From Botryococcus braunii (taxonomy: Eukaryota > Chlorophyta > Trebouxiophyceae): 64,000 nt of DNA. This document shows, in pieces, positions 1 through 64,000 of this stretch; the stretch's first letter is position 1, and the number at the start of each line of letters is the position of its first letter. Below the pieces are notes generated by a model that saw only the letters and a program-made list of their open reading frames with translations, was not told the DNA's origin and ran no database searches. The position numbers and the translations under genes are program-made. The stretch is from positions 50,146 to 114,145 of the forward strand of contig MVGU01001454.1 of NCBI GenBank assembly GCA_002005505.1, in the 5' to 3' direction.

Positions 1-149
1 CTGCGATACAAGCACTAATCTTGCTAAGTACATGCATAAACACCAAGGTAATGGCTGTATTTCAAATTCCCACCCTTTTGGAATGATAAGCTAACACTTA
101 AGTAGGTCATGAAGATAGATCAAATCTGCCTGATTGTTAAACAGCAATT

Positions 150-918
150 CAACCACATAGGCAATAAGGTACAATGTACCTTATGCTGAACTGCACTAAC
201 TTTTGACAGCACACACACCATCTGTAAGCTTCCAAACGCATGGCTACTCTGTGCCCAGAAACCAACTGGTACACCCTCCCCTCCACCTTTTCCCGATCCA
301 AAGCACACTCCTAGTCCTCCCAGCCCACAACCACCCTCCCAAGTACAAAGCGCAGCCACAAAAAATAGATCCTTCCTGAAAAGATTCACGCTGCCAAGGA
401 AGAGGATCGCTCGACCCAAGTGACGCAGCTGCAATGAGCTGTTGCATGACTGAATGGGATATGTAATGGAGCCGGACGAAGAGCCGGCATAGAACAGCCT
501 TCGAATGCGCATGGAGGTCCTGCATTTCCAATCCAAGTATTGGGAGTGCCATTGCATGCAAGGCCACATTGCAAACACCCAGGCCAAAAATATGGTACAT
601 TGTAACACACATCATTACAAGGGCAAAGCAACCAAAAGATGTGACTGTGTATTCTAAAAACATCAGAAATAACTAACACACTGAACTTCCCTTATGCATG
701 CTCCACAGTTGATTAAAACTTATGGATGAGTAGTTGGGCATTTATATTCCCCTTGGCAAGGTGGCACGCCCACACACACCCACTAACATAAGCATGCACA
801 CAGTCATAAGGGCACACACGCAGCGCACACATATGCACGCGCGCATGCACACGCACATGTGCAAACACACACAGACACAGACACACACACACAGACACAG
901 ACACAGACACAGACACAG

Positions 919-949
<31 letters not shown>

Positions 950-2265
950 TGAGGGTACCCATGGGCACACACACGCGCACGCACTCACACTTGCTCTGCA
1001 TGTCAAACATACCTGACCGAGAGTCTTGTAGTGGCATGCTGGAGGCATGCTCTGAACCGGAAAAACATCCGTCCCAGAAAAGTCTTGTTGAGCACCTGCA
1101 GCTCCTGCAAGCAACATCAGAAATACAGATGGCGCAAGCAGAAAAATGTTACTATGAACCAGACAATAAGGTACATTGTATTGATCTCCTGCACTTTTCA
1201 AAGCTGTCCACATGGGCAATACAAGGCACTTCAAAAGCACAGACAACATGTGTATGACCTTCCAAAGGCAGGAGAAGGTACTCTGACCCAAAGAACCAAA
1301 TGTTACATCCTTCCTCCACCTCCCCCAACCAAAGCATACTCCCACTCCTCAAGATTCCGGAAGGATGGCCGCTGCGACAAAGCTCCATCTTCACTCGTAC
1401 TAATCTCCCAGCACAAACCCTCCCAAGTCCTAGCGCAGCCTACAAACATCCATGCTAAAACATCCATGCCAATTACCCCGGTAAAGCTCCTCCCAAGCCC
1501 TGGAAGTGGGGCATTTGAACAGGAGCACCAGCGGTACAAGATTGGTCAAACAAGATACATAACATATTTGAAGGCATCTGCATCTGCGCAGAATACAGGG
1601 AAAATGGGGAAAAGTAGTCAGACAACCATGCAGTATGGACACACCGACAAGACTATCAACTGGGCGATACACGAGAAAGGGCTTTGTGATGACAAAACTT
1701 AGTTGTGCTGCACTGCACATAAGGGCCTATGATCAGTGTGCCACAGCTGTACATCCTGATCCACATGGGCTGCAACGCGGGAGTAGCTCACTCCCAGACA
1801 TTGAACGCACAGACAGACAGGCACAGACACAGACACACACACAACTCACTTTCAGCAGTCTGCAAAGTAATGATTGCAGATTCATCCACCGGGAACCACC
1901 CCCAATTGGGTACAAGGCATGGGACAACAAGAACAGTACTGTAAACCAGAGATTAAAGTACACTGTACCTTATGCTGTACAATACTTTTCAAAGAGTCCC
2001 TAGAGCCCTTCCAAGACACATGATGTCCGTGGCACAGACATCATGTCCGTGACCTTCCAAAGGCATGGGAAGGCACTCTGTGCCCAAGAAATAATTTTTC
2101 TATCCTTCCCCCCACCCAAAGCACGCCACCAACGCCCAAAACTCCGACAAGTACGGCCACTGCGGCATAGCAATAACTGCACAAGTGGTACGCTCCCCGC
2201 CCCAACCCCAGCCCACAACCCACCATCCCAAGTCCAAATACAGCCAAACACAGAGCTTTAGGCTG
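150..2265. repeat. Three diverged copies of a dispersed repeat
   Basis: Copies lie at about 150-345, 1165-1440 and 1950-2260, all in the same orientation. Shared landmarks in order are an AAGGTACA-type element, a CTTTTgA/CAAAG stretch, CTTCCAAA(G/C)GCA, a run ending CTCTGtGCCCA(A/G)A, and pyrimidine-rich DNA with CCAAAGCA(C/T)(A/G)C. Copy 1 carries a perfect 17-bp palindrome at 166-182 (arms AAGGTACA/TGTACCTT); related half-sites recur at 1169 and 1966. The copies are clearly related but diverged and carry no convincing coding frame. They may be a decayed non-autonomous transposon family. Confidence 0.55.
772..1000. repeat. CA-rich microsatellite
   Basis: Interrupted (CA)n and (ACACAG)n tract, purest at about 862-948. 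Long open frames on both strands across it (Thr-His or Cys-Val runs) are artefacts of the dinucleotide repeat. Confidence 0.9.
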
Positions 2266-2269
2266 CAAA

Positions 2270-2930
2270 GAAAACACTTTGACTCGGGCTTGGAGTGACA
2301 GATAAGATGCGACTTGGCAGCCCTGCTGCCACAACTTGTGGCACATTAGAAGAATTGCAGCGAGGCTGATTGCGTTAGCCAGTGACACATGAAAATTAAA
2401 CGAAGGTGAGCCAATACTACCAAACCATCTACATGCTCATAGAGAGCACAAGAGAAATGCTAAGCGCACATTGGCAGTCTACATTGTTTCATGCCCTAAG
2501 GCCATGAACGACAACATGCACTACAAGTGTACTGCCATTTCATGCATTTCATTGACAACACCAATATGTATCAGTAAACAGAAAGAAAATGACTGGGTTG
2601 AAATTCAGATTGCAATTGAAAAGTAAAATCCATTCCCCTGTATAGCCTACTGAAGGGACACTACACTTGAACTGATAAAGCACCAACAAGAAATTCCTGC
2701 TGTACTACATGGTATAGTAGCAAACATGCTTCTGCGTCACAGGAAGATGTGTCTGCTATGTGTAGTGCATGCATAAGAAATGGAGATGGCCTTAACGCGT
2801 AAGCAGCAATGCTGAGGAACACAAAATCGCCAGGACCAGGAAATTGGAGGGACCCCCCTGCCCCATGTACTTCTGACGAGCGCATGAAGAAAACATGCAC
2901 ACCCAGATACTAGCATGCGCGCGGCTCGCG
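2270..2930. other. No supported gene
   Basis: AT-richer DNA with no convincing ORF, splice structure or repeat that I could recognise. Confidence 0.5.
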
Positions 2931-2932
2931 TG

Positions 2933-2936
2933 TGCG

Positions 2937-2992
<56 letters not shown>
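2933..2992. repeat. (CA)n microsatellite with GC-alternating edge
   Basis: Starts with an alternating CG stretch and continues as an uninterrupted CA tract to about 2990. A G-run lies shortly downstream at about 3052-3065. Confidence 0.9.
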
Positions 2993-2994
<2 letters not shown>

Positions 2995-3329
2995 GCCGGC
3001 AGAAGGCTGCACTCAGTAGGTAAAAGGGAGGAAGAGAGACAGAGAGAGTGTTGGGGGGGGGGGGGTATGCTTCACCTGATATGGTTCCCACACGACAAAG
3101 CTGATGAGCACCTTCAAGCGTTTCAACTTCAACTTCCGGACCATCTGTGGGCATCATGGGTGACACATGGACCCCCATGGAGAGTTGCTGACTGCTGCTA
3201 TGCAAGATGGGATTACTGCCATTATCCACACCTGGTGTGAGGGACTATGCTGGTGTGCAATTTACGTTGGAATCTGCAAGTTCCATCGACAAAAGTTGGT
3301 TGCGCTCCACAATTTGACATGCACATAAA

Positions 3330-3560
3330 GGCCTATGATCAGTATGCCACAGCTGTAAATCCTGATCTACACGGGGTGCAACATGGGAGTAGGTGACCCC
3401 CAGACATGCACAGCTGTACATCCTGATCTTCATAGGTTGCAACGCAGGAGTAGCGACCCACAGACATGCACAGCATCCTGTTCTACATGGGCTGCCACAC
3501 AGGAGTAGCTCAGCCAGAGACATGTGCAGCTGTACATCGTGATCTACATGGGTGCAAGAT
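3330..3560. repeat. Minisatellite, ~65-bp unit, about four units
   Basis: Successive units share CACAGCTGTACATCCTGATC, then a ...CATGGG.TGCAAC... core, AGGAGTAG and CAGACATG. A single related unit sits 1.6 kb upstream at about 1720-1805, beginning with the same GGCCTATGATCAGT lead-in. The units differ by several substitutions and small indels, so the array is old. Confidence 0.75.
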
Positions 3561-3689
3561 ATAAGTTAAGAACCTCACGACTCAACTAATTTGCTACATG
3601 CTGCAATGTTAACACACCAACCCTCCCTTTTCAAACCTTCCTCTTTAGAAGGGGGGCTAAGGACAGTAGGAGGAAAAGCGGACAGTTCA

Positions 3690-4075
<386 letters not shown>

Positions 4076-4086
4076 ATGACAACATG

Positions 4087-4480
4087 CTAAATGCCATGGA
4101 TCTTTGCATGGCTTATACCTTGTAATGCGTTGCAATTGCAGTTTTCAGGAAGGGCATCCACATCACAAATAAGCTTCACATCCTCGTCCTGCTGTTGTCG
4201 CTCCATAAAAATGTTGCATCCAAATGGGATGGACAACGCTCCGTTATGTTGGACAGCAGCACCTTTTGACATCAAAGGCTTCCAGCTTGCAGTTCTTGCA
4301 GGCATGCCAAGCTTCCTTTCCAAGGTTGCAATGCGGTCTAACAATTTGTCGTCATACATGCCATATCCCACTTTCCCTGCATTCTGTACATTCATGTACA
4401 GAGTTACTGATTTGAGAATGCTCCCGACCTGTGATGCCTTACTGATTAGGAGAACAGCGGCGTGTTTACAGACAGTTGGC
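4087..4480 (-). CDS. Possible host-gene exon, unknown function
   Basis: An open stretch of about 130 codons on the minus strand has protein-like composition unlike the surrounding repeats, including a charged helical segment (DDKLLDRIATLERKLG) that could form a short coiled coil. On the minus strand it begins just after a pyrimidine-rich sequence ending TTCAG, a plausible 3' splice site, so it may be an internal exon and not an ATG-started gene. I recognise no family. It may belong with the minus-strand exon candidate at about 4850-4972. A chance ORF or an old pseudogene remains possible. Confidence 0.35.
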
Positions 4481-4849
4481 ACTGAAGCAGTAGCAAAGGT
4501 TTAAATGCGAACAATTATGTAGCTGATCAGCAGTAGGTATGTTTTTAAATTTGAACCCCAAAATATTAGGTACAATAATAATAAATAGTTAGTACCATAC
4601 TATTACAAGTTAAATACTAGAAGTGATTTGGAGGAGGGGGGGACATGAAAATTGCACGCTTCCCATAACTGTACCATATTTTGTACTGGGAGGCTATTCT
4701 TCTCTCACAAATGTTAATATTCAATGTAAGTATAGTTGCCAACCCCTTTCCCCCTTCTCGTAAGCGGTCGATTTAGGATGCCGACCTGAGACAAGTGGGG
4801 TTTGCAACTAATTGCAGACAGACACCATATCTCTCTACTTTTGTTACAA

Positions 4850-4972
4850 AGCACAACATAATTCTGTGTCGGTTTTAAATATAAAGTTCTTTGTTTTTGG
4901 ATCCGTGACTTCACCATCCACAGGAGGAAGCCCTTGCAACGGGTCTTGCAAATCACCGTCATAAGCCTACGC
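4850..4972 (-). CDS. Possible host-gene exon, unknown function
   Basis: On the minus strand, after a splice-acceptor-like TTGCTTGCGTAG, about 40 codons read as ordinary acidic protein (containing DGDLQDPLQGLPPVDGEV) before a stop. The frame stops at TTTGTAACA, which could instead be a splice donor. No family is recognised. The low-complexity DNA around it and the short length keep confidence low. Confidence 0.28.
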
Positions 4973-4979
4973 AAGCAAC

Positions 4980-6190
4980 ATTAAAATGCGTTAGAAGTAT
5001 GTATAACATACAATAGCGCATTCGCAAGGAATAACCGGGGACGACGGGGACGATGCGCACCAATAAACCGTTGGCCAAAGGCCTGTTGTCGGAAATTAAA
5101 TAACAAGTAATGTCCAAGCAAGAGAATTTTCTCGTTCCATGCTCTAGCTGTGTCGCTGGGACTGCTAGTGTAAGTCAGAAGGGCATAAGCTAAAAAAAGA
5201 AAGGCGACCTATCGCTACTCTCCTGTGGTTTGAACGGAGGCTTGTGATTGGCTGTCAGGGACCTATCGCGACCTATTGGACCTTTCGTGGCCAATGGGAG
5301 CGCCGGGATTTCGCCTATAGCCTCGCGGAAGCAAACAGGGCCTTCGAAACAATACGCCGCAGCGTCTTGAGCATGAAAGCTTCTTCCGATTAAACTTGAG
5401 GCAAAGTATTATTCCTATTAAAAATTGTTGTTACAAAGTTTGGCGTTATTCGGTGCTGTGGGGGCTCCGTTGTAGCGGACATAAGGAGATCGATGTTAAG
5501 GAGGCATGCGCTCGGCAGTTTTTGAGAACAAAAGGGCTTTGTTCCTTCTCTCTAGGGCCCAGCTGACCAAAAGAGGGGAGTTTTGGGCGGACTCGTGGGG
5601 GACTTGAGGTCTGCATGGGGCCCCAATCGGAAGCCGGGATTCGGTGTTGGCTAGGAAAAAAGAGGCAAGAGATGGGATGGGGACCGCCGTTTAGGCCGGA
5701 TTTTCTGGTTTTTGTCAAAAATGATATTGTGATGCTACTACTGCTACAGGAATTAACCAAACTCTGTTTTTACGGTCAGAACTTGCAGGCACGAAAGGGA
5801 CCATTAAATGCCTTCAGTGGCAGGAAAAGGCGAATCCCTGAGAAGCAGTGCCCAAACTACGGTTGGGAATAACTTATTTGGGGGGGTGAGTGCATATCAC
5901 TGATGGCATGCAAACTTGATCGTGCCCGTACGCTTTCAAGATCGGGAGTTGCAAACCTGTCAGGAGGCTAATAAATGTGTAGTCTCCTTGGTTAGTATAA
6001 ATAGGGAGTGCTCTTACAGGCCAGTTAGTTCTGAGTTCCCTTATCAGACTCCTGTGCCGTTTGCTTGGTTGTGTTTCGTCCACTTCTAGAAGCTTTTGTT
6101 TGAGCACAGTTCACTTACTCTAAAGAGTGTGAGTTACAGGGAGTAACATTTAACTTCAAATTCTAAAAATTATATTTTGATGATGCCATT
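4980..6190. other. No supported gene
   Basis: Single-copy-looking DNA. Several frames of 75-105 codons exist on both strands at 5446-6107 but overlap one another and show no recognisable domain or splice context. The stretch could hold an upstream region for the minus-strand exon candidates, but no promoter element is clear. Confidence 0.4.
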
Positions 6191-6194
6191 ATGC

Positions 6195-6196
<2 letters not shown>

Positions 6197-6286
<90 letters not shown>

Positions 6287-6385
6287 AGAGAGGGAGAGAG
6301 AGAGAGGGGGGGGAGGGGGGAGAGGGAGGGAGGGATTGGGGGGAGAGAGAGAGGGGGGCAGAGAGGGGGAGAGAGAGAGAGAGAG

Positions 6386-6437
<52 letters not shown>

Positions 6438-6438
6438 G
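6197..6438. repeat. (GA)n / poly-G microsatellite
   Basis: A GA tract broken by G runs, immediately abutting the LTR that starts at 6439. The abrupt contact suggests either the retroelement integrated beside the tract or the tract grew at the element border. Confidence 0.9.
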
Positions 6439-6699
6439 TGTAGCGTTAACTAAGCGGAAGAGGTTTTTATGAGACAGTGAGACGTTCGTGGTGTGCAACG
6501 AAAGAGTGTTACATGATTGATTCGCAAGCGTACTCTTAAACCCAGGGTGGATTGAATTATACTGTACTGCCACAGACGCTTAGTCGGGCAACCGAGCGAA
6601 CTACTTGAGCGAGGTTGTACTGCGAATCCAGATCACATGGCAAGTCAAAGAGCAATGCCAAGGACCATACTAGAGCATTATACCCTAGGAAATACTACA
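6439..6699 (-). repeat. 3' LTR of Ty3 element C' (minus strand)
   Basis: 261 bp, reverse complement of the LTRs at 7754-8016 and 40662-40899, with TGTAG...CTACA ends. A G-rich polypurine tract (minus strand, AAGGGGGAGGGCA) abuts its inner edge at 6700-6713, so this is the 3' LTR of a minus-strand element. It differs from the LTRs of element C at many scattered positions, so it belongs to a separate, older insertion. Confidence 0.88.
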
Positions 6700-7753
6700 T
6701 GCCCTCCCCCTTGGCATAAGCTATGAGATGTTGTTTATGGCAATGGGGCCACAAACGTAAGACAGGGGCATCACAAACCCTGCTTACTGTAACTATAGAC
6801 AATCACACCTCCTATAGTTACGAAACACCGCAAGTCAGAGGATGAAGTCCACAAAGCAATTTAGCACGACACAGACGAGGGACTCATCTGCTCAATGCTC
6901 GAATACCTTAACATTCTAAGGACTATCGTCTGCAAGGCGGATCCTCTAACTTAGGGGACGAACTCTCTAGACAGCACTCACACACTAGTACTGAGACAAT
7001 TAGGTTGAGCGTCAGACTCCTCAGAGCCCTCAGTCTAGCACTTGTCCAAACCTTAGGTCCATTTACCCTGCCTCGCAGTGTAACCTTCGCTTGAGGTGGC
7101 TTCCCAGCACATGCATAAGGCATATCGTCTAGAGCAGCAAGCTACACACGACTAACTACCACATGGTGTATCTCATGGGTAAGATACCAAGCAAGTCATG
7201 CAGACACGGAACTACAATTTGCAGCTACACTGCAACAGCAAGTGCATTACAAAGTGGAGCCGTGGGTAAGGAAACATAACCCATGCAAAACACATAACCA
7301 AGAGACATGCATGCAAGTCCCAATTCACGAATCCCCCTCCCGGACCCTTCCACCCTCCCTCCCTCCCAGATCCAAGCTGGCTGGTGTTGAAGCTCCAAGG
7401 GTCATCAGCCGCAAGTGGCTGGAAAAGTCTCAAGCCGCAAATGGCTTAATCAAGGGATGCCCGCAAGTGGGACTTAAGAAAGGACTGGGGCAGCTGCCAC
7501 GTCATCAGCCAGATGGCGAACATGGGCAAGAGGCTCCAAAGTATTCTCAGTCTTATCGTAGCCTCTCCATTTGACTAAGTAGCGCCAAGACTTTCCAACT
7601 TTCTTCTTAGCTATGATGGCCTCCACTTCATGAACGCCGCCACGCTTGTCTGCAAGGAGGTGGTGAAGTAACAGTAACTGGTACAGATGAAGACACATAA
7701 GGCTTCAGCTGGGAAACATGAAACATAGGATGAATATTTACAGTCTCAGGCAA
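6700..7753 (-). pseudogene. 3' end of Ty3/gypsy element C' (chromodomain and 3' UTR)
   Basis: Minus-strand remnant parallel to 39640-40661 of element C. From 7753 downward it reads the end of integrase (LPETVNIHP, FHVSQLKPYV), then after a frameshift near 7655 a chromodomain (EVEAIIAKKKVGKSWRYLVK, then GYDKTENT) ending in AAAPVLS at 7474, then 3' UTR. The usual Trp of the chromodomain WEP motif is Leu here. Everything upstream (gag, PR, RT, RNase H, most of IN and the 5' LTR) is absent because element C inserted at 7753/7754; the other half is not found in the window. Confidence 0.8.
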
Positions 7754-8016
7754 TGTAGCATTTCCTAGGGTATAATGCTCTAGTATGGTCCTTGGCATTG
7801 CTCTATGACTTGCCATGTGATCTAGATTCACGGTACAACCTCGCTCAGGGTAGTCGCTCGGTTGCCCGACTATACGTCCGTGGCAGTACGGTGTACATCC
7901 GACCCTGGATGGGATTAAGGGCGAGCCTGTGAATCAATCATGTAACACTCTTTCCGTTCACACCACGAACTGTCTCACTGTCTCATCCAAATCTCTTCCG
8001 CTTAGTTAACGCTACA
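7754..8016 (+). repeat. 5' LTR of element C
   Basis: 263 bp, TGTAGCA...GCTACA ends, nearly the same as 40662-40899 over the shared length. The left flank GGCAA (7749-7753) should be the target site, but the right-hand copy cannot be seen because the 3' LTR is truncated. Confidence 0.9.
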
Positions 8017-8017
8017 G

Positions 8018-8030
8018 TGGTATCGGCGAT
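8018..8030 (+). promoter_or_regulatory. Primer-binding site of element C
   Basis: TGGTATCGGCGAT begins one base after the LTR. The same TGGTATCGGCGA start follows the 5' LTRs of elements A (26424) and B (12358). The first seven bases match the usual initiator-Met primer site of plant elements, the rest does not, so the primer tRNA is uncertain. Confidence 0.8.
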
Positions 8031-8087
8031 AAGGACTAGTTCCTTATCGTTTGTTTGTGGTGCGTTTCTTTTCCTTTCGGCTTTGTG

Positions 8088-9122
8088 ATGTCTCGGCATA
8101 CCCGTTCGGGGTCTAGAGCCCGTGCACCTAGTCCAGGCCATGTCGACCCAGATCCCCCTGTAGATCCCTTTGATGAGGAGGAAGTAGATCTTACAGATGT
8201 AGATCCAGGTCGCATGATGAGGCATTTGGTTGCTATTGGAGCTCTCCCCGCGGAGGCTGTTGAGGCAAGATCTAGTGTTCCTTTGACGACCCCACACGAT
8301 GCTGCAACTCAGAACCTTCTTGATGGCTTTGAACGAGTGATTCAGCGTGCCTTGGCACAACCTGTGGTTTTGACTCAGCCTCAGCCAACGGTCATGCCGG
8401 CACCGGCTCCTGTTCCCGCCAGTTCAGGGAAGACATCTCTCAAATTCCCTGACCCGCCTGTATTCGAGGGAGATGCTATGAAGTTAGATCCCTGGGTGAT
8501 GCAGTGCGAGATGCATTTGAGGGCATATGGGATAGATTTTGGTTCTACACGTGCAGTGGAGGTTGCATCGATGTTTCTGCGTGGGAAGGCGCTGGATTGG
8601 TGGACTGGGCAGTATCATTTGATTGCCTCAGGAAGTCTATCTGCCTTTGGGTCTTGGAGTGAATTTGTGTGAGCTTTGACAGTGGCTTTTAGACCTGTAG
8701 AGCTGCACAAGAGACACCTGGATCAGCTTCTGAATGTGTCGCAGGGCAAACATGATATGAGATCTTACATTGCTACGTTTAATGCTCTTAGAGCAAAGGT
8801 CCCGAATGCATTCTCTGAGGATACGTTGCGCCACCTGTTTTTGCAGGGCTGCAGGGCTGATCTGCAAAAACCGATTTCTCTTCAGTATCCAAAGACGCTT
8901 GCAGACCACTTTAAACATGCAGTGACCATATCAGATATCCCCAGCCATTCCAGAACGCCGCACCATACTCCAAAAGGCCAGACTGACTCCAAGAGCCCTG
9001 GTGCGACAAAACCAGTTACGCAGACCTGCACGCATTGTGGGAAGGTTGGGCACGGCGTTGACCGGTGCTACCAACTGCACCCTGAACTCAAGCGGGACCG
9101 TAACAAGTCCAAGATGACTTGA
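8088..9122 (+). pseudogene. gag: gag of element C (nonsense codon)
   Basis: Starts at ATG 8088 (MSRHTRSGSRARAPSP) and runs in one frame to the TGA at 9120-9122, 345 codons, except for an in-frame TGA at 8670-8672 after SWSEFV. The next codons (ALTVAFRPVELHKRHLDQL) continue normal gag homology, so the stop is probably a CGA-to-TGA change. The body carries the capsid-like region typical of Ty3 retrotransposon gag (DPWVMQCEMHLRAYG, FLRGKALDWW), and the C-terminus holds a CX2CX4HX4C zinc knuckle (CTHCGKVGHGVDRC) near codon 315. It would coat the genomic RNA; as it stands it is truncated. Confidence 0.85.
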
Positions 9123-9123
9123 G

Positions 9124-9168
9124 TTATTCTTTGTTCTTGGTTTTCAGCAGTGTGAGCCCTGCTTTTAG
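9124..9168 (+). promoter_or_regulatory. Possible 3' splice site upstream of pol (element C)
   Basis: A pyrimidine-rich run TTCTTTGTTCTTGGTTTTCAG ends at 9147, 21 bases before the pol ATG, and a TAG directly precedes that ATG. Gag and pol lie in different frames without overlap. A spliced pol mRNA is one way this pol could be expressed; no matching donor was assigned. Confidence 0.35.
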
Positions 9169-12115
9169 ATGGTTTCCACCTGTCCTGCACTCCAGTATGG
9201 GATCCCTGTATTGCACGACGTGGGGAATCTTCAGGACTTTTTCTCTAGCTGTTGCCATAGTTTCATGACCCATTACGTGGATGGGCATGGTGTATGTAGG
9301 AAGTTTCAGACATCACCCCCTGACAGTGACCTGGCCAGTCCTGATGTTCAGTGTAAGAGTGGTGCAGCTTTCTCGTTTCCTGCAAGTACTTCTCATGTTG
9401 TATTGTTTTGTCAGAGTAGTGACAGAGCGTCTGCTGTCAGCCAACTTGTAACCCACTTACTCCCTGGTACCAGATTGACTGTGCTTTCTGGCCCGAGTGA
9501 TTGTGGACAGGTGTTGGAAGGGGCTACTGGGCAGCAATCTCATGATGTCTTGCTTTCGGGCCCTGTGTTGACTGCTTTGGGCATTACTTCCACCGTTCAG
9601 AGCTCGCCCCATTGCTACTCATCAGGCTTGCCCTTGTTTCGTTGCTTTGTGCAGACTGGTTGTTTGAGTGTGAAGCAAAAACCCCTGCCAGCAACTTCTT
9701 TTGACTCTTTTGTGCAGTTAAACACTAGCCAGACTGTGAATGGTCCTGATCTTTCCTCTACGTGCATTGAATTTGAGAGAATTGTTGCTGGTAGACCTGT
9801 CAGGATTTTGTTAGACAGTGGGGCCTCTGCAAACTTTATTGATAATAAACTTGTGCAGGAGCTTGCCCTTCCCACTGCTTCTTTAAGTTCACATGTTGCT
9901 ATTCGTGTTGCTGATGGTAGGACCTCTATAGTAGAGAGTAGTGTGGCAATTGACCTGACTGTGGGGTCTCTGGATTTTGGAGTCACCTGTCTCCCCACAG
10001 AGTTGGCATACTATGACCTTGTTTTAGGGAAACCTTGGTTGACTGTGTTTAATCTGGTTGTAAATTGGAAGCTAAATGCAGTGTCATTGATTCATTCTGA
10101 TAGGACACATGTACTTGTGGGCTGCCAAAGGTCAGGTGTATCTGAGTATGTGATCTCCTCCATAGAAGTGGAAGAGTTGGTCCAGTTGGGTGAACCAATG
10201 TATCTGATTCAGCTTAATGCAGTGACCGAACCCTCCTTAAATACTAATACATATAACGTGCCAGAGTTGGAGCAGCTTCTGCAGGAATTTAAAGATGTCC
10301 TTTCAGGACTGCCTCAGGGCCTGCCTCCCTCTCGTGCTGGAGACCACTATATTAGATTGGAGCCGGGCGCAGTTCCTCCAGCCTCCCGCATTTATCCACT
10401 GTCCGGAGCCCAGCTTGCTGAGCTTTGTGCACAGTTGCAGGAGCTCCTAGAGAGGGGCTTCATCCGCCCATCGACTTCCCCTTTTGGTGCACCTATCCTG
10501 TTCGTCCCGAAGAAGGATGGTGGTTGGCGTTTGTGTATTGACTATAGAGCCTTGAACAGGGTTACTGTGAGAAATCAACACCCTTTACCTAGGATTGATG
10601 AAATGTTTGAGCAGTTGCATGGAAGTTGTGTGTTTTCTAAACTTGACCTTGCCTCTGGCTACCACCAGATTCGTATGCATGAGGATAGCATAGAAAAGAC
10701 TGCTTTTATAACCCGTTATGGTCATTATGAGTTCACTGTTATGCCTTTTGGGTTAACTAATGCTCCTGCCACTTTTCAATCTGTTATGAATACTATCCTG
10801 GCTCCCTTTCTGGATAGGTTTGTGTTGGTTTACCTGGCTGACATCCTGATATATTCCAAGTCTGTTGAAGAACACATGGAGCACTTACGTACTATCCTGT
10901 CAGTGCTAAGGGGACATAAATTCTATTGTAAAAGATCTAAATGTGAGTTTGTTTCTAAGCAGGTGGAATACTTGGGACACTTGTTGACACCCCAAGGGAT
11001 TATGGTGGATCCGAGGAAGGTTGCAGCCATCCGGGACTGGCCCACTCCCTTAAATGTGTCACAGTTGAGAGGTTTCTTAGGCTTGACTCAATACTATGAT
11101 ACATTTATAGATCACTTTGCAGATGTTGCATTTCCCCTTACTGAGCTATTGAAGAAGGATGTGACCTGGGCTTGGGAGGGACCTCAAGCCCAAGCCTTGA
11201 TTGCATTGAAGGACCTTGTGTCCTCTCCTCCATGTTTGTTAATGCCAGACTTAGACAAACCGTTTGTGATACATGTAGATGCCTCAGGCTTTGCTGTGGG
11301 TGCTGTTTTGCAGCAGGATCAAGGACAGGGTCTGCAGCCTGTCGCTTTTGAGTCCAGGAAACTCCAGCCCCCTGAGAGAAAATTAGCCCCGTATGACAGA
11401 GAATTATTGGCTCTTGTTCATGCTTTGCTTAGATGGAAACATTTGCTGTTTGGCGCTAAATTTACAGTTCACACTGATCAGCAGGCTTTAAAGTACTTAC
11501 TGACTGCTCCTATTAGGACTAGTAGGCAGGAACGTTGGCTCACTGAGATTATGAGGTTTATGCCTGATATAAAGTATGTTAAAGGCACTGATAATGTGGT
11601 TGCAGATGCTTTGTCTAGGCGTGTTGACCTTGCAGTGATGCATGTCTCCTCTGTTGCTGTCTCTTCTCTCCTACAAGAGATTGCCTTGCTTTGTGTTTCT
11701 GATCCCACAGTTGCTACACTTGTGGATGAAGGTGTTTTGGTATTGAGGGACTCTGTACCTTATTCTGTGCAGTCAGGGAAGGTCTATGTACCTGATGCAT
11801 TGAGAGAGAAGGTGCTGAGAGAGTGCCATACCACACCCTTTTCTGGCCATCTTGGTATTAACAAGATGTATGAGCTAGTGTGCAGGGAGTTTTGGTGGCC
11901 ACGTCTCAGCTCATCAGTCAGGGACTTTTGCAGGTCTTGTGACACCTGCCAGCGCACTAAAGGAATTGGAGCCGTACCTTATGGTTTGCTTCAGCCACTG
12001 CCCATTCCAGATGGACCTTGGCAGAGCGTTTCCCTTGATTTAGTGACTGATTTACCTGTCTGTTGTGGGTTTGACTCTATTGTGGTATTTGTGGATAGGT
12101 TTTCTAAGTTGTGTG
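9169..12115 (+). pseudogene. pol: pol of element C, 5' part (PR-RT-RH-IN)
   Basis: About 982 codons from ATG 9169 to the point where element B inserted. Domains: aspartic protease (ILLDSGASANFID near residue 214; DLVLGKPW), reverse transcriptase (RLCIDYRALNRVT, FSKLDLASGYHQI), RNase H (VIHVDASGFAVGAVL, VHTDQQALKYL, VADALSRR) and integrase zinc domain (HLGINKMYEL...CRSCDTCQRTK) with the first catalytic Asp (SLDLVTDLP). The RT box reads YLAD in place of YxDD (near residue 555), so one catalytic aspartate is Ala and the enzyme should be dead. The apparent end ...FSKLCV-stop is created by the LTR of B; the frame continues exactly at 38961 when B and one TSD are removed. Confidence 0.9.
12111..12115 (+). 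repeat. Target-site duplication of element B (left copy)
   Basis: GTGTG, repeated at 38956-38960 directly after the 3' LTR of B. Confidence 0.9.
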
Positions 12116-12356
12116 TGTAACAGGGGTTCAACGATCGGGTGAACCTCGTGACGCATAACGGCGTTACACGTGCAGTAGCGCACCGGTGGTGCTGCTGTGC
12201 GGGCAGAGATTGGACAAGATAGAGAGGTGTTAGGATAGTCTAGGCACCTAAAGGCTTGGGTTTAGAGTTATAGAGACCTTGGGCGAGAGGTGGAGCCCCA
12301 TTATGTAAGGTTCGTGGCAGTCGGGGTTTGGGACCTTTGCCGATCGGTCCGTGACA
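12116..12356 (+). repeat. 5' LTR of element B
   Basis: 241 bp, TGTAACAGGGG...GTGACA, no difference seen from 38715-38955. It shares its first nine bases, TGTAACAGG, with the LTR of A but is otherwise different. Confidence 0.93.
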
Positions 12357-12357
12357 G

Positions 12358-12370
12358 TGGTATCGGCGAG
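12358..12370 (+). promoter_or_regulatory. Primer-binding site of element B
   Basis: TGGTATCGGCGAG one base after the LTR; same core as in A and C. Confidence 0.8.
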
Positions 12371-12557
12371 AGGGGCTTAGGCCCCTTTCGTGAGCCGACT
12401 GAGTCTAGAAAGGTATATTTATTTATGTAATTTAATAGAAGAGGAATTTGCCGCTTGGGAGTTAGATTTAGCGAGGAGACGTCGTGAAGTCTCACAGGGC
12501 CCCCAACTCGACGATCCCTCTCGTTCCGTACAATCTGATGCCTCAATAACTTCAGAA

Positions 12558-12675
12558 ATGGCGCGGAGAGAACTTGATGATTTACGTGCGCAGCTGGATG
12601 AGTCCCGAGAGCGGGAAGACGCGCTCCAAACTCAGATCGACGAACTCCGTGCGGAACAAGAGGCACGACCCACTC
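12558..12675 (+). pseudogene. gag: gag of element B, 5' fragment
   Basis: ATG 12558 (MARRELDDLRAQLDESRERE), a charged coiled-coil-like N-terminus matching the start of gag in A (MARRQVEELQAAL). The open frame extends upstream without ATG to about 12390. Interrupted after codon 39 by the LTR of A; the frame resumes at 33000 once A and one copy of CACTC are removed, giving a gag of about 417 residues. Confidence 0.88.
12671..12675 (+). repeat. Target-site duplication of element A (left copy)
   Basis: CACTC, repeated at 32995-32999 directly after the 3' LTR of A. Confidence 0.9.
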
Positions 12676-12945
12676 TGTAACAGGAAAAGTCGCGTGTTAT
12701 AGGAAAATGACCGGACCACGAGGATTTGGACCTCCATAAAGGTCCCTTCGTGAGTTATGTTCCTCCACGCCAAGAAGTGGCTACTTCACGCGCCAAGGGA
12801 GTGACCCTTACTTGACAAGGCGCATTGGCGATGGAGACAGGGACACACTTAGAACAGGATAGAATAAGGCTTTGGCAGAGGAAGGACCGGGCCGGACTGG
12901 ACGGGTACTGAGGTGGAGCCCAAACAACTTGTAACCATTGTTTTC
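12676..12945 (+). repeat. 5' LTR of element A, first 270 bp
   Basis: Matches 32697-32966 base for base by eye. The remaining 22 bp lie at 26401-26422. 270 + 22 = 292 against 298 bp for the 3' LTR: the missing six bases are GCATCC. Confidence 0.93.
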
Positions 12946-14108
12946 TGCTGAAAGGATGCTTTTGGGCCATGGTGTGGGGTTTTTTTTGGGGGAGGGGGCG
13001 ATTTTTCGGGAGGGGGGCTGTTTAGGGGCGTGGGATTTGAAATGGCGAGGGGGCTGGGAGTCATATGTATTTCATGACGGTGGACTTTCGAGGGGCTGGT
13101 TCCGTCGGCGGACAGCTTTTCAGGGGGGTGGTTGCCTCTGTTGTCTTCGTACGCGGCGATGGGCTGGGGAGGTGCCTGTTTTTTGGCCCCGGAAGGGGTC
13201 GGGTGTCAGCTTCCTCGGAGGTGTGAACCGCGTGGAAGGCCTGAATGTGGATCGGTTCTGCATGCGGATCGGTTCTGGATGCGGTGGAGTGCTGATGAGG
13301 TTGTATTGTTCCTTGTGGGGTGCCTCGACTTAACTTTAGTGCATTCTCTTCGCGTCTGGGGTGGCGGTGACGAAGGCGGCGGCGGTTGCGGTTCGGAGTA
13401 GGTGCGTCTTCGGGGTTTCTCCGGTGCCTTTTGTCCTGATGTGGTTTGGTTGTGCCGTTGCATTGAGCAGCATGTTGCAGGAAGTCCAGGTTGATGGTAG
13501 CTAGATGGGTCGCGGTGGAGGGAGCGGGCGGGGGCAATCGGGGAGCCTGCCGGTGGGGTGTGTGGAGTGTATGGATGGCGATTGCATGTATAGTCCACGT
13601 CTGGCTGTTATAGCGTAGCAGAGGGTAGGAGTACGAGGATTGTGGGAGGGACGCAACCTAAGGAGTCTATCGAGGTCGGGGTTTTGGGCGCCGGGGGTCT
13701 GCCGCGGGGGTGTGTGCAGTGCATGTATGGACATTGCAAGTATGGTTATTGTGGTGTAGCAGAGGGGTAGAAGGTTGAGGAGTGGGTGTGGGGAAGGCTG
13801 GGTGGGTAAGTAGTTTGGCCCGTGGTTGGCAGGCTGTGCCGGCAGCCATTGCTTGCATGGACTGTGCACGTATGGCTGTTGTGGCACAGCAGGGGTTGGA
13901 AGGGTGAGGGATTTGGGTGGGGTGCACTTGTCAGAAGGGTCTTAGGTCAGGGGTTTGGCTCGTGTGAGGCCTTACTGCCAGTTGTGCGGGACGCAACGAA
14001 CTTGGAACGTTGGGGTTTGCTGGGTGGATAGTGGGAGATGGCTGTTGTTGGGCATATCTGCTGATCTGGGGGTCTGCAGGGGTTGTGCAGGTGCCATGTT
14101 GACAGTGA
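12946..14108 (+). other. Left non-coding end of the OTU-YR-PIF1 element
   Basis: G-rich DNA with T-run and G-run stretches at 12980-13030 and no convincing exon. About 13540-13990 holds three degenerate ~140-bp units sharing (A/T)TATGG(C/T)(T/G)(G/A)TTGT-like cores followed by (G/T)AGCAGGGG(T/G)TNGAAGG-like sequence. Open frames on both strands here lack splice context and differ between repeat units. Confidence 0.45.
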
Positions 14109-17100
14109 ATGCAGCGGCTGCAGTTTGTGGCAGCAACAAGTTCTGGTTGGAAGAGCAGGCACCAGCCAGCATCCACTTGGACAAGGGCCTGCGGATGGGG
14201 AGAAATTGTTGAAGGCTTAAAGGGGATAGACGCGGCAAGGGGGGCACAGGCGCAAGAAAGGGGGGGTGTGGCCTTATACGCCACACAAGAGGATTCGGCC
14301 TACCTGCAGGTACGTGGTTGGGGCATGCCAGTTTGTGCTGGCACAGTGCCGGTAGTGGATGTGGGTGATGGTGCTGACAGAGTAGGGTGGGGGGGGGGGG
14401 GCAGAACTATGGGGCCAGCGCTGAGGCCCTGCTGGAGGGTTTCGCGCGGGAGTGCGAGGCGGTGAAGCCTTCTGCGTCTGTGTTGGCGCAGTATGTCGCT
14501 TGCGACGTTGTGAGCGGTGCAGGGGATGGTGCGCCCCTGCGGTGGTGGCTTGCCGATATCTGGGTTTGGGTGTGGAGGGACGTTAGGGGGGGAGGGGGTG
14601 TGTGCATGGGCCTTGAACCTGTGTAGGATGGTGGCATTGCAGGGAATTGCGGGATGTATGGCATGTTGACAGGGATGGTTGTGGGTGGCGCGCTGCCTGT
14701 GCACTGGCAAGCTGCCATGGAGAGAGACGGTGCGAATATGCACGAGACACAGCGGCTGATGCGGAAGGAGATGCACATTTTTGGGAAGCAAAGGATACGT
14801 GGAGTCACCGACGTGTCGGAGGAATTTAAAAAGGTGAGAGGTAGTAGTCTTTGTCAAGTATGGGAGTGGCACACGCAAGTGGCAGATGCAGTTGAGGGGA
14901 CCTAACGCAGGTGTTCGGGCCAGGCGGTGGAGGCTCTGCGGGATTCAGAGACGGATATTGACATGTCAGCAGTGGCGGAGTTGGTAGCCTCGGCGCATCA
15001 GCTGACCATTGCTATTTTGCGGGTGATGGGCGGGAACGTGTTTGTGCAGATTTTCACGCCGGAAGACCCAGGTATGTGGAGGTGGCAAAGGGAGGCGTTG
15101 TTGATGGTACTGCAGGATCGCTGTGGAGGGCGGCATGGGGGTGGTGCGGTGAGGGGTTTGCGGTGGAAATTGGTGGCACTTGCAGGTGCAGGGGGCAGAA
15201 GGTTGGTGTGCTTGTGGCAGCAGCAAGAGTTGCAGCAGGGCCAGCGGGGGCACTTTGCGGGGGTGCGTGTCCGGGAAGACATGGATGTGGTGCAGCTCCA
15301 GAGGGCCACGGGGCGCGTGTGCCAGGATGTGCTTGAGATAAACTGCCGTGCAGTCCCCCGGCACTTGAGCATGATGGGCAAGGTTGACGGCGGGGAACCT
15401 ACAGGCGGCTTGCGTGTTTCACTGGTGCGTGGGCCTGGGAGGCAGGACCCCGAACGTGGGGGGCAGGCGTGCGCCTATGGAAGTGTGGGGCGGGGGGGGG
15501 GTGTGAGGGGGTGGTGGGTGCTGAGGGGGGGGGGGGCAAACGTGTGGGGGCGTGTGCCTGTGCGTGTGCGTGGGTTAGATTGTGTGCGTGTGCGTGGGCG
15601 TGTGCGTGTGGTAGCTTGTGCGTTTGTGTGTGTGTGCGTGTGTGCGTGTGTGTGCATGTGTGTGTGTGTGAGCGTGTGTGTGTGCGTGTGTGGGCGCTGG
15701 ACTAGGGGGGGGGCAGGTGGGGGTGGGCGTGCGGGTGTGTGCGTCTGCGTGGGCGTGTGCGTGTGTCAGATTGCGCGTTTGTGTGTGTGTGCGTGCGTGT
15801 GCGTGTGGGTGTGTGTGTGTGTGGACGGGCGTGAGCAGGTGCGCATGGGTGTGGGTGCGCGTGTGGGTGTGTGTGGGGGGGGGGGGGGAGGGGATCCTGA
15901 GTTTTGTGCATGCGGGGGTATTCACTGCTTGGGGTTACCGCTCGTGTGTTGCAAGCAGGCTCCTGCTCTGCTGCGGCCCGCCGTCTTGCCGCTGGCCTCA
16001 ACCAGTGCAGTTTCAACTGCTGGTGTCAGTACGGTACGTGGCCCTGGGAGGTGTCTTGGTAGCGTTCAGTAGGGTTTGCTAGGGTAGTTGTGGAGCAGGG
16101 TTACTGCGTGGTTTGGGGTGTAGGTGTGGGGGTGTCTTGTTTTGTACGTGTGGGTGGATTTGTAGGCTGGGGCTCGGGCCAGCATCCGTGGGATGGGCTG
16201 TTGTGGCGTGGCGGTCTTGGGAAGCAGCAGGGACTGCTGCGTGCTCTATCAACGTGCGCTTAGGCTGAGGCCTGTTGGTGGGTAGTGCAGGACGCCCCTG
16301 TCTCACCGCAGGCGGCTCGGCCGAGCCAGGCTCTGCCGAGCCCTGCCGTGAAGGCCTCAGAATGGGTGAGCGGGTCGCTGGTCGGGCAGGCGACGTACTT
16401 GGGAGGTGTCTTGGTAGCGTTCACTAGGGTTTGCTAGGGTAGTTGTGGAGCAGGGTTACTGCGTGGTTTGGGGTGTAGGTGTGGGGGTGTCTTGTTTTGT
16501 ACGTGTGGGTAGATTTGTAGGCGGGGGCTCGGGCCAGCATCCGTGGGATGGGCTGTTGTGGCGTGGCGGTTTGGGAAGCAGCAGGGACTGCTGCGTGCTC
16601 TATCAACGTGCGCTTAGGCTGAGGCCTGTTGGTGGGTAGTGCAGGACGCCCCTGTCTCACCGCAGGCGGCTCGGCCGAGCCAGGCTCTGCCGAGCCCTGT
16701 CGTGAAGGCCTCAGAATGGGTGAGCGGGTCGCTGGTCGGGCAGGCGACGTACTTGCAGGCAGCAAGCACTCCGCCGTTAACGCACGGGAGGAGCTCCTCA
16801 GGGGAAAGCAAGGGGCGCGGATTGCAAGCCTCCATCAGCAAGGAGGACGCTGCGGTGCTGCAAGAGGCACAAGGCATATTGAGGCGCCGCCTGGCAGCGA
16901 GAGCCTCCCCGACGTCTTCACCTTCGAAGCGAAGCTCGAAACCAAAGAGGAGCCGGTCTGTGCAGGATGGGTCGGGGAGCGCCGATGGATTCGAACCCGC
17001 GAAGCGGACGCGAAAGGGCAGTCGGGGGGCAGGCAGTTCGGGGTTCGAGTTGGAGCTGGGGAACAGGTTTGGGTGCCTGGACGATGCTGGAGGAGGCGAT

Positions 17101-18392
17101 GCGGATGCGGGTGTGCTGCGAGGATCAGGACTGGCAGGAGGTCCAGCAGGTGGGTCTGTGGTGTGAGGGTGTGACGTGTGAGGGTGTGGTGGTTGGTGCT
17201 TGTGAGGGTGTGGAAGGTGTTGCTGTACTGATTGGGGGGGGGGGGGGGGCTGCAGGTTCGTGGCAGGGATCCAGCCCGGGCGCCTCGGGGGGGGCACAGG
17301 CAGCGAGCGAGAGTACGGCGACAGATGGCTACACGCGGGAGGAGCAGGGCATAGCAAACTTCCTGCAGGCGCTGGAAGAGGAAGTGGCCCTGGAAGATGA
17401 GGGGGAGCGCAGCGAAGGTGCAGGTGAGGGGGAATGTGTTGGGAGTGGCGTTGAGGTGTTGTGCCGGGTGCAGCGCGCATGCATTGGGGGGCATGGGGAC
17501 TGATGTTGGGGAACTGGGCAGGCACAGGTGACGAATCCACGGGAGAGGAGGACGCGGAAGAACGGGCGGCGAAGAAGAGGACGGCGAAGCACGAGACGGA
17601 TGGTGCGTGGGTGTGGGCGTGCGCGTGTGTGTGCACGCGGAGTGCGGATGTGTGGGAGTGTAGAGGGGTGTGTGTGGTTGGCGTGCGCAGGAGCGTGCGC
17701 GGGTGCATGGGGGGGGGGGCGGGCAGGTGCGGGTGGGTGTGGGTGGGGGAGGGGGAGCGTGGATGGGGCGTGGATGGGGCTGTGTGCGCCTGCGGGCGTG
17801 GCGCGCTGTGCGGGGGGTTTGTGGGGGGGGGGGTGCGGGTGCCGGCGTGTGTCTCATGCGAAGGGGGGGGGGGGGGCCCGCCGTGTGGACACGGGTGTGA
17901 TCTGGCATGCATTGCTGCGGTTCCTGATTGGCTTGTGGGCAGAAGGCATTCAGGGGGGGGGGGGCGTGTGTTTGGCAGGCCTGTCGTCAGGGGTTTCGCC
18001 ACCGAAGAGCGGCACCAGACCTGGCGGGGCGCGCCACCCTCCAGCTCGGAGAGGCAAGGAGGCAGTGATTGATGCCTCAACAGGTGAGGGAGCCTTAGGT
18101 TTGGGCAGTTGTGGCTGTCCCCACACGAGGCACCTGCCACGGTCCTGGGCGTTTGAGGAGGAGTAGTGGGGCTGTGCAGGTGCGGCCTCCTCGGTTGTGG
18201 CATGTAAGGCTGGTGGGAAACTGGACGGGACGGTGTGTTGTGAGGACCCTGAGGCCAAGGCAGCCGTGATGCACGTTGTGAAAGGTAAGAGGTGTGTGGG
18301 AAGGGTGGGGGCTGTCTGTCTGCCTGTCCGTTTGGGGGGGGGGGGAGGGGAGGGTGTGTGGGTGTGTGGGCCTCTCTCTGGGTGTGCGTGTG

Positions 18393-18448
<56 letters not shown>

Positions 18449-18596
18449 TGCGTGTGTGTGTGTGTGTGGGCCTCTGTGTGTGTGGGGGTGTGTGCGTGCG
18501 TGCGTGTGGGTGTGTGTGTGTGTGTGGGTGGTTGTGTGTGCGTGTGTGTATGGGTTTGTGTGTGGGTGTGTGGGTGTGTGTGTGTGTGTGTGGGTT

Positions 18597-18695
<99 letters not shown>

Positions 18696-20680
18696 TACTG
18701 TGTGAGTGAGTGGATGGGCGGAGGGAGTAAGAGGGGTGGCGGGGGTGCTGCATGTCCGTGCTGCGGGTGCGTGTGGGCTTCAGCATGCCTGAATGGGAGC
18801 TGCTTGTCCGCATTTCCTGCTGCAGGGGCTCGGCACGGGTTCTCTGGTGTTTTCTGTTGGCTTGCGTTGACTGTGCCTATGGATTGGCAGGGTCGTCGGA
18901 GGGGCTAGTGTCGTCCACGCATGGCGGTAAGGCAGCGAATGTGGCTCCTGTCATAAGAAAGGCCACCAAGTCTGGGAGGAAGGCCGCAGGAGGTGAGGCG
19001 AACGGGGCTGCTGTGACGTATGGTAGGGTCGGAATGCGCGGGTGCACTCCAGCGAGTCTGTACTTTAGGAGTCTGGTAGTGCGCTTACGGGTGGAAGCGC
19101 AGGAGCTTGCTGAGTCCCAGATCCCGCAGGGGACTCTGTTGGCATTTATGGATTCACCCTTACTGGCCCTTTGCAACAATGTGCTGGCATCCACGACAGA
19201 AACCTCGAGCCTCAATCGTACGTATGCATGGGCGCATTTTTGCATGTGGAAGTATGGGATGGATGTCCCAGGCTTGCAAAAAACTCTGGAGGAATTCCCT
19301 CCTACAGCTCCCGAGTGGGAGGCCTTTAGGTTATGGACGAGGGCACGTACATCGTCGTATGATGCGTTTAGGACAAACTGGGGATACATTAATACGATAG
19401 GCACAGAGTATTGGGCCACTAAGCCTCGAGGAGAGATGCGTACAAGGGAACAATGCAGCCCGGTAGTGATGTATTCCGCCAGGCATAAGAAAGGCCTAGC
19501 AATGATAAGGAGGGCGTGGCCGGTGACACTGAGGGGGTGTGAGCCCATTACAATGGATGAGGCACGAAGCGGTCCACATTTTTGTGATGAAAGCAGTCTG
19601 ATTGGGGTGTTCCATGGCGCCGCATGGATGATGGGGGTGGTTTTGGGGGGGAAACGCTCGCGGACGCTTGTGGCAATGCGTGCCGGCGACGTTGTATTCA
19701 GGGTGGCCCGTCGTAGGGTGGGAGAAAGTCGGGGGAAGCAGCGTATAGTGGAGGTGGTAGTCAGGTTTAGAGAGGAGAAATATGACGACAAGTATGGGCC
19801 GCGAGCGCTGGTGGATAACCCACCCGACAATATGGCGGAAGAGGAAGTGAAGGAGTCGTTTGGGAACTGGGCATACAAGTTGTTTCAGGCTCGAGGGTTG
19901 TTTGATACTAAGCATCCCATGATGGAGGAGGCATTGGGCGCTACATTCCAGGTGAGAGACGAATGCAAGGAGTTTTACGTCTTCTGCCGAGTGACAGGGG
20001 TGGTTTGGGTTGATACCTTGCCACTCGTGACTGCGGATCTGAGCAGGTGGACAGGGCAGCTGTTGAGCCGTATGGGGAGCGAGAAGCGGGGGTTCAGTGC
20101 GCATAGGTCTGGGTATGTGACCCGGGCGGTGACAAAGAGAGTGATGGAGACTGGGGGGACCGAGATTCCAGAGTCATTTGTGGCTGCATTGACGCGGTCG
20201 GGCGGGTGGGAAGCATGCAGTGGGCAAAAAACCGTGATGAAGATATATTGTCGGCAAGTTCTGGACTTGCATATAAACACACACTCGTGGGGCCTGGGGA
20301 AGAATGGCACTGAGGATGTGTGGAAGGAAAGGTTGGCGGAGTATCTAAAGCCAGGGCGTTGGCCAGGTGTTGTGCCGCGCAACAGAGGGAGTGGTTGGAT
20401 TGAGAAGGTGCAGGAGGTGGGCCAAAGTGTTTGTGTGCGAGAGTTGCAAGAGCTGGTGAACGCAGCCGGCAGAAAAGCGGCCGCCACCGCTGTGGGGGAC
20501 ATGGAAATCATGCCGTTGCGGCGATATGTGGAAGACGGTAAAGCGGTTCGAAAGTTGAAGCGCAAATGCCCTGAGGCATTTGAAGATGTGGAGGCCTCGA
20601 TGGAACGCCTGCAGAAGGTGGTGATGACGCTTTTGGGCAGGAGGGTGCGAGGCAAAAGGCAGGGCAGGGCCACGGAGTGA
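14109..20680 (+). CDS. OTU-like protease / tyrosine recombinase fusion, 11-12 exons
   Basis: Proposed exons: 14109-14309, 14405-14528, 14643-14833, 14924-15071, 15186-15424, (16291-16365), 16645-17149, 17256-17423, 17528-17602, 17979-18083, 18180-18284, 18891-20680. All junctions are GT-AG and in frame, giving about 1216 residues (1241 with the optional exon). Order of domains: OTU-like cysteine protease (about residues 70-250), low-complexity linker with basic NLS-like [14 protein letters not shown], acidic/basic linker exons, C-terminal tyrosine recombinase (about 860-1080). The product would cut and rejoin DNA for the element; the protease may process the polyprotein or remove ubiquitin. 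The start at 14109 is the least certain point, and fusion versus two adjacent genes needs RNA. Introns are G/T-rich, up to 1.2 kb. Confidence 0.68.
14405..15424 (+). CDS. OTU-like cysteine protease exons
   Basis: Exons 14405-14528, 14643-14833, 14924-15071 and 15186-15424. The diagnostic OTU nucleophile motif appears only after splicing 14528 to 14643: ...GAGDG|NCGMYG, i.e. the family's DGNC box with Cys near residue 111. Downstream, [20 protein letters not shown] resembles the OTU helix-strand segment (typically E-x-A-L-A-x-x-L...I-x-V), and QRGHFAGVR supplies the expected catalytic His near 244, after a strand (LVCLW). Known OTU domains occur in some large transposons, including Helitron-type elements. 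Function (deubiquitination or self-processing) is inferred from family only. Confidence 0.62.
15425..16644 (+). other. Large intron of the OTU-YR gene with GT array
   Basis: Phase-0 intron starting GTGCGTGGG. Contains a (GTGTGC)n-type array at about 15545-15885, G runs, and most of a 355-bp tandem duplication that begins at 16046. Confidence 0.5.
16046..16755 (+). repeat. 355-bp tandem duplication carrying an exon start
   Basis: 16046-16400 and 16401-16755 are near-identical (one indel, a few substitutions). Each copy includes a 3' splice site (GTAGTGCAG) and the first 25 codons of the next coding exon, ending at GAATGG|GTGAGC. The upstream copy can thus act as a 75-nt phase-0 cassette exon (16291-16365); the downstream copy reads on into 16645-17149. 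Confidence 0.88.
16645..17149 (+). CDS. Linker exon with basic nuclear-localisation-like segment
   Basis: Part of the OTU-YR gene. 505 nt, open in one frame, with a Ser/Arg/Lys patch ([14 protein letters not shown]) at about 16915-16960 and a further basic patch ([11 protein letters not shown]). Splices in phase 1 to 17256. Such basic linkers suit nuclear import and DNA contact of a recombinase; no fold is recognised. Confidence 0.6.
17603..18890 (+). repeat. G/T-rich introns of the OTU-YR gene
   Basis: Introns 17603-17978, 18084-18179 and 18285-18890 hold GT microsatellite (densest at about 18380-18695, over 300 bp) and G runs at 17710, 17825, 17868 and 17952, separated by two short coding exons. 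Long Cys-Val or Thr-His frames across the array are artefacts. Confidence 0.8.
18891..20680 (+). CDS. Tyrosine recombinase catalytic exon
   Basis: Last exon of the OTU-YR gene, about 596 codons after the phase-1 acceptor TTGGCAG. The region before about 19570 is helical and could be the core-binding domain ([24 protein letters not shown]). Catalytic signatures: [18 protein letters not shown] aligns with the box I G-x-R-x-x-E-L-x-x-L-x-x-x-D of YRs, Arg near residue 876; [12 protein letters not shown] aligns with the HxxR-x-G-x-x-T box, retaining Arg (about 1025) but with Ser where His normally stands; GGW...VMKIYCRQ supplies the Trp and the nucleophile Tyr (about 1072). Order and spacing fit the Crypton/DIRS-type YR superfamily more than phage integrases. 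Alternative: a diverged, inactive YR. Confidence 0.7.
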
Positions 20681-20875
20681 TGGTGCGGCCCAGGATGGTG
20701 ATGGTGTCGATGTGCTGTTGTAGGGGTGGGGTTTAGTGCGGCAGCCGGGCAGAAGCAGCTGGTTTGTAAATGGCGCTGGTGATGAATTGAATTTGTGCCG
20801 TTGTTGTGCCTAGTTTTGCTAGGACTTGCAGTAGGAGGGTGCCCTGTTGAGGGAGTTGGAGTGTGAGTAGTTGCA
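20681..20875 (+). promoter_or_regulatory. Intergenic gap between the OTU-YR and helicase genes
   Basis: 195 bp between the stop TGA and the next ATG. It must hold the end of the first transcript and the start of the second if they are separate genes. No clear TATA or polyadenylation signal was seen. Confidence 0.3.
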
Positions 20876-22215
20876 ATGTGGGGTGGACTATGCGCAGGCG
20901 GATTGCATGGTGTCCGCCGCGTGATACGCAACGGCCAACAGAAATTCGTGGCACAGTGGGAGATTTATGTCGTAGATGCGCGCGGACAGACGGAAACGCG
21001 GAAACGTGTTGTGGACTTGGGGCCTGCGCGGGAGTCGGAGGCCGCTGCAGAGTTCGATGTCTTTAGATCGTGGCGCAGGTTGACGAAGAATAAAGTCCCG
21101 CTTGACGATCTGCCGTTCTGGGGCAAGTGTGGGAATGCGCAGCCCCCGGAGGGGTACACAGAGCATCTTGCCCATGGGAACAGCATTCTGGCATGGTTGT
21201 GTGGGAATGTGGTTCAGTATTGCAAGCGCACACAGGCGTTGATGATACCCGATCCGGAGGGCCGTCCTCAAGCACACATGTTCCGCCTGTTCGAGACGTG
21301 CGGGGCTGAAAATTCCGGAGGTTGGGAGTGGATCCGGTTGGTTGGGAAGGATGGCAGCGACGGTGTGGGGAGGGCTGCGGACTGCGTGGATCTAACCGCC
21401 ATGGAAGACGACGATGACATCATGGTGGACCGGTGCGCACCGATTGAGGTCCAGGTTGGGTGTGTGGTGGCGGCAGGTGGTGGTTATGAAGTGGAGAGGA
21501 AGGGTTGAAGTGGTTTGGATGGGTGTCAGGGCGGCCACGTGTGGGGGTTCACCGGGAAAGGGGCGTGCTGATCTGCCGTCCGTACCATGTGCTGTGGTGG
21601 AAGAGGGGGCCAAGCATCCGAGAGGGAAGCGGGCCGGCCGGACGCATATGCCCGTGTACCACAGGCTGCCTAAGCAGTACCCGACGGGCGGTTGTGGGGC
21701 GCCCACTGTGCTGCAGCTTTTCAGCAAGGAGCAGCAGCGGCAGGAAGCTTTGAGGTAAGGGGCTGTTACCTGCAGTATGGGGCAGGATGGTGTAATCAGT
21801 AGGGGTAGGAAGGGGGGGGGGTGGGGCTGGCTACGGCTGGGTAGGATGGTCCGGGCAGGGCGGCGGGCAGCAGGATTGCGGCGGGCAGTGTGAGTCGAAC
21901 CGAAGCATGGTGGCGTGCAGGCGGGAGGAATGTGCAAACGGGATGCGGCAAGAGGCGGGTGAGGCAGGGGCCGTGCCATGTGAGGCAAGGAACGACAAGG
22001 GACCGGAGGTGGTACGTGGCGGAGGCGAAGCAGATGTACGGGCGTCCACCATGCTGGCCGCTGAGGAAAGGTGTGGTGGCACTGGCAGGGGCCTGGAGCC
22101 GGGGGCAAGTGCGGGGTGGGGACTTGTGAGGGCGCTAGTTGTACGGCAGGCCAGGAGTTGGGCAAGGGGGGAGGGTGCGGGGGTATGTGCCTGGGTGGTT
22201 GCGCGCGCGTGCGCG

Positions 22216-22279
<64 letters not shown>

Positions 22280-24219
22280 TGTGTGGGGGCGGGTGTGTGT
22301 GCGCGCGCCTGTGTGTGGGTGTGTGTGTGTGTGCGCGCGAGAGGGTGCGGCTGCGGATGTGGTTGCGGGTGGGGGTGTGCGTGTGTGCGTCTGTAGGAGA
22401 GAGTGTGTGTGTGTGGGTGTTGCGGGTGGGTGTGTGCGTGTGTAGGAGAGTGTGTGTGTGTGTGTGTGTGCCAGCGGGTGCGTGTGTGCGTGTGGGCGCG
22501 TTCGTGCGTGCAGGCGCGGGGGCGTGTGCGTGCGAGGGCTTCGGTGCGAGCTCGTCCTGTGTTGCTCATCTGCCCATGTGCCTCACGTTGTTGGGGGCGC
22601 GCAGGGCGAAGTTAAAGATCCGTTTTGATCAAGCGGTGCGGCAGATTGCACTTGGTCTTCGGCATGTGCATATCAGCGGACCTGCGGGGTATGGGAAGTC
22701 TCGCTTTGTTAAAGTGCATGTCTTGCGAGAAATAGCAAAGGAAGTGGAGCGTAGCGGGGTGGCCGTCACGGCCATGACGCGTATATCCTCCATGAAGCTG
22801 GGAGGTCGTACGTTTCAGAGCTGGGGCGGTGTAGGGTTTGGAGATGCTCCTGTTGAGACGCTGGTGAGGAGGATGAACGCAGCTGCCAAGGATAGGGTGC
22901 GGCAGACAAAGGTTCTTATCATAGACGAGGTGTCCCTGTTGAATGGGCAACTGCTAGACAGGGTGGCAGCAGTGGTTAGGAAAGTACGGGGGGACAATGA
23001 AGTGTTCGGGGGGATTCGGTTGATCATTGTAGGGGATTTCTGCCAGCTGGAGCCGTTTTCTATATACACGGCGGAAGACAGCGAATCTGGAACACAGGGG
23101 TGGACGGTGCGATCGGTAGTGGGGAAGTACGTGTTCGAGTCGGACGTGTGGAAGCGAGGGAACTTTAAGTGCTACCGCTTGTTGAGATGCCACCGGTGTG
23201 AGGAAGGTAGTCCATTGTGGACACTGCTGAATAAATGCCGTTCTGTGGAGAAAATGGGGGCCGAATTGTTTGAATTGTTTAGTAAACGCATGAAGGAGGG
23301 TGGTACCGCACCTGATCCAGGGATTGACGTAACGTACGTCGTGAATACGAATAAAGCTGCCAAGGACCTATGCAATTATTACCTGGAGAAGGTGGACGCA
23401 CCGAAGTCGCAGTATTGGGCAGTGGACAGGGTGAGGCAGAGGACAGGTGTGAAGCCGGTGGCTGTGCGTTTGGGGGAGCAGACTCCCACAGGGCCGGCCA
23501 TGAGTGTGAAGGGTAAGGATGGGAAGTATCATGATTTAATGACGCGGTGCAGAGGTCAGCAGGTGGTAAGTTTGAAACAGGGGGCTGTGGTGGTCGCGGT
23601 GGGCCCGGTCGGGTCCCAGGTCCCGACGGGGAGCTTTGGAGTGGTGGAAGGGTTTGAGGCTGTAAGGAGGCACATGTTGGAGAAGGGAAAGGACGAGGGT
23701 CTTTTTAAGGAGCAGAAGATCAGCGATGCCGAGGCGAAGGGGGATTGGGAACACGTTGGTGGTAAGGAGGGAGAGACGCCAATGTGGCCGCGGGTTGTTT
23801 TCCAAGTGCATGGGGCCAAAAAAAGTGCGGTTGTTGAGCCCAGGATGATGGTCCTGAGGGACTTCAATGGCAACTATTTGGGAAGCCGGTACCAATTACC
23901 AATCGCGCTGGGTTACGCTGTGACAGTCCACAGAGTGCAAGGGTTGGATCTGAAAACGGTGGTGTACGATGTCACCGCTGCTTTTGCGTATGGGCAAGTG
24001 TACAGCGGTTGTAGCCGTGCGTCCGAGCTGGAGAAGTTGTATATTATAGGGACGCTGGATTCAGAGTACCCGATGCAGCATAAGGACGTGTTGAAGTTTA
24101 TGGCGAATGAGGAATGGATAGGGATAGACAACGTTGTTGAGGACGACGTAGCTTGGGAGGGAAACACGGACGAGACAACAGATTCAGACGCCGAGGAATC
24201 ATTCAATTGGTTCCAGTAA
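20876..24219 (+). CDS. PIF1-like SF1 helicase gene, four exons
   Basis: Proposed exons 20876-21459, 21530-21754, 21921-22070 and 22605-24219, about 857 residues; all three introns are phase 2. Helicase motifs in the last exon: Walker A GPAGYGKS (about residue 345), Walker B IIDEVSLL (about 425), motif [11 protein letters not shown] (about 462), motif [17 protein letters not shown] (about 755) and motif VI-like [17 protein letters not shown] (about 785), where ALSR of typical PIF1 is GCSR. The N-terminal ~320 residues ([11 protein letters not shown]...; [19 protein letters not shown]) match no family I know. The C-terminus is acidic ([12 protein letters not shown]). The role would be unwinding DNA, perhaps at G-quadruplexes, which PIF1 enzymes resolve and which this G-rich element could form. 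Intron 3 carries a GT array at 22205-22520. Confidence 0.78.
21430..21692 (+). repeat. Inverted repeat, internal arm (263 bp)
   Basis: Covers the end of helicase exon 1, intron 1 and most of exon 2. Its reverse complement stands at 26138-26400 at the right border. The arm begins at the palindrome CGGTGCGCACCG (21431-21442). Confidence 0.9.
22205..22520 (+). repeat. GT microsatellite in helicase intron 3
   Basis: (GT)n with GC-alternating edges, inside the proposed phase-2 intron 22071-22604. Confidence 0.85.
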
Positions 24220-24349
24220 GTCATGTAACGAAAGCGACCTTGCACGGAGTTTGGCGGAGAGGCTGGGGTGGTGACTGTGGGCCTGACGAGGGCGGGGGGC
24301 GGGGGGGTGAAGGGGGGGGGAGGGAAGGAACGGAGGATGCGGTATGTGC

Positions 24350-24530
24350 AAAAGAGGGGGCTGTGGTGGTGGCAGTGGACCCGGTCGGGTCGGCGGGTCC
24401 GAGGGGAAGCTTGGGAGAAGGGTCCGGGACTGCAAGGGGGCAAGCGTTGGGGGAAGTAAATGACGAGGATCTAGGAAGTCGAGGCAAAGGGCGGTTGGGA
24501 ACATGTTTGTGGCATGAAGGGAGAGGTGCC
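24350..24530 (+). pseudogene. Decayed partial duplicate of the helicase gene
   Basis: Diverged copy of 23575-23785: both contain GGGGGCTGTGGTGGT(C/G)G(C)G, (G/A)CCCGGTCGGGTC, GGAGAAGGG, GACGAGG, GAGGC(G)AAGGG(G/C)(G)G(A)TTGGGAACA(C/T)GTT and end near GGGAGAG. Indels destroy the frame. It lies 130 bp after the helicase stop codon and runs into a GT array, so it is a local tandem duplication that decayed. Confidence 0.75.
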
Positions 24531-24532
24531 CG

Positions 24533-24704
24533 CGTGTGCGTGTGCGTGTGCGTGTGCGTGCGTGCGTGCGTGTGTGTGGGGGCGTGCGTGCGTGCGTGTG
24601 GTTGCGTGGGCGTGTGGGTGTGTGTGTGTGCGCGCATGTGTGAGCGTGCGTGTGTCTGGGTGTGTGTGCGGACGTGGTCGGTGCGCGCGTGGTTGTGGGC
24701 GGGG

Positions 24705-24796
<92 letters not shown>

Positions 24797-24953
24797 GTGT
24801 GTGGGCGCGTGGGTGGGTGTATGGGTGGGTGTGGGTGTGTCTATGTGTGTGTGTTGGGGTGTGTGTGTGTGGGTGTGTGTGTGTGTGGGTGGGTGGCTGT
24901 GTGTGTCCGCGTGTGTGCGCGTGCGTGCGTGGCCGTGTGTGGGTGTGTGTCGC

Positions 24954-25039
<86 letters not shown>

Positions 25040-25110
25040 TGCGTGTGCGCGTGGGTGTGCGCGCGGGTCTGGGTGCGGGGGATGGGTGCGCGGGTGTGGG
25101 CGCAACTGCG
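24533..25110 (+). repeat. Compound GT/GC microsatellite
   Basis: Nearly 580 bp of GT, GTGC and GTGGGT units on the plus strand downstream of the helicase gene; no coding value. Confidence 0.88.
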
Positions 25111-25138
25111 CGGGTGGCAGTGAGTTAACTGGGAGGGG

Positions 25139-26106
25139 AGGGCACACGGAAAGTCCGCGAGACACTGATGGGCAAGGGGGAATAGAAATTGTTCCAGGGC
25201 CAGGGAACCGCAGACGGGGAAGTCCGCGGGACATTCAGGGGGGAAGGGGAAAAAGAAATTGTCCCAGGGCCAGGGAACCCGGTGGGCGAGGCATCCATGA
25301 CTTTGGCTGTCACGGACAAGGGAGTTGTTTCAGGGTTGGGGATTGGGGTCCAAAAGCAGAGAGAGTCCGCGAGAAGGGGAAAAAGACATTGTTCAGGGCC
25401 AGGGAGGCCGGTGGGCGAGCATGAAGGACTGTGGCTTTCACGGACAAGGGGATAAGGGAATTGTTTCCCGGGCCTGGGAAGCAGGAGGGCGCAGGAATCG
25501 ATGACTGTGGCTTTCGCGGAAAAGTGGTTTGAGGGTCGGGGATTGGGGTCCAAAAGTTTGGGAGTCCGCGAGAAGGGGAAAAAGAAATTGTCCCAGGGCC
25601 AGGGAACCCGGTGGGCGAGGCATCCATGACTTTGGCTGTCACGCACAAGGGAGTGGTTTCAGGGTTGGGGATTGGGGTCCAAAAGCAGAGAGAGTCCGCG
25701 AGAAGGGGAAAAAGACATTGTTCAGGGCCAGGGAGGCCGGTGGGCGAGCATGAAGGACTGTGGCTTTCACGGACAAGGGGAAAAGGGAATTGTTTCCCGG
25801 GCCAGGGAAGCAGGAGGGCGCAGGAATCGATGACTGCGGCTTTCGCGGAAAAGTTGTTTGAGGGTCGGGGATTGGGGTCCAAAAGTTTGGGAGTCCGCGA
25901 GAAGGGGAAAAAGAAATTGTCCCAGGGCCAGGGAACCCGGTGGGCGAGGCATCCATGACTTTGGCTGTCACGGACAAGGGAGTGGTTTCAGGGTTGGGGA
26001 TTTGGGTCCAAAAGCAGAGAGAGTCCGCGAGAAGGGGAAAAGGACATTGGTCAGGGCCAGGGAGGCCGGTGGGCGAGCATGAAGGACTGTGGCTTTCACG
26101 GAAAAG
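25139..26106 (+). repeat. Tandem array, 329-bp period, about 2.9 units
   Basis: The landmark GGTGGGCGAGGCATCCATGA recurs at 25281, 25610 and 25939, i.e. every 329 bp. Each unit contains three related ~110-bp subunits marked by AGTCCGCGAGAAGGGGAAAA, CAGGGCCAGGGA and TCACGGACAAGGG variants. Units are almost identical, so the array is young or homogenised. Frames through it on either strand simply repeat and are not genes. Subterminal location suggests a binding array for an element protein. Confidence 0.9.
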
Positions 26107-26137
26107 GGGTACCATCAGATCAGGATCACGGATGAAG

Positions 26138-26400
26138 ACCGCCCGTCGGGTACTGCTTAGGCAGCCTGTGGTACACGGGCATATGCGTCCGGCCGGCCCG
26201 CTTCCCTCTCGGATGCTTGGCCCCCTCTTCCACCACAGCACATGGTACGGACGGCAGATCAGCACGCCCCTTTCCCGGTGAACCCCCACACGTGGCCGCC
26301 CTGACACCCATCCAAACCACTTCAACCCTTCCTCTCCACTTCATAACCACCACCTGCCGCCACCACACACCCAACCTGGACCTCAATCGGTGCGCACCGG
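26138..26400 (-). repeat. Inverted repeat, terminal arm at the right border
   Basis: Reverse complement of 21430-21692 with the same length of 263 bp and no difference seen by eye. Its last bases, CGGTGCGCACCGG, abut the resumed LTR of A at 26401. Confidence 0.9.
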
Positions 26401-26422
26401 TTTGGCCGTTTCTACTGTATCA
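26401..26422 (+). repeat. 5' LTR of element A, last 22 bp
   Basis: TTTGGCCGTTTCTACTGTATCA, identical to 32973-32994. Confidence 0.92.
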
Positions 26423-26423
26423 C

Positions 26424-26436
26424 TGGTATCGGCGAG
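26424..26436 (+). promoter_or_regulatory. Primer-binding site of element A
   Basis: TGGTATCGGCGAG one base after the LTR end; shared with B and C. Confidence 0.82.
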
Positions 26437-26638
26437 AGGGGCCAAATTTTGAGCTCCTCTCGTTGAAAAAATTTCCCAAAGAAGTTTTTCAGAGAATTCT
26501 ATAGATTCGGATTGGGTTAGTTGTGGTGTGTGTGGCGCTTTTAGGGGCCTACGACTCGGGTCACCGAGTTTAGGGCCCCCACCCGGACTTTCTCGATTTC
26601 CTGTGTCACCGAGCCTCGCCAGCACTGACAGCTCAGAA

Positions 26639-27970
26639 ATGGCTAGACGACAAGTCGAAGAGCTGCAGGCTGCTTTGGCCGAGGCCGAGGGGCGTGAAGC
26701 GGCAATGGCTGCCGAACTGGCTGAGTTACGACAACAGGCAGAAAACGCTGAAGTTGCGGCTCAAAACCCCGCGAACCCACAGGCAAGAATCCCGACCGTT
26801 CGAACCCACTTACCGGAAAAATTCGAGGGACGCAGGGACGATCTCGAACAATTCCTAGACGATGTGAGGTCATATTGTGAACTCACCGGTGTGCCCGCGA
26901 ACCTCAGGGTTGACTACGCAGTGCGCTGCTTAGGAAAGAGCGTGAAAAAGGTGTGGTTAACAAAAAAAGCAGCTTACGTGAGGCAAAATCCAGGTGCTGT
27001 CGTGGATTTAGCTCTCTTTGGGGATCTGTTGTCTTCTGTCTATGATAACACTGATAAGGTTGCAAAGGCAAGGGATAAACTTGATTCCGTATATCAGGGC
27101 AACGAATCAGTTGAGAAGTATGTTGAGCGCTTTACAACCTTGCTAGCAGAGGTAGAAGTCAGTGGGGACCTATCCATGGGGGAGAAAATCCATAGGTTTC
27201 GTAAAGGCCTACGTGAGGATTTAAAGAAATATTCAGCAATTAACCCTACAACAGGCAAAGGTTTTGATGATTTGGATGCCTTGATAAGTTTACTCACACG
27301 GTACGATGCCGCGGTGGGCGGGCCCTTACAGGCAAAGAGACTGAGAACCGGCCCCGGGGCCCCTAACTCAAGCATTGCAACCGCCACCGTTGGCCCAGCA
27401 CCGCACGTTGCTGGCGTCGGACAGGACTGGACAATCCCCTACTACAGTCATGAATTTGGGATGATGGCAGCTGCACCGATGGTGGCAGCGCCAATCCAGA
27501 CGGCCCATGGTTACCCTGCGCCGCTCGCCACGGTCGCCGCGATCCAAGGCGCGACTCCTTATCCCCGCAGGGATGGTTTACCTCCCGAGTATCGGAGGGA
27601 CACTAGAGTTGCCTTTCCCCTCAACAGAAGCTGTTACGCGTGCAATACCCCTGGCCATGAATCTTGGTTTTGCCCACTCAAAAAACTTAGAGAGGACCCT
27701 AACGCCTATCTTAATCAACAACAGTGGGACATCTTGCAACACATTGTGAAGGCCAGACAGGAGGTAAACCAGCCTGCTCCACCAATTCCAGGTCTGGCTG
27801 GTGATTTGCTGCGGCGACGGGTAGGAGGGGGCCACAACAACTTTAGGTCCCTCGGTGTGGGAGCAGCCCCTATGCAAGGGTGGACAGCACAGGGTGGGGC
27901 CGGACGGGGACGGAGAATCAGAGGACGGGGCCGTGGACGGGGCCGGGCAAGGGGACGCGGTAGGCCATGA
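26639..27970 (+). CDS. gag: gag of chromovirus A
   Basis: 443 residues from ATG 26639 (MARRQVEELQAALAEAEGRE), chosen because B has the equivalent ATG; the frame is open upstream to about 26528 without ATG. N-terminal coiled coil, then a Ty3-type capsid region (KFEGRRDDLEQFLDDVRSYC, VDYAVRCLGKSVKKVW, YVERFTTLLAEV, HRFRKGLREDLKK), a CX2CX4HX4C zinc knuckle (CYACNTPGHESWFC near residue 330), and an Arg/Gly-rich nucleic-acid-binding tail (RGRGRGRARGRG). It forms the virus-like particle and packages RNA. Its TGA overlaps the pol start as ATGA. Confidence 0.93.
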   Translation: MARRQVEELQAALAEAEGREAAMAAELAELRQQAENAEVAAQNPANPQARIPTVRTHLPEKFEGRRDDLEQFLDDVRSYCELTGVPANLRVDYAVRCLGKSVKKVWLTKKAAYVRQNPGAVVDLALFGDLLSSVYDNTDKVAKARDKLDSVYQGNESVEKYVERFTTLLAEVEVSGDLSMGEKIHRFRKGLREDLKKYSAINPTTGKGFDDLDALISLLTRYDAAVGGPLQAKRLRTGPGAPNSSIATATVGPAPHVAGVGQDWTIPYYSHEFGMMAAAPMVAAPIQTAHGYPAPLATVAAIQGATPYPRRDGLPPEYRRDTRVAFPLNRSCYACNTPGHESWFCPLKKLREDPNAYLNQQQWDILQHIVKARQEVNQPAPPIPGLAGDLLRRRVGGGHNNFRSLGVGAAPMQGWTAQGGAGRGRRIRGRGRGRGRARGRGRP

Positions 27971-30900
27971 GTGGAGTTAGAGAAGGAAACCTCCACACTT
28001 TTGTTCCTTGGGAATCTTTTCATTCTTCTATCGAGCAACGTTGTTCTGAGTTTTTGCATTGTTCTTTTTCTAGAGGCCCCTTTGACAATACCCTACCCGA
28101 TGGAACGTCTAAACCGACATTTGTTGCAGTACCTATAGGTAAAGCGGAGGACACCTTATCCACTTTCGCTCGTGAGCAACAAGCAAATAAACATTTAAGT
28201 GCTTGTTTTCTAATGGGTAGTAAAGTGGCGAAATCCAAGGCAGTGTACCCATGGCTAAAAGGCATGAGAGTTATCCTGCAAGGTACCAAGGGACCTGATG
28301 TCCCCTACTCCTATGTAGTTTACCATGCCGGACCCAAATTTAGCGTATCTTTTGCTCAAGCTTTTTCAAATAGGCATTTAGCAATGCTTTTTCATGTTAA
28401 CTGTACTGGTGTGAAGGGCGTCGCTTTAGTCGATACCGGGGCGACGCACTCGTTCGTCAGACATGACTTCCTAGCTACTCTCGGAGTGAGGCTGTCAAAG
28501 AAGTGTGTGGATGTCCAGCTTGCAGATGGGCAGACCATGCGCTCGGCGGGGACAGCTAAGCTCAGGGTGCACTTATCTCAAACATATGTGGAACAGAGGG
28601 ATTTCATTGTCTGCGAAACTCTGTTGGATGGGGTGGACTTAATCCTTGGTGAGGATTTTCTGAAAGAAAGAAAAGCGTTAATTGACTACAATCATGGCGC
28701 AGTTCATCTTAAACCGCCTCATTCCTCACACTACATTACACTCCTCAACCCGCTGCCCCCTAGTGAAAGAGGTACCTTACCGGCGCAAAAAGTAAATGTT
28801 ATAAGTGAGGGTCAAGCTAGGCGGGCTATGCGAAAGGGTTGTCCAGGGTTTTGGGGGGTAGTGCGAGAGGCAAGGAGTGGACAGGACTCAGTTTGTGCAA
28901 CACACTATCTCCATAGGGTTGCAGTGGCAACTACAGAGGGGGATAATCCTTGGGACGAAGACAGCGGAGCCACCGGCCTAGATTTAAACGAAAACTCCCG
29001 GCGTGTTATTGAGGGTATGACTGACAAGCCACAAGACTTGAAGCAATTGTTGTTAGAGTTTTTGGATGTTTTTCCAGAGAAATTGCCAGATTTACCTCCA
29101 GACAGGGGCATCTTGCACACTATACCTATGACACCCGGCCATACGCCGCCCTGTCGCCCCACTTATAGGTTGGCTGAACCAGAAGTGGCGGAGTGTCGGA
29201 GGCAGGTTGAGGAATTACTAGCACAGGGTTTCATCAGGCCGAGTGCATCACCGTATGGTAGCCCGATATTGTTTGTGAGAAAGAAAGACGGAACATTCCG
29301 AATGGTTATAGATTACAGGGCAGTTAATAACTTAACAAGGAAGGACAAATATCCGTTGCCACGGATAGACGATCTTCTGGACAAGCTGCAGGGTTCAAAG
29401 TTCTTTACCTCTTTTGATCTCTTGTCAGGTTACCATCAAGTGCGATTACATGAATCCGATGTTCCCAAAACCGCCTTTAGAACACCCTTAGGTTCATTTG
29501 AATTTTTGGTGCTTCCTTTTGGTCTCACGAATGCTCCCTCCACGTTTCAGAGACTGATGAACAGTGTGTTTCATGATTTTATTCGAGAGGGTTTTGTTGT
29601 GGTTTACCTAGATGATTTGTTGGTATACAGCAAGTCCAGGGAACAGCACTTAGAGCACTTAACTCGCATCCTTACTCGGCTGAGAGAGGAAAAACTTTAT
29701 GCAAAATTATCCAAGTGTGAGTTTTTTGCTGACGAGTTGCGGTATTTGGGACATGTCGTGGGGCGCGACGGCATCAAAGTTGACCCTGCCAAAGTTCGGA
29801 CTATTGTGGACTGGCCAACACCCACGGGGAGCACGCACGTACGACAATTCTTGGGACTAGCCAACTACTTCCGCAAGTTCGTCCCGGGTTACAGTACGCT
29901 TGCGGCCCCCTTAACCCGGCTCACTGGCAAAGTTCCTTGGACGTGGGGAGAAGCTGAAGAGCACGCGTTTCAAAGTTTAAAAGAAACTTTGTCCAATGCT
30001 CCTGTACTAGCACTCCCAGACAGTAGCAAGCCTTTCAAAGTGATCTCAGATGCCAGTGACTATGGGGTGGGTGCAGTACTATTGCAAGAAGGTAGACCTG
30101 TAGCATACTTCAGTAAAAAGCTTAGTAATGCCGAACGCAATTATTCCACAACTGAGAAAGAGCTTGCAGGTGTGTTGTATGCCCTCAAGGAGTGGAGGTG
30201 TTACTTATTAGGGCAAACTTTCACAGTTGTTACGGACCATCGCGCGAATAGTTTTTTGCAAACCCAAACCCTACTCTCACCCAGACGGGCGCGCTGGGCG
30301 GAGTTTCTACAGTTATTCGACATCCAATGGGAATATGCGCCGGGATCCACTAACCCTGCTGACCCATTGTCTAGGAGTCCTCACTTAGCCGGGGCCCACG
30401 TCCGAGCCCTAGCTCGGGCCCAGGCTGGGGTTCAGGCGTCGGTTCAGGCTAGGGCAGGGCCCCTGGGGGAGCACTCTCCCCCTGTCGGAGTAGGAGCGAT
30501 GGGGGTTGGGGAGGCTGCAGACTCCACCACCCTACCCACGTCGATGGACGGGTTGAGGGGATGGGGAAGGGTTTTAAGTGAGGCATATGAGATAGATGAT
30601 TGGCTCCATCGTAAACAAAATCGCCGCAAGTTAAGCTTCCATAGTGGCTTGTGGAAGCGCGGTGCGCGCATTTACGTTCCCTCCCACCATATGAGTTCTG
30701 ACGGTGTCGAACGTAACCTTCGTAGAGAAATCCTGGAAAATTTGCATGGACCACCTATAGTTGGTCATCCAGGCAGGGACAGGACCCTCGAATTAGTTCA
30801 ACGTTCCTGGTGGTGGCCAGGGATGGCCGCAGATGTGGCTGACTTTGTGGCCCAATGTGACTCGTGTCAGCGTGTCAAAGCCCCAGCACACTTACCTGCA

Positions 30901-32112
30901 GGGTTACTACACCCTCTAGAAATACCTGACAGAAAGTGGCAATCAATGTCTATGGACCTAATCACTGGACTGCCAAGAACTAAGGAAGGATATGACGCTA
31001 TCTGGGTTGCTGTTGATAGGTTGTCAAAGTATGCGCACTTCGCTCCGACGACCACTGACGCAAGTGCAGAAGTGATAGCTCAACTGTTACGGACCCGGGT
31101 TTTCACCTTGCATGGGTTTCCCACTCACATTGTATCAGACAGAGATCCTAGGTGGGTGGGTCGCTTCTGTCAAGAGCTCTTTCGGTTGACCGGTTGTCGC
31201 TCTGCGCTATCTACAGCGTTTCATCCGCAGACCGACGGTCAAACGGAACGAATTAATAGGATTTTGGAGGATTATTTGCGTCATTACGTCACTGGAAGAC
31301 ACAACGACTGGGATAAACATTTGTGTGAGGCTGAATTTTCTTACAACAACACTTTTCAGCAATCAATCAACACTACTCCATTTAGGTTGACTTTCGGTCA
31401 GGATCCCACGATTCCCTTCCAGGAAGTCTATGAAGGTGTGACATCTTCTGTACGTGAGTATGTACCGGCAGCAGCAGAGTTTGTACGAAGGATGAGATGG
31501 GATCTAGAAAGAGCGCGGACATGTCTCAAAGCTGCGCAGGACCGCATGAAGGCATATGCGGACGCGAGGAGAAAAGATGCTCCTATTTTAAAAATAGGCC
31601 AACCTGTCCTCCTCTCAACAAAGAATCTGAAATTCAAGCATACTCGGACAAGAAAACTCTTACCTCGGTTTATTGGGCCTTTTCCCATCGTCCAGGAGGT
31701 ATCATCGGTAGCTTTCAGAATTAGGCTTCCAAAAACTCTGAGGGTTCATGATGTCTTCCATGTTTCTATGCTTAAGCCTTATAAGGAAGGTGGGACGGTA
31801 CAACCTCCTCCTCTACCTGAGATTATTGATGGAGAAGAGGAGTATGAGGTCGAGGCTGTGCTAGCTCATAGGGAACGAAAGTTACGAGGTCGAAAAACTG
31901 CGCGAGAATATCTTGTAAAGTGGACCGGGTATCAGGATATTCATAATACTTGGGAGCCAGAGGATAACTTAGAACACGCCAGGGAGGCGTTACAGCGGTA
32001 CTGGGATTTAACCACGGAGCACAGGCCGGAACAAAAAGAAAAGGTGGACAAGAAACGTAAAGGACGTGGTAAAAATGCTGAGAAGCAGCGGAAGCGCGCT
32101 AGGCGCGCTTAG
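27967..32112 (+). CDS. pol: pol of chromovirus A (PR-RT-RH-IN-chromodomain)
   Basis: 1381 residues, no interruption. Domains: aspartic protease (ALVDTGATHSFVRHDF near residue 155; DLILGEDFL), reverse transcriptase (RMVIDYRAVNNLT; active site VVYLDDLLVYS near 546), RNase H (VISDASDYGVGAVL near 694; VVTDHRANSFL; NPADPLSR), integrase with HHCC zinc finger (GHPGRDRTLEL...CDSCQRV, about 935-970), catalytic DDE (MDLITGLP about 996, SDRDPRWVG about 1058, GQTERINRILEDYL about 1094), GPY/F-like KLLPRFIGPFPIV (about 1235), and C-terminal chromodomain (YEVEAVLAHRERKLRGRK, YLVKWTGYQDIHNTWEPE, about 1293-1345) that in this family directs insertion to particular chromatin. Basic tail KKRKGRGKNAEKQRKRARRA. 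Starts at ATGA overlapping the gag stop. Confidence 0.96.
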   Translation: MSGVREGNLHTFVPWESFHSSIEQRCSEFLHCSFSRGPFDNTLPDGTSKPTFVAVPIGKAEDTLSTFAREQQANKHLSACFLMGSKVAKSKAVYPWLKGMRVILQGTKGPDVPYSYVVYHAGPKFSVSFAQAFSNRHLAMLFHVNCTGVKGVALVDTGATHSFVRHDFLATLGVRLSKKCVDVQLADGQTMRSAGTAKLRVHLSQTYVEQRDFIVCETLLDGVDLILGEDFLKERKALIDYNHGAVHLKPPHSSHYITLLNPLPPSERGTLPAQKVNVISEGQARRAMRKGCPGFWGVVREARSGQDSVCATHYLHRVAVATTEGDNPWDEDSGATGLDLNENSRRVIEGMTDKPQDLKQLLLEFLDVFPEKLPDLPPDRGILHTIPMTPGHTPPCRPTYRLAEPEVAECRRQVEELLAQGFIRPSASPYGSPILFVRKKDGTFRMVIDYRAVNNLTRKDKYPLPRIDDLLDKLQGSKFFTSFDLLSGYHQVRLHESDVPKTAFRTPLGSFEFLVLPFGLTNAPSTFQRLMNSVFHDFIREGFVVVYLDDLLVYSKSREQHLEHLTRILTRLREEKLYAKLSKCEFFADELRYLGHVVGRDGIKVDPAKVRTIVDWPTPTGSTHVRQFLGLANYFRKFVPGYSTLAAPLTRLTGKVPWTWGEAEEHAFQSLKETLSNAPVLALPDSSKPFKVISDASDYGVGAVLLQEGRPVAYFSKKLSNAERNYSTTEKELAGVLYALKEWRCYLLGQTFTVVTDHRANSFLQTQTLLSPRRARWAEFLQLFDIQWEYAPGSTNPADPLSRSPHLAGAHVRALARAQAGVQASVQARAGPLGEHSPPVGVGAMGVGEAADSTTLPTSMDGLRGWGRVLSEAYEIDDWLHRKQNRRKLSFHSGLWKRGARIYVPSHHMSSDGVERNLRREILENLHGPPIVGHPGRDRTLELVQRSWWWPGMAADVADFVAQCDSCQRVKAPAHLPAGLLHPLEIPDRKWQSMSMDLITGLPRTKEGYDAIWVAVDRLSKYAHFAPTTTDASAEVIAQLLRTRVFTLHGFPTHIVSDRDPRWVGRFCQELFRLTGCRSALSTAFHPQTDGQTERINRILEDYLRHYVTGRHNDWDKHLCEAEFSYNNTFQQSINTTPFRLTFGQDPTIPFQEVYEGVTSSVREYVPAAAEFVRRMRWDLERARTCLKAAQDRMKAYADARRKDAPILKIGQPVLLSTKNLKFKHTRTRKLLPRFIGPFPIVQEVSSVAFRIRLPKTLRVHDVFHVSMLKPYKEGGTVQPPPLPEIIDGEEEYEVEAVLAHRERKLRGRKTAREYLVKWTGYQDIHNTWEPEDNLEHAREALQRYWDLTTEHRPEQKEKVDKKRKGRGKNAEKQRKRARRA

Positions 32113-32683
32113 TGCTCTGGCAGGTCGGGTCGGCCCCTCGGTACGTCCTTGGGCCACCTTGGAAGCTCTAAGCTTGGCCCTTAGAGTGTACCCTGGGGGT
32201 ATCCCAGTACTAGAGCGCACTCGGATGAATAGGACGTAAGCGGGGTAGAATGTCTACCTCGGGTGCGTGCGGTGATGACCGCTCACCCTGGACAGGACTC
32301 GTCGAGGTAGGGTGTCGTCTACCTCGGGTGCGTGCGGTGCTGACTGCTCACCCTTGTCAGGTTTCGGACGTCAAGCATGTAATGTCGCGACATCCGTGCT
32401 AGCTCGCGCTGTAGCGTAACGCCCGACGCAGATGGGTGGCCCCACTGCCGTTGGGAAGAATTCCTATTGGACAGGACGGGCGAATTTATGTATGGACGGG
32501 ACAGATTTTACATTGTTATACGGACAGGGCTGGACAAGACAGGACAGGGGTCTGGCTTGGGCTGGGGACGCCAGACTAGTACCCGCGGACAGGACGTGAC
32601 AGGACCGTACCTCTGCCAAGTGTGTTAGGTGCGTAGTGTAGTTGTTTAGAGTGAGTCTCCCTCTTGGCCGTGACGTCCAAGCT
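32113..32683 (+). other. 3' untranslated region of element A
   Basis: No ORF. A ~50-bp CTCGGGTGCGTGCGGTG-containing unit occurs at about 32256 and 32317, and a related one in the 3' UTR of B at about 38368, so it is a conserved 3' UTR feature of this lineage. Confidence 0.6.
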
Positions 32684-32696
32684 AAGGGGGGGAGGG
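32684..32696 (+). promoter_or_regulatory. Polypurine tract of element A
   Basis: AAGGGGGGGAGGG directly before the 3' LTR: plus-strand primer for cDNA synthesis. Confidence 0.88.
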
Positions 32697-32994
32697 TGTA
32701 ACAGGAAAAGTCGCGTGTTATAGGAAAATGACCGGACCACGAGGATTTGGACCTCCATAAAGGTCCCTTCGTGAGTTATGTTCCTCCACGCCAAGAAGTG
32801 GCTACTTCACGCGCCAAGGGAGTGACCCTTACTTGACAAGGCGCATTGGCGATGGAGACAGGGACACACTTAGAACAGGATAGAATAAGGCTTTGGCAGA
32901 GGAAGGACCGGGCCGGACTGGACGGGTACTGAGGTGGAGCCCAAACAACTTGTAACCATTGTTTTCGCATCCTTTGGCCGTTTCTACTGTATCA
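32697..32994 (+). repeat. 3' LTR of element A
   Basis: 298 bp, TGTAACAGGAAAAG...TGTATCA. Uninterrupted reference for the split 5' LTR. Confidence 0.94.
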
Positions 32995-32999
32995 CACTC

Positions 33000-34135
33000 C
33001 CGTAATTCGTACGCATATGCCTGACAAATTTGAGGGCCGAAAGGATGATTTGGAGCAATTTTTAGAGGATGTGCGTTCGTATTGTGTGCTTACTAATCTC
33101 CCACTTGACAAGCGAGTGGATTACGCGGTGCGGTGCCTGGGGAAGTCCGTGAAAAAGGTATGGCTGGCTAAGAAAGCCAATTACCTTAGAACAAACCCAG
33201 GTACAGCCCTGACTCTTGAAATCTTTGGACAACTTCTGGGCAGTGTCTATGACAATAGTGATAAAATCACCAAGGCAAGGGACAAGTTGGATGGGGTTTT
33301 TCAGGGTTCTGATACCCTAGAACGTTATGTCGAAAGGTTCACAACACTGCTTTCAGAGGTGGAAGTGGGGGGAGAGCTGTCTGGGGGGGAGAAAATTCAT
33401 CGCTTTAGAAAGGGGTTGCGCGACGACTTAAAAAAGGTGGCTGTCCTTGACCCCACCACTGGGGCTCCTTACCAAGACATAGATGCATTGATCAGTGCAC
33501 TAACAAAGTATGATGCTGCCGTGGGAGGCACGGCGCAGGGGAAAAGACAACGTCTTGGGGGCCCTAGTGTGGCAGCCACCACTGCCGTCGAATATGCCTA
33601 CCCCACAGCCACCCCGGACGGGACATGGACAGGATACAACTATGGCTATGGTTATCAACAAGCCTCAACGTATGCTGCGGCTCCCATGGCCATGGCCCCA
33701 GTCTACCCTCAAGCAGGTCCATTAGCCTCCATGGCAGGTGGGCCTTCCCTGTATCCCCGTAGGGATGGGGTACCACCCTCAATGCGGGTAGATCGCCGCA
33801 CTGGGTTCAACCCCGAGAGGCAGTGTTTCTCGTGTCAGAGCATGGGTCATGAGGCGTGGGTGTGCCCTTTCAAACAAATGGCTGAACACCCTGAGATCCC
33901 CCTCACTGCTTTTCAGTTGCACATTGCTCAACAGATTGTGAGGGACCGGCGGGCTCGGGGAGTTCCACTTCCTGTCATCCCTGCACAGTTTGCAGAGATG
34001 GTGAATAGGGGCCAAGCATATGGTGGGGTGGGAACGGGCGGGACTGGACCAGCTGGTAGGACTGGGCGCGGGCGCGGACGAGGCCGGGGACGAGGACGGG
34101 GCTACGGAAGAGGGCGGGGACGGGCTAGAACATGA
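33000..34135 (+). pseudogene. gag: gag of element B, main fragment
   Basis: Continues the frame left at 12675. Same architecture as A gag: capsid region (KFEGRKDDLEQFLEDVRSYC, VDYAVRCLGKSVKKVW, YVERFTTLLSEV), zinc knuckle CFSCQSMGHEAWVC and an RG-rich tail (GRGRGRGYGRGRGRA). Undamaged except for the split by A. An internal ATG at 33017 starts the free-standing frame, but that is a consequence of the insertion. Ends in ATGA overlapping pol. Confidence 0.9.
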
Positions 34136-37100
34136 ACATGGTACAATACCTCACCACATTTTCTCCTTATCCTAATTTTTATTCTTCTTTAAAACAGCAA
34201 GCGGGACAGCTTTTAGATTGTTTATTTTCTTGTAGCACTTCTTTGGAAGTTCAGCCCGATGGTACACACTTACCACAGTTTGTTGTTGTTAAACGGGGGG
34301 AAGTTGAACAAACATTATCACGCTTTCGGCAAGACCAACTTGGGACACCTCAAATGCATGCTTGCTTTGTCTTAGGGGCAAAAGTTGCCAAAAGTGCGAC
34401 CATTTTTCCCTTTTTGAAGGGCATGCGTGTGCTCCTGCAAGGGAAAAAAGATAGGAATATTCCCTATTCCTATGTCGTTTACTATGCACCTCCCCAACAT
34501 TGCATATCATTTTGTCAGGCCCTAGCACATCCAGACCTTGCCTTCATCTTCAATATCAGGTGTGGGGGGGTCAGTGGAGTCGCTCTGATAGATACCGGGG
34601 CAACCCACACATTTGTGCGCAGGTCTTTTGTGAACACCTTAGGCCTTCGGCCGGTGAACACTCCGGTGTCTGTCCAATTGGCAGATGGCCAAACAATGAC
34701 CTCTGCCGGCACTGTTTCTTTAAGGTTGCATTTGTCAAGAACTTACGTTGAACAAAGGAAATTCATAGTCTGTGACAGGCTCTTGGATGGTATAGATGTC
34801 ATTTTAGGAAATGATTTCTTGAAAGACCGGGGCGCATTCATAGACTACGCGCAAAATGCCTTGCATTTGAAGCCGGCACACTTCCCTCACTACATAACTC
34901 TCCGAAATAATGCGATTGTGCCCGAGACAAGCCTAATAAATCATACTAAGATTATTTCAGCAATAAGTGCAAACAGGGCTTTACGGAAGGGTGCTCAAAT
35001 GTTTTGGGGAGTCGTGCGAGAGGAGACAAAGGAGGGGACAATGGGGAATGGAAGGGACCAGTCATGGGAGGAGATTGTATTGGGGAAAGTGGCCTCGGCT
35101 ACCATGAAAGAAGAACCTCCCCCATGGGATACAGATGAAGCCACCGACCTTAACCTAAACTCTCGGGATGCAATTGGTAGTATGACTGGCAAACCAAAGG
35201 AGCTGCGAGAACTTCTGTTGCAGTTTCTAGATGTTTTCCCAGATAAGCTGCCAGAGTTGCCACCAGATAGGGGGGTAGCTCACACTATACCAATGGAACC
35301 AGGCCATGTACCCCCGTGCCGACCCACCTATAGGCTTGCTGAACCTGAAGTCAAAGAATGTAGGCGGCACGTCGAAGAACTCTTAACCCAAGGGTTCATT
35401 AGGCCTAGTTCCTCTCCTTATGGCAGCCCAATTCTGTTTGTTAGAAAAAAGGATGGTTCTTTCCGTATGGTCATCGACTATCGAGCGGTCAATAATCTCA
35501 CAAGGAAAGACAAATATCCATTACCAAGAATTGACGATTTGCTAGATAAACTACAAGGCTCACGATATTTCAGTTCGTTTGACCTGTTGTCGGGTTACCA
35601 CCAAGTACGACTGCATGAGGCGGATGTACCCAAAACAGCATTTAGGACACCTTTTGGGTCCTATGAGTTTTTGGTTATGCCCTTTGGGCTAACGAATGCT
35701 CCGTCAACTTTTCAAAGGTTGATGAATTCAATATTTCACGACTTTATTCGTGAAGGCTTCGTCGTTATTTATCTAGATGACTTGTTAATCCACAGTCGAT
35801 CCTTAGAGGATCATTACCAACATTTGGCACGTGTGCTCGAGCGGCTCCGGGAACAGAAACTGTATGCTAAGTTATCCAAATGTGACTTCCTAACGTCATA
35901 GTTGTGTTACTTGGGACATGTTGTTGGACGGGACGGGCTGAAAGTGGATCCGGCTAAAGTTAAAGCTATCAAGGACTGGCCAACTCCCACTACGGCGACG
36001 CACGTACGGCAATTTCTGGGGCTAGCCAACTACTTCCGCAAGTTTGTCAAAAACTATAGTACGATAGCTGCCCCACTTACCCATCTAACTGGCAAGACTC
36101 CATGGATTTGGGGCAACACCGAGCAACATTCTTTTGATAGTCTCAAAAATGCCTTAGTCAATGCTCCCACCTTGGTATTGCCAAATCCACAAAAGCCGTA
36201 CCGTGTCGTTACCGATGCTAGTGACATAGGAGTTGGTGCAGTTTTATTACAAGACCAAAAGCCGGTCGCTTATTTCAGTAAAAAATTCAATTCAGCTGAG
36301 ACGCGATATAGCACAACTGAAAAAGAACTTTTAGGAGTCTTATATGCTTTGAAAGAGTGGCGCTGCTATGTCCTAGGCACCTCATTTGTTGTTGTCACTG
36401 ACCATAAGGCTAACAGCTTTTTACAAACCCAATCTCTCCTTTCACCCAGAAGGGCGCGGTGGGCCGAATATCTGCAACAATTTGACATTAAGTGGGAATG
36501 GTCACCTGGGGTTGGCAACCCAGCAGACCCACTTTCAAGATGTCCTAACCTGGCCGTGGCCAACGTGTCGGGTGAACATCTGGGGGAGCACTCTCTCCTT
36601 GTCGAAGCGGATATGATGGGGGCAGGGGAGGCTGCAGACTCTCACTCCCTACCCTCGCAACTGGAAGGAATGGAAGCATGGGTGCGGGTTCTCAAGGATG
36701 CTTATTTAGTTGATGGATGGCTCTCGCGTAAACAAAACCGTCGGAAATTGGCCCACCGGAACGGGTTCTGGTATAAAAACTCGCGTTTGTATGTGCCCTC
36801 GCATTACGTTTCAGTGGACGGGGCGGAAAGGAACCTCCGTAGGGAAATACTTGAAAACCTTCATGGACCCCCAATAGTGGGTCACCAAGGGCGGGACAGG
36901 ACAATCGAGCTGGTCGCCAGATCTTGGTGGTGGCCAGGGGTAAATGCAGATGTAACCGACTATGTAGCGCATTGCGACTCGTGCCAAAGAGTAAAACCTT
37001 TTTCAGGCTTACCTGTAGGGTTGTTACACCCCTTAGAAATCCCTTCTCGAAAATGGGAGTCCATGTCCATGGATCTCATCACGGGATTACCTAAGACCAA

Positions 37101-38214
37101 ATCTGGGTGCAATGCAATTTGGGTTGGGGTTGATAGATTATCTAAATTTGCCCATTTTGCGCCGACGTCACAGGAGGCCGACGCCGCTGACATTGCCCAA
37201 CTATTGCGCACGCGTGTCTTCACTTTACATGGCTTTCCCCGTGAGATAGTTTCAGATAGAGACCCACGTTGGGTGGGCAAGTTCTGTCAAGAGTTGTTTA
37301 GGCTCACGGGGTGCCGGTCCGCCTTGTCTACTGCTTTCCACCCCCAGAGCGACGGCCAGACTGAACGCATCAACAGAATCTTGGAAGATTACCTTCGGCA
37401 CTATGTGGGGGGGAGACAGACTGATTGGGATAAGCATTTGTGTGAGGCCGAGTTTGCATATAATAACACTTACAATCAATCTATCAATACTACTCCGTTT
37501 CGCTTAACTTTTGGGCAGGACCCTGTGATCCCTTTTCAAGAAATCTATGATGCACCTGTTCTTGGTCGTGGTATCGAGCAAGAATATGTTCCAGCTGCGG
37601 CTGAGTTTGTCAGACGTATGCGGTGGGACTTAGAACGGGCCAGGACTTGCCTTAAGGCAGCCCAAGAAAGACAGAAGGCGTACGCCGATAAAAGGCGGCG
37701 GGACCTACCAGGCTTTGAAGTAGGTCAACAAGTCCTGCTTTCGTCAAAGAATATTAAGTTCAAACATTCCCGGACTAAGAAATTGTTGCCAAGGTACATT
37801 GGCCCCTTTCCGGTCACCCGGGTTATTTCCCCGGTAGCATACAAGTTGCTGCTACCTACGCATATGCGCATGCACGACGTATTCCATGTTTCCCTTCTCA
37901 AACCGTATAAAACTGACGGAAGCGTGCAACCCCCACCTCCTCCTGAAATCATAGATGGTGAGCTAGAATATGAGGTGGAGGCAGTGCTTGCACATAGAGA
38001 GCGGAAACTTAGGGGCAAGAAAGTAGTGCGCGAGTATCTTATTATGTGGTCCGGCTATGAGAGCATCCATAATACCTGGGAACCTGAGGAAAACTTAGTG
38101 CATTCTCGAGAGGCGGTACAGCAGTACTGGAGTCTAACCACGGGGCGTGGGTCGGAAGCTAAACGGACAGGAACGGAAGCTACATCTCAACGCAAGCGTG
38201 CTAGGCGTGCTTGA
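34132..38214 (+). pseudogene. pol: pol of chromovirus B (one nonsense codon)
   Basis: 1360 codons with one in-frame TAG at 35899-35901 (codon 590), shortly after the RT active site (VIYLDDLLIHS near 546). A pol has Glu there (DELRYLGH versus S-stop-LCYLGH), so GAG-to-TAG is likely. Otherwise complete: protease (ALIDTGATHTFVRRSF), RT, RNase H (VVTDASDIGVGAVLL, ADPLSRC), integrase (GHQGRDRTIEL...CDSCQRV; MDLITGLP; SDRDPRWVG; GQTERINRILEDYL), GPY/F-like KLLPRYIGPFPVT and chromodomain (YEVEAVLAHRERKLRGKK, NTWEPEENL). Identical LTRs mean the stop arose recently or the element was mobilised in trans. Confidence 0.94.
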
Positions 38215-38714
38215 CGCCCTGGCAGGTCGGGTCGGCCCCTTGGTGCTCCTTTTGTGGGAAGCTCTGGACGTGGCAACCAGAGTGCACCTTGGGGGTACTC
38301 CAGTATGGGTAGACCTTAGGAGTGGAACGGACATGGGAACGGACGAGAGTGAGGCGCGTGGCCCCTCTCGGGTGCGTGCGGTGCTAACCGCTCACCCTGG
38401 ACAGGACACATGTGTAGAGTGTCGCGACTTGTGTTTACCCTGATGTATCGTGATGTGGAAAGGACCAGTGGAAAGGACCGGACTAGTTGTCGTATCGGTT
38501 CCCGGGTTCGCGTAAAGGACAGGACTGGACATGTAGGAACATACACGGACTGGACTGGATATGTAAGGAATGGACAGGACAAGGGGTCCGGCTGGGGCTG
38601 GGGACGCCGGACTAGCGACTCTCGGTCTCTAAAGCTCCAAAACCTAAAGCCTTGGGTGGTTAGGTTAGTCTCCTTACCTACTTGGCCGGGACGTCCAAGA
38701 TAGGAGGGGGAGGA
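38215..38714 (+). other. 3' UTR and polypurine tract of element B
   Basis: No ORF supported. Ends with the purine tract AGGAGGGGGAGGA (38702-38714) directly before the 3' LTR. Shares the CTCGGGTGCGTGCGGTG unit with A. Confidence 0.75.
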
Positions 38715-38955
38715 TGTAACAGGGGTTCAACGATCGGGTGAACCTCGTGACGCATAACGGCGTTACACGTGCAGTAGCGCACCGGTGGTGCTGCTGTGCG
38801 GGCAGAGATTGGACAAGATAGAGAGGTGTTAGGATAGTCTAGGCACCTAAAGGCTTGGGTTTAGAGTTATAGAGACCTTGGGCGAGAGGTGGAGCCCCAT
38901 TATGTAAGGTTCGTGGCAGTCGGGGTTTGGGACCTTTGCCGATCGGTCCGTGACA
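38715..38955 (+). repeat. 3' LTR of element B
   Basis: 241 bp, matches 12116-12356; followed by GTGTG (38956-38960). Confidence 0.93.
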
Positions 38956-38960
38956 GTGTG

Positions 38961-39908
38961 TCTTGGCTGCATGCACTAAAACCATCACTGCACCTCAACT
39001 TGCACAACTATTTATAGACAGGGTCTTTGTGAGATTTGGAATGCCTACCTCCATTGTGAGTGATAGAGATCCGAGGTTCACTAGCCATTTTTGGAAGGCC
39101 TTTGTTAAATTATTGGGTACTAAGATTGCTATGTCTACTGCTTACCACCCTCAGACAGACAGAGAGAATGAATCGGACCATGGAAGACATGTTAAGAGGG
39201 TTTGTGGGGCCGAGACAGGATGACTGGTGCAAGTATTTAAGCATGGTGGAGTTTGCTTACAATAACTCTCTCCAGGCTTCCACACTGCAGACACCCTTCT
39301 TCCTGAATCACGGGCGCCATCCCCTTACTCCCTTGTCTTCTGCTGTTCCTTCACGTTCTGCAAATCCTGCTGTGTCTGAGTGGGTTGAGGGGCTGCAGAC
39401 TGCCTTGAAAAGTGCCAAGTCTAATCTTGCCTCTGCACAGCAACGGCAGAAGTCTTACGCAGATAGAAAGAGACGAGACCACCCTTTCAAGGTGGGGGAC
39501 CAGGTGTTGCTGGCTGCAAGGAAGAACCAGCTTTCACCTGGGCTCTCGTCAAAACTATCAGCTAAGTATTTTGGGCCCTTTGCTATTGCTGCAACAGTTG
39601 GTACTCGTGCTTTTAGACTTATCTAGCCTGAGACTGTGAACATTCATCCTGTGTTTCATGTTTCCCAGCTGAAGCCTTATGTGTCTTCATCTTCACCAGT
39701 GACCGTTACTTCACCTCCTCCTTTGTATGCAGATAAGCGAGGGGGCGTTTATGAAGTTGAGGCCATCATTGCTAAAAAGAGAGTTGGAAAGTCTTGGCGG
39801 TACTTGGTCAAATGGATGGGCTATGATGAGACTGAGAACACTTGGGAGCCCCTTGCCCATGTTTGCCACTTGGCAGACGACGTGGCAGCTGCCCCAGTCC
39901 TTTCTTAA
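38961..39908 (+). pseudogene. pol: pol of element C, 3' part (integrase end and chromodomain)
   Basis: Continues integrase in frame with 12115: LAACTKTITAPQLAQLF, second catalytic Asp in VSDRDPRFTSHFW. At about 39160 the TDGQTER box is broken: eight bases of a [12 protein letters not shown] repeat appear lost, shifting the frame, after which MNRTMEDMLRGFVG continues. The frame then stops at TAG 39624-39626 just before PETVNIHPVFHVSQLKPYV. The chromodomain follows (YEVEAIIAKKRVGKSWRYLV, TENTWEPLAHV) and ends at 39908. Two lesions in addition to the B insertion make this copy non-functional. Confidence 0.88.
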
Positions 39909-40661
39909 GTCCCACTTGCGGGCATCCCTTGTTGAGCCACTTGCGGCCTTGAGACTTTTCCGGCCATTTGCGGCTGATGACCCTTGGACTTCGCCAGCCA
40001 GCTTGGATCTGGGAGGGAGGGAGGGTGGGAGGGTCTGGGAGCGAGAGGGATCATGAATTGGGTTGCATGCATGTCTCTTATTTATATGCTTTGCATGGGT
40101 TATGTTTCCTTGACCCACGGCTCCATTTTGTGATGCACTTGCTGTGGCAGTGTAGCTGCAAATTGTAGTTCCGTGTCTGCATGACTTGCTTTAGTATCTT
40201 ACCCATGAGATACACTATGTGGTAGTTAGCTGTGTATGGCTTGCTGCTCTAGACAATATGCCTTATGCCTGTGCTGGAAAGCCACCTCAAGCGAAGGTTA
40301 CACTGCAGTGCCGGGTAACTGGACCTAGGGTTTGGACAAGTGCTAGTCTAATGACTCAACCTAATTGTTTCATCACTATTGTGAGTGCTGTCTAGAGAGT
40401 TCGTCCCCTAAGTTAGAGGATCCGCCTTGCAGACGATAGTCCTTAGAATGTTAAGGTATTCGAGCATTGAGCAGATGAGTCCCTCGTCTTTGTCGTGCTA
40501 AATTGCTTTGTGGACTTCATCCTCTGACTTGCTGGTTTGGTAACTATAGGAGGTGTGATTATCTATAGTTACAGTAAGCAGGGTTCGTGATACCCCTGTC
40601 TTACGTTTGTGGCCCCATTGCCATAAACACCATCTCATAGCTTATGCCAAGGGGGAGGGCA
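39909..40661 (+). other. 3' UTR and polypurine tract of element C
   Basis: Non-coding; parallels 6700-7473 of C' in inverted orientation. Ends in AAGGGGGAGGGCA (40649-40661). Confidence 0.8.
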
Positions 40662-40899
40662 TGTAGCATTTCCTAGGGTATAATGCTCTAGTATGGTCCT
40701 TGGCATTGCTCTATGACTTGCCATGTGATCTAGATTCACGGTACAACCTCGCTCAGGTAGTCGCTCGGTTGCCCGACTATACGTCCGTGGCAGTACGGTG
40801 TACATCCGACCCTGGATGGGATTAAGGGCGAGCCTGTGAATCAATCACTCTCTCCGTTCACACCACGAACTGTCTCACTGTCTCATCCAAATCTCTTCC
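40662..40899 (+). repeat. 3' LTR of element C, truncated by D
   Basis: 238 bp of a 263-bp LTR; the terminal CGCTTAGTTAACGCTACA segment is missing because copia element D starts at 40900. Confidence 0.9.
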
Positions 40900-42015
40900 T
40901 GTTGGGTTTTGTACTTCATTATGTCATGTTAATTAACGTGCGTGCGTGCGTGCACGTGCGTGCGTGCGTGTGTGAAGGTACAATCACATGTAATAATTAG
41001 CCGTAAGTTAACCAAGCAGTTAACTCAAGGTAAAGACATCTTGACAATGGCTATGAACGATCAATCTATGAGTATTAATGCATTGAGAGATATTTATTCT
41101 ATGGCTGTAAATACCTTCCAGCCTTTAGTGGCTGGAAGACATGCATCTAGAGTTAATAAATGTGTTACTGTAGGATAAGGGTCCAAATTCTGTGGATAGG
41201 AACCCTGAGCATGTCCTAATGTTCGTGAAAAAGGCCAGTAGCAGTGCTGGACAGCGCGTTTCCCACGCGCTGATCTGAGTACAGATAGCCAGAGAACCCG
41301 GACCACCAGGCAGTCATTCGATCTCTTTGGCTTGTTAAGCCGACTCCTGAATGGACTCATGTGAATAACTTTCTTTCTCTCTCACTTGTTGTGAGAAACT
41401 TCTGTGGAAGCAATTGCTATACGTGGTAAGTCGGGGCTCTGCCGGTCATGTTTTTGATCACGGCCATTAGTGCCGTTTTGATGATCAGAGACTAATATGG
41501 GTATGTGAATGTTGCAGAATTGTTCATCAGTTTGACGCTGTCGACTATGTATGTCTTGGTCAAACTGATTAAGTAAATGGTAAGTCAGCTATGTGACGGC
41601 TGAGGGGTGCTTATAGATAAGGTTCATCATATGCAATGAACTAAAGGTGTTAGTGTGTTCACAGGATGATATACTTGTGAGTATAGTCATCATTGATGAT
41701 TAATATAACACCTTTGGATCTTTGCAGGTAAGACTATTTAGTGTGTGTGTTCGTTCGACAGTAGTTTGTAAGTCATTCGATCTCTTTGGCTTGTTAAGCC
41801 GACTCCTGAATGGACTCATGTGAATTGCTTTCTTTCTCTCTCACTTGTTGTGAGAAACTTCTGTGGAAGCAATTGCTATACGTGAATTGTTCATCAGTTT
41901 GACGCTGTCGACTATGTATGTCTTGGTCAAACTGATTAAGTACATGGATGATATACTTGTGAGTATAGTCATCATTTATGATTAATATAACACCTTTGGA
42001 TCTTTGCAGATCACA
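40900..42015 (+). repeat. 5' LTR of element D with unspliced and spliced leader copies
   Basis: TGTTGGG...GATCACA, 1116 bp, directly before the primer site. It contains one segment twice: 41313-41727 and 41772-42009. The upstream copy has two GT-AG intervals, 41426-41517 (92 nt, GTAAGT...TTGCAG) and 41580-41664 (85 nt, GTAAGT...TCACAG), that are cleanly absent from the downstream copy. The upstream copy is followed by a third donor-like GTAAGAC (41728), the downstream copy by the leader. Also carries a GTGC microsatellite at about 40938-40972. Confidence 0.85.
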
Positions 42016-42017
42016 AT

Positions 42018-42031
42018 GGTACTGGGCCCAC
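42018..42031 (+). promoter_or_regulatory. Primer-binding site of element D (initiator tRNA anticodon arm)
   Basis: GGTACTGGGCCCAC, two mismatches from the GGTTATGGGCCCAC of elements E-G, which is complementary to the anticodon arm of plant initiator tRNA-Met as I recall it. Copia-type elements are known to prime from this internal tRNA region. Confidence 0.6.
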
Positions 42032-42035
42032 ATCC

Positions 42036-42266
42036 ATGGGGTCTCGACGCTTAGAGGCGCAGCGAGCGAACGCCACCCTCTTTGACGTTGAACATCTCCG
42101 CAGAGGATGCTTCTACTGTGACGCGTGCGAAAAGTATTTTGTTGGGAAAGTCCCGTTAGTGCAAGTTGCATCGGCCATCGATCCTGTTATCTATTTGAAC
42201 GATATTGTGACATTGGACTTGCCTGGAAATAAACACAAACAAACGTACGCATTGGAAGTGAAGTAA
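42036..42266 (+). CDS. Leader ORF of element D, 76 residues, unknown
   Basis: ATG 42036 to TAA 42266, between the primer site and gag. Contains a CX2C-type pair pattern (CFYCDACEKYF) and a hydrophobic/acidic C-terminal half (VIYLNDIVTLDLP). No family recognised; it could be a captured host exon or a lineage-specific accessory protein, as the E-G family also has an ORF in this position although of different sequence. Followed by 226 bp without an ORF before gag. Confidence 0.45.
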   Translation: MGSRRLEAQRANATLFDVEHLRRGCFYCDACEKYFVGKVPLVQVASAIDPVIYLNDIVTLDLPGNKHKQTYALEVK

Positions 42267-42492
42267 AGTATCCCTATCGACCGTTTAGGGAACCGTTGGT
42301 TGACTAAGCTTGAAAGTTCTGGGAATTGAATTTTGTACAGCACACGTATTGGGTTGGTTCACTGCATAAAGAAGTTGAAGAGCTGTCAAACTCTGGCATT
42401 GAACGTCCCTTGAATACATCGCTGTATCGCTTGTTAATTGTAATTGAGATCCTTAAGTCATTAGCTGCTGAATTTGATCACAGATTGCCTTC

Positions 42493-45400
42493 ATGAGTGG
42501 GTCAGCTGGTGCATCTGCTCCTGGTGGAGCAACTGGTACAGGTGTTACTGCAGCTGTTGTATCAGGCAGCACAGGAGACCCACTAAACCCAGTTTATAAC
42601 ACACAGAAGTTGGCCCAATCACTTGATGTGTTATGCATAAATGGTTTCAGATGGATGAAGGATGTAGAGAATGTTGCTAGTAGCAAGAAAATCAAGGTGT
42701 GTTTGGATGAGGAACATCCTGACACACCAGGTGATGCTTTGGCTAAGAGCCTAGTTACTGAAAAAATTCCAGATGAGTGGGTTGATGCAGCTCTGGACAA
42801 GCCTTCAGCCAAGGAGGCGTATGACTGGCTGAAAGGCAAGTTCACAGGCGGAAAGAACCAGAAGCTCATGTCAAAATGGGCCTTTCTGCTTGACTCGGGT
42901 AAAATTGAGGATGCCCAGACTTACATGGCATTTGTGGCCATGAAGTAAAAGCTGGCTAGAGGTTTGAGGGCTAACAAACACCCTGTTGATGAGGAGCGCC
43001 TTGCCATGGGTATAGTTAGCTGTCTTCCCAAGGCCTTTACCCACAGTCAGTCCCATTTGTATGATTCATGTGTGGGGAAAGATGAGGATGAGGTTGTATC
43101 TCGTATCAGTGCATGTGCCAAGTTTCTGGGCATTGATCAGGAGAAAGCTCCCTCTGCTTCTGCAAATCTTGTTCCCTCTGGTCCCCCTAGACCAAAGAAT
43201 GCACCTGGGTTTGATGGCAATAGACCCAGGGGCATGCCCCATGACGTGCCTACCAACTTTCATGGGTGCTGGTTCTGCTTAGAGGAGGGTCACATCAGGC
43301 TGAATTGTCAGAAGTACAAAGATGATTGCGCCAGAAGGGCTGCAATCCTGGCTGGCAGAGGGCGACCTCAAAATCCTGTAGGAGGAATGGCAACTACATA
43401 CTCCTCTGACTCAGGTGAATTGTCCTCACAGTGGGTGATAGATTCTGGGGCCTCCACACATGTGTGTAATGATGTACGTCTGATGCATAATGTTCACTGG
43501 TATCCAATTCCAAAGGGTTTAAATCTAGCCACTGGCGAACACGTGGCGCAGCGTAAGGCATGTGGGACTGTGTGCTTGGTGGATCAGCAGGGAAATACAT
43601 GCATATTGAGAGATGTTGAACTTGTTCCAACTGCATTGGAAAATTTAATGTCAGTGTCTGCTGGAGTTGTTGATGGTTTAAATTTTTCAACAAATCCACT
43701 AGGAGAAGTCACACATGTTTGCTGTCAGAAGTCATCGTTTCAAGTAGAAGTGACAAAAGAAAGAGGACTATACTTCTGCTCAGTGATATGTCAGTCAGTA
43801 AAGTTGCCCCATGTTGCTGGCATTGCACACAAGTGTTCAGAGTACGACTTATGGCATGCAAGACTAGGATACCCTAGCAGTAAAAACATGGAACGCTTGC
43901 AAACCGAAGATATGGTGAAAGGCATTGAGACGTCATTATCACCTTGCAATCATGGTCACTCACATTGTGAGGTTTATGTTCTGGGGAAGCAGACTAGAGA
44001 GAGCTACCCACGCTCTCCGGCAACGGCTACAGAGCGATTAGAGATTGTCCACATGGATATTGTGGGTGAACTGCCTGTACCGGGTGCTGAAGGAGAGAGA
44101 TACATGCTCACCATGCTGGATGATTTCTCAAAGGCGGGTGTTGCAAGGGCATTGGTCCTGAAGTCTCAGGTGGGTGATGCTGTTAGAGCAATTCTCCTGT
44201 ACTTAGAAAATCAGACTGGCCATACTGTAAAAGTTGTCAGGACTGATAGAGGGACTGAGTTTGTAAACTCAGATTTGCGTGAGTTCTTTCAGTCAAAGGG
44301 GATAAGACACGAGACGTCTGCCCCTTATACCCCGCAACAAAATGGCCGGGCCGAACGCTTTAACCGTTCCTTGAAAGAGAAGGTTAGAATGTTGCTGCTA
44401 CAGGCTAAGGCTCCACAAAGCTTGTGGACCGAAGCGCTGCCTACTGCTGTTAGGTTACTAAACCTCAGGGCAATTAAGGGGAAGACTGCTACCCCTTATG
44501 AACTATTATTTGGCAGGAAGCCTGCTGTTCATTACTTGAGGGTATTTGGCTGTCTGGCATACATCAAAACGCCTGACAAGGATCTGTCTGCCTTTTCTCC
44601 TAGATCAGAGGCAGGAATGTTTGTCGGGTACGAACCAGCATCTAAGGCATATAGAGTGCTGGTTGGGGATAAGATCAAGGTGTCAAAAAATGTGAAATTT
44701 TTTGAAGACAAATTGGGTATCCACACTCTCTCTACAGATACCCAACTGCCCCCTGATTTCCCACGTGATGTAAACTGTGATCAGGTGCCAAGCTCTGCAG
44801 ACTAAGAGGACTGGGATTTTGTCCCAGTTGACATTGCTGAGGCAGTGGACATGAACAGGGAAGCTGGAAGGGGAGAAGACCAAATCCTACCAGCTAACCT
44901 AGAAGTGTTGCAGAGACTCAATGAAGTACTAAGGCAACAAGCTCAGGCGGAAGAGAGTGGGAACAGGGATACACATGGTCTAGGCGTCTCAGGGGAAGAG
45001 TCAATGGGCCCTGGGGATGAGCAGGAACAGCCAGGAGATGGTGAAAATGATCCCGGTAGTGACTCGGATCAGGACCGCTCATCACAGGAGTCTGACAGTG
45101 GGGATGAGGCGCAGGTTAGGGTAAGAGGTGGGATGAGTAGGTATGATCTTAGAGAGACACTTGCTCAACCTGATAAGTATATACCTGGATCTTACTTTGT
45201 CAAAGACGATGCGATAGCAGGAGCAACAAGGGTCACATCACCTAACCAAAATGGTGCAAAGGAGAAGGAGGTCCTGTCCTCTAGGAATGTAAAAATCCCT
45301 AACGATTGGTTTGAGGCGAGGAATTCACCTCAATGGGTATATTGGAAGGAGGCTATGAATGAGGAAATGGACTCAATTGAGTCTCATGAGACATTTGAAT

Positions 45401-46887
45401 ACTGTCACAAGCCTTCCCATGCCAAGGTGATCCCACTGAAGTGGGTTTATGCAATTAAAACTGATGGTTTTGGGGATGTAATCAGGTTCAAGGCGAGGCT
45501 TGTGGCACAAGGATGCAAACAAAGACCAGGGGTGGATTATTTTGAGACTTTTGCTCCTGTCAGTACACACTCATCCAGGCGTGTGCTTCTGAATCTGGCA
45601 AACGCTAAGGGATGGAAGGTACATCAGGTAGATATTAAAACTGCCTTTCTTAATGGGTCCTTAGACGAGGAAGTTTATGTAACTCAACCCCCCTGTTTCT
45701 CTAATGGTGATTCGAGTAGAGTATGTAAGCTTCTGAAATCATTGTATGGCCTGAAGCAGGCCCCACGCGCGTGGCATAAGCGCCTTGTTGAAGAGCTTAG
45801 CAAGTTTGGCTTTACTGCCTGCAAAAGCGATTCATCACTGTTTGTCAACAAGGAATCCTATGAGTCACATGTTTACTTGCTGACTTATGTTGATGACTTG
45901 TTGATTGTATGCAAGGAAGGGGAAACCATTGAGCAAGTCAAATCTAAGCTCACTTGTAGTTTCTCTATTCATGATCTTGGTGAGATTAAATCATTTCTGG
46001 GATGTGAAATCACCAAAGATGAGACCACTGGGAGCCTCAAGATGACTAACGTATTAAAAATTGAGAGGCTGGTGGAGGAGTATGGACTTCCTGCACAAGG
46101 CAGGGATGTTGATACTCCAATGGCGCATGGGTTTGTCACTTCACAAAATCCAGAGCCACCCTTGGGGGCTGGTGGTGAGCAGGTAGGAGCAGGCACACCA
46201 TTGCCAGAGGGTCACAGGTATCTGGAGCTCGTGGGATCACTACAATACCTAGCTACCACAACTAGGCCTGACATAGCTCAGGCTGTGGGGGTTTTGAGTC
46301 GGTTCAGGGGGCAACCTACGACAGCGCATTGGAATGGTGCTATAAGAGTACTGAGGTACTTAAATTGCACTAAGGAAATGGGCATAACGTACACTAACTC
46401 TGGTGACAATGAGTTGGTGGGATACGTGGATGCAGATTTTGCTGGTGACTTGGATGGAAGAAAATCAACCACAGGGTTTGTTCTTCTTCTAAACGGGTCA
46501 GCAGTGTCTTGGTGCAGCAAGAAGCAATCTTCAGTGTCTACATCTATTGTGGAAGCTGAATTTGTTGCGACTGCTGCGGCAGTAAAGGAGGTAATGTGGA
46601 TGGGTGGTATGCTGGAAGAGCTTGGAGTCACAGTGAAGACTGTCAAGCTATTCTGTGACAATCAAGGGGCTATACAGCACTTGAAAAATCACATAGTGTC
46701 AAAGTTCACTAAGCATATCAGCATCAGCTATCATTATGCACGTGAGAAAGTGGCTTGGGGGCAGATTGACCCTGTCTATGTTGCTACATCTGAAAATGTA
46801 GCAGATATGTTTACCAAACCACTGGCATCTGCTGCATTTAAGAAGCATAGGGCTAAATTGGGTCAGGACCTGCTTTTAATTAACTGA
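42493..46887 (+). pseudogene. gag-pol: gag-pol of element D (two in-frame stops)
   Basis: One frame of 1465 codons interrupted by TAA at 42946-42948 and TAA at 44803-44805. Order: gag (copia gag core PDEWVDAALDKPSAKEAYDW), zinc knuckle CWFCLEEGHIRLNC, protease (WVIDSGASTHVCND), integrase (LWHARLGYPSSKNMERL; DRGTEFVNSDL; PQQNGRAERFNRSLKEKV), reverse transcriptase (KWVYAIKTDGFGDVIRFKAR; QVDIKTAFLNGSL; LTYVDDLLIVC) and RNase H (GYVDADFAGDLDGRKSTTG; CDNQGAIQHL; ENVADMFTKPL), the Ty1/copia order. The integrase zinc finger has CEVYVLGK where the family has CxxC, so the last Cys is Tyr. Stops and this change indicate an inactive copy. Confidence 0.93.
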
Positions 46888-46908
46888 CATGTGAAGCAAG
46901 GGGAAGAT

Positions 46909-47503
46909 TGTTGGGTTTTGTACTTCATTATGTCATGTTAATTAACGTGCGTGCGTGCGTGCACGTGCGTGCGTGCGTGCGTGTGTGAAGGTACAATCAC
47001 ATGTAATAATTAGCTGTAAGTTAACCAAGCAGTTAACTCAAGGTAAAGACATCTTGACAATGGCTATGAACGATCAATCTATGAGTATTAATGCATTGAG
47101 AGATATTTATTCTATGGCTGTAAATACCTTCCAGCCTTTAGTGGCTGGAAGACATGCATCTAGAGTTAATAAATGTGTTACTGTAGGATAAGGGTCCAAA
47201 TTCTGTGGATAGGAACCCTGAGCATGTCCTAATGTTCGTGAAAAAGGCCAGTAGCAGTGCTGGACAGCGCGTTTCCCACGCGCTGATCTGAGTACAGATA
47301 GCCAGAGAACCCGGACCACCAGGCAGTCATTCGATCTCTTTGGCTTGTTAAGCCGACTCCTGAATGGACTCATGTGAATAACTTTCTTTCTCTCTCACTT
47401 GTTGTGAGAAACTTCTGTGGAAGCAATTGCTATACGTGGTAAGTCGGGGCTCTGCCGGTCATGTTTTTGATCACGGCCATAAGTGCCGTTTTGATGATCA
47501 GAG
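46909..47503 (+). repeat. 3' LTR of element D, truncated
   Basis: Matches 40900-41490 except for one extra GCGT unit and very few substitutions, then stops matching inside the first intron-like interval. Preceded by a short purine tract (AAGGGGAAGA). Confidence 0.9.
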
Positions 47504-47765
47504 TGTGAGATCTGCAACCCAAAGCCGATGTCCTTACTATTCACAGATGAAGGATGTCATTCGACATACACACAATCACCGGTGTAAGTGGCATGCGGAA
47601 AGCTATGAACGCAGTTAAGCAAGCATGCCGAACAAGAGGATGTGCAGGCGAGACATAGCAAGCTTGCTTTATTAGCAAGCTTGCTTGAAGATATAACTCC
47701 ATTGAATGTCTGTTACAAGTAAGTGAATCTAAGCATTCACGTCTAAGAACTAAACGTATGACAAC
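47504..47765. other. Unassigned junction segment with palindromic hairpin
   Basis: No ORF or known repeat. At about 47659-47688 the 12-bp palindrome AGCAAGCTTGCT occurs twice, separated by six bases, and can fold as a strong stem-loop. This segment joins the truncated LTR of D to the left LTR of E. Confidence 0.5.
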
Positions 47766-48495
47766 TGAACAATTCTGGGCGTAATGTTCCCTGTATGTCC
47801 CGGCACGAAGGGTGTTAAGCTCGGTCGGGTCTCTTGCTGTGTGTCGGAGAGCAAGCAGAGCCCGACTATGTGTTGGCACTTGTGGCAACTGATCAGAGAT
47901 AAGCACCCGGAGTGCTCTTTCAGTCCCAAACAAGTCATTACATTGCTTCTTGCTCTCTCTCAACGCCAAGGAATTCAAACTACCTCTTCTAAGCATTGAC
48001 AGATAGTTCGCATTACCATTGTTCGATGAGCCAAGCATTAGCAACATTCTAATACTCTTATCTAGACCTCTTCCTAATCAATTTGTCCATGCAAGTTACA
48101 CTAAGATGCAGCACTTCACCTGTATGTCCCGGCACGAAGGGTGTTAAGCTCGGTCGGGTCTCTTGCTGTGTGTCGGAGAGCAAGCAGAGCCCGACTATGT
48201 GTTGGCACTTGTGGCAACTGATCAGAGATAAGCACCCGGAGTGCTCTTTCAGTCCCAAACAAGTGCCTTGCCCTTCATGCCTGCTGCCTATATCCTTTCT
48301 CGCAAGGACGCGTCAAATTGCATTACTCTCTCTCTCCAAAATGGAATCGGTCCAGAGCAATTATGGCAGAACTCTAGAGTTCTGCCATCCATTACTCTAC
48401 CTCTAAGATTGTTCACATTGATTGCTATAGGGAAGCCTAGCCACTATTACTCTTCTGAGGGAAAGTCACTAATCTGTTCCTTCACTATTATAACA
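47766..48495 (-). repeat. 3' LTR of E with internal 145-bp duplication
   Basis: 730 bp, minus strand TGTTATAATAG...AATTGTTCA. Two copies of a 145-bp segment, 48120-48264 (R1) and 47791-47935 (R2), with no difference seen. On the minus strand R1 ends ...ACATACAG and is followed by GTGAAGTG (donor-like); R2 ends the same way and is followed by GGAAC and the LTR end. Confidence 0.88.
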
Positions 48496-48513
48496 CTTCC
48501 CCTTGACTTTTCC

Positions 48514-51500
48514 TCACAAAAACTTGGCTAGTCCTAGAGCCTCACGATGGCCCTGAAATACCTGCCTTGTCAACGGCTTGGTAAATATATCTGCCACATT
48601 CCTAGCAGAAGGAACGTATTTCACATCCACCTGTCCCAATGCAATAGCCTCCCGAGCAAAATGAAAGCTGATTGCAATGTGCTTGGTATGTTTTGAGAAC
48701 ACTGGATTTCTGAGATGATTGATGCATCCCTGATTATCACAGTGGATCTTCACAATCCAAGGAGAAATACCAATTTCTTCCAGGAATCCCTTCATCCAAT
48801 TTGCCTCTTTGACAGCTGCACTTGCCGCCATAAACTCAGCCTCTACAGTGGATGTGGCCACTGCAGACTGCTTCTTGCTTCCCCAAACTACAGCTCCTCC
48901 AAACACACGAATTACGTAACCAGTAGTGGAGAACCTGTGATCCTGATCACCACCATAATCTGCATCCACAAAGCCCTCCAGCTCTGTGTCCTTCCCCCCA
49001 AGTACTAACACAAGATCCCTGGTAGCCATCAGATACTTCAACACTCTGATGGCTTCATTCCAGTGAGCAGTGGTGGGAGTAATCCTGTACCTGGAAAGCA
49101 CTCCCACAGCCTGGGAAATATCAGGCCTTGTGGTGTTTGCAATGTACAACAGTGACCCAACCAGCTCACAATATCTGTGCCCTGGTGGTAAGGGACTCCC
49201 AGCTCCAATGCTGGCACTGTTGTCCTTGGACATCGGTCGCTGGGTGGCCACAAAATCCTTAGTCATAGGGGTGTCAGGCCCCACAGACTCCAGATCCAGC
49301 CCAAATTTCTCAACTAGGGCATCAATCTTTGGTATGCAACTCAAAGAAATCAACCCTTTCTCTCTATCTCTCATCACTTGGCAGCCCAAGAAATCTTTCA
49401 CCTCTCCTAGATCATGAATGGTGAACTCCTGCTTCAACAACCCTTTCACTCTCTCAATCTCACTCATGCCCTTCGAGACTATCAACAGATCATCAACATA
49501 AATCAGCACAAAGGATTTCCCTCCATCCACAGAACATTTCACATAGACCCCAGCATCACTCTTGCACACCTCATACCCCATGGTATGTAGCTTCTCATTA
49601 AGGGTCTTATGCCATGCCCTTGGAGCTTGCTTCAGGCCATACAGTGCCTTCTTCAAGCGACACACAGTGTTCCCATCCCCATTCTCAAACCCAGGAGGTT
49701 GTGTGACATAGACCTCCTCCTCTAATTCACCATTTAAAAACGCAGTCTTGACATCCACCTGGTGAATTTCAAGACCCTCCTGTGCAGCCAGTGACAGTAA
49801 AGCTCTTCTAGACCCATAACTGCTGGTGGGAGCAAATACCTCCATCACATCCACTCCTGGAATTTGCCTACACCCTTGAGCCACCAGCCTGGCCTTGAAC
49901 CTAAGGACATTGCCATGAGCATCCATTTTCACTGAGAAAATCCAGTGAACTGGGATTACTTTGTGCCCACGAGGTCTAGGAACAAACTCCATCACCTCAT
50001 GAGCATCTAAGGAGTTTTGCTCCTCCTGCATTGCAGCCTTCCAGTATTCCCACTGTGGGGACTGCTGGGCCTCCTTTAGACTTGAAGGCACACTAATCTT
50101 CCCAAAACGCACCCCAGTGTGCTTCCCCTGATCTTGCTTACTCTTACTCTCACTCTCATCCACTACTCTTTCGCTGAATGTCGCCGCACTGCATGTGGGG
50201 ACTGTGGGTAAAGATCCAGATCTCTCCCTCTGCTCCTTCTCTCTCTTAGACTCACAGCTTGCCCTCTCAAGCTTGCTGCCAGCCACTCTCACATCATCCT
50301 CCCAAACACAGGTACCTCTCGGAAAGCTCTTGTAATTGGGGGAGTTCTCACACTGTCTTGGCTTCCGATTCACCTCCTCAGACACACTCTCACATGGCTG
50401 ACGGTTTGCAGTCCCGTCAGGACTCTCACAGACATGTGTACCATTCTGCCTTGCATGAGCTCTTGGTCTATCTTGCTGCTGTGCCCATGTCTCTCTCTCT
50501 CTCTGTCTGCTCCGTACTAGACATGAGCGCTGGGGCGCAGGCCCAGCAGCACACTCCCATGCATGGCCCACACTTGCGTGGCTGGCACCACATTGTCCTT
50601 GGGCATCACTGATAGAGTTCTCACCGCTAACATTTCTCTCAGGCACTGAGCAGGTCCCACCCATACAGCTCAACTCACTTGGACCATCTGCAGTCTGATC
50701 AGAGACTGCCCCCCTCTCATCTCTTACAAGTGAAGCAGGTCTCTCGGTGTCCTGCCCCAATTCCTGCACTTCCCCTGGTCCCTGTGACTCTGTGTCACCT
50801 TCAGTCATCCCCTCTCGCTCACAGCTCTCTCCCTTATCCTGTGCCAGCAGGATGTCTCGAGCCGCAGTTCGTTGCTCATAGCGTTGAGCCCGCGACAGTC
50901 CGTCCGGAGGCGGGATGGTAGTAGCCGGATGCGTGTTACGCAGTGATTGCTGTACTCGCTCTAATATCTGATGGTGTTGTCCTTTGTCCGCACTTCCTCG
51001 CGCCAGTCGTTGAATAGCGTCCAGAGCCCCGGACTGATCCAGGTCCGGCTGCTGCTCTCCCGTGCTTGCTTCGGGAGACACACTGAGAATGCCCTCCTCT
51101 TGAGAAGGCTTCCCCTGACTATCAGGCTCAGTTGCAGCCTGGTCAGGGGGTACCGGGAAGGAGCTGTCAGGTCTACTGCTGGAGCATGGGCTGCTGACAG
51201 TCTGATTCTGCATACTGCGCTGTGACAATGGCACCACTGGGTTGCTGCTGTGCAATGGCTCTGCTAAGTCTTCAGGGTACGAGAACTGCTGAGGCTGGTC
51301 AGGGAGAACAGCCATTCCCACCCGAGTAGCTCCTCGAATGTGTTCCACAAATTGAACATCTCTGCTCTCTCTCCAGATCCCCCCTCCCATATAGATACGA
51401 TATGCCTTTGATACTGGAGAGTAACCAGTGAACATCCCAGCCACAGCCTTTGGTGCAAAGGCTCCCCTCTGCTGGTCAGGAACGTGCACAAATGCAAGGC

Positions 51501-51990
51501 ATCCCCATGTGCGCAGCAAGGATACATCCGGCTTATATCCCATGAACATTTCGCAGGGAGATAGGGGCCTGCCTGTGCTGGGTCCCATGTTTAGGAGGGT
51601 GCAGGCTGTCTCCAGGGCTTCCTTCCACATAACAGGGCTTGCTGCAGCAAAATTGAGGAGGGTCCTGGTGCGCTCCTTGAGGGTTCTGTTGGCTCTCTCA
51701 GCAACTCCATTCTGCTGAGGGGTATATGGGGCAGATGTCTCTAGCTTAGTGCCCTGGGATGCACAAAATTCTTTGAACTTGGCATTTAAGAACTCTGTCC
51801 CTCTGTCACTGCGGATGCACTTCACTGTAGTTTCCTTCTCAGTTTGCCAATACAGAATTAGGTCTCTGACAACAGCTCCAATTACATCTTTTGACTTCAC
51901 TGGCAGCACTGCCTTCCACCCAGATGCCTCATCAGTTACAGTTACCCAAAAGCGTTCCCCAGTAATGGCTGCTGGTGATATGGGACCCAC
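48514..51990 (-). CDS. pol: pol of element E (integrase, RT, RNase H), open frame
   Basis: 1158 codons uninterrupted. Integrase core from the start (MGPISPAAITGERFWVTVTD; RSDRGTEFLNAKFKEF; PQQNGVAERANRTLKERT), a Ser/Pro/Glu-rich linker, reverse transcriptase (HWIFSVKMDAHGNVLRFKAR; QVDVKTAFLNGEL; LIYVDDLLIVS) and RNase H (GFVDADYGGDQDHRFSTTGY; CDNQGCINHL; NVADIFTKPL). The integrase zinc finger and protease lie upstream in other frames at 51942-52349 and 52160-53068, so frameshifts near 52000 and 52200 separate this ORF from gag-protease. The first Met is inside integrase, so it is a 3' fragment of a broken polyprotein. Confidence 0.9.
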   Translation of the reverse strand: MGPISPAAITGERFWVTVTDEASGWKAVLPVKSKDVIGAVVRDLILYWQTEKETTVKCIRSDRGTEFLNAKFKEFCASQGTKLETSAPYTPQQNGVAERANRTLKERTRTLLNFAAASPVMWKEALETACTLLNMGPSTGRPLSPCEMFMGYKPDVSLLRTWGCLAFVHVPDQQRGAFAPKAVAGMFTGYSPVSKAYRIYMGGGIWRESRDVQFVEHIRGATRVGMAVLPDQPQQFSYPEDLAEPLHSSNPVVPLSQRSMQNQTVSSPCSSSRPDSSFPVPPDQAATEPDSQGKPSQEEGILSVSPEASTGEQQPDLDQSGALDAIQRLARGSADKGQHHQILERVQQSLRNTHPATTIPPPDGLSRAQRYEQRTAARDILLAQDKGESCEREGMTEGDTESQGPGEVQELGQDTERPASLVRDERGAVSDQTADGPSELSCMGGTCSVPERNVSGENSISDAQGQCGASHASVGHAWECAAGPAPQRSCLVRSRQRERETWAQQQDRPRAHARQNGTHVCESPDGTANRQPCESVSEEVNRKPRQCENSPNYKSFPRGTCVWEDDVRVAGSKLERASCESKREKEQRERSGSLPTVPTCSAATFSERVVDESESKSKQDQGKHTGVRFGKISVPSSLKEAQQSPQWEYWKAAMQEEQNSLDAHEVMEFVPRPRGHKVIPVHWIFSVKMDAHGNVLRFKARLVAQGCRQIPGVDVMEVFAPTSSYGSRRALLSLAAQEGLEIHQVDVKTAFLNGELEEEVYVTQPPGFENGDGNTVCRLKKALYGLKQAPRAWHKTLNEKLHTMGYEVCKSDAGVYVKCSVDGGKSFVLIYVDDLLIVSKGMSEIERVKGLLKQEFTIHDLGEVKDFLGCQVMRDREKGLISLSCIPKIDALVEKFGLDLESVGPDTPMTKDFVATQRPMSKDNSASIGAGSPLPPGHRYCELVGSLLYIANTTRPDISQAVGVLSRYRITPTTAHWNEAIRVLKYLMATRDLVLVLGGKDTELEGFVDADYGGDQDHRFSTTGYVIRVFGGAVVWGSKKQSAVATSTVEAEFMAASAAVKEANWMKGFLEEIGISPWIVKIHCDNQGCINHLRNPVFSKHTKHIAISFHFAREAIALGQVDVKYVPSARNVADIFTKPLTRQVFQGHREALGLAKFL

Positions 51991-53760
51991 AGTGTCAATG
52001 TGGATTCTGTCAAGGGGTTTCTCAGCAGGTCTAGAGCTTTCTCCAAATGGGGACGTGCATGCTTCCCCTCAATGCATGCTTCACAGTACTTAGGACACTT
52101 TTCACAGGGGGACATCAAGGTGTCTAGGCCAGTAACCAGTTGCTCACTGCTCAGGCGTTTCATCCAGGGGTCTCCTGGGTGTCCCAATCTGCTGTGCCAC
52201 AGGAAACGTTTGGCACAGTCGTGCTTAGACCTTTGGAGCATTTCTTCTTCAAGGCAGCTGTCACTGAATAATGAACCTTCACTGGTGCTACTGGGAGACA
52301 GTTGTGGATATAATAGAGACCATTCTCTGGTTTCACAGGCATCTGCCAACCACTCGGTCCTGAGACAGCAGTGAAGGCTCCCAGTCTATCTGTACTGAAC
52401 CAGATTCCATCACGCAGAGCAGCAGATACTGAGAGAATATTGGTGGTGGCTGAGGGAACACACTGGACATGATGCAGCCACACTGGAATATGCTGAGAGG
52501 ACATGAGACACACTGACCCAGTAGCAACAATACCCCCAGTGGCATCAGATGTAGCAAGCAGCAGTGGAATAGGATGGTCATGTACTGTAGGGGCATGCAG
52601 CAGGGAAAGGTTGTTCACGAGATGTACAGATGCTCCACTGTCCACAAGCCACGACTGTTTGGACAGTTGGTGTTTACTGCCATCCAGCACATTATAAGAT
52701 ACCACGTATGGCATACCTTCTGAGGGAGGAGAAGGTGGGCCTGGAGGAGGGTGCAGTAGTGGGAACGCTCCAGTGCCTGGGAATGCATGCTGTACGCTTG
52801 GAGGTGGCTGGGGTGCACCAGGAAACGGTCCTTGGGGCCACATGGCAGCAAGTTGCTGTACAGCTGCCACCACATTGCGTTGTGTCTCTGCATCCCTTTT
52901 ACGTTTGCGGCAGTCTCTCCAAAAATGGCCTTTCCTGTGGCAGTAGTTGCACGTGCCTCTCACTTCTCCCCTTGATTCTGAGTCTGCTGGCTGTTTGGAG
53001 GGATTGGCCCCGCTAGTGGACAGGGCTGGAGCAGTCTCTCGTAGATCAGGCATTGCCTTCATCACCATGGCAGGCTGTTCTCCATCATCATTGTAGCCAG
53101 AGCCTCTGCAGTGGTGGAAATGAGAGCTGCCAGATCATCCAGGGGTAAGCTACTGCAGTGGGCAACAGCCCGGAGGATTAGCTGCTGCTGGCAGTCCCTG
53201 CACGATCTGGGGGCCACATGACCATCCAAGAGGTCATGTCCATTGCGTTTCAGGCAGCTTTTGAGATTTATCATTCTAGACACATACTGAGAGATCGTTT
53301 CTCCACGTCTCATCCCTTTGACATTTCCTTCAGCCAGTCTGCATTCGCTTGAGTGTTGTAACCACCAACAAATTTCTTGCAAATAAACAGATATGCATCA
53401 TATGCTGACGGCTTACTTGACACTTCTCCTAACCATTCCTCTGGAACTGACTCATACAGCAGAAGCATTGCAGCCGCATTATGGATAGTTCCAGGCATGG
53501 CTGACTGAATGGCAGGAAAGGAACCCTTGGCACTATTGGCAGCAGTGAAAGCATTGTCCCATACCACAAAATTTGTGCCATGACGTCCAGTTTAATATGC
53601 ACTTTGACTTGAGTGGCTATGACCTTGGGAAGTACATCTCCCTCGCCCTTTGATGTGCTGGGTGTACACGGCTGTCGTGTGGGAGACGATGTAGATGCTT
53701 CCTCTGTTGTGGGCTCCTCCTCAGATGGCTCCTTGATTTAGATCTCTTTCTCGCCATGCT
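51942..53760 (-). pseudogene. gag-pol: gag, protease and IN N-terminus of element E, frameshifted
   Basis: Four overlapping frames carry consecutive parts: gag core (53567-53310: VWDNAFTAANSAKGSFPAI; 53382-53062: GETISQYVSRMINLKSCLKR), zinc knuckle CNYCHRKGHFWRDC and protease WLVDSGASVHLVN (53068-52160), then integrase HHCC region (52349-51942: LWHSRLGHPGDPWMKRL; CEACIEGKHARP). Comparison with F shows the same order in a single frame, so E has at least four frameshifts here. The N-terminal start of gag is near 53755. Confidence 0.85.
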
Positions 53761-53764
53761 GATG

Positions 53765-54281
53765 TTACTCAGTCTGCGTTAGGTTCTGACCGCTGCGAGT
53801 CCCCGTCCTCGTCTCCGTTGTCTGTGTCCGTGCACCACTCCTCTGGGCTGAATCCTTTTCTGCTGCCCAGAAAGGAAAGTAGGAAGTCCTCGTCAAGAGT
53901 GGCGAGGCACACTCCACTGCTGTGTAGGCTGCCCTTTCTTCCCAATACTCGGGTTTGCTGGGTCCTCCGAGCTGTTGTAGGTGTCGTTCAAATAATGCTC
54001 GCGTGACAAGCCTGGGTCCGCGTTGATGAATGAACACTCCCACGCAGTTACTTTGTAGGCTGGTAAAGAATCGTGTCTGAACAGAGGCTGTTCGACTTTG
54101 CCCAGTCCGTACGCCGGCTGACAAAATCCTTCACTAGAAATGCTCGTTCTTCTGGTGTTCTCGGTCCCGTATCTCCTCCAGCTCTCCTCAGGCTATCATA
54201 TGTAGGTGGTGAAGGAGTTGGGGGAATAAAAGGTCTTTTACTGCCGGTCGACATCCTCCCGCTCTGCTTCGTTCGTCCCAT
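53765..54281 (-). pseudogene. Leader ORF1 of element E, frameshifted
   Basis: Homologue of the ORF at 58989-59513 in F. N-terminal part at 54281-54048 (MGRTKQSGRMSTGS, ERAFLVKDFV), remainder in another frame at 54124-53765 (RALFERHLQQLGGPS, YWEERAAYTAVE). At least one frameshift near 54060-54120. Confidence 0.75.
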
Positions 54282-54322
54282 CGTAGGCTCGGAACATACT
54301 TTCAGTTGCCCAGCTCAAGAGT

Positions 54323-54338
54323 TGGTGGGCCCATAACC
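54323..54338 (-). promoter_or_regulatory. Primer-binding site of E
   Basis: Minus strand GGTTATGGGCCCACCA directly after the 5' LTR: 16-nt complement of the anticodon arm of plant initiator tRNA-Met. Confidence 0.8.
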
Positions 54339-55065
54339 TGAACAATTCTGGGCGTAATGTTCCCTGTATGTCCCGGCACGAAGGGTGTTAAGCTCGGTCG
54401 GTCTCTTGCTGTGTGTAGGAGAGCAAGCAGAGCCCGACTATGTGTTGACACTTGAGGCAACTGATCAGAGATAAGCACCCGGAGTGCTCTTTCAGTCCCA
54501 AACAAGTCATTACATTGCTTCTTGCTCTCTCTCAACGCCAAGGATTCAAACTACCTCTTCTAAGCATCGACAGATAGTTCGCATTACCATTGTTCGATGA
54601 GTCAAGCATTCGCAACATTCTAATACACTTATCTAGACCTCTTCCTAATCAATTGTCCATGCAAGTTACACTGAGATGCAGCACTTCACCTGTATGTCCC
54701 GGCACGAAGGGTGTTAAGCTCGGTCGGGTCTCTTGCTGTGTGTAGGAGAGCAAGCAGAGCCCGACTGTGTGTTGACACTTGAGGCAACTGATCAGAGATA
54801 AGCACCCGGAGTGCTCTTTCAGTCCCAAACAAGTGCCGAGCCCTTCATGCCTGCTGCCTATATCCTTTCTTGCAAGAACGCGTCAAATTGCATTACTCTC
54901 TCTTTCTAAAATGGAATCAGTCCAGATCAATTATGGCAGAACTCTAGAGTTCTGCCATCCATTACTCTCCCTCTAAGATTGTTCACATTGATTGCTTTAA
55001 GGGAAGCCTGGCCACTATTACTCTTCTGAGGAAAGTCACTAATCTGTTCTTTCACTATTATAACA
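54339..55065 (-). repeat. 5' LTR of E with internal duplication
   Basis: 727 bp. The repeat copies start at about 54363 (R2) and 54691 (R1). Both carry TGTAGGAG, TTGACA and TGAGGC where both copies of the left LTR carry TGTCGGAG, TTGGCA and TGTGGC. Confidence 0.87.
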
Positions 55066-58000
55066 CATCTACTCTAGGAATTGCCTGCATCCTTGAGCTA
55101 CCAGCCTAGCCTTGAACCTCAGCACATTGCCATGGGCATCCATTTTCACGGAAAAGATCTAATGAACTGGAATCACCTTATGGCCACGAGGTCTAGGGAC
55201 ATACTCCATGACCTCGTGGGCATCCATGGAATTCTGCTCTTCTTGCATAGCAGCCTTCCAATATTCCCACTGAGGGACTTCTGTGCCTCCCTCAAGTTGG
55301 AAGGCACACTAATCTTCCCAAACCGTACCCCTGTGTGCTTCCCCTGATCTGGCTTGCTCTCACTCTCTCTTTCACCCACTACTCTTTCGCTGAATGTCGC
55401 CGCACTGCACCTGGGTGCAGGTTGTGAGGATTCTGACTTTCCTCGCTGCTCTCTCTCTCTTTTTGACTCACAGTTTGCCCTTTCGAGCTTACTGCTTCGC
55501 ACTCTCACATCGTCCTCCCAAACACAGGTATCTCTCGGAAAGCTCTTATAATTAGGCACATTCTCACACTGTCCGAGCTTCCGATTCACCTCCTCATCCA
55601 CACTCTTACATGTCTGACGGGTTTCAGCCACATCAGAGCTCTCACAAGCAGTTGAACCACTCTGCACAGCTTGGACACTTGGTCTGTCTTGGTGTTGTGC
55701 CCATGTCTCTCTCTCTCTCTGTCTGCTCCCCACCAAACATGAGCGCTGGGGCGCAGGCCCAGTCGCTCCCTCACAAGCAAGGCCCACACTTGTGTGGCTG
55801 GCACCACATTGTCTTTGGGCACAACAGACAGAACTCACATCTCTAACAATCCCCTCAGGCACTGGACAGGTCCCACCCATACTTCTCAGCTCGCTTGGAC
55901 CATTTTCAGTCTGATCAGAGACTGTCCCCCTCTCATCGCTCACATGTAGTTCAGGTCTCTCAGGATCCTGACCTCTTTCCTGCACTTCCCCTGGTCCCTG
56001 TGACTCGGAGTCACATTCAGTCACCCCCACTCGCTCACAGCTCTCTCCCTTCTCCTGTGCCAGCAGGAGCTCGCGAGCAGCAGTGCGATGCTCATAGCGT
56101 TGGGCCCGAGAGGGTCCATTCAAAGGCGGAATTTCAGGAGCAGGAGGTGTATTCCGGAGGGACTGCTGTGCTCGCTCCAAGGTCCGTTGATGCTGCCCAC
56201 TGTCAGAGCCTCCTCGCGCAAGTTGCTGCAGTGTATCCAGTGCCCCGGACTGGTCCAGATCCAGCTGCAGTGGTTTCTCACTTGGTCCATGACCAATTTC
56301 TGGAGCGCCCTCCTCTTGGGAAGACTTCCCCTGACATGCAGGCTCGGTTGCAGCTTGGTCAGGGGGTCCTGGGAGGGTGCTGTCAGGTCTGCTGCTGGGG
56401 CAGGGAGCTCTGACAACCTGATTCTGAGTGCTGCACTGAGGTGAGGAGACTGTCGGGTCGCTGATGTGCTGCTGAGCTGGCAAACCTTCAGGATAAGAGA
56501 ACTGTAGTGGCTGGTCAGGGAGGGTAGACATTCCCACCCGAGAGGCTCCTCGGATGTGTTCCACAAACTGGACATCTCTGCTCTCTCTCCAGACCCCCCC
56601 TCCCAGATAAATACGATATGCCTTGGACACTGGGGAATAACCAGTGAACATGCCAGGTACAGCCTTTGGTGCAAATACCCCCCTCTGCTGATCGGGCACA
56701 TGCACAAATGCCAGGCATCCCCACGTACGAAGAAGTGACACATCTGGCTTGTATCCCATGAATAATTCACAAGGAGTGAGAGGCCTGCCTGTACTGGGTC
56801 CCATATTCAGGAGGATGCAGGCTGTTTCTAGGGCCTCTTTCCACATGACTGGGCTGGCACCAGCAAAATTGAGGAGGGTTCTGGTTCGCTCCTTCAAGGT
56901 CCTGTTGGCTCTCTCTGCTATCCCGTTCCGCTGGGGAGTGTAGGGGGCAGACATCTCCAGTTTAGTGCCCTGAGATGCACAGAACTCCTTGAATCTGGAA
57001 TTAATAAATTCTGTGCCTCTGTCACACCGAATGCACTTGACAACTGTCCCTCTTTCTGTCTGCCAAAATAGGATCAGGTCCCTGACAACTGAGGCAATTA
57101 CATCCTTTGACTTTACTGGTAGGACAGCCTTCCATCCAGATGCCTCATCAGCTACAGTCACCCAAAAACGTTCTCCAGAGATGGCTGCTGGTGAGATGGG
57201 GCCCACAGTGTCAATATGGATTCTGTCAAGAGGATTTATTGCCAGCCTGGAACTTTCACCAAAGGGAGGACGGGTGTGCTTCCCCTCAATGCATGCTTCA
57301 CAATACTTCGGACAGTTCTCACAGGATGACAGGGAGGTATCAATGCCTGTGACCAGCTGTTCATTGCTCAGGCGCTGCATCCATGGTTCACCCGGATGTC
57401 CCATTCTGCTGTGCCACAGAAAGCGTTTTGCACAATCATGCTGCAGGTTCTTCTTGGATTTGTTCTTCACTGCAGCTGCCACTGGTAACGACCATTGTAC
57501 TGGGGGAACAGATAAGCAATCATGTACATAATAGAGACCTTTTTCTGCTCTAACAGGCATCTTCCAGCCATTCGGGCCAGAGACTGTGGTAAATGCACCC
57601 ATGCTGTCTGTGGTAAAGCAAGCTCCATCACGAAGGGCAGCAGAAACAGACAAGATGTTCATCGTTGCAGAGGGAACACACTGGACATGGTGCAGCCACA
57701 GTGGGATAGAATGCTGGTTCAATAGGCAGATTGATCCAGTGGCAGTGATTCCTCCTGTTGCATCAGACGTGGCCAGCTGCAGAGGGATAGGAGCAGCATG
57801 GACTGTGGGAGCATGTAACAGTGACAGATCATTGACAAGATGGACTGACGCTCCACTGTCTACCAACCAGGACTGTTTGGAAATTCTCCCCTTGCATGGT
57901 TTGAGAACATTATAGGATAACACGTGTGGCATACCTTCAGGTGGGGGAGAAGGTGGACCAGGTGGTGGGTGCAGCAGTGGGAACGCTCCCACTGCAGGGA

Positions 58001-58973
58001 AGACATGCTGGACTGCTGGTGGGGGCTGGGGTCCTCCAGGAAACTGACCTTGGGGCCACATGCCTGCCAGTTGCTGCACTGCTGCTACCACATTCCTCTG
58101 GGTTTCGGTGTCCCTCTGTCTCTTGCGGCAGTCTCTCCAGAAGTGTCCCCTTTTGTGGCAGTAGTTGCATGTACCACGTACTTCCCCCTTGGTCTCTGTG
58201 TCTGCAGGCTGTCTGGTCTGAGTCAAAGCACATGCAGTAGGGGCAGGGGCTGCAGCAGCCTGCACTGGTTGTGCAGTCATGACCAATGCAGGCAGATCTG
58301 GGTCATCATCGTAGCCCGTTGCATCTGCTGTGGTGGAGATGAGGTCTGCGAGTTGGTCCAAGGGATAAGCAACGGCTGTAGGCAGTAGTCCAGGGGGGTT
58401 GGCAGCTGCTGGCAGACCCTGCACAATCTGTGTGGCCACGTGCCTATCTAGAAGATCATGTCCATTTCGTTTCAAGCAACCTTTCAGATTGATAATCCTA
58501 TTGACATACTGAGAAATGGTTTCTCCTTGTTTCATGCCACGGGACATCTCCTTTAACCAGTCAGCATTGGCCTGAGTATTGTAGCCTCCCACAAACTTCC
58601 TACAAATATACACATATGCGTCATATGCCGATGGCTTACTTGACAGCTCCCCCAACCAGTCTTCTGGTACTGGCTCATACAGCAACAACAATGCTGCGGC
58701 ATTGTGGGTAGTCCCAGGCATAGCTTGTTGAATGGCTGGCAACGAACCCTTGGCATCATTTGCTGCAGTGAAAGCATTGTCCCACACCACAAAGTTCTGG
58801 CCCTTACGTTGCAGTTTTATATGTACCTTGACCTGAGTAGCAATAACCTTGGGAAGGGTGTCTCCTTCCCCTCTGGAGGTGCTGGGAGTGCAAGGCTCCC
58901 TGGTAGGAGTTGATGTGGACTCCTCTCCTGCTGACTTAGATTCTGAGCTGGTGCTGGTACCCTTCTTCATCAT
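55066..58973 (-). pseudogene. gag-pol: gag-pol of element F, truncated and frameshifted
   Basis: 1266 codons open from ATG 58973 (MMKKGTSTSSESKS). Gag (VWDNAFTAANDAKGSLPAI; GETISQYVNRIINLKGCLKR), zinc knuckle CNYCHKRGHFWRDC, protease WLVDSGASVHLVNDL, integrase with intact HHCC (LWHSRMGHPGEP; CEACIEGKHTRP), DDE region (RCDRGTEFINSRFKEF; PQRNGIAERANRTLKERT), then a long Ser/Glu/Gln-rich linker. A one-base loss near 55275 shifts the frame at the RT start, a TAG replaces Trp near 55159 (PVH-stop-IFSVK), and E interrupts at 55066. It was a typical copia polyprotein; now a 5' fragment. Confidence 0.9.
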
Positions 58974-58988
58974 GCTGTTGGGACCCTG

Positions 58989-59513
58989 TCAGTCGTCGCT
59001 CCTTTCTGACAGTCTGGAGTCTCCGTCCTCGTCCTCACTGTCGTCCTCTGTGACCCACTCGTCCACGTGAAATTCGCCCTCACCGTAGAGAATTAGACGA
59101 TCAATGAAGTCGTCTCCCAGGCTGCTCAAAGCTAGCTCAATCGCTGCGTAGGCGGCTTTCTCTGTCCAATAAGCTTCGTGCGATGGACCTCCCGTTTGCT
59201 GTAAGCACCTCTCAAAAATTGCTCTTGTCAGATATCCTGGCTCTCCGTTGATGAATGAGATTTCCCAAACAGTGAATTTATAAGCTGGATATATCGGAAA
59301 ACGCTCTCGGAACCACTGAGGGGGTGTGAGTGCTCCCCGTCCGTGAGCTTCGTGGACGAAGTCCTTCACCAGGAATGCTCGTTCTTCTATCGTCCGTGGT
59401 CCCTTTTCTCCTCCTGCCTTTCTTCGCTCGTTATATGTTGGAGGAGGAGGTGGAGGTGGAGGAGGTCTACTTCCGCCCGTGCTCATACGTCCGGTTGGTC
59501 TCTTTCGCGCCAT
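58989..59513 (-). CDS. Copia leader ORF1 of F, 174 residues, unknown family
   Basis: ATG 59513 (MARKRPTGRMSTGG) to TGA 58989. Basic N-terminus, a run of nine prolines, a compact middle (RTIEERAFLVKDFVHEAHGR; GYLTRAIFERCLQQTGGPS; AYWTEKAAYAAIELALSSLG) and a very acidic tail (DDSEDEDGD). It is open in F; homologues with lesions occur in E, G and H. It lies in the same frame as gag-pol with the stop TGA-C and five sense codons between them, so readthrough would make an ORF1-Gag-Pol fusion. It resembles no Gag domain I know; the basic-Pro-rich-acidic layout suggests an RNA- or protein-binding accessory factor, which is inference. Confidence 0.72.
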   Translation of the reverse strand: MARKRPTGRMSTGGSRPPPPPPPPPTYNERRKAGGEKGPRTIEERAFLVKDFVHEAHGRGALTPPQWFRERFPIYPAYKFTVWEISFINGEPGYLTRAIFERCLQQTGGPSHEAYWTEKAAYAAIELALSSLGDDFIDRLILYGEGEFHVDEWVTEDDSEDEDGDSRLSERSDD

Positions 59514-59568
59514 CGCAGACTACTTTGCCCAAGTCATACATTTTTTTTCATGCCTCAGCAGAAAAGTC

Positions 59569-59582
59569 GTGGGCCCATAACC
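59569..59582 (-). promoter_or_regulatory. Primer-binding site of F
   Basis: Minus strand GGTTATGGGCCCAC directly after the LTR; initiator tRNA-Met anticodon-arm type. Confidence 0.78.
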
Positions 59583-60311
59583 TGTAAACTTCTGAGTTCG
59601 GCGTTCCCTGTATGACCCGGCACGAGGGTGTTTAGCCCGGCGACACTCTTGTTGTGTGTCGAGTAACAAGCAGTGTCGACTGTGAATGAGATGACTTGAC
59701 TGGCAACAGTGAAGTAGCAAACACCCGAAGTGCTTTTGATGTCCCAATCAAGTCTTACAATGCTTATTGCTTTCTCTCATCACTCAGCAATTCAAACTAC
59801 TCTATCGACGAAGTTACTGATAGTGTGCATTACCGATGTCCGATGAGCTAAGCAGTAGCACCTTTCTATTACACATTATCTAGACCCTTTCCTAATCCAT
59901 TGTTCTTGTGCATGTGATGTCCTAACAGCAGTTTACCTGTATGACCCGGCACGAGGGTATTTAGCCCGGCGACACTCTTGTTGTGTGTCGAGTAACAAGC
60001 AGTGTCGACTGTGAATGAGATGACTTGACTGGCAACAGTGAAGTAGCAAACACCCGAAGTGCTTTTGATGTCCCAATCAAGTGCCTCAACCCTTCAAGCC
60101 AGGAGCATATATCCTTTCGAGCAAACCGTGTCTGATTACCTCATCCTCCATTGTTAACGTGCAATTGGTCTAGATTGGTTCTGGCAGAACTCCTAGGTTC
60201 TGCCACCTATTACTCATTTTAATAAGTGGTCTCACTGGTAATTGGAGCTGATCTGGCCACTATTACTCTTCTGAGGGAAAGGCACCAAAATGTTCAGTCA
60301 CTATTATAACA
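59583..60311 (-). repeat. 5' LTR of F with internal 146-bp duplication
   Basis: 729 bp. R1 59937-60082 and R2 59608-59753 are nearly identical. On the minus strand R1 ends CATACAG and is followed by GTAAACTG; R2 is followed by GGAACGCC. Confidence 0.88.
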
Positions 60312-61361
60312 ATACCACGTGTGGCATACCTTTAGTGGAGGAGAGGGTGGACCAGGTGGTGGGTGCAGTAGTGGAAAAACTCCAGCTGCAGGGAGACATG
60401 CTGAGCTGCTGGAGGGGGCTGGAGTCCTCCAGGAATGACCTTGGGGCCACATGCCAGCAGTTGCTGCACCGCTGCTACCACATTCCTCTGGGTTTCTGCG
60501 TCCCTCTGCCTCTTGCGGCAGTCTCTCCAGAAGTGCCCTTTTTGTGGCAGTAGTTGCACGTACCACGTACCTCCACCTTGGCTCTGTGTCTGCAGGCTGT
60601 CTGGTCTGAGTTGCAGCACATGCAGCAGGAGCATGGACTGCAGCAGCTGGGCTTGGCTGTGCTGTCATGACCACTGGAGGCTGATCTGGGTCATCGTTAT
60701 AGCCCATTGCTTCTGCTGTGGTGGAGATGAGGTCTGCCAGCTGGTTCAGGGGATACGCCACGGCTGTAGGCAGTAGTCCTGGGGAGTTGGCAGCTGCAGG
60801 CAGGCCCTGCACAATCTGTGTGGCCACGTGCCCATCCAGGAGATCATGTCCATTTCGTTTCAGGCAACCTTTCAGATTGATCATCCTATTGACGTACTGT
60901 GAAATTGTTTCACCTTGTTTCATGCCACGTGACATCTCTTTCAACCAGTCAGCATTAGCCTGAGGGTTGTAGCCTCCCACAAACTTCCTACAAATATGCA
61001 CATACGCGTCATATGCTGATGCTTTACTCGACAGCTCACCCAACCAGTCTTCAGGAACTGATTCATACAGTAACAACAATGCTGCAGCATTATGAGTAGT
61101 CCCAGGCATAGCTTCTTGAATGGCAGGCAAAGAGCCCTTTGCATCATTGGCTGCAGTAAAGGCATTGTCCCACACCACAAAGTTCTGACCTTTACGCTGC
61201 AGTTTTATATGGACCTTGACTTGTGTAGCAATGACCTTGGGGAGGGTGTCTCCTTCCCCCTTCGAAGTACTGGGAGTGCATGGTTCCCTGGTAGGGGTTG
61301 ATGTAGACTCCTCTCCTGCTGATTTGGATTCAGAGCTGGTGCTGGTACCCTTCTTCTTCAT
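60312..61361 (-). pseudogene. gag: gag of element G, truncated
   Basis: Starts MKKKGTSTSSESKS at 61361 and closely follows F: VWDNAFTAANDAKGSLPAI, GETISQYVNRMINLKGCLKR. A frameshift near 60575 precedes the zinc knuckle, whose second half (KGHFWRDCRKRQRD) is read in another frame. Cut at 60311 by the LTR of F. Confidence 0.85.
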
Positions 61362-61376
61362 GCTGTTTGGTGCTGG

Positions 61377-61898
61377 TCAGTCGTCGCTCCTTGCTGACAG
61401 TCTGGAGTCTCCGTCCTCGTCCTCACTGTCTTCCTCTGTGACCCACTCGTCCACGTGGAACTCGCCCTCGCCGTAGAGAATTAGTCTGTCAATGAAGTCG
61501 TCTCCCAGGCTGCTCAAGGCTAACTCAATGGCTGCGTAGGCTGCCTTCTCTGTCCAATATGCTTCGTGTGATGGTCCTCCCGTTTGCTGTAGGCACCTCT
61601 CAAAGATTGCGCGTTTCAGATATCCCGGCTCTCCGTTGATGAACGACACTTCCCACAGTGTAAATTTATAGGCTGGATATATGGGAAAGCGATCTTGGAA
61701 CCACTGAGGAGGCGTGAGTGCTCCCCGTCCGTGAGCTTCGTTGACGAAGTCCTTTACCAGAAATGCTCGTTCTTCAATCGTTCGTGGTCCTTTCTCTCCT
61801 CCTGCCTTTCTTTGCTAGTTATATGTTGGAGGAGGTGGAGGAGGAGGAGGTCTACCTCCGCCCGTGCTCATGCGTCCGCTTTGCCTCTTTCGCGCCAT
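61377..61898 (-). pseudogene. Copia leader ORF1 of G (one nonsense codon)
   Basis: 174 codons from ATG 61898 (MARKRQSGRMSTGG) to TGA 61377, with TAG at 61815-61817 where F has GAG. Same basic, poly-Pro, middle and acidic regions as in F, and the same 15-nt in-frame gap with TGA-C before gag. Confidence 0.8.
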
Positions 61899-61952
61899 TG
61901 CAGATTACTTTGCTCGAGTCATACATTTTCTTTTACATGCCCGCATAAGAGT

Positions 61953-61968
61953 TGGTGGGCCCATAACC
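61953..61968 (-). promoter_or_regulatory. Primer-binding site of G
   Basis: Minus strand GGTTATGGGCCCACCA, identical to that of E. Confidence 0.8.
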
Positions 61969-62700
61969 TGAAAACTTCTGAGCTTGGCGTTTCCTGTATG
62001 ACCCGGGCACGAAGGGTGATTAGCTCGTCGGCACTCTTGTTGTGTGTTGGAGAACAAGCAGTGACCGAATATGAATGAGGACTTGATAGGCAACAGTCAA
62101 GAGAGAAGCACCCGAAGTGCCTTTAATGTCCCAATCAAGTCATTACAATGCTACTTGCTTTCTCTCATCACTCCGTAATCCAAACTACTTAATCTACGCA
62201 ACTACCGATAGTCTGCATTACTAGTGTTCAATGAGCAAAAGCATTAGCACCAACTTAATAACATTACCTAGACCTCTTCCTAACCAATTGTCAATGATGC
62301 TTCTGTCACTCAACGTCAGATTACCTGTATGACCCGGGCACGAAGGGTGATTAGCTCGTCGGCACTCTTGTTGTGTGTAGGAGAACAAGCAGTGACCGAA
62401 TATGAATGAGGACTTGATAGGCAACAGTCAAGAGATAAGCACCCGAAGTGCCTTTAATGTCCCAATCAAGTGCCTCGCCCTTGCACGCCGGCGTCATAAA
62501 TCCTTTCAAGCAAACCGTGTCCAATTACCTCATTCTCCCTAATCTATGTGAAAGTGATCTAGATAGATTCTGGCAGAACTCCTAGGGTCTGCCACCTATT
62601 ACTCATTCTAATGAGTGTTCCCGCTGGTTAATCCGAGCTGATCTGGCCACTATTACTCTTCTGAGGAAAGGCACCAAAATGTTCTTTCACTATTATAACA
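61969..62700 (-). repeat. 5' LTR of G with internal 147-bp duplication
   Basis: 732 bp. R1 62325-62471 and R2 61994-62140 differ at about two positions. On the minus strand R1 is followed by GTAATCTG, R2 by GAAACGCC. Confidence 0.88.
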
Positions 62701-63412
62701 CAGGGTCTCCGTTGATGAATGAGCACTCCCACTTGGTGACTTTATAAGCTGGGTAAACGGAAAGGATCTTTGAACCACCGAGGAGGGTAAGTCGCCCTGC
62801 CGTACGCTTCGCTGACGAAGTCCTTTACAATGAACGCTCGCTCCTCAGCTGTTCTTGGTCCTGTCTCTCCACCAGCTTTTCTTCTTTCGTTATATGTTGG
62901 AGGTGGTGGGGGTTGACAGCTGTCTGCAGGTTCCGTATCCCAGTCGACATTCTTCCAGTTCGCTCGTTCGCGCCATGTGGGTCAAACCCTTCGAGTCATA
63001 CATTTTTACTTGCCAGCTGAAAAGTTAGTGGGCCTTAACCTGTAAACTTATGACTTGGCCCTGTATGACCGGCACGAAGGGTGTTTAACCTGCGGCACTC
63101 TTGTTGTGTGTCGAGAAACAAGCAGTGACGACTGTGCGAGATGACTTGACTGGCAACTGTTGAGAGACAAACACCCGAAGTGCCTTTATAGTCCCAATTA
63201 AGTGCTCGTCCCTTCGAGCCGGTACATATATCCTTTAGCAAAACAACGTGTTGATTACCTCATTATCTCTATCTAAGTGGAATCAGTCTAAATGTCTGCA
63301 GAACGTCTATTTCATCAATTACTAATTCTCTAAATTGTTTAGCTTGTCATTCAGAGCAGATAGCCACTATTACTCTCCAGGAAAGGCACGAATTTATCTC
63401 ACCAATATAACA
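62701..63412 (-). mobile_element. Ty1/copia element H (minus strand), 5' remnant
   Basis: 5' LTR 63041-63412, degenerate primer site 63027-63040 (GGTTAAGGCCCACT), start of ORF1 62976-62701 with frameshifts (ERRKAG, VKDFV regions recognisable), then cut by G. The oldest member of the minus-strand nest judging from its decay. Confidence 0.8.
63041..63412 (-). repeat. 5' LTR of H, single-copy form
   Basis: 372 bp, TGTTATATTGG...TTTACA. Contains the ~143-bp R segment only once (63061-63203); its CATACAG end joins directly to GGCCAAG and the LTR end. About 360 bp shorter than in E-G, the length of one R plus the donor-bearing spacer. Confidence 0.82.
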
Positions 63413-64000
63413 GATTCCTAAAATGGATCCACTCTATTCTGGTTTGTAGTATGGTTGGTGGATGGGTGCCCTAGTCGGATTGTAAAATGGGCCCCCTTTA
63501 GGGCTCAGTGGAGAATTCTAAGTGGAAAATTCCCACTGGACTGTTGTACTGTATGACGTGACTGGTGCAAAACATAATGGTCATTGACTTGAGTTAGGTG
63601 TCACCATGAGTAGATTGCATTTCTACGATTTTTGGCGCGATTGACATCGTAAATGTACGTAATGCATCCGATAAGGCATAAGGAAGGTCACGTAATCCCA
63701 CGTCGGACATCTGTGGTTAAAGGGCATAATAATTGGTCCACTTCATCCACTGTGCAAAATTGGTCAAGGAAAACTAGTGCGTTAGTAGTCAAAAGGAGTT
63801 GTTAAAATAAAATTATAAAAAAATAAAAAACTTGTCAGCCAAAAAAGGCACTTATTACAAAACCAGTTACACATTTGTACTGCCAGTACGCAGAAGTCTG
63901 GTGTTACTTTCTGCCAGGGTCGGATAAGCATGATCGACACCATAAGTACCGAAAAGAGTCCATGTACACACGAAAACGCAGCTACTGAATAAAGATTTTA
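63413..64000. other. No supported gene
   Basis: AT-rich DNA flanking the copia nest, with an A-rich stretch at about 63805-63830. No ORF, repeat or RNA gene recognised. Confidence 0.5.

Follow-up and report, generated by a model that had tools for sequence, protein, structure and literature searches.

A 13,456-bp insertion in the genome of Botryococcus braunii (12946-26401 of the window, by which we mean the whole 64,000-nucleotide stretch analysed, C460:50146-114145) belongs to a family whose copies share one starting base and have many different stopping points, its most unusual feature. Tentatively, we read the element as a one-ended DNA transposon working much like a Helitron, with a tyrosine recombinase (YR) taking the place of the HUH nuclease. 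Copies were sought across a 176-Mb assembly of 989 contigs (C numbers below), which we take to be that of race B.

The insertion interrupts the 5′ LTR of a young Ty3-type element (Table 1). Across the insertion point the 3′ LTR reads TTTTC GCATCC TTTGG, and because this LTR provides the empty site, GCATCC (some 6 bp of target) must have been lost at the right junction. The initial annotation described an exactly delimited, recent insertion: the splitting of a young LTR, 270/270 identical to its partner, bears this out on the left, while the right boundary proves not to be the end of the element itself. The + strand of the insertion is G-rich, with GT runs.

Table 1 Features of the insertion and its surroundings, in window coordinates; ^ marks a joining point.
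Feature	Position	Strand	Remarks
5′ LTR, left part of split	12676..12945	+	Ends ...GTTTTC; 270/270 identical to 32697-32966
TTC at insertion point	12943..12945	+	Read as target sequence; before 30/31 left ends
Element left terminus TGCTGAAAGGATGCTT	12946..12961	+	Pattern TGCTSAAAGGAYGYTT, 31 genome matches
G-rich left end region	12946..13038	+	Common to more than one subfamily; nine matches to query 1-96 alone, 79-87% identity
Target-side sequence GTTTTCTTC^ACTTG			^, joining point
5′ exons of gene 1	14109-14309, 14405-14581, 14627-14833, 14924-15071, 15186-15440	+	Hand-made model; GT/AG boundaries
Tyrosine-recombinase-like exon	18893..20677	+	595 codons open; relatives P0001-P0003; conserved residues; Cre-like profile alignment; third-position excess
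Gene 2, first exon	20876..21430 (end approximate)	+	As in annotated protein P0004 (773 aa); same sequence in eukprot Botrbrau1/14974
Gene 2, PIF1-type SF1 helicase exon	22606..24216	+	Pfam PF05970; PDB PIF1 chains; metagenome relative P0005
Right-hand tail, 329-bp tandem units	25125..26105	+	Three copies in register; tail sequence at 4 genome places
32 bp matching RT gene of Ty3-type element	26106..26137	+	Exact in C358, C164 and C20; downstream flank of C433 site
Exact inverted copy of 21429-21692	26138..26401	-	264 nt, 100%
5′ LTR, right remainder	26402..26423	+	Ahead of primer binding site TGGTATCGGCG; compared with 3′ LTR
3′ LTR segment	32697..32966	+	Empty-site sequence GTTTTC^GCATCCTTTGG crosses its end

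The left end is sharply defined. An exact pattern built from the first 16 element bases, without TTC, has 31 matches in the genome (reversed control, 0). Diverged left ends are missed, the pattern being exact, and independent events number fewer than 31 because C14/C711, C913/C173 and C429/C335 share flanks or a site; C433, at the same reverse transcriptase (RT) gene site as C429/C335, is counted among the 31. Immediately upstream lie TC in 31/31, TTC in 30/31 and CTTC in 28/31, the base preceding TC being T in 30, C in one and never A. TTC is native to the target at the four sites that could be read without an insertion: the RT site (C242 and C215), C775, the LTR and a gag site, the last belonging to the gag of the window's own Ty3-type element (insertion in C479, read for its left side). 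Of 53 homology matches to 12943-14130, 21 share the first query base as their start and one starts at the second; four start at base 10, marking a family with another start. The exact left end is present in seven of the 18 contigs carrying block 14131-15440 and is diverged or cut in the rest.

No constant right end was seen among the short copies, which are ragged, or the tail matches, the right ends of few long copies having been read. Similarity to non-sibling copies is lost at 16, 16, 19, 20, 27, 32, 36, 39, 42, 46, 46, 56 and 72 bp in 13/31 left-end copies and at 115 and 163 bp in two more; in the remaining 16, similarity persists to, or almost to, the end of the compared 197-260 bp. Only copies with an intact left end are visible in this ladder. 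Stops further along the element occur at about 19024 (C14/C711), 23894 (C272) and 23885 (C158). At one site both outcomes can be compared: the empty site in C775 reads CTTTCCTTC^CTTTCAT^ATCC, and in C913 and C173 TTC, 46 bp of element and TT replace its CTTTCAT. On the right of the C479 insertion, gag has not resumed by about 1 kb. Both junctions were read at three sites (LTR, RT and C775), where a few target bases have been lost on the right and no target duplication is present. A palindrome lies close to the C28 end. We discarded C332 as a truncated copy, its break looking like a nested LTR insertion. Left-anchored insertions with many right stops do not feature in the initial annotation.

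The right 296 bp of the window copy is not element sequence, comprising a 32-bp RT flank and a 264-bp inverted internal copy. Within the fetched stretches of ten contigs, this 264-bp patch is matched only by its internal counterparts in C272 and C158. Reading the repeat as terminal inverted repeats was rejected, as it stands at the end of no other compared copy. C173 has a similar patchwork, including a 33-bp piece of the same RT flank. The right-end variants thus comprise short truncations, read-through into donor-type flank and template-switch-like patches.

Alignment of eight relatives of one Ty3-type RT gene at GTGTTTTCTTC^ACTTGATC places these outcomes side by side. The site is intact at this spot in C242 and C215 (2/8); in C429/C335 the first 14 bp of the element replace AC; and C358, C164, C20 and C343 (4/8) have deletions only, without element sequence. 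A long copy occupies the same site in C433, 100% identical to the window over 12943-15440 (~2.5 kb) and 98.7% identical to the window copy over its last 465 bp, up to the contig end. Beyond its tail the window copy itself reads into GGGGTACCATCAGATCAGGATCACGGATGAAG, which flanks the RT site downstream in the variant of C358, C164 and C20; the 264-bp inverted internal patch comes next, and the LTR after it. C433 or a twin is likely to be the parent, and the window copy an offspring carrying the parent's right flank, a relationship that we infer because the right half of the C433 copy lies beyond the contig end.

The frames of the two principal exons are open over 18731-20680 and 22606-24216, in agreement with the coordinates first proposed for them. 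Relatives of the recombinase-like exon are P0001 (B. braunii) and two JGI metagenome proteins (46-47% identical; 8000 best candidates scored). A three-sequence alignment used as query returned none beyond P0001-P0003 among the 8000 best candidates scored, and one scan of viral contigs found no relative. Invariant in the three sequences are GGKR (R255), K296, AHRSG (H404 and R405), R411, GGW (W439) and Y452; we take the order R255/K296/H404-R405/R411/W439/Y452 to be that of tyrosine recombinases. These enzymes usually have a histidine three residues before the catalytic arginine, which is absent from its place here.

Profile-profile comparison with Cre and three bacterial relatives scores 39.3 (P 2.5e-4, probability 43%), the alignment spanning the catalytic boxes H...R...AGGW...Y-R. 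In controls, the Cre profile with its columns shuffled 120 times never exceeds 23.1 (0/120 as good), and when reversed it scores 14.3; adding the lambda and P2 integrases to make a mixed profile gives a lower score (29.2, P 0.007, probability 5.5%). The exon has nothing credible in Pfam, PHROG, NCBIfam or the PDB, a genome-wide search with PF00589 is empty at E 0.1, and neither the exon nor its three relatives has a Pfam match to DUF3435, the Starship captain, at E up to 10. The assignment is made by the profile-profile comparison with Cre, the family libraries being silent, and on this footing the exon 18893-20677 is likely a tyrosine recombinase. The YR domain of the initial annotation thus stands as far as the Cre-like alignment carries it, the profile libraries neither confirming it nor naming an alternative. 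PPR matches of the exon profile in the PDB are repeat artefacts, with no stretch passing alone. The recombinase frame is broken in the C272 copy.

Upstream, gene 1 begins with sequence that appears to be coding and split into several exons, and block 14131-15440 has 19 matches over 18 contigs. An OTU-like protease had been proposed for this gene. Searches of Pfam and the PDB at E up to 10 gave no OTU match for the hand-made spliced model 14109-15440. By eye the spliced exons show motifs in an OTU-like order; profiles lend this no support, and we do not claim the domain.

Gene 2 ends in the helicase exon, which is 100% identical to the B. braunii protein Botrbrau1/14974 (P0004) and 55% identical to the metagenome relative P0005. 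Matches to Pfam PF05970 (E 4.5e-18) and to PDB chains named PIF1 (best E 3.1e-38) confirm the PIF1-like helicase of the initial annotation; Helraiser in the PDB is a weaker match (E 4.3e-8 versus 3.1e-38 for PIF1 chains). An AP2-like start of gene 2, a by-eye resemblance to a motif known to us, was dropped, P0004 having no AP2 match in Pfam at E up to 10.

The genome does hold other copies, and the linkage of the two genes extends to at least one of them: the recombinase-like and helicase genes lie side by side in C272, and their remnants do so in C158. In the published annotation, YR P0001 and helicase P0006 are named consecutively (Bobra.43_1s0065 and Bobra.43_1s0066), which points to a second copy with both genes linked, perhaps that of C272. 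Substitutions fall mostly at third codon positions in most stretches of both exons (seven copies pooled, of which three or four cover the YR exon and five the helicase), with no such excess in some stretches, for example 23443-23592 and 19993-20142. Ten further ORFs on both strands have no Pfam match at E up to 0.1, and so no RT or HUH lies among them. No HUH Rep was found when gene 2, the YR exon, the gene-1 model and these ten ORFs were scanned against Pfam; the same set of ORFs has no match to reverse transcriptase or RNase H, and no other nuclease domain was found in it.

How might such copies arise? With somewhat more reserve than for the general reading given at the outset, we propose a new class of eukaryotic DNA transposon in which a YR would transfer a single strand at one end, PIF1 would drive transfer or copying until a chance stop, and host repair would make the second end. 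The proposal combines the behaviour of Helraiser with strand exchange in integrons. In the available part of PMC4778049, the left end of Helraiser, a Helitron, is essential, and its right end is bypassed or truncated; once the 3′ terminator fails, Helraiser keeps one exact end and shows truncation, read-through into the flank of the donor and new right ends, as the present copies do. In the available part of PMC2727003, the integron recombinase acts on one strand and replication is needed to complete the reaction. For the present element, the recombinase would exchange one strand at the left end, joining the element 5′ end TGCT... to the target 3′ end ...CTTC over the common CTTC. PIF1, moving 5′ to 3′, would then peel the element strand off the donor (or drive its copying), working from left to right up to its stopping point. 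The second end, defined by none of the element's enzymes, would be joined by host repair. Since the short copies encode neither gene, mobilization in trans is assumed. Tyrosine recombinases normally give precise double-strand recombinants, which counts against a one-strand model. Also against our preferred explanation are the want of a family match for the YR exon, the histidine absent from its usual place, its lower mixed-profile score and the genome-wide silence of PF00589.

The deletions at the RT site suggest, as sequence traces, a double-strand cut rather than exchange of one strand, and because of them break-induced copying stays a live rival, if an unlikely one. A double-strand break at CTTC^ would allow a 3′ end to anneal over CTTC to the donor, which host polymerase would copy from left to right; the element's PIF1 would assist, and the YR-like protein or another factor would cut. 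Scars without element sequence in 4/8 copies of the site, the template-switch-like patches (26138-26401; C173) and the CTTC microhomology all speak for this course, which nevertheless leaves the recombinase chemistry unused and would find no other nuclease domain in the ORFs scanned.

A one-end-anchored truncation ladder is also the classical picture of a LINE, and it is conceivable, although improbable, that a LINE acts in trans by target-primed reverse transcription of an antisense transcript that terminates, at its 3′ end, in the complement of the left end, both genes being passengers. The B race has LINEs and, alone of three races, some SINEs, according to the portion of PMC11286282 available. 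Yet the ORFs scanned have no RT match, and the genes lie on the opposite strand and look selected, by their third-position excess. Nor is there target duplication at the three sites read on both sides, and the inverted patch 26138-26401 duplicates an internal piece, unlike twin priming. More improbable still is a Crypton-like YR transposon, in which a circle would integrate with two defined ends and the ragged right ends would reflect later deletions or assembly faults. Such an element would account for a YR-like protein with no RT found in the ORFs scanned, and CTTC could be its crossover core; against this, 13/31 copies extend no more than 72 bp from the left end (a count blind to any copy that lacks an intact one), and in the C775 comparison the target resumes straight after 46+2 bp.

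Eukaryotic transposition routes are defined by their enzymes: DDE, HUH, YR and RT. Here copies patterned like those of an HUH element go with a YR-like gene. Should the YR be responsible for the left junction, one-ended 'peel and paste' would have evolved on two occasions, using different enzymes, and single-strand recombination of the integron kind would occur in a nuclear genome. The model can be tested directly, given the recent copies, the sites lacking the insertion and a likely parent-offspring pair.

Helitrons combine an HUH Rep with a PIF1-type helicase and move by peel-and-paste; their 5′ TC end inserts beside A, and their 3′ CTRR end has a hairpin. With Helitrons and Helentrons the present element shares a PIF1-type helicase, one fixed end, truncation or read-through at the other, and no target duplication in the sites read. 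In place of their HUH Rep, to which there is no match here, it has a recombinase-like exon. It also differs from Helitrons in inserting after (C)TTC, in the target bases lost on the right, and in a helicase closer to PDB PIF1 chains (E 3.1e-38) than to Helraiser (4.3e-8). The Helitron 5′ rule fails: TC stands before 31/31 left ends, but never after A, and TTC is native to the target. In the available part of PMC6431247, some Helentrons have an OTU-like protease, and the elements described include none with YR + PIF1.

With Cryptons the element has in common a YR-like gene and no RT found, and it departs from them in the added PIF1 helicase, a length of about 13 kb, right-truncated insertions and no match to Pfam recombinase models. 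CryptonF-2_PS also encodes a cysteine protease (C48), and the terms 'helicase' and 'truncat-' are absent, in the main text of the Crypton survey PMC3212892. The nearest parallel to the proposed YR single-strand exchange completed by replication is integron IntI acting on single-stranded attC (PMC2727003, in part); integrons are bacterial and cassette based, so the likeness is one of mechanism only. The ORFs scanned have no reverse transcriptase or RNase H match, unlike DIRS-type YR retrotransposons, and no DUF3435 tyrosine recombinase match was found, unlike Starships. LINEs likewise have one fixed end and are truncated at any length at the other; here no RT was found in the ORFs scanned, and the sites read have no target duplication.

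Our literature search, with subscription journals and preprints largely outside its range, found no eukaryotic transposon combining YR and PIF1, with or without OTU. The B. braunii genome paper (PMC11286282) gives repeat classes, and 'helitron' is absent from its available portion. Helitron, DIRS, Starship and LINE each fail a tested defining feature; the comparison with Cryptons is less clear-cut, although the survey cited above mentions neither a helicase nor truncation. On these grounds we place the element outside the known classes, as a categorically new type, on condition that both the assignment of the YR and the one-ended pattern stand.

One spot in a single Ty3-type reverse transcriptase (RT) gene carries a scar or a 14-bp insertion in six of its eight aligned copies (L040–L042 and L063–L067), their exact coincidence giving the site the appearance, from sequence, of a cutting hot spot. 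A 33-bp RT fragment is also found among the pieces of the C173 mosaic, which contains a 105-bp piece in inverted orientation.

Features of the element copies and their surroundings
Feature	Location	Remarks
Perfect palindrome GGCTTTCACGGGCCCGTGAAAGCC, 24 bp	L027 (C28 copy), about 8340–8390	Close to the right end of the copy
Further Ty3-type pol reading frame	Window 9169–12120	A short way upstream; stops inside its integrase part
Mosaic locus L037	C173:319224–319603, with flanks	Short pieces from several repeats

The palindrome of the C28 copy could possibly represent a hairpin or fold-back. The C711 copy (L035) is otherwise near-identical to that on C14 but differs by numerous one-base gaps, frequently at homopolymers, which are perhaps assembly errors. 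A G-rich left region is common to the element and a related family (L053, L056, L057 and L061), whose members have a different start, not preceded by TTC.
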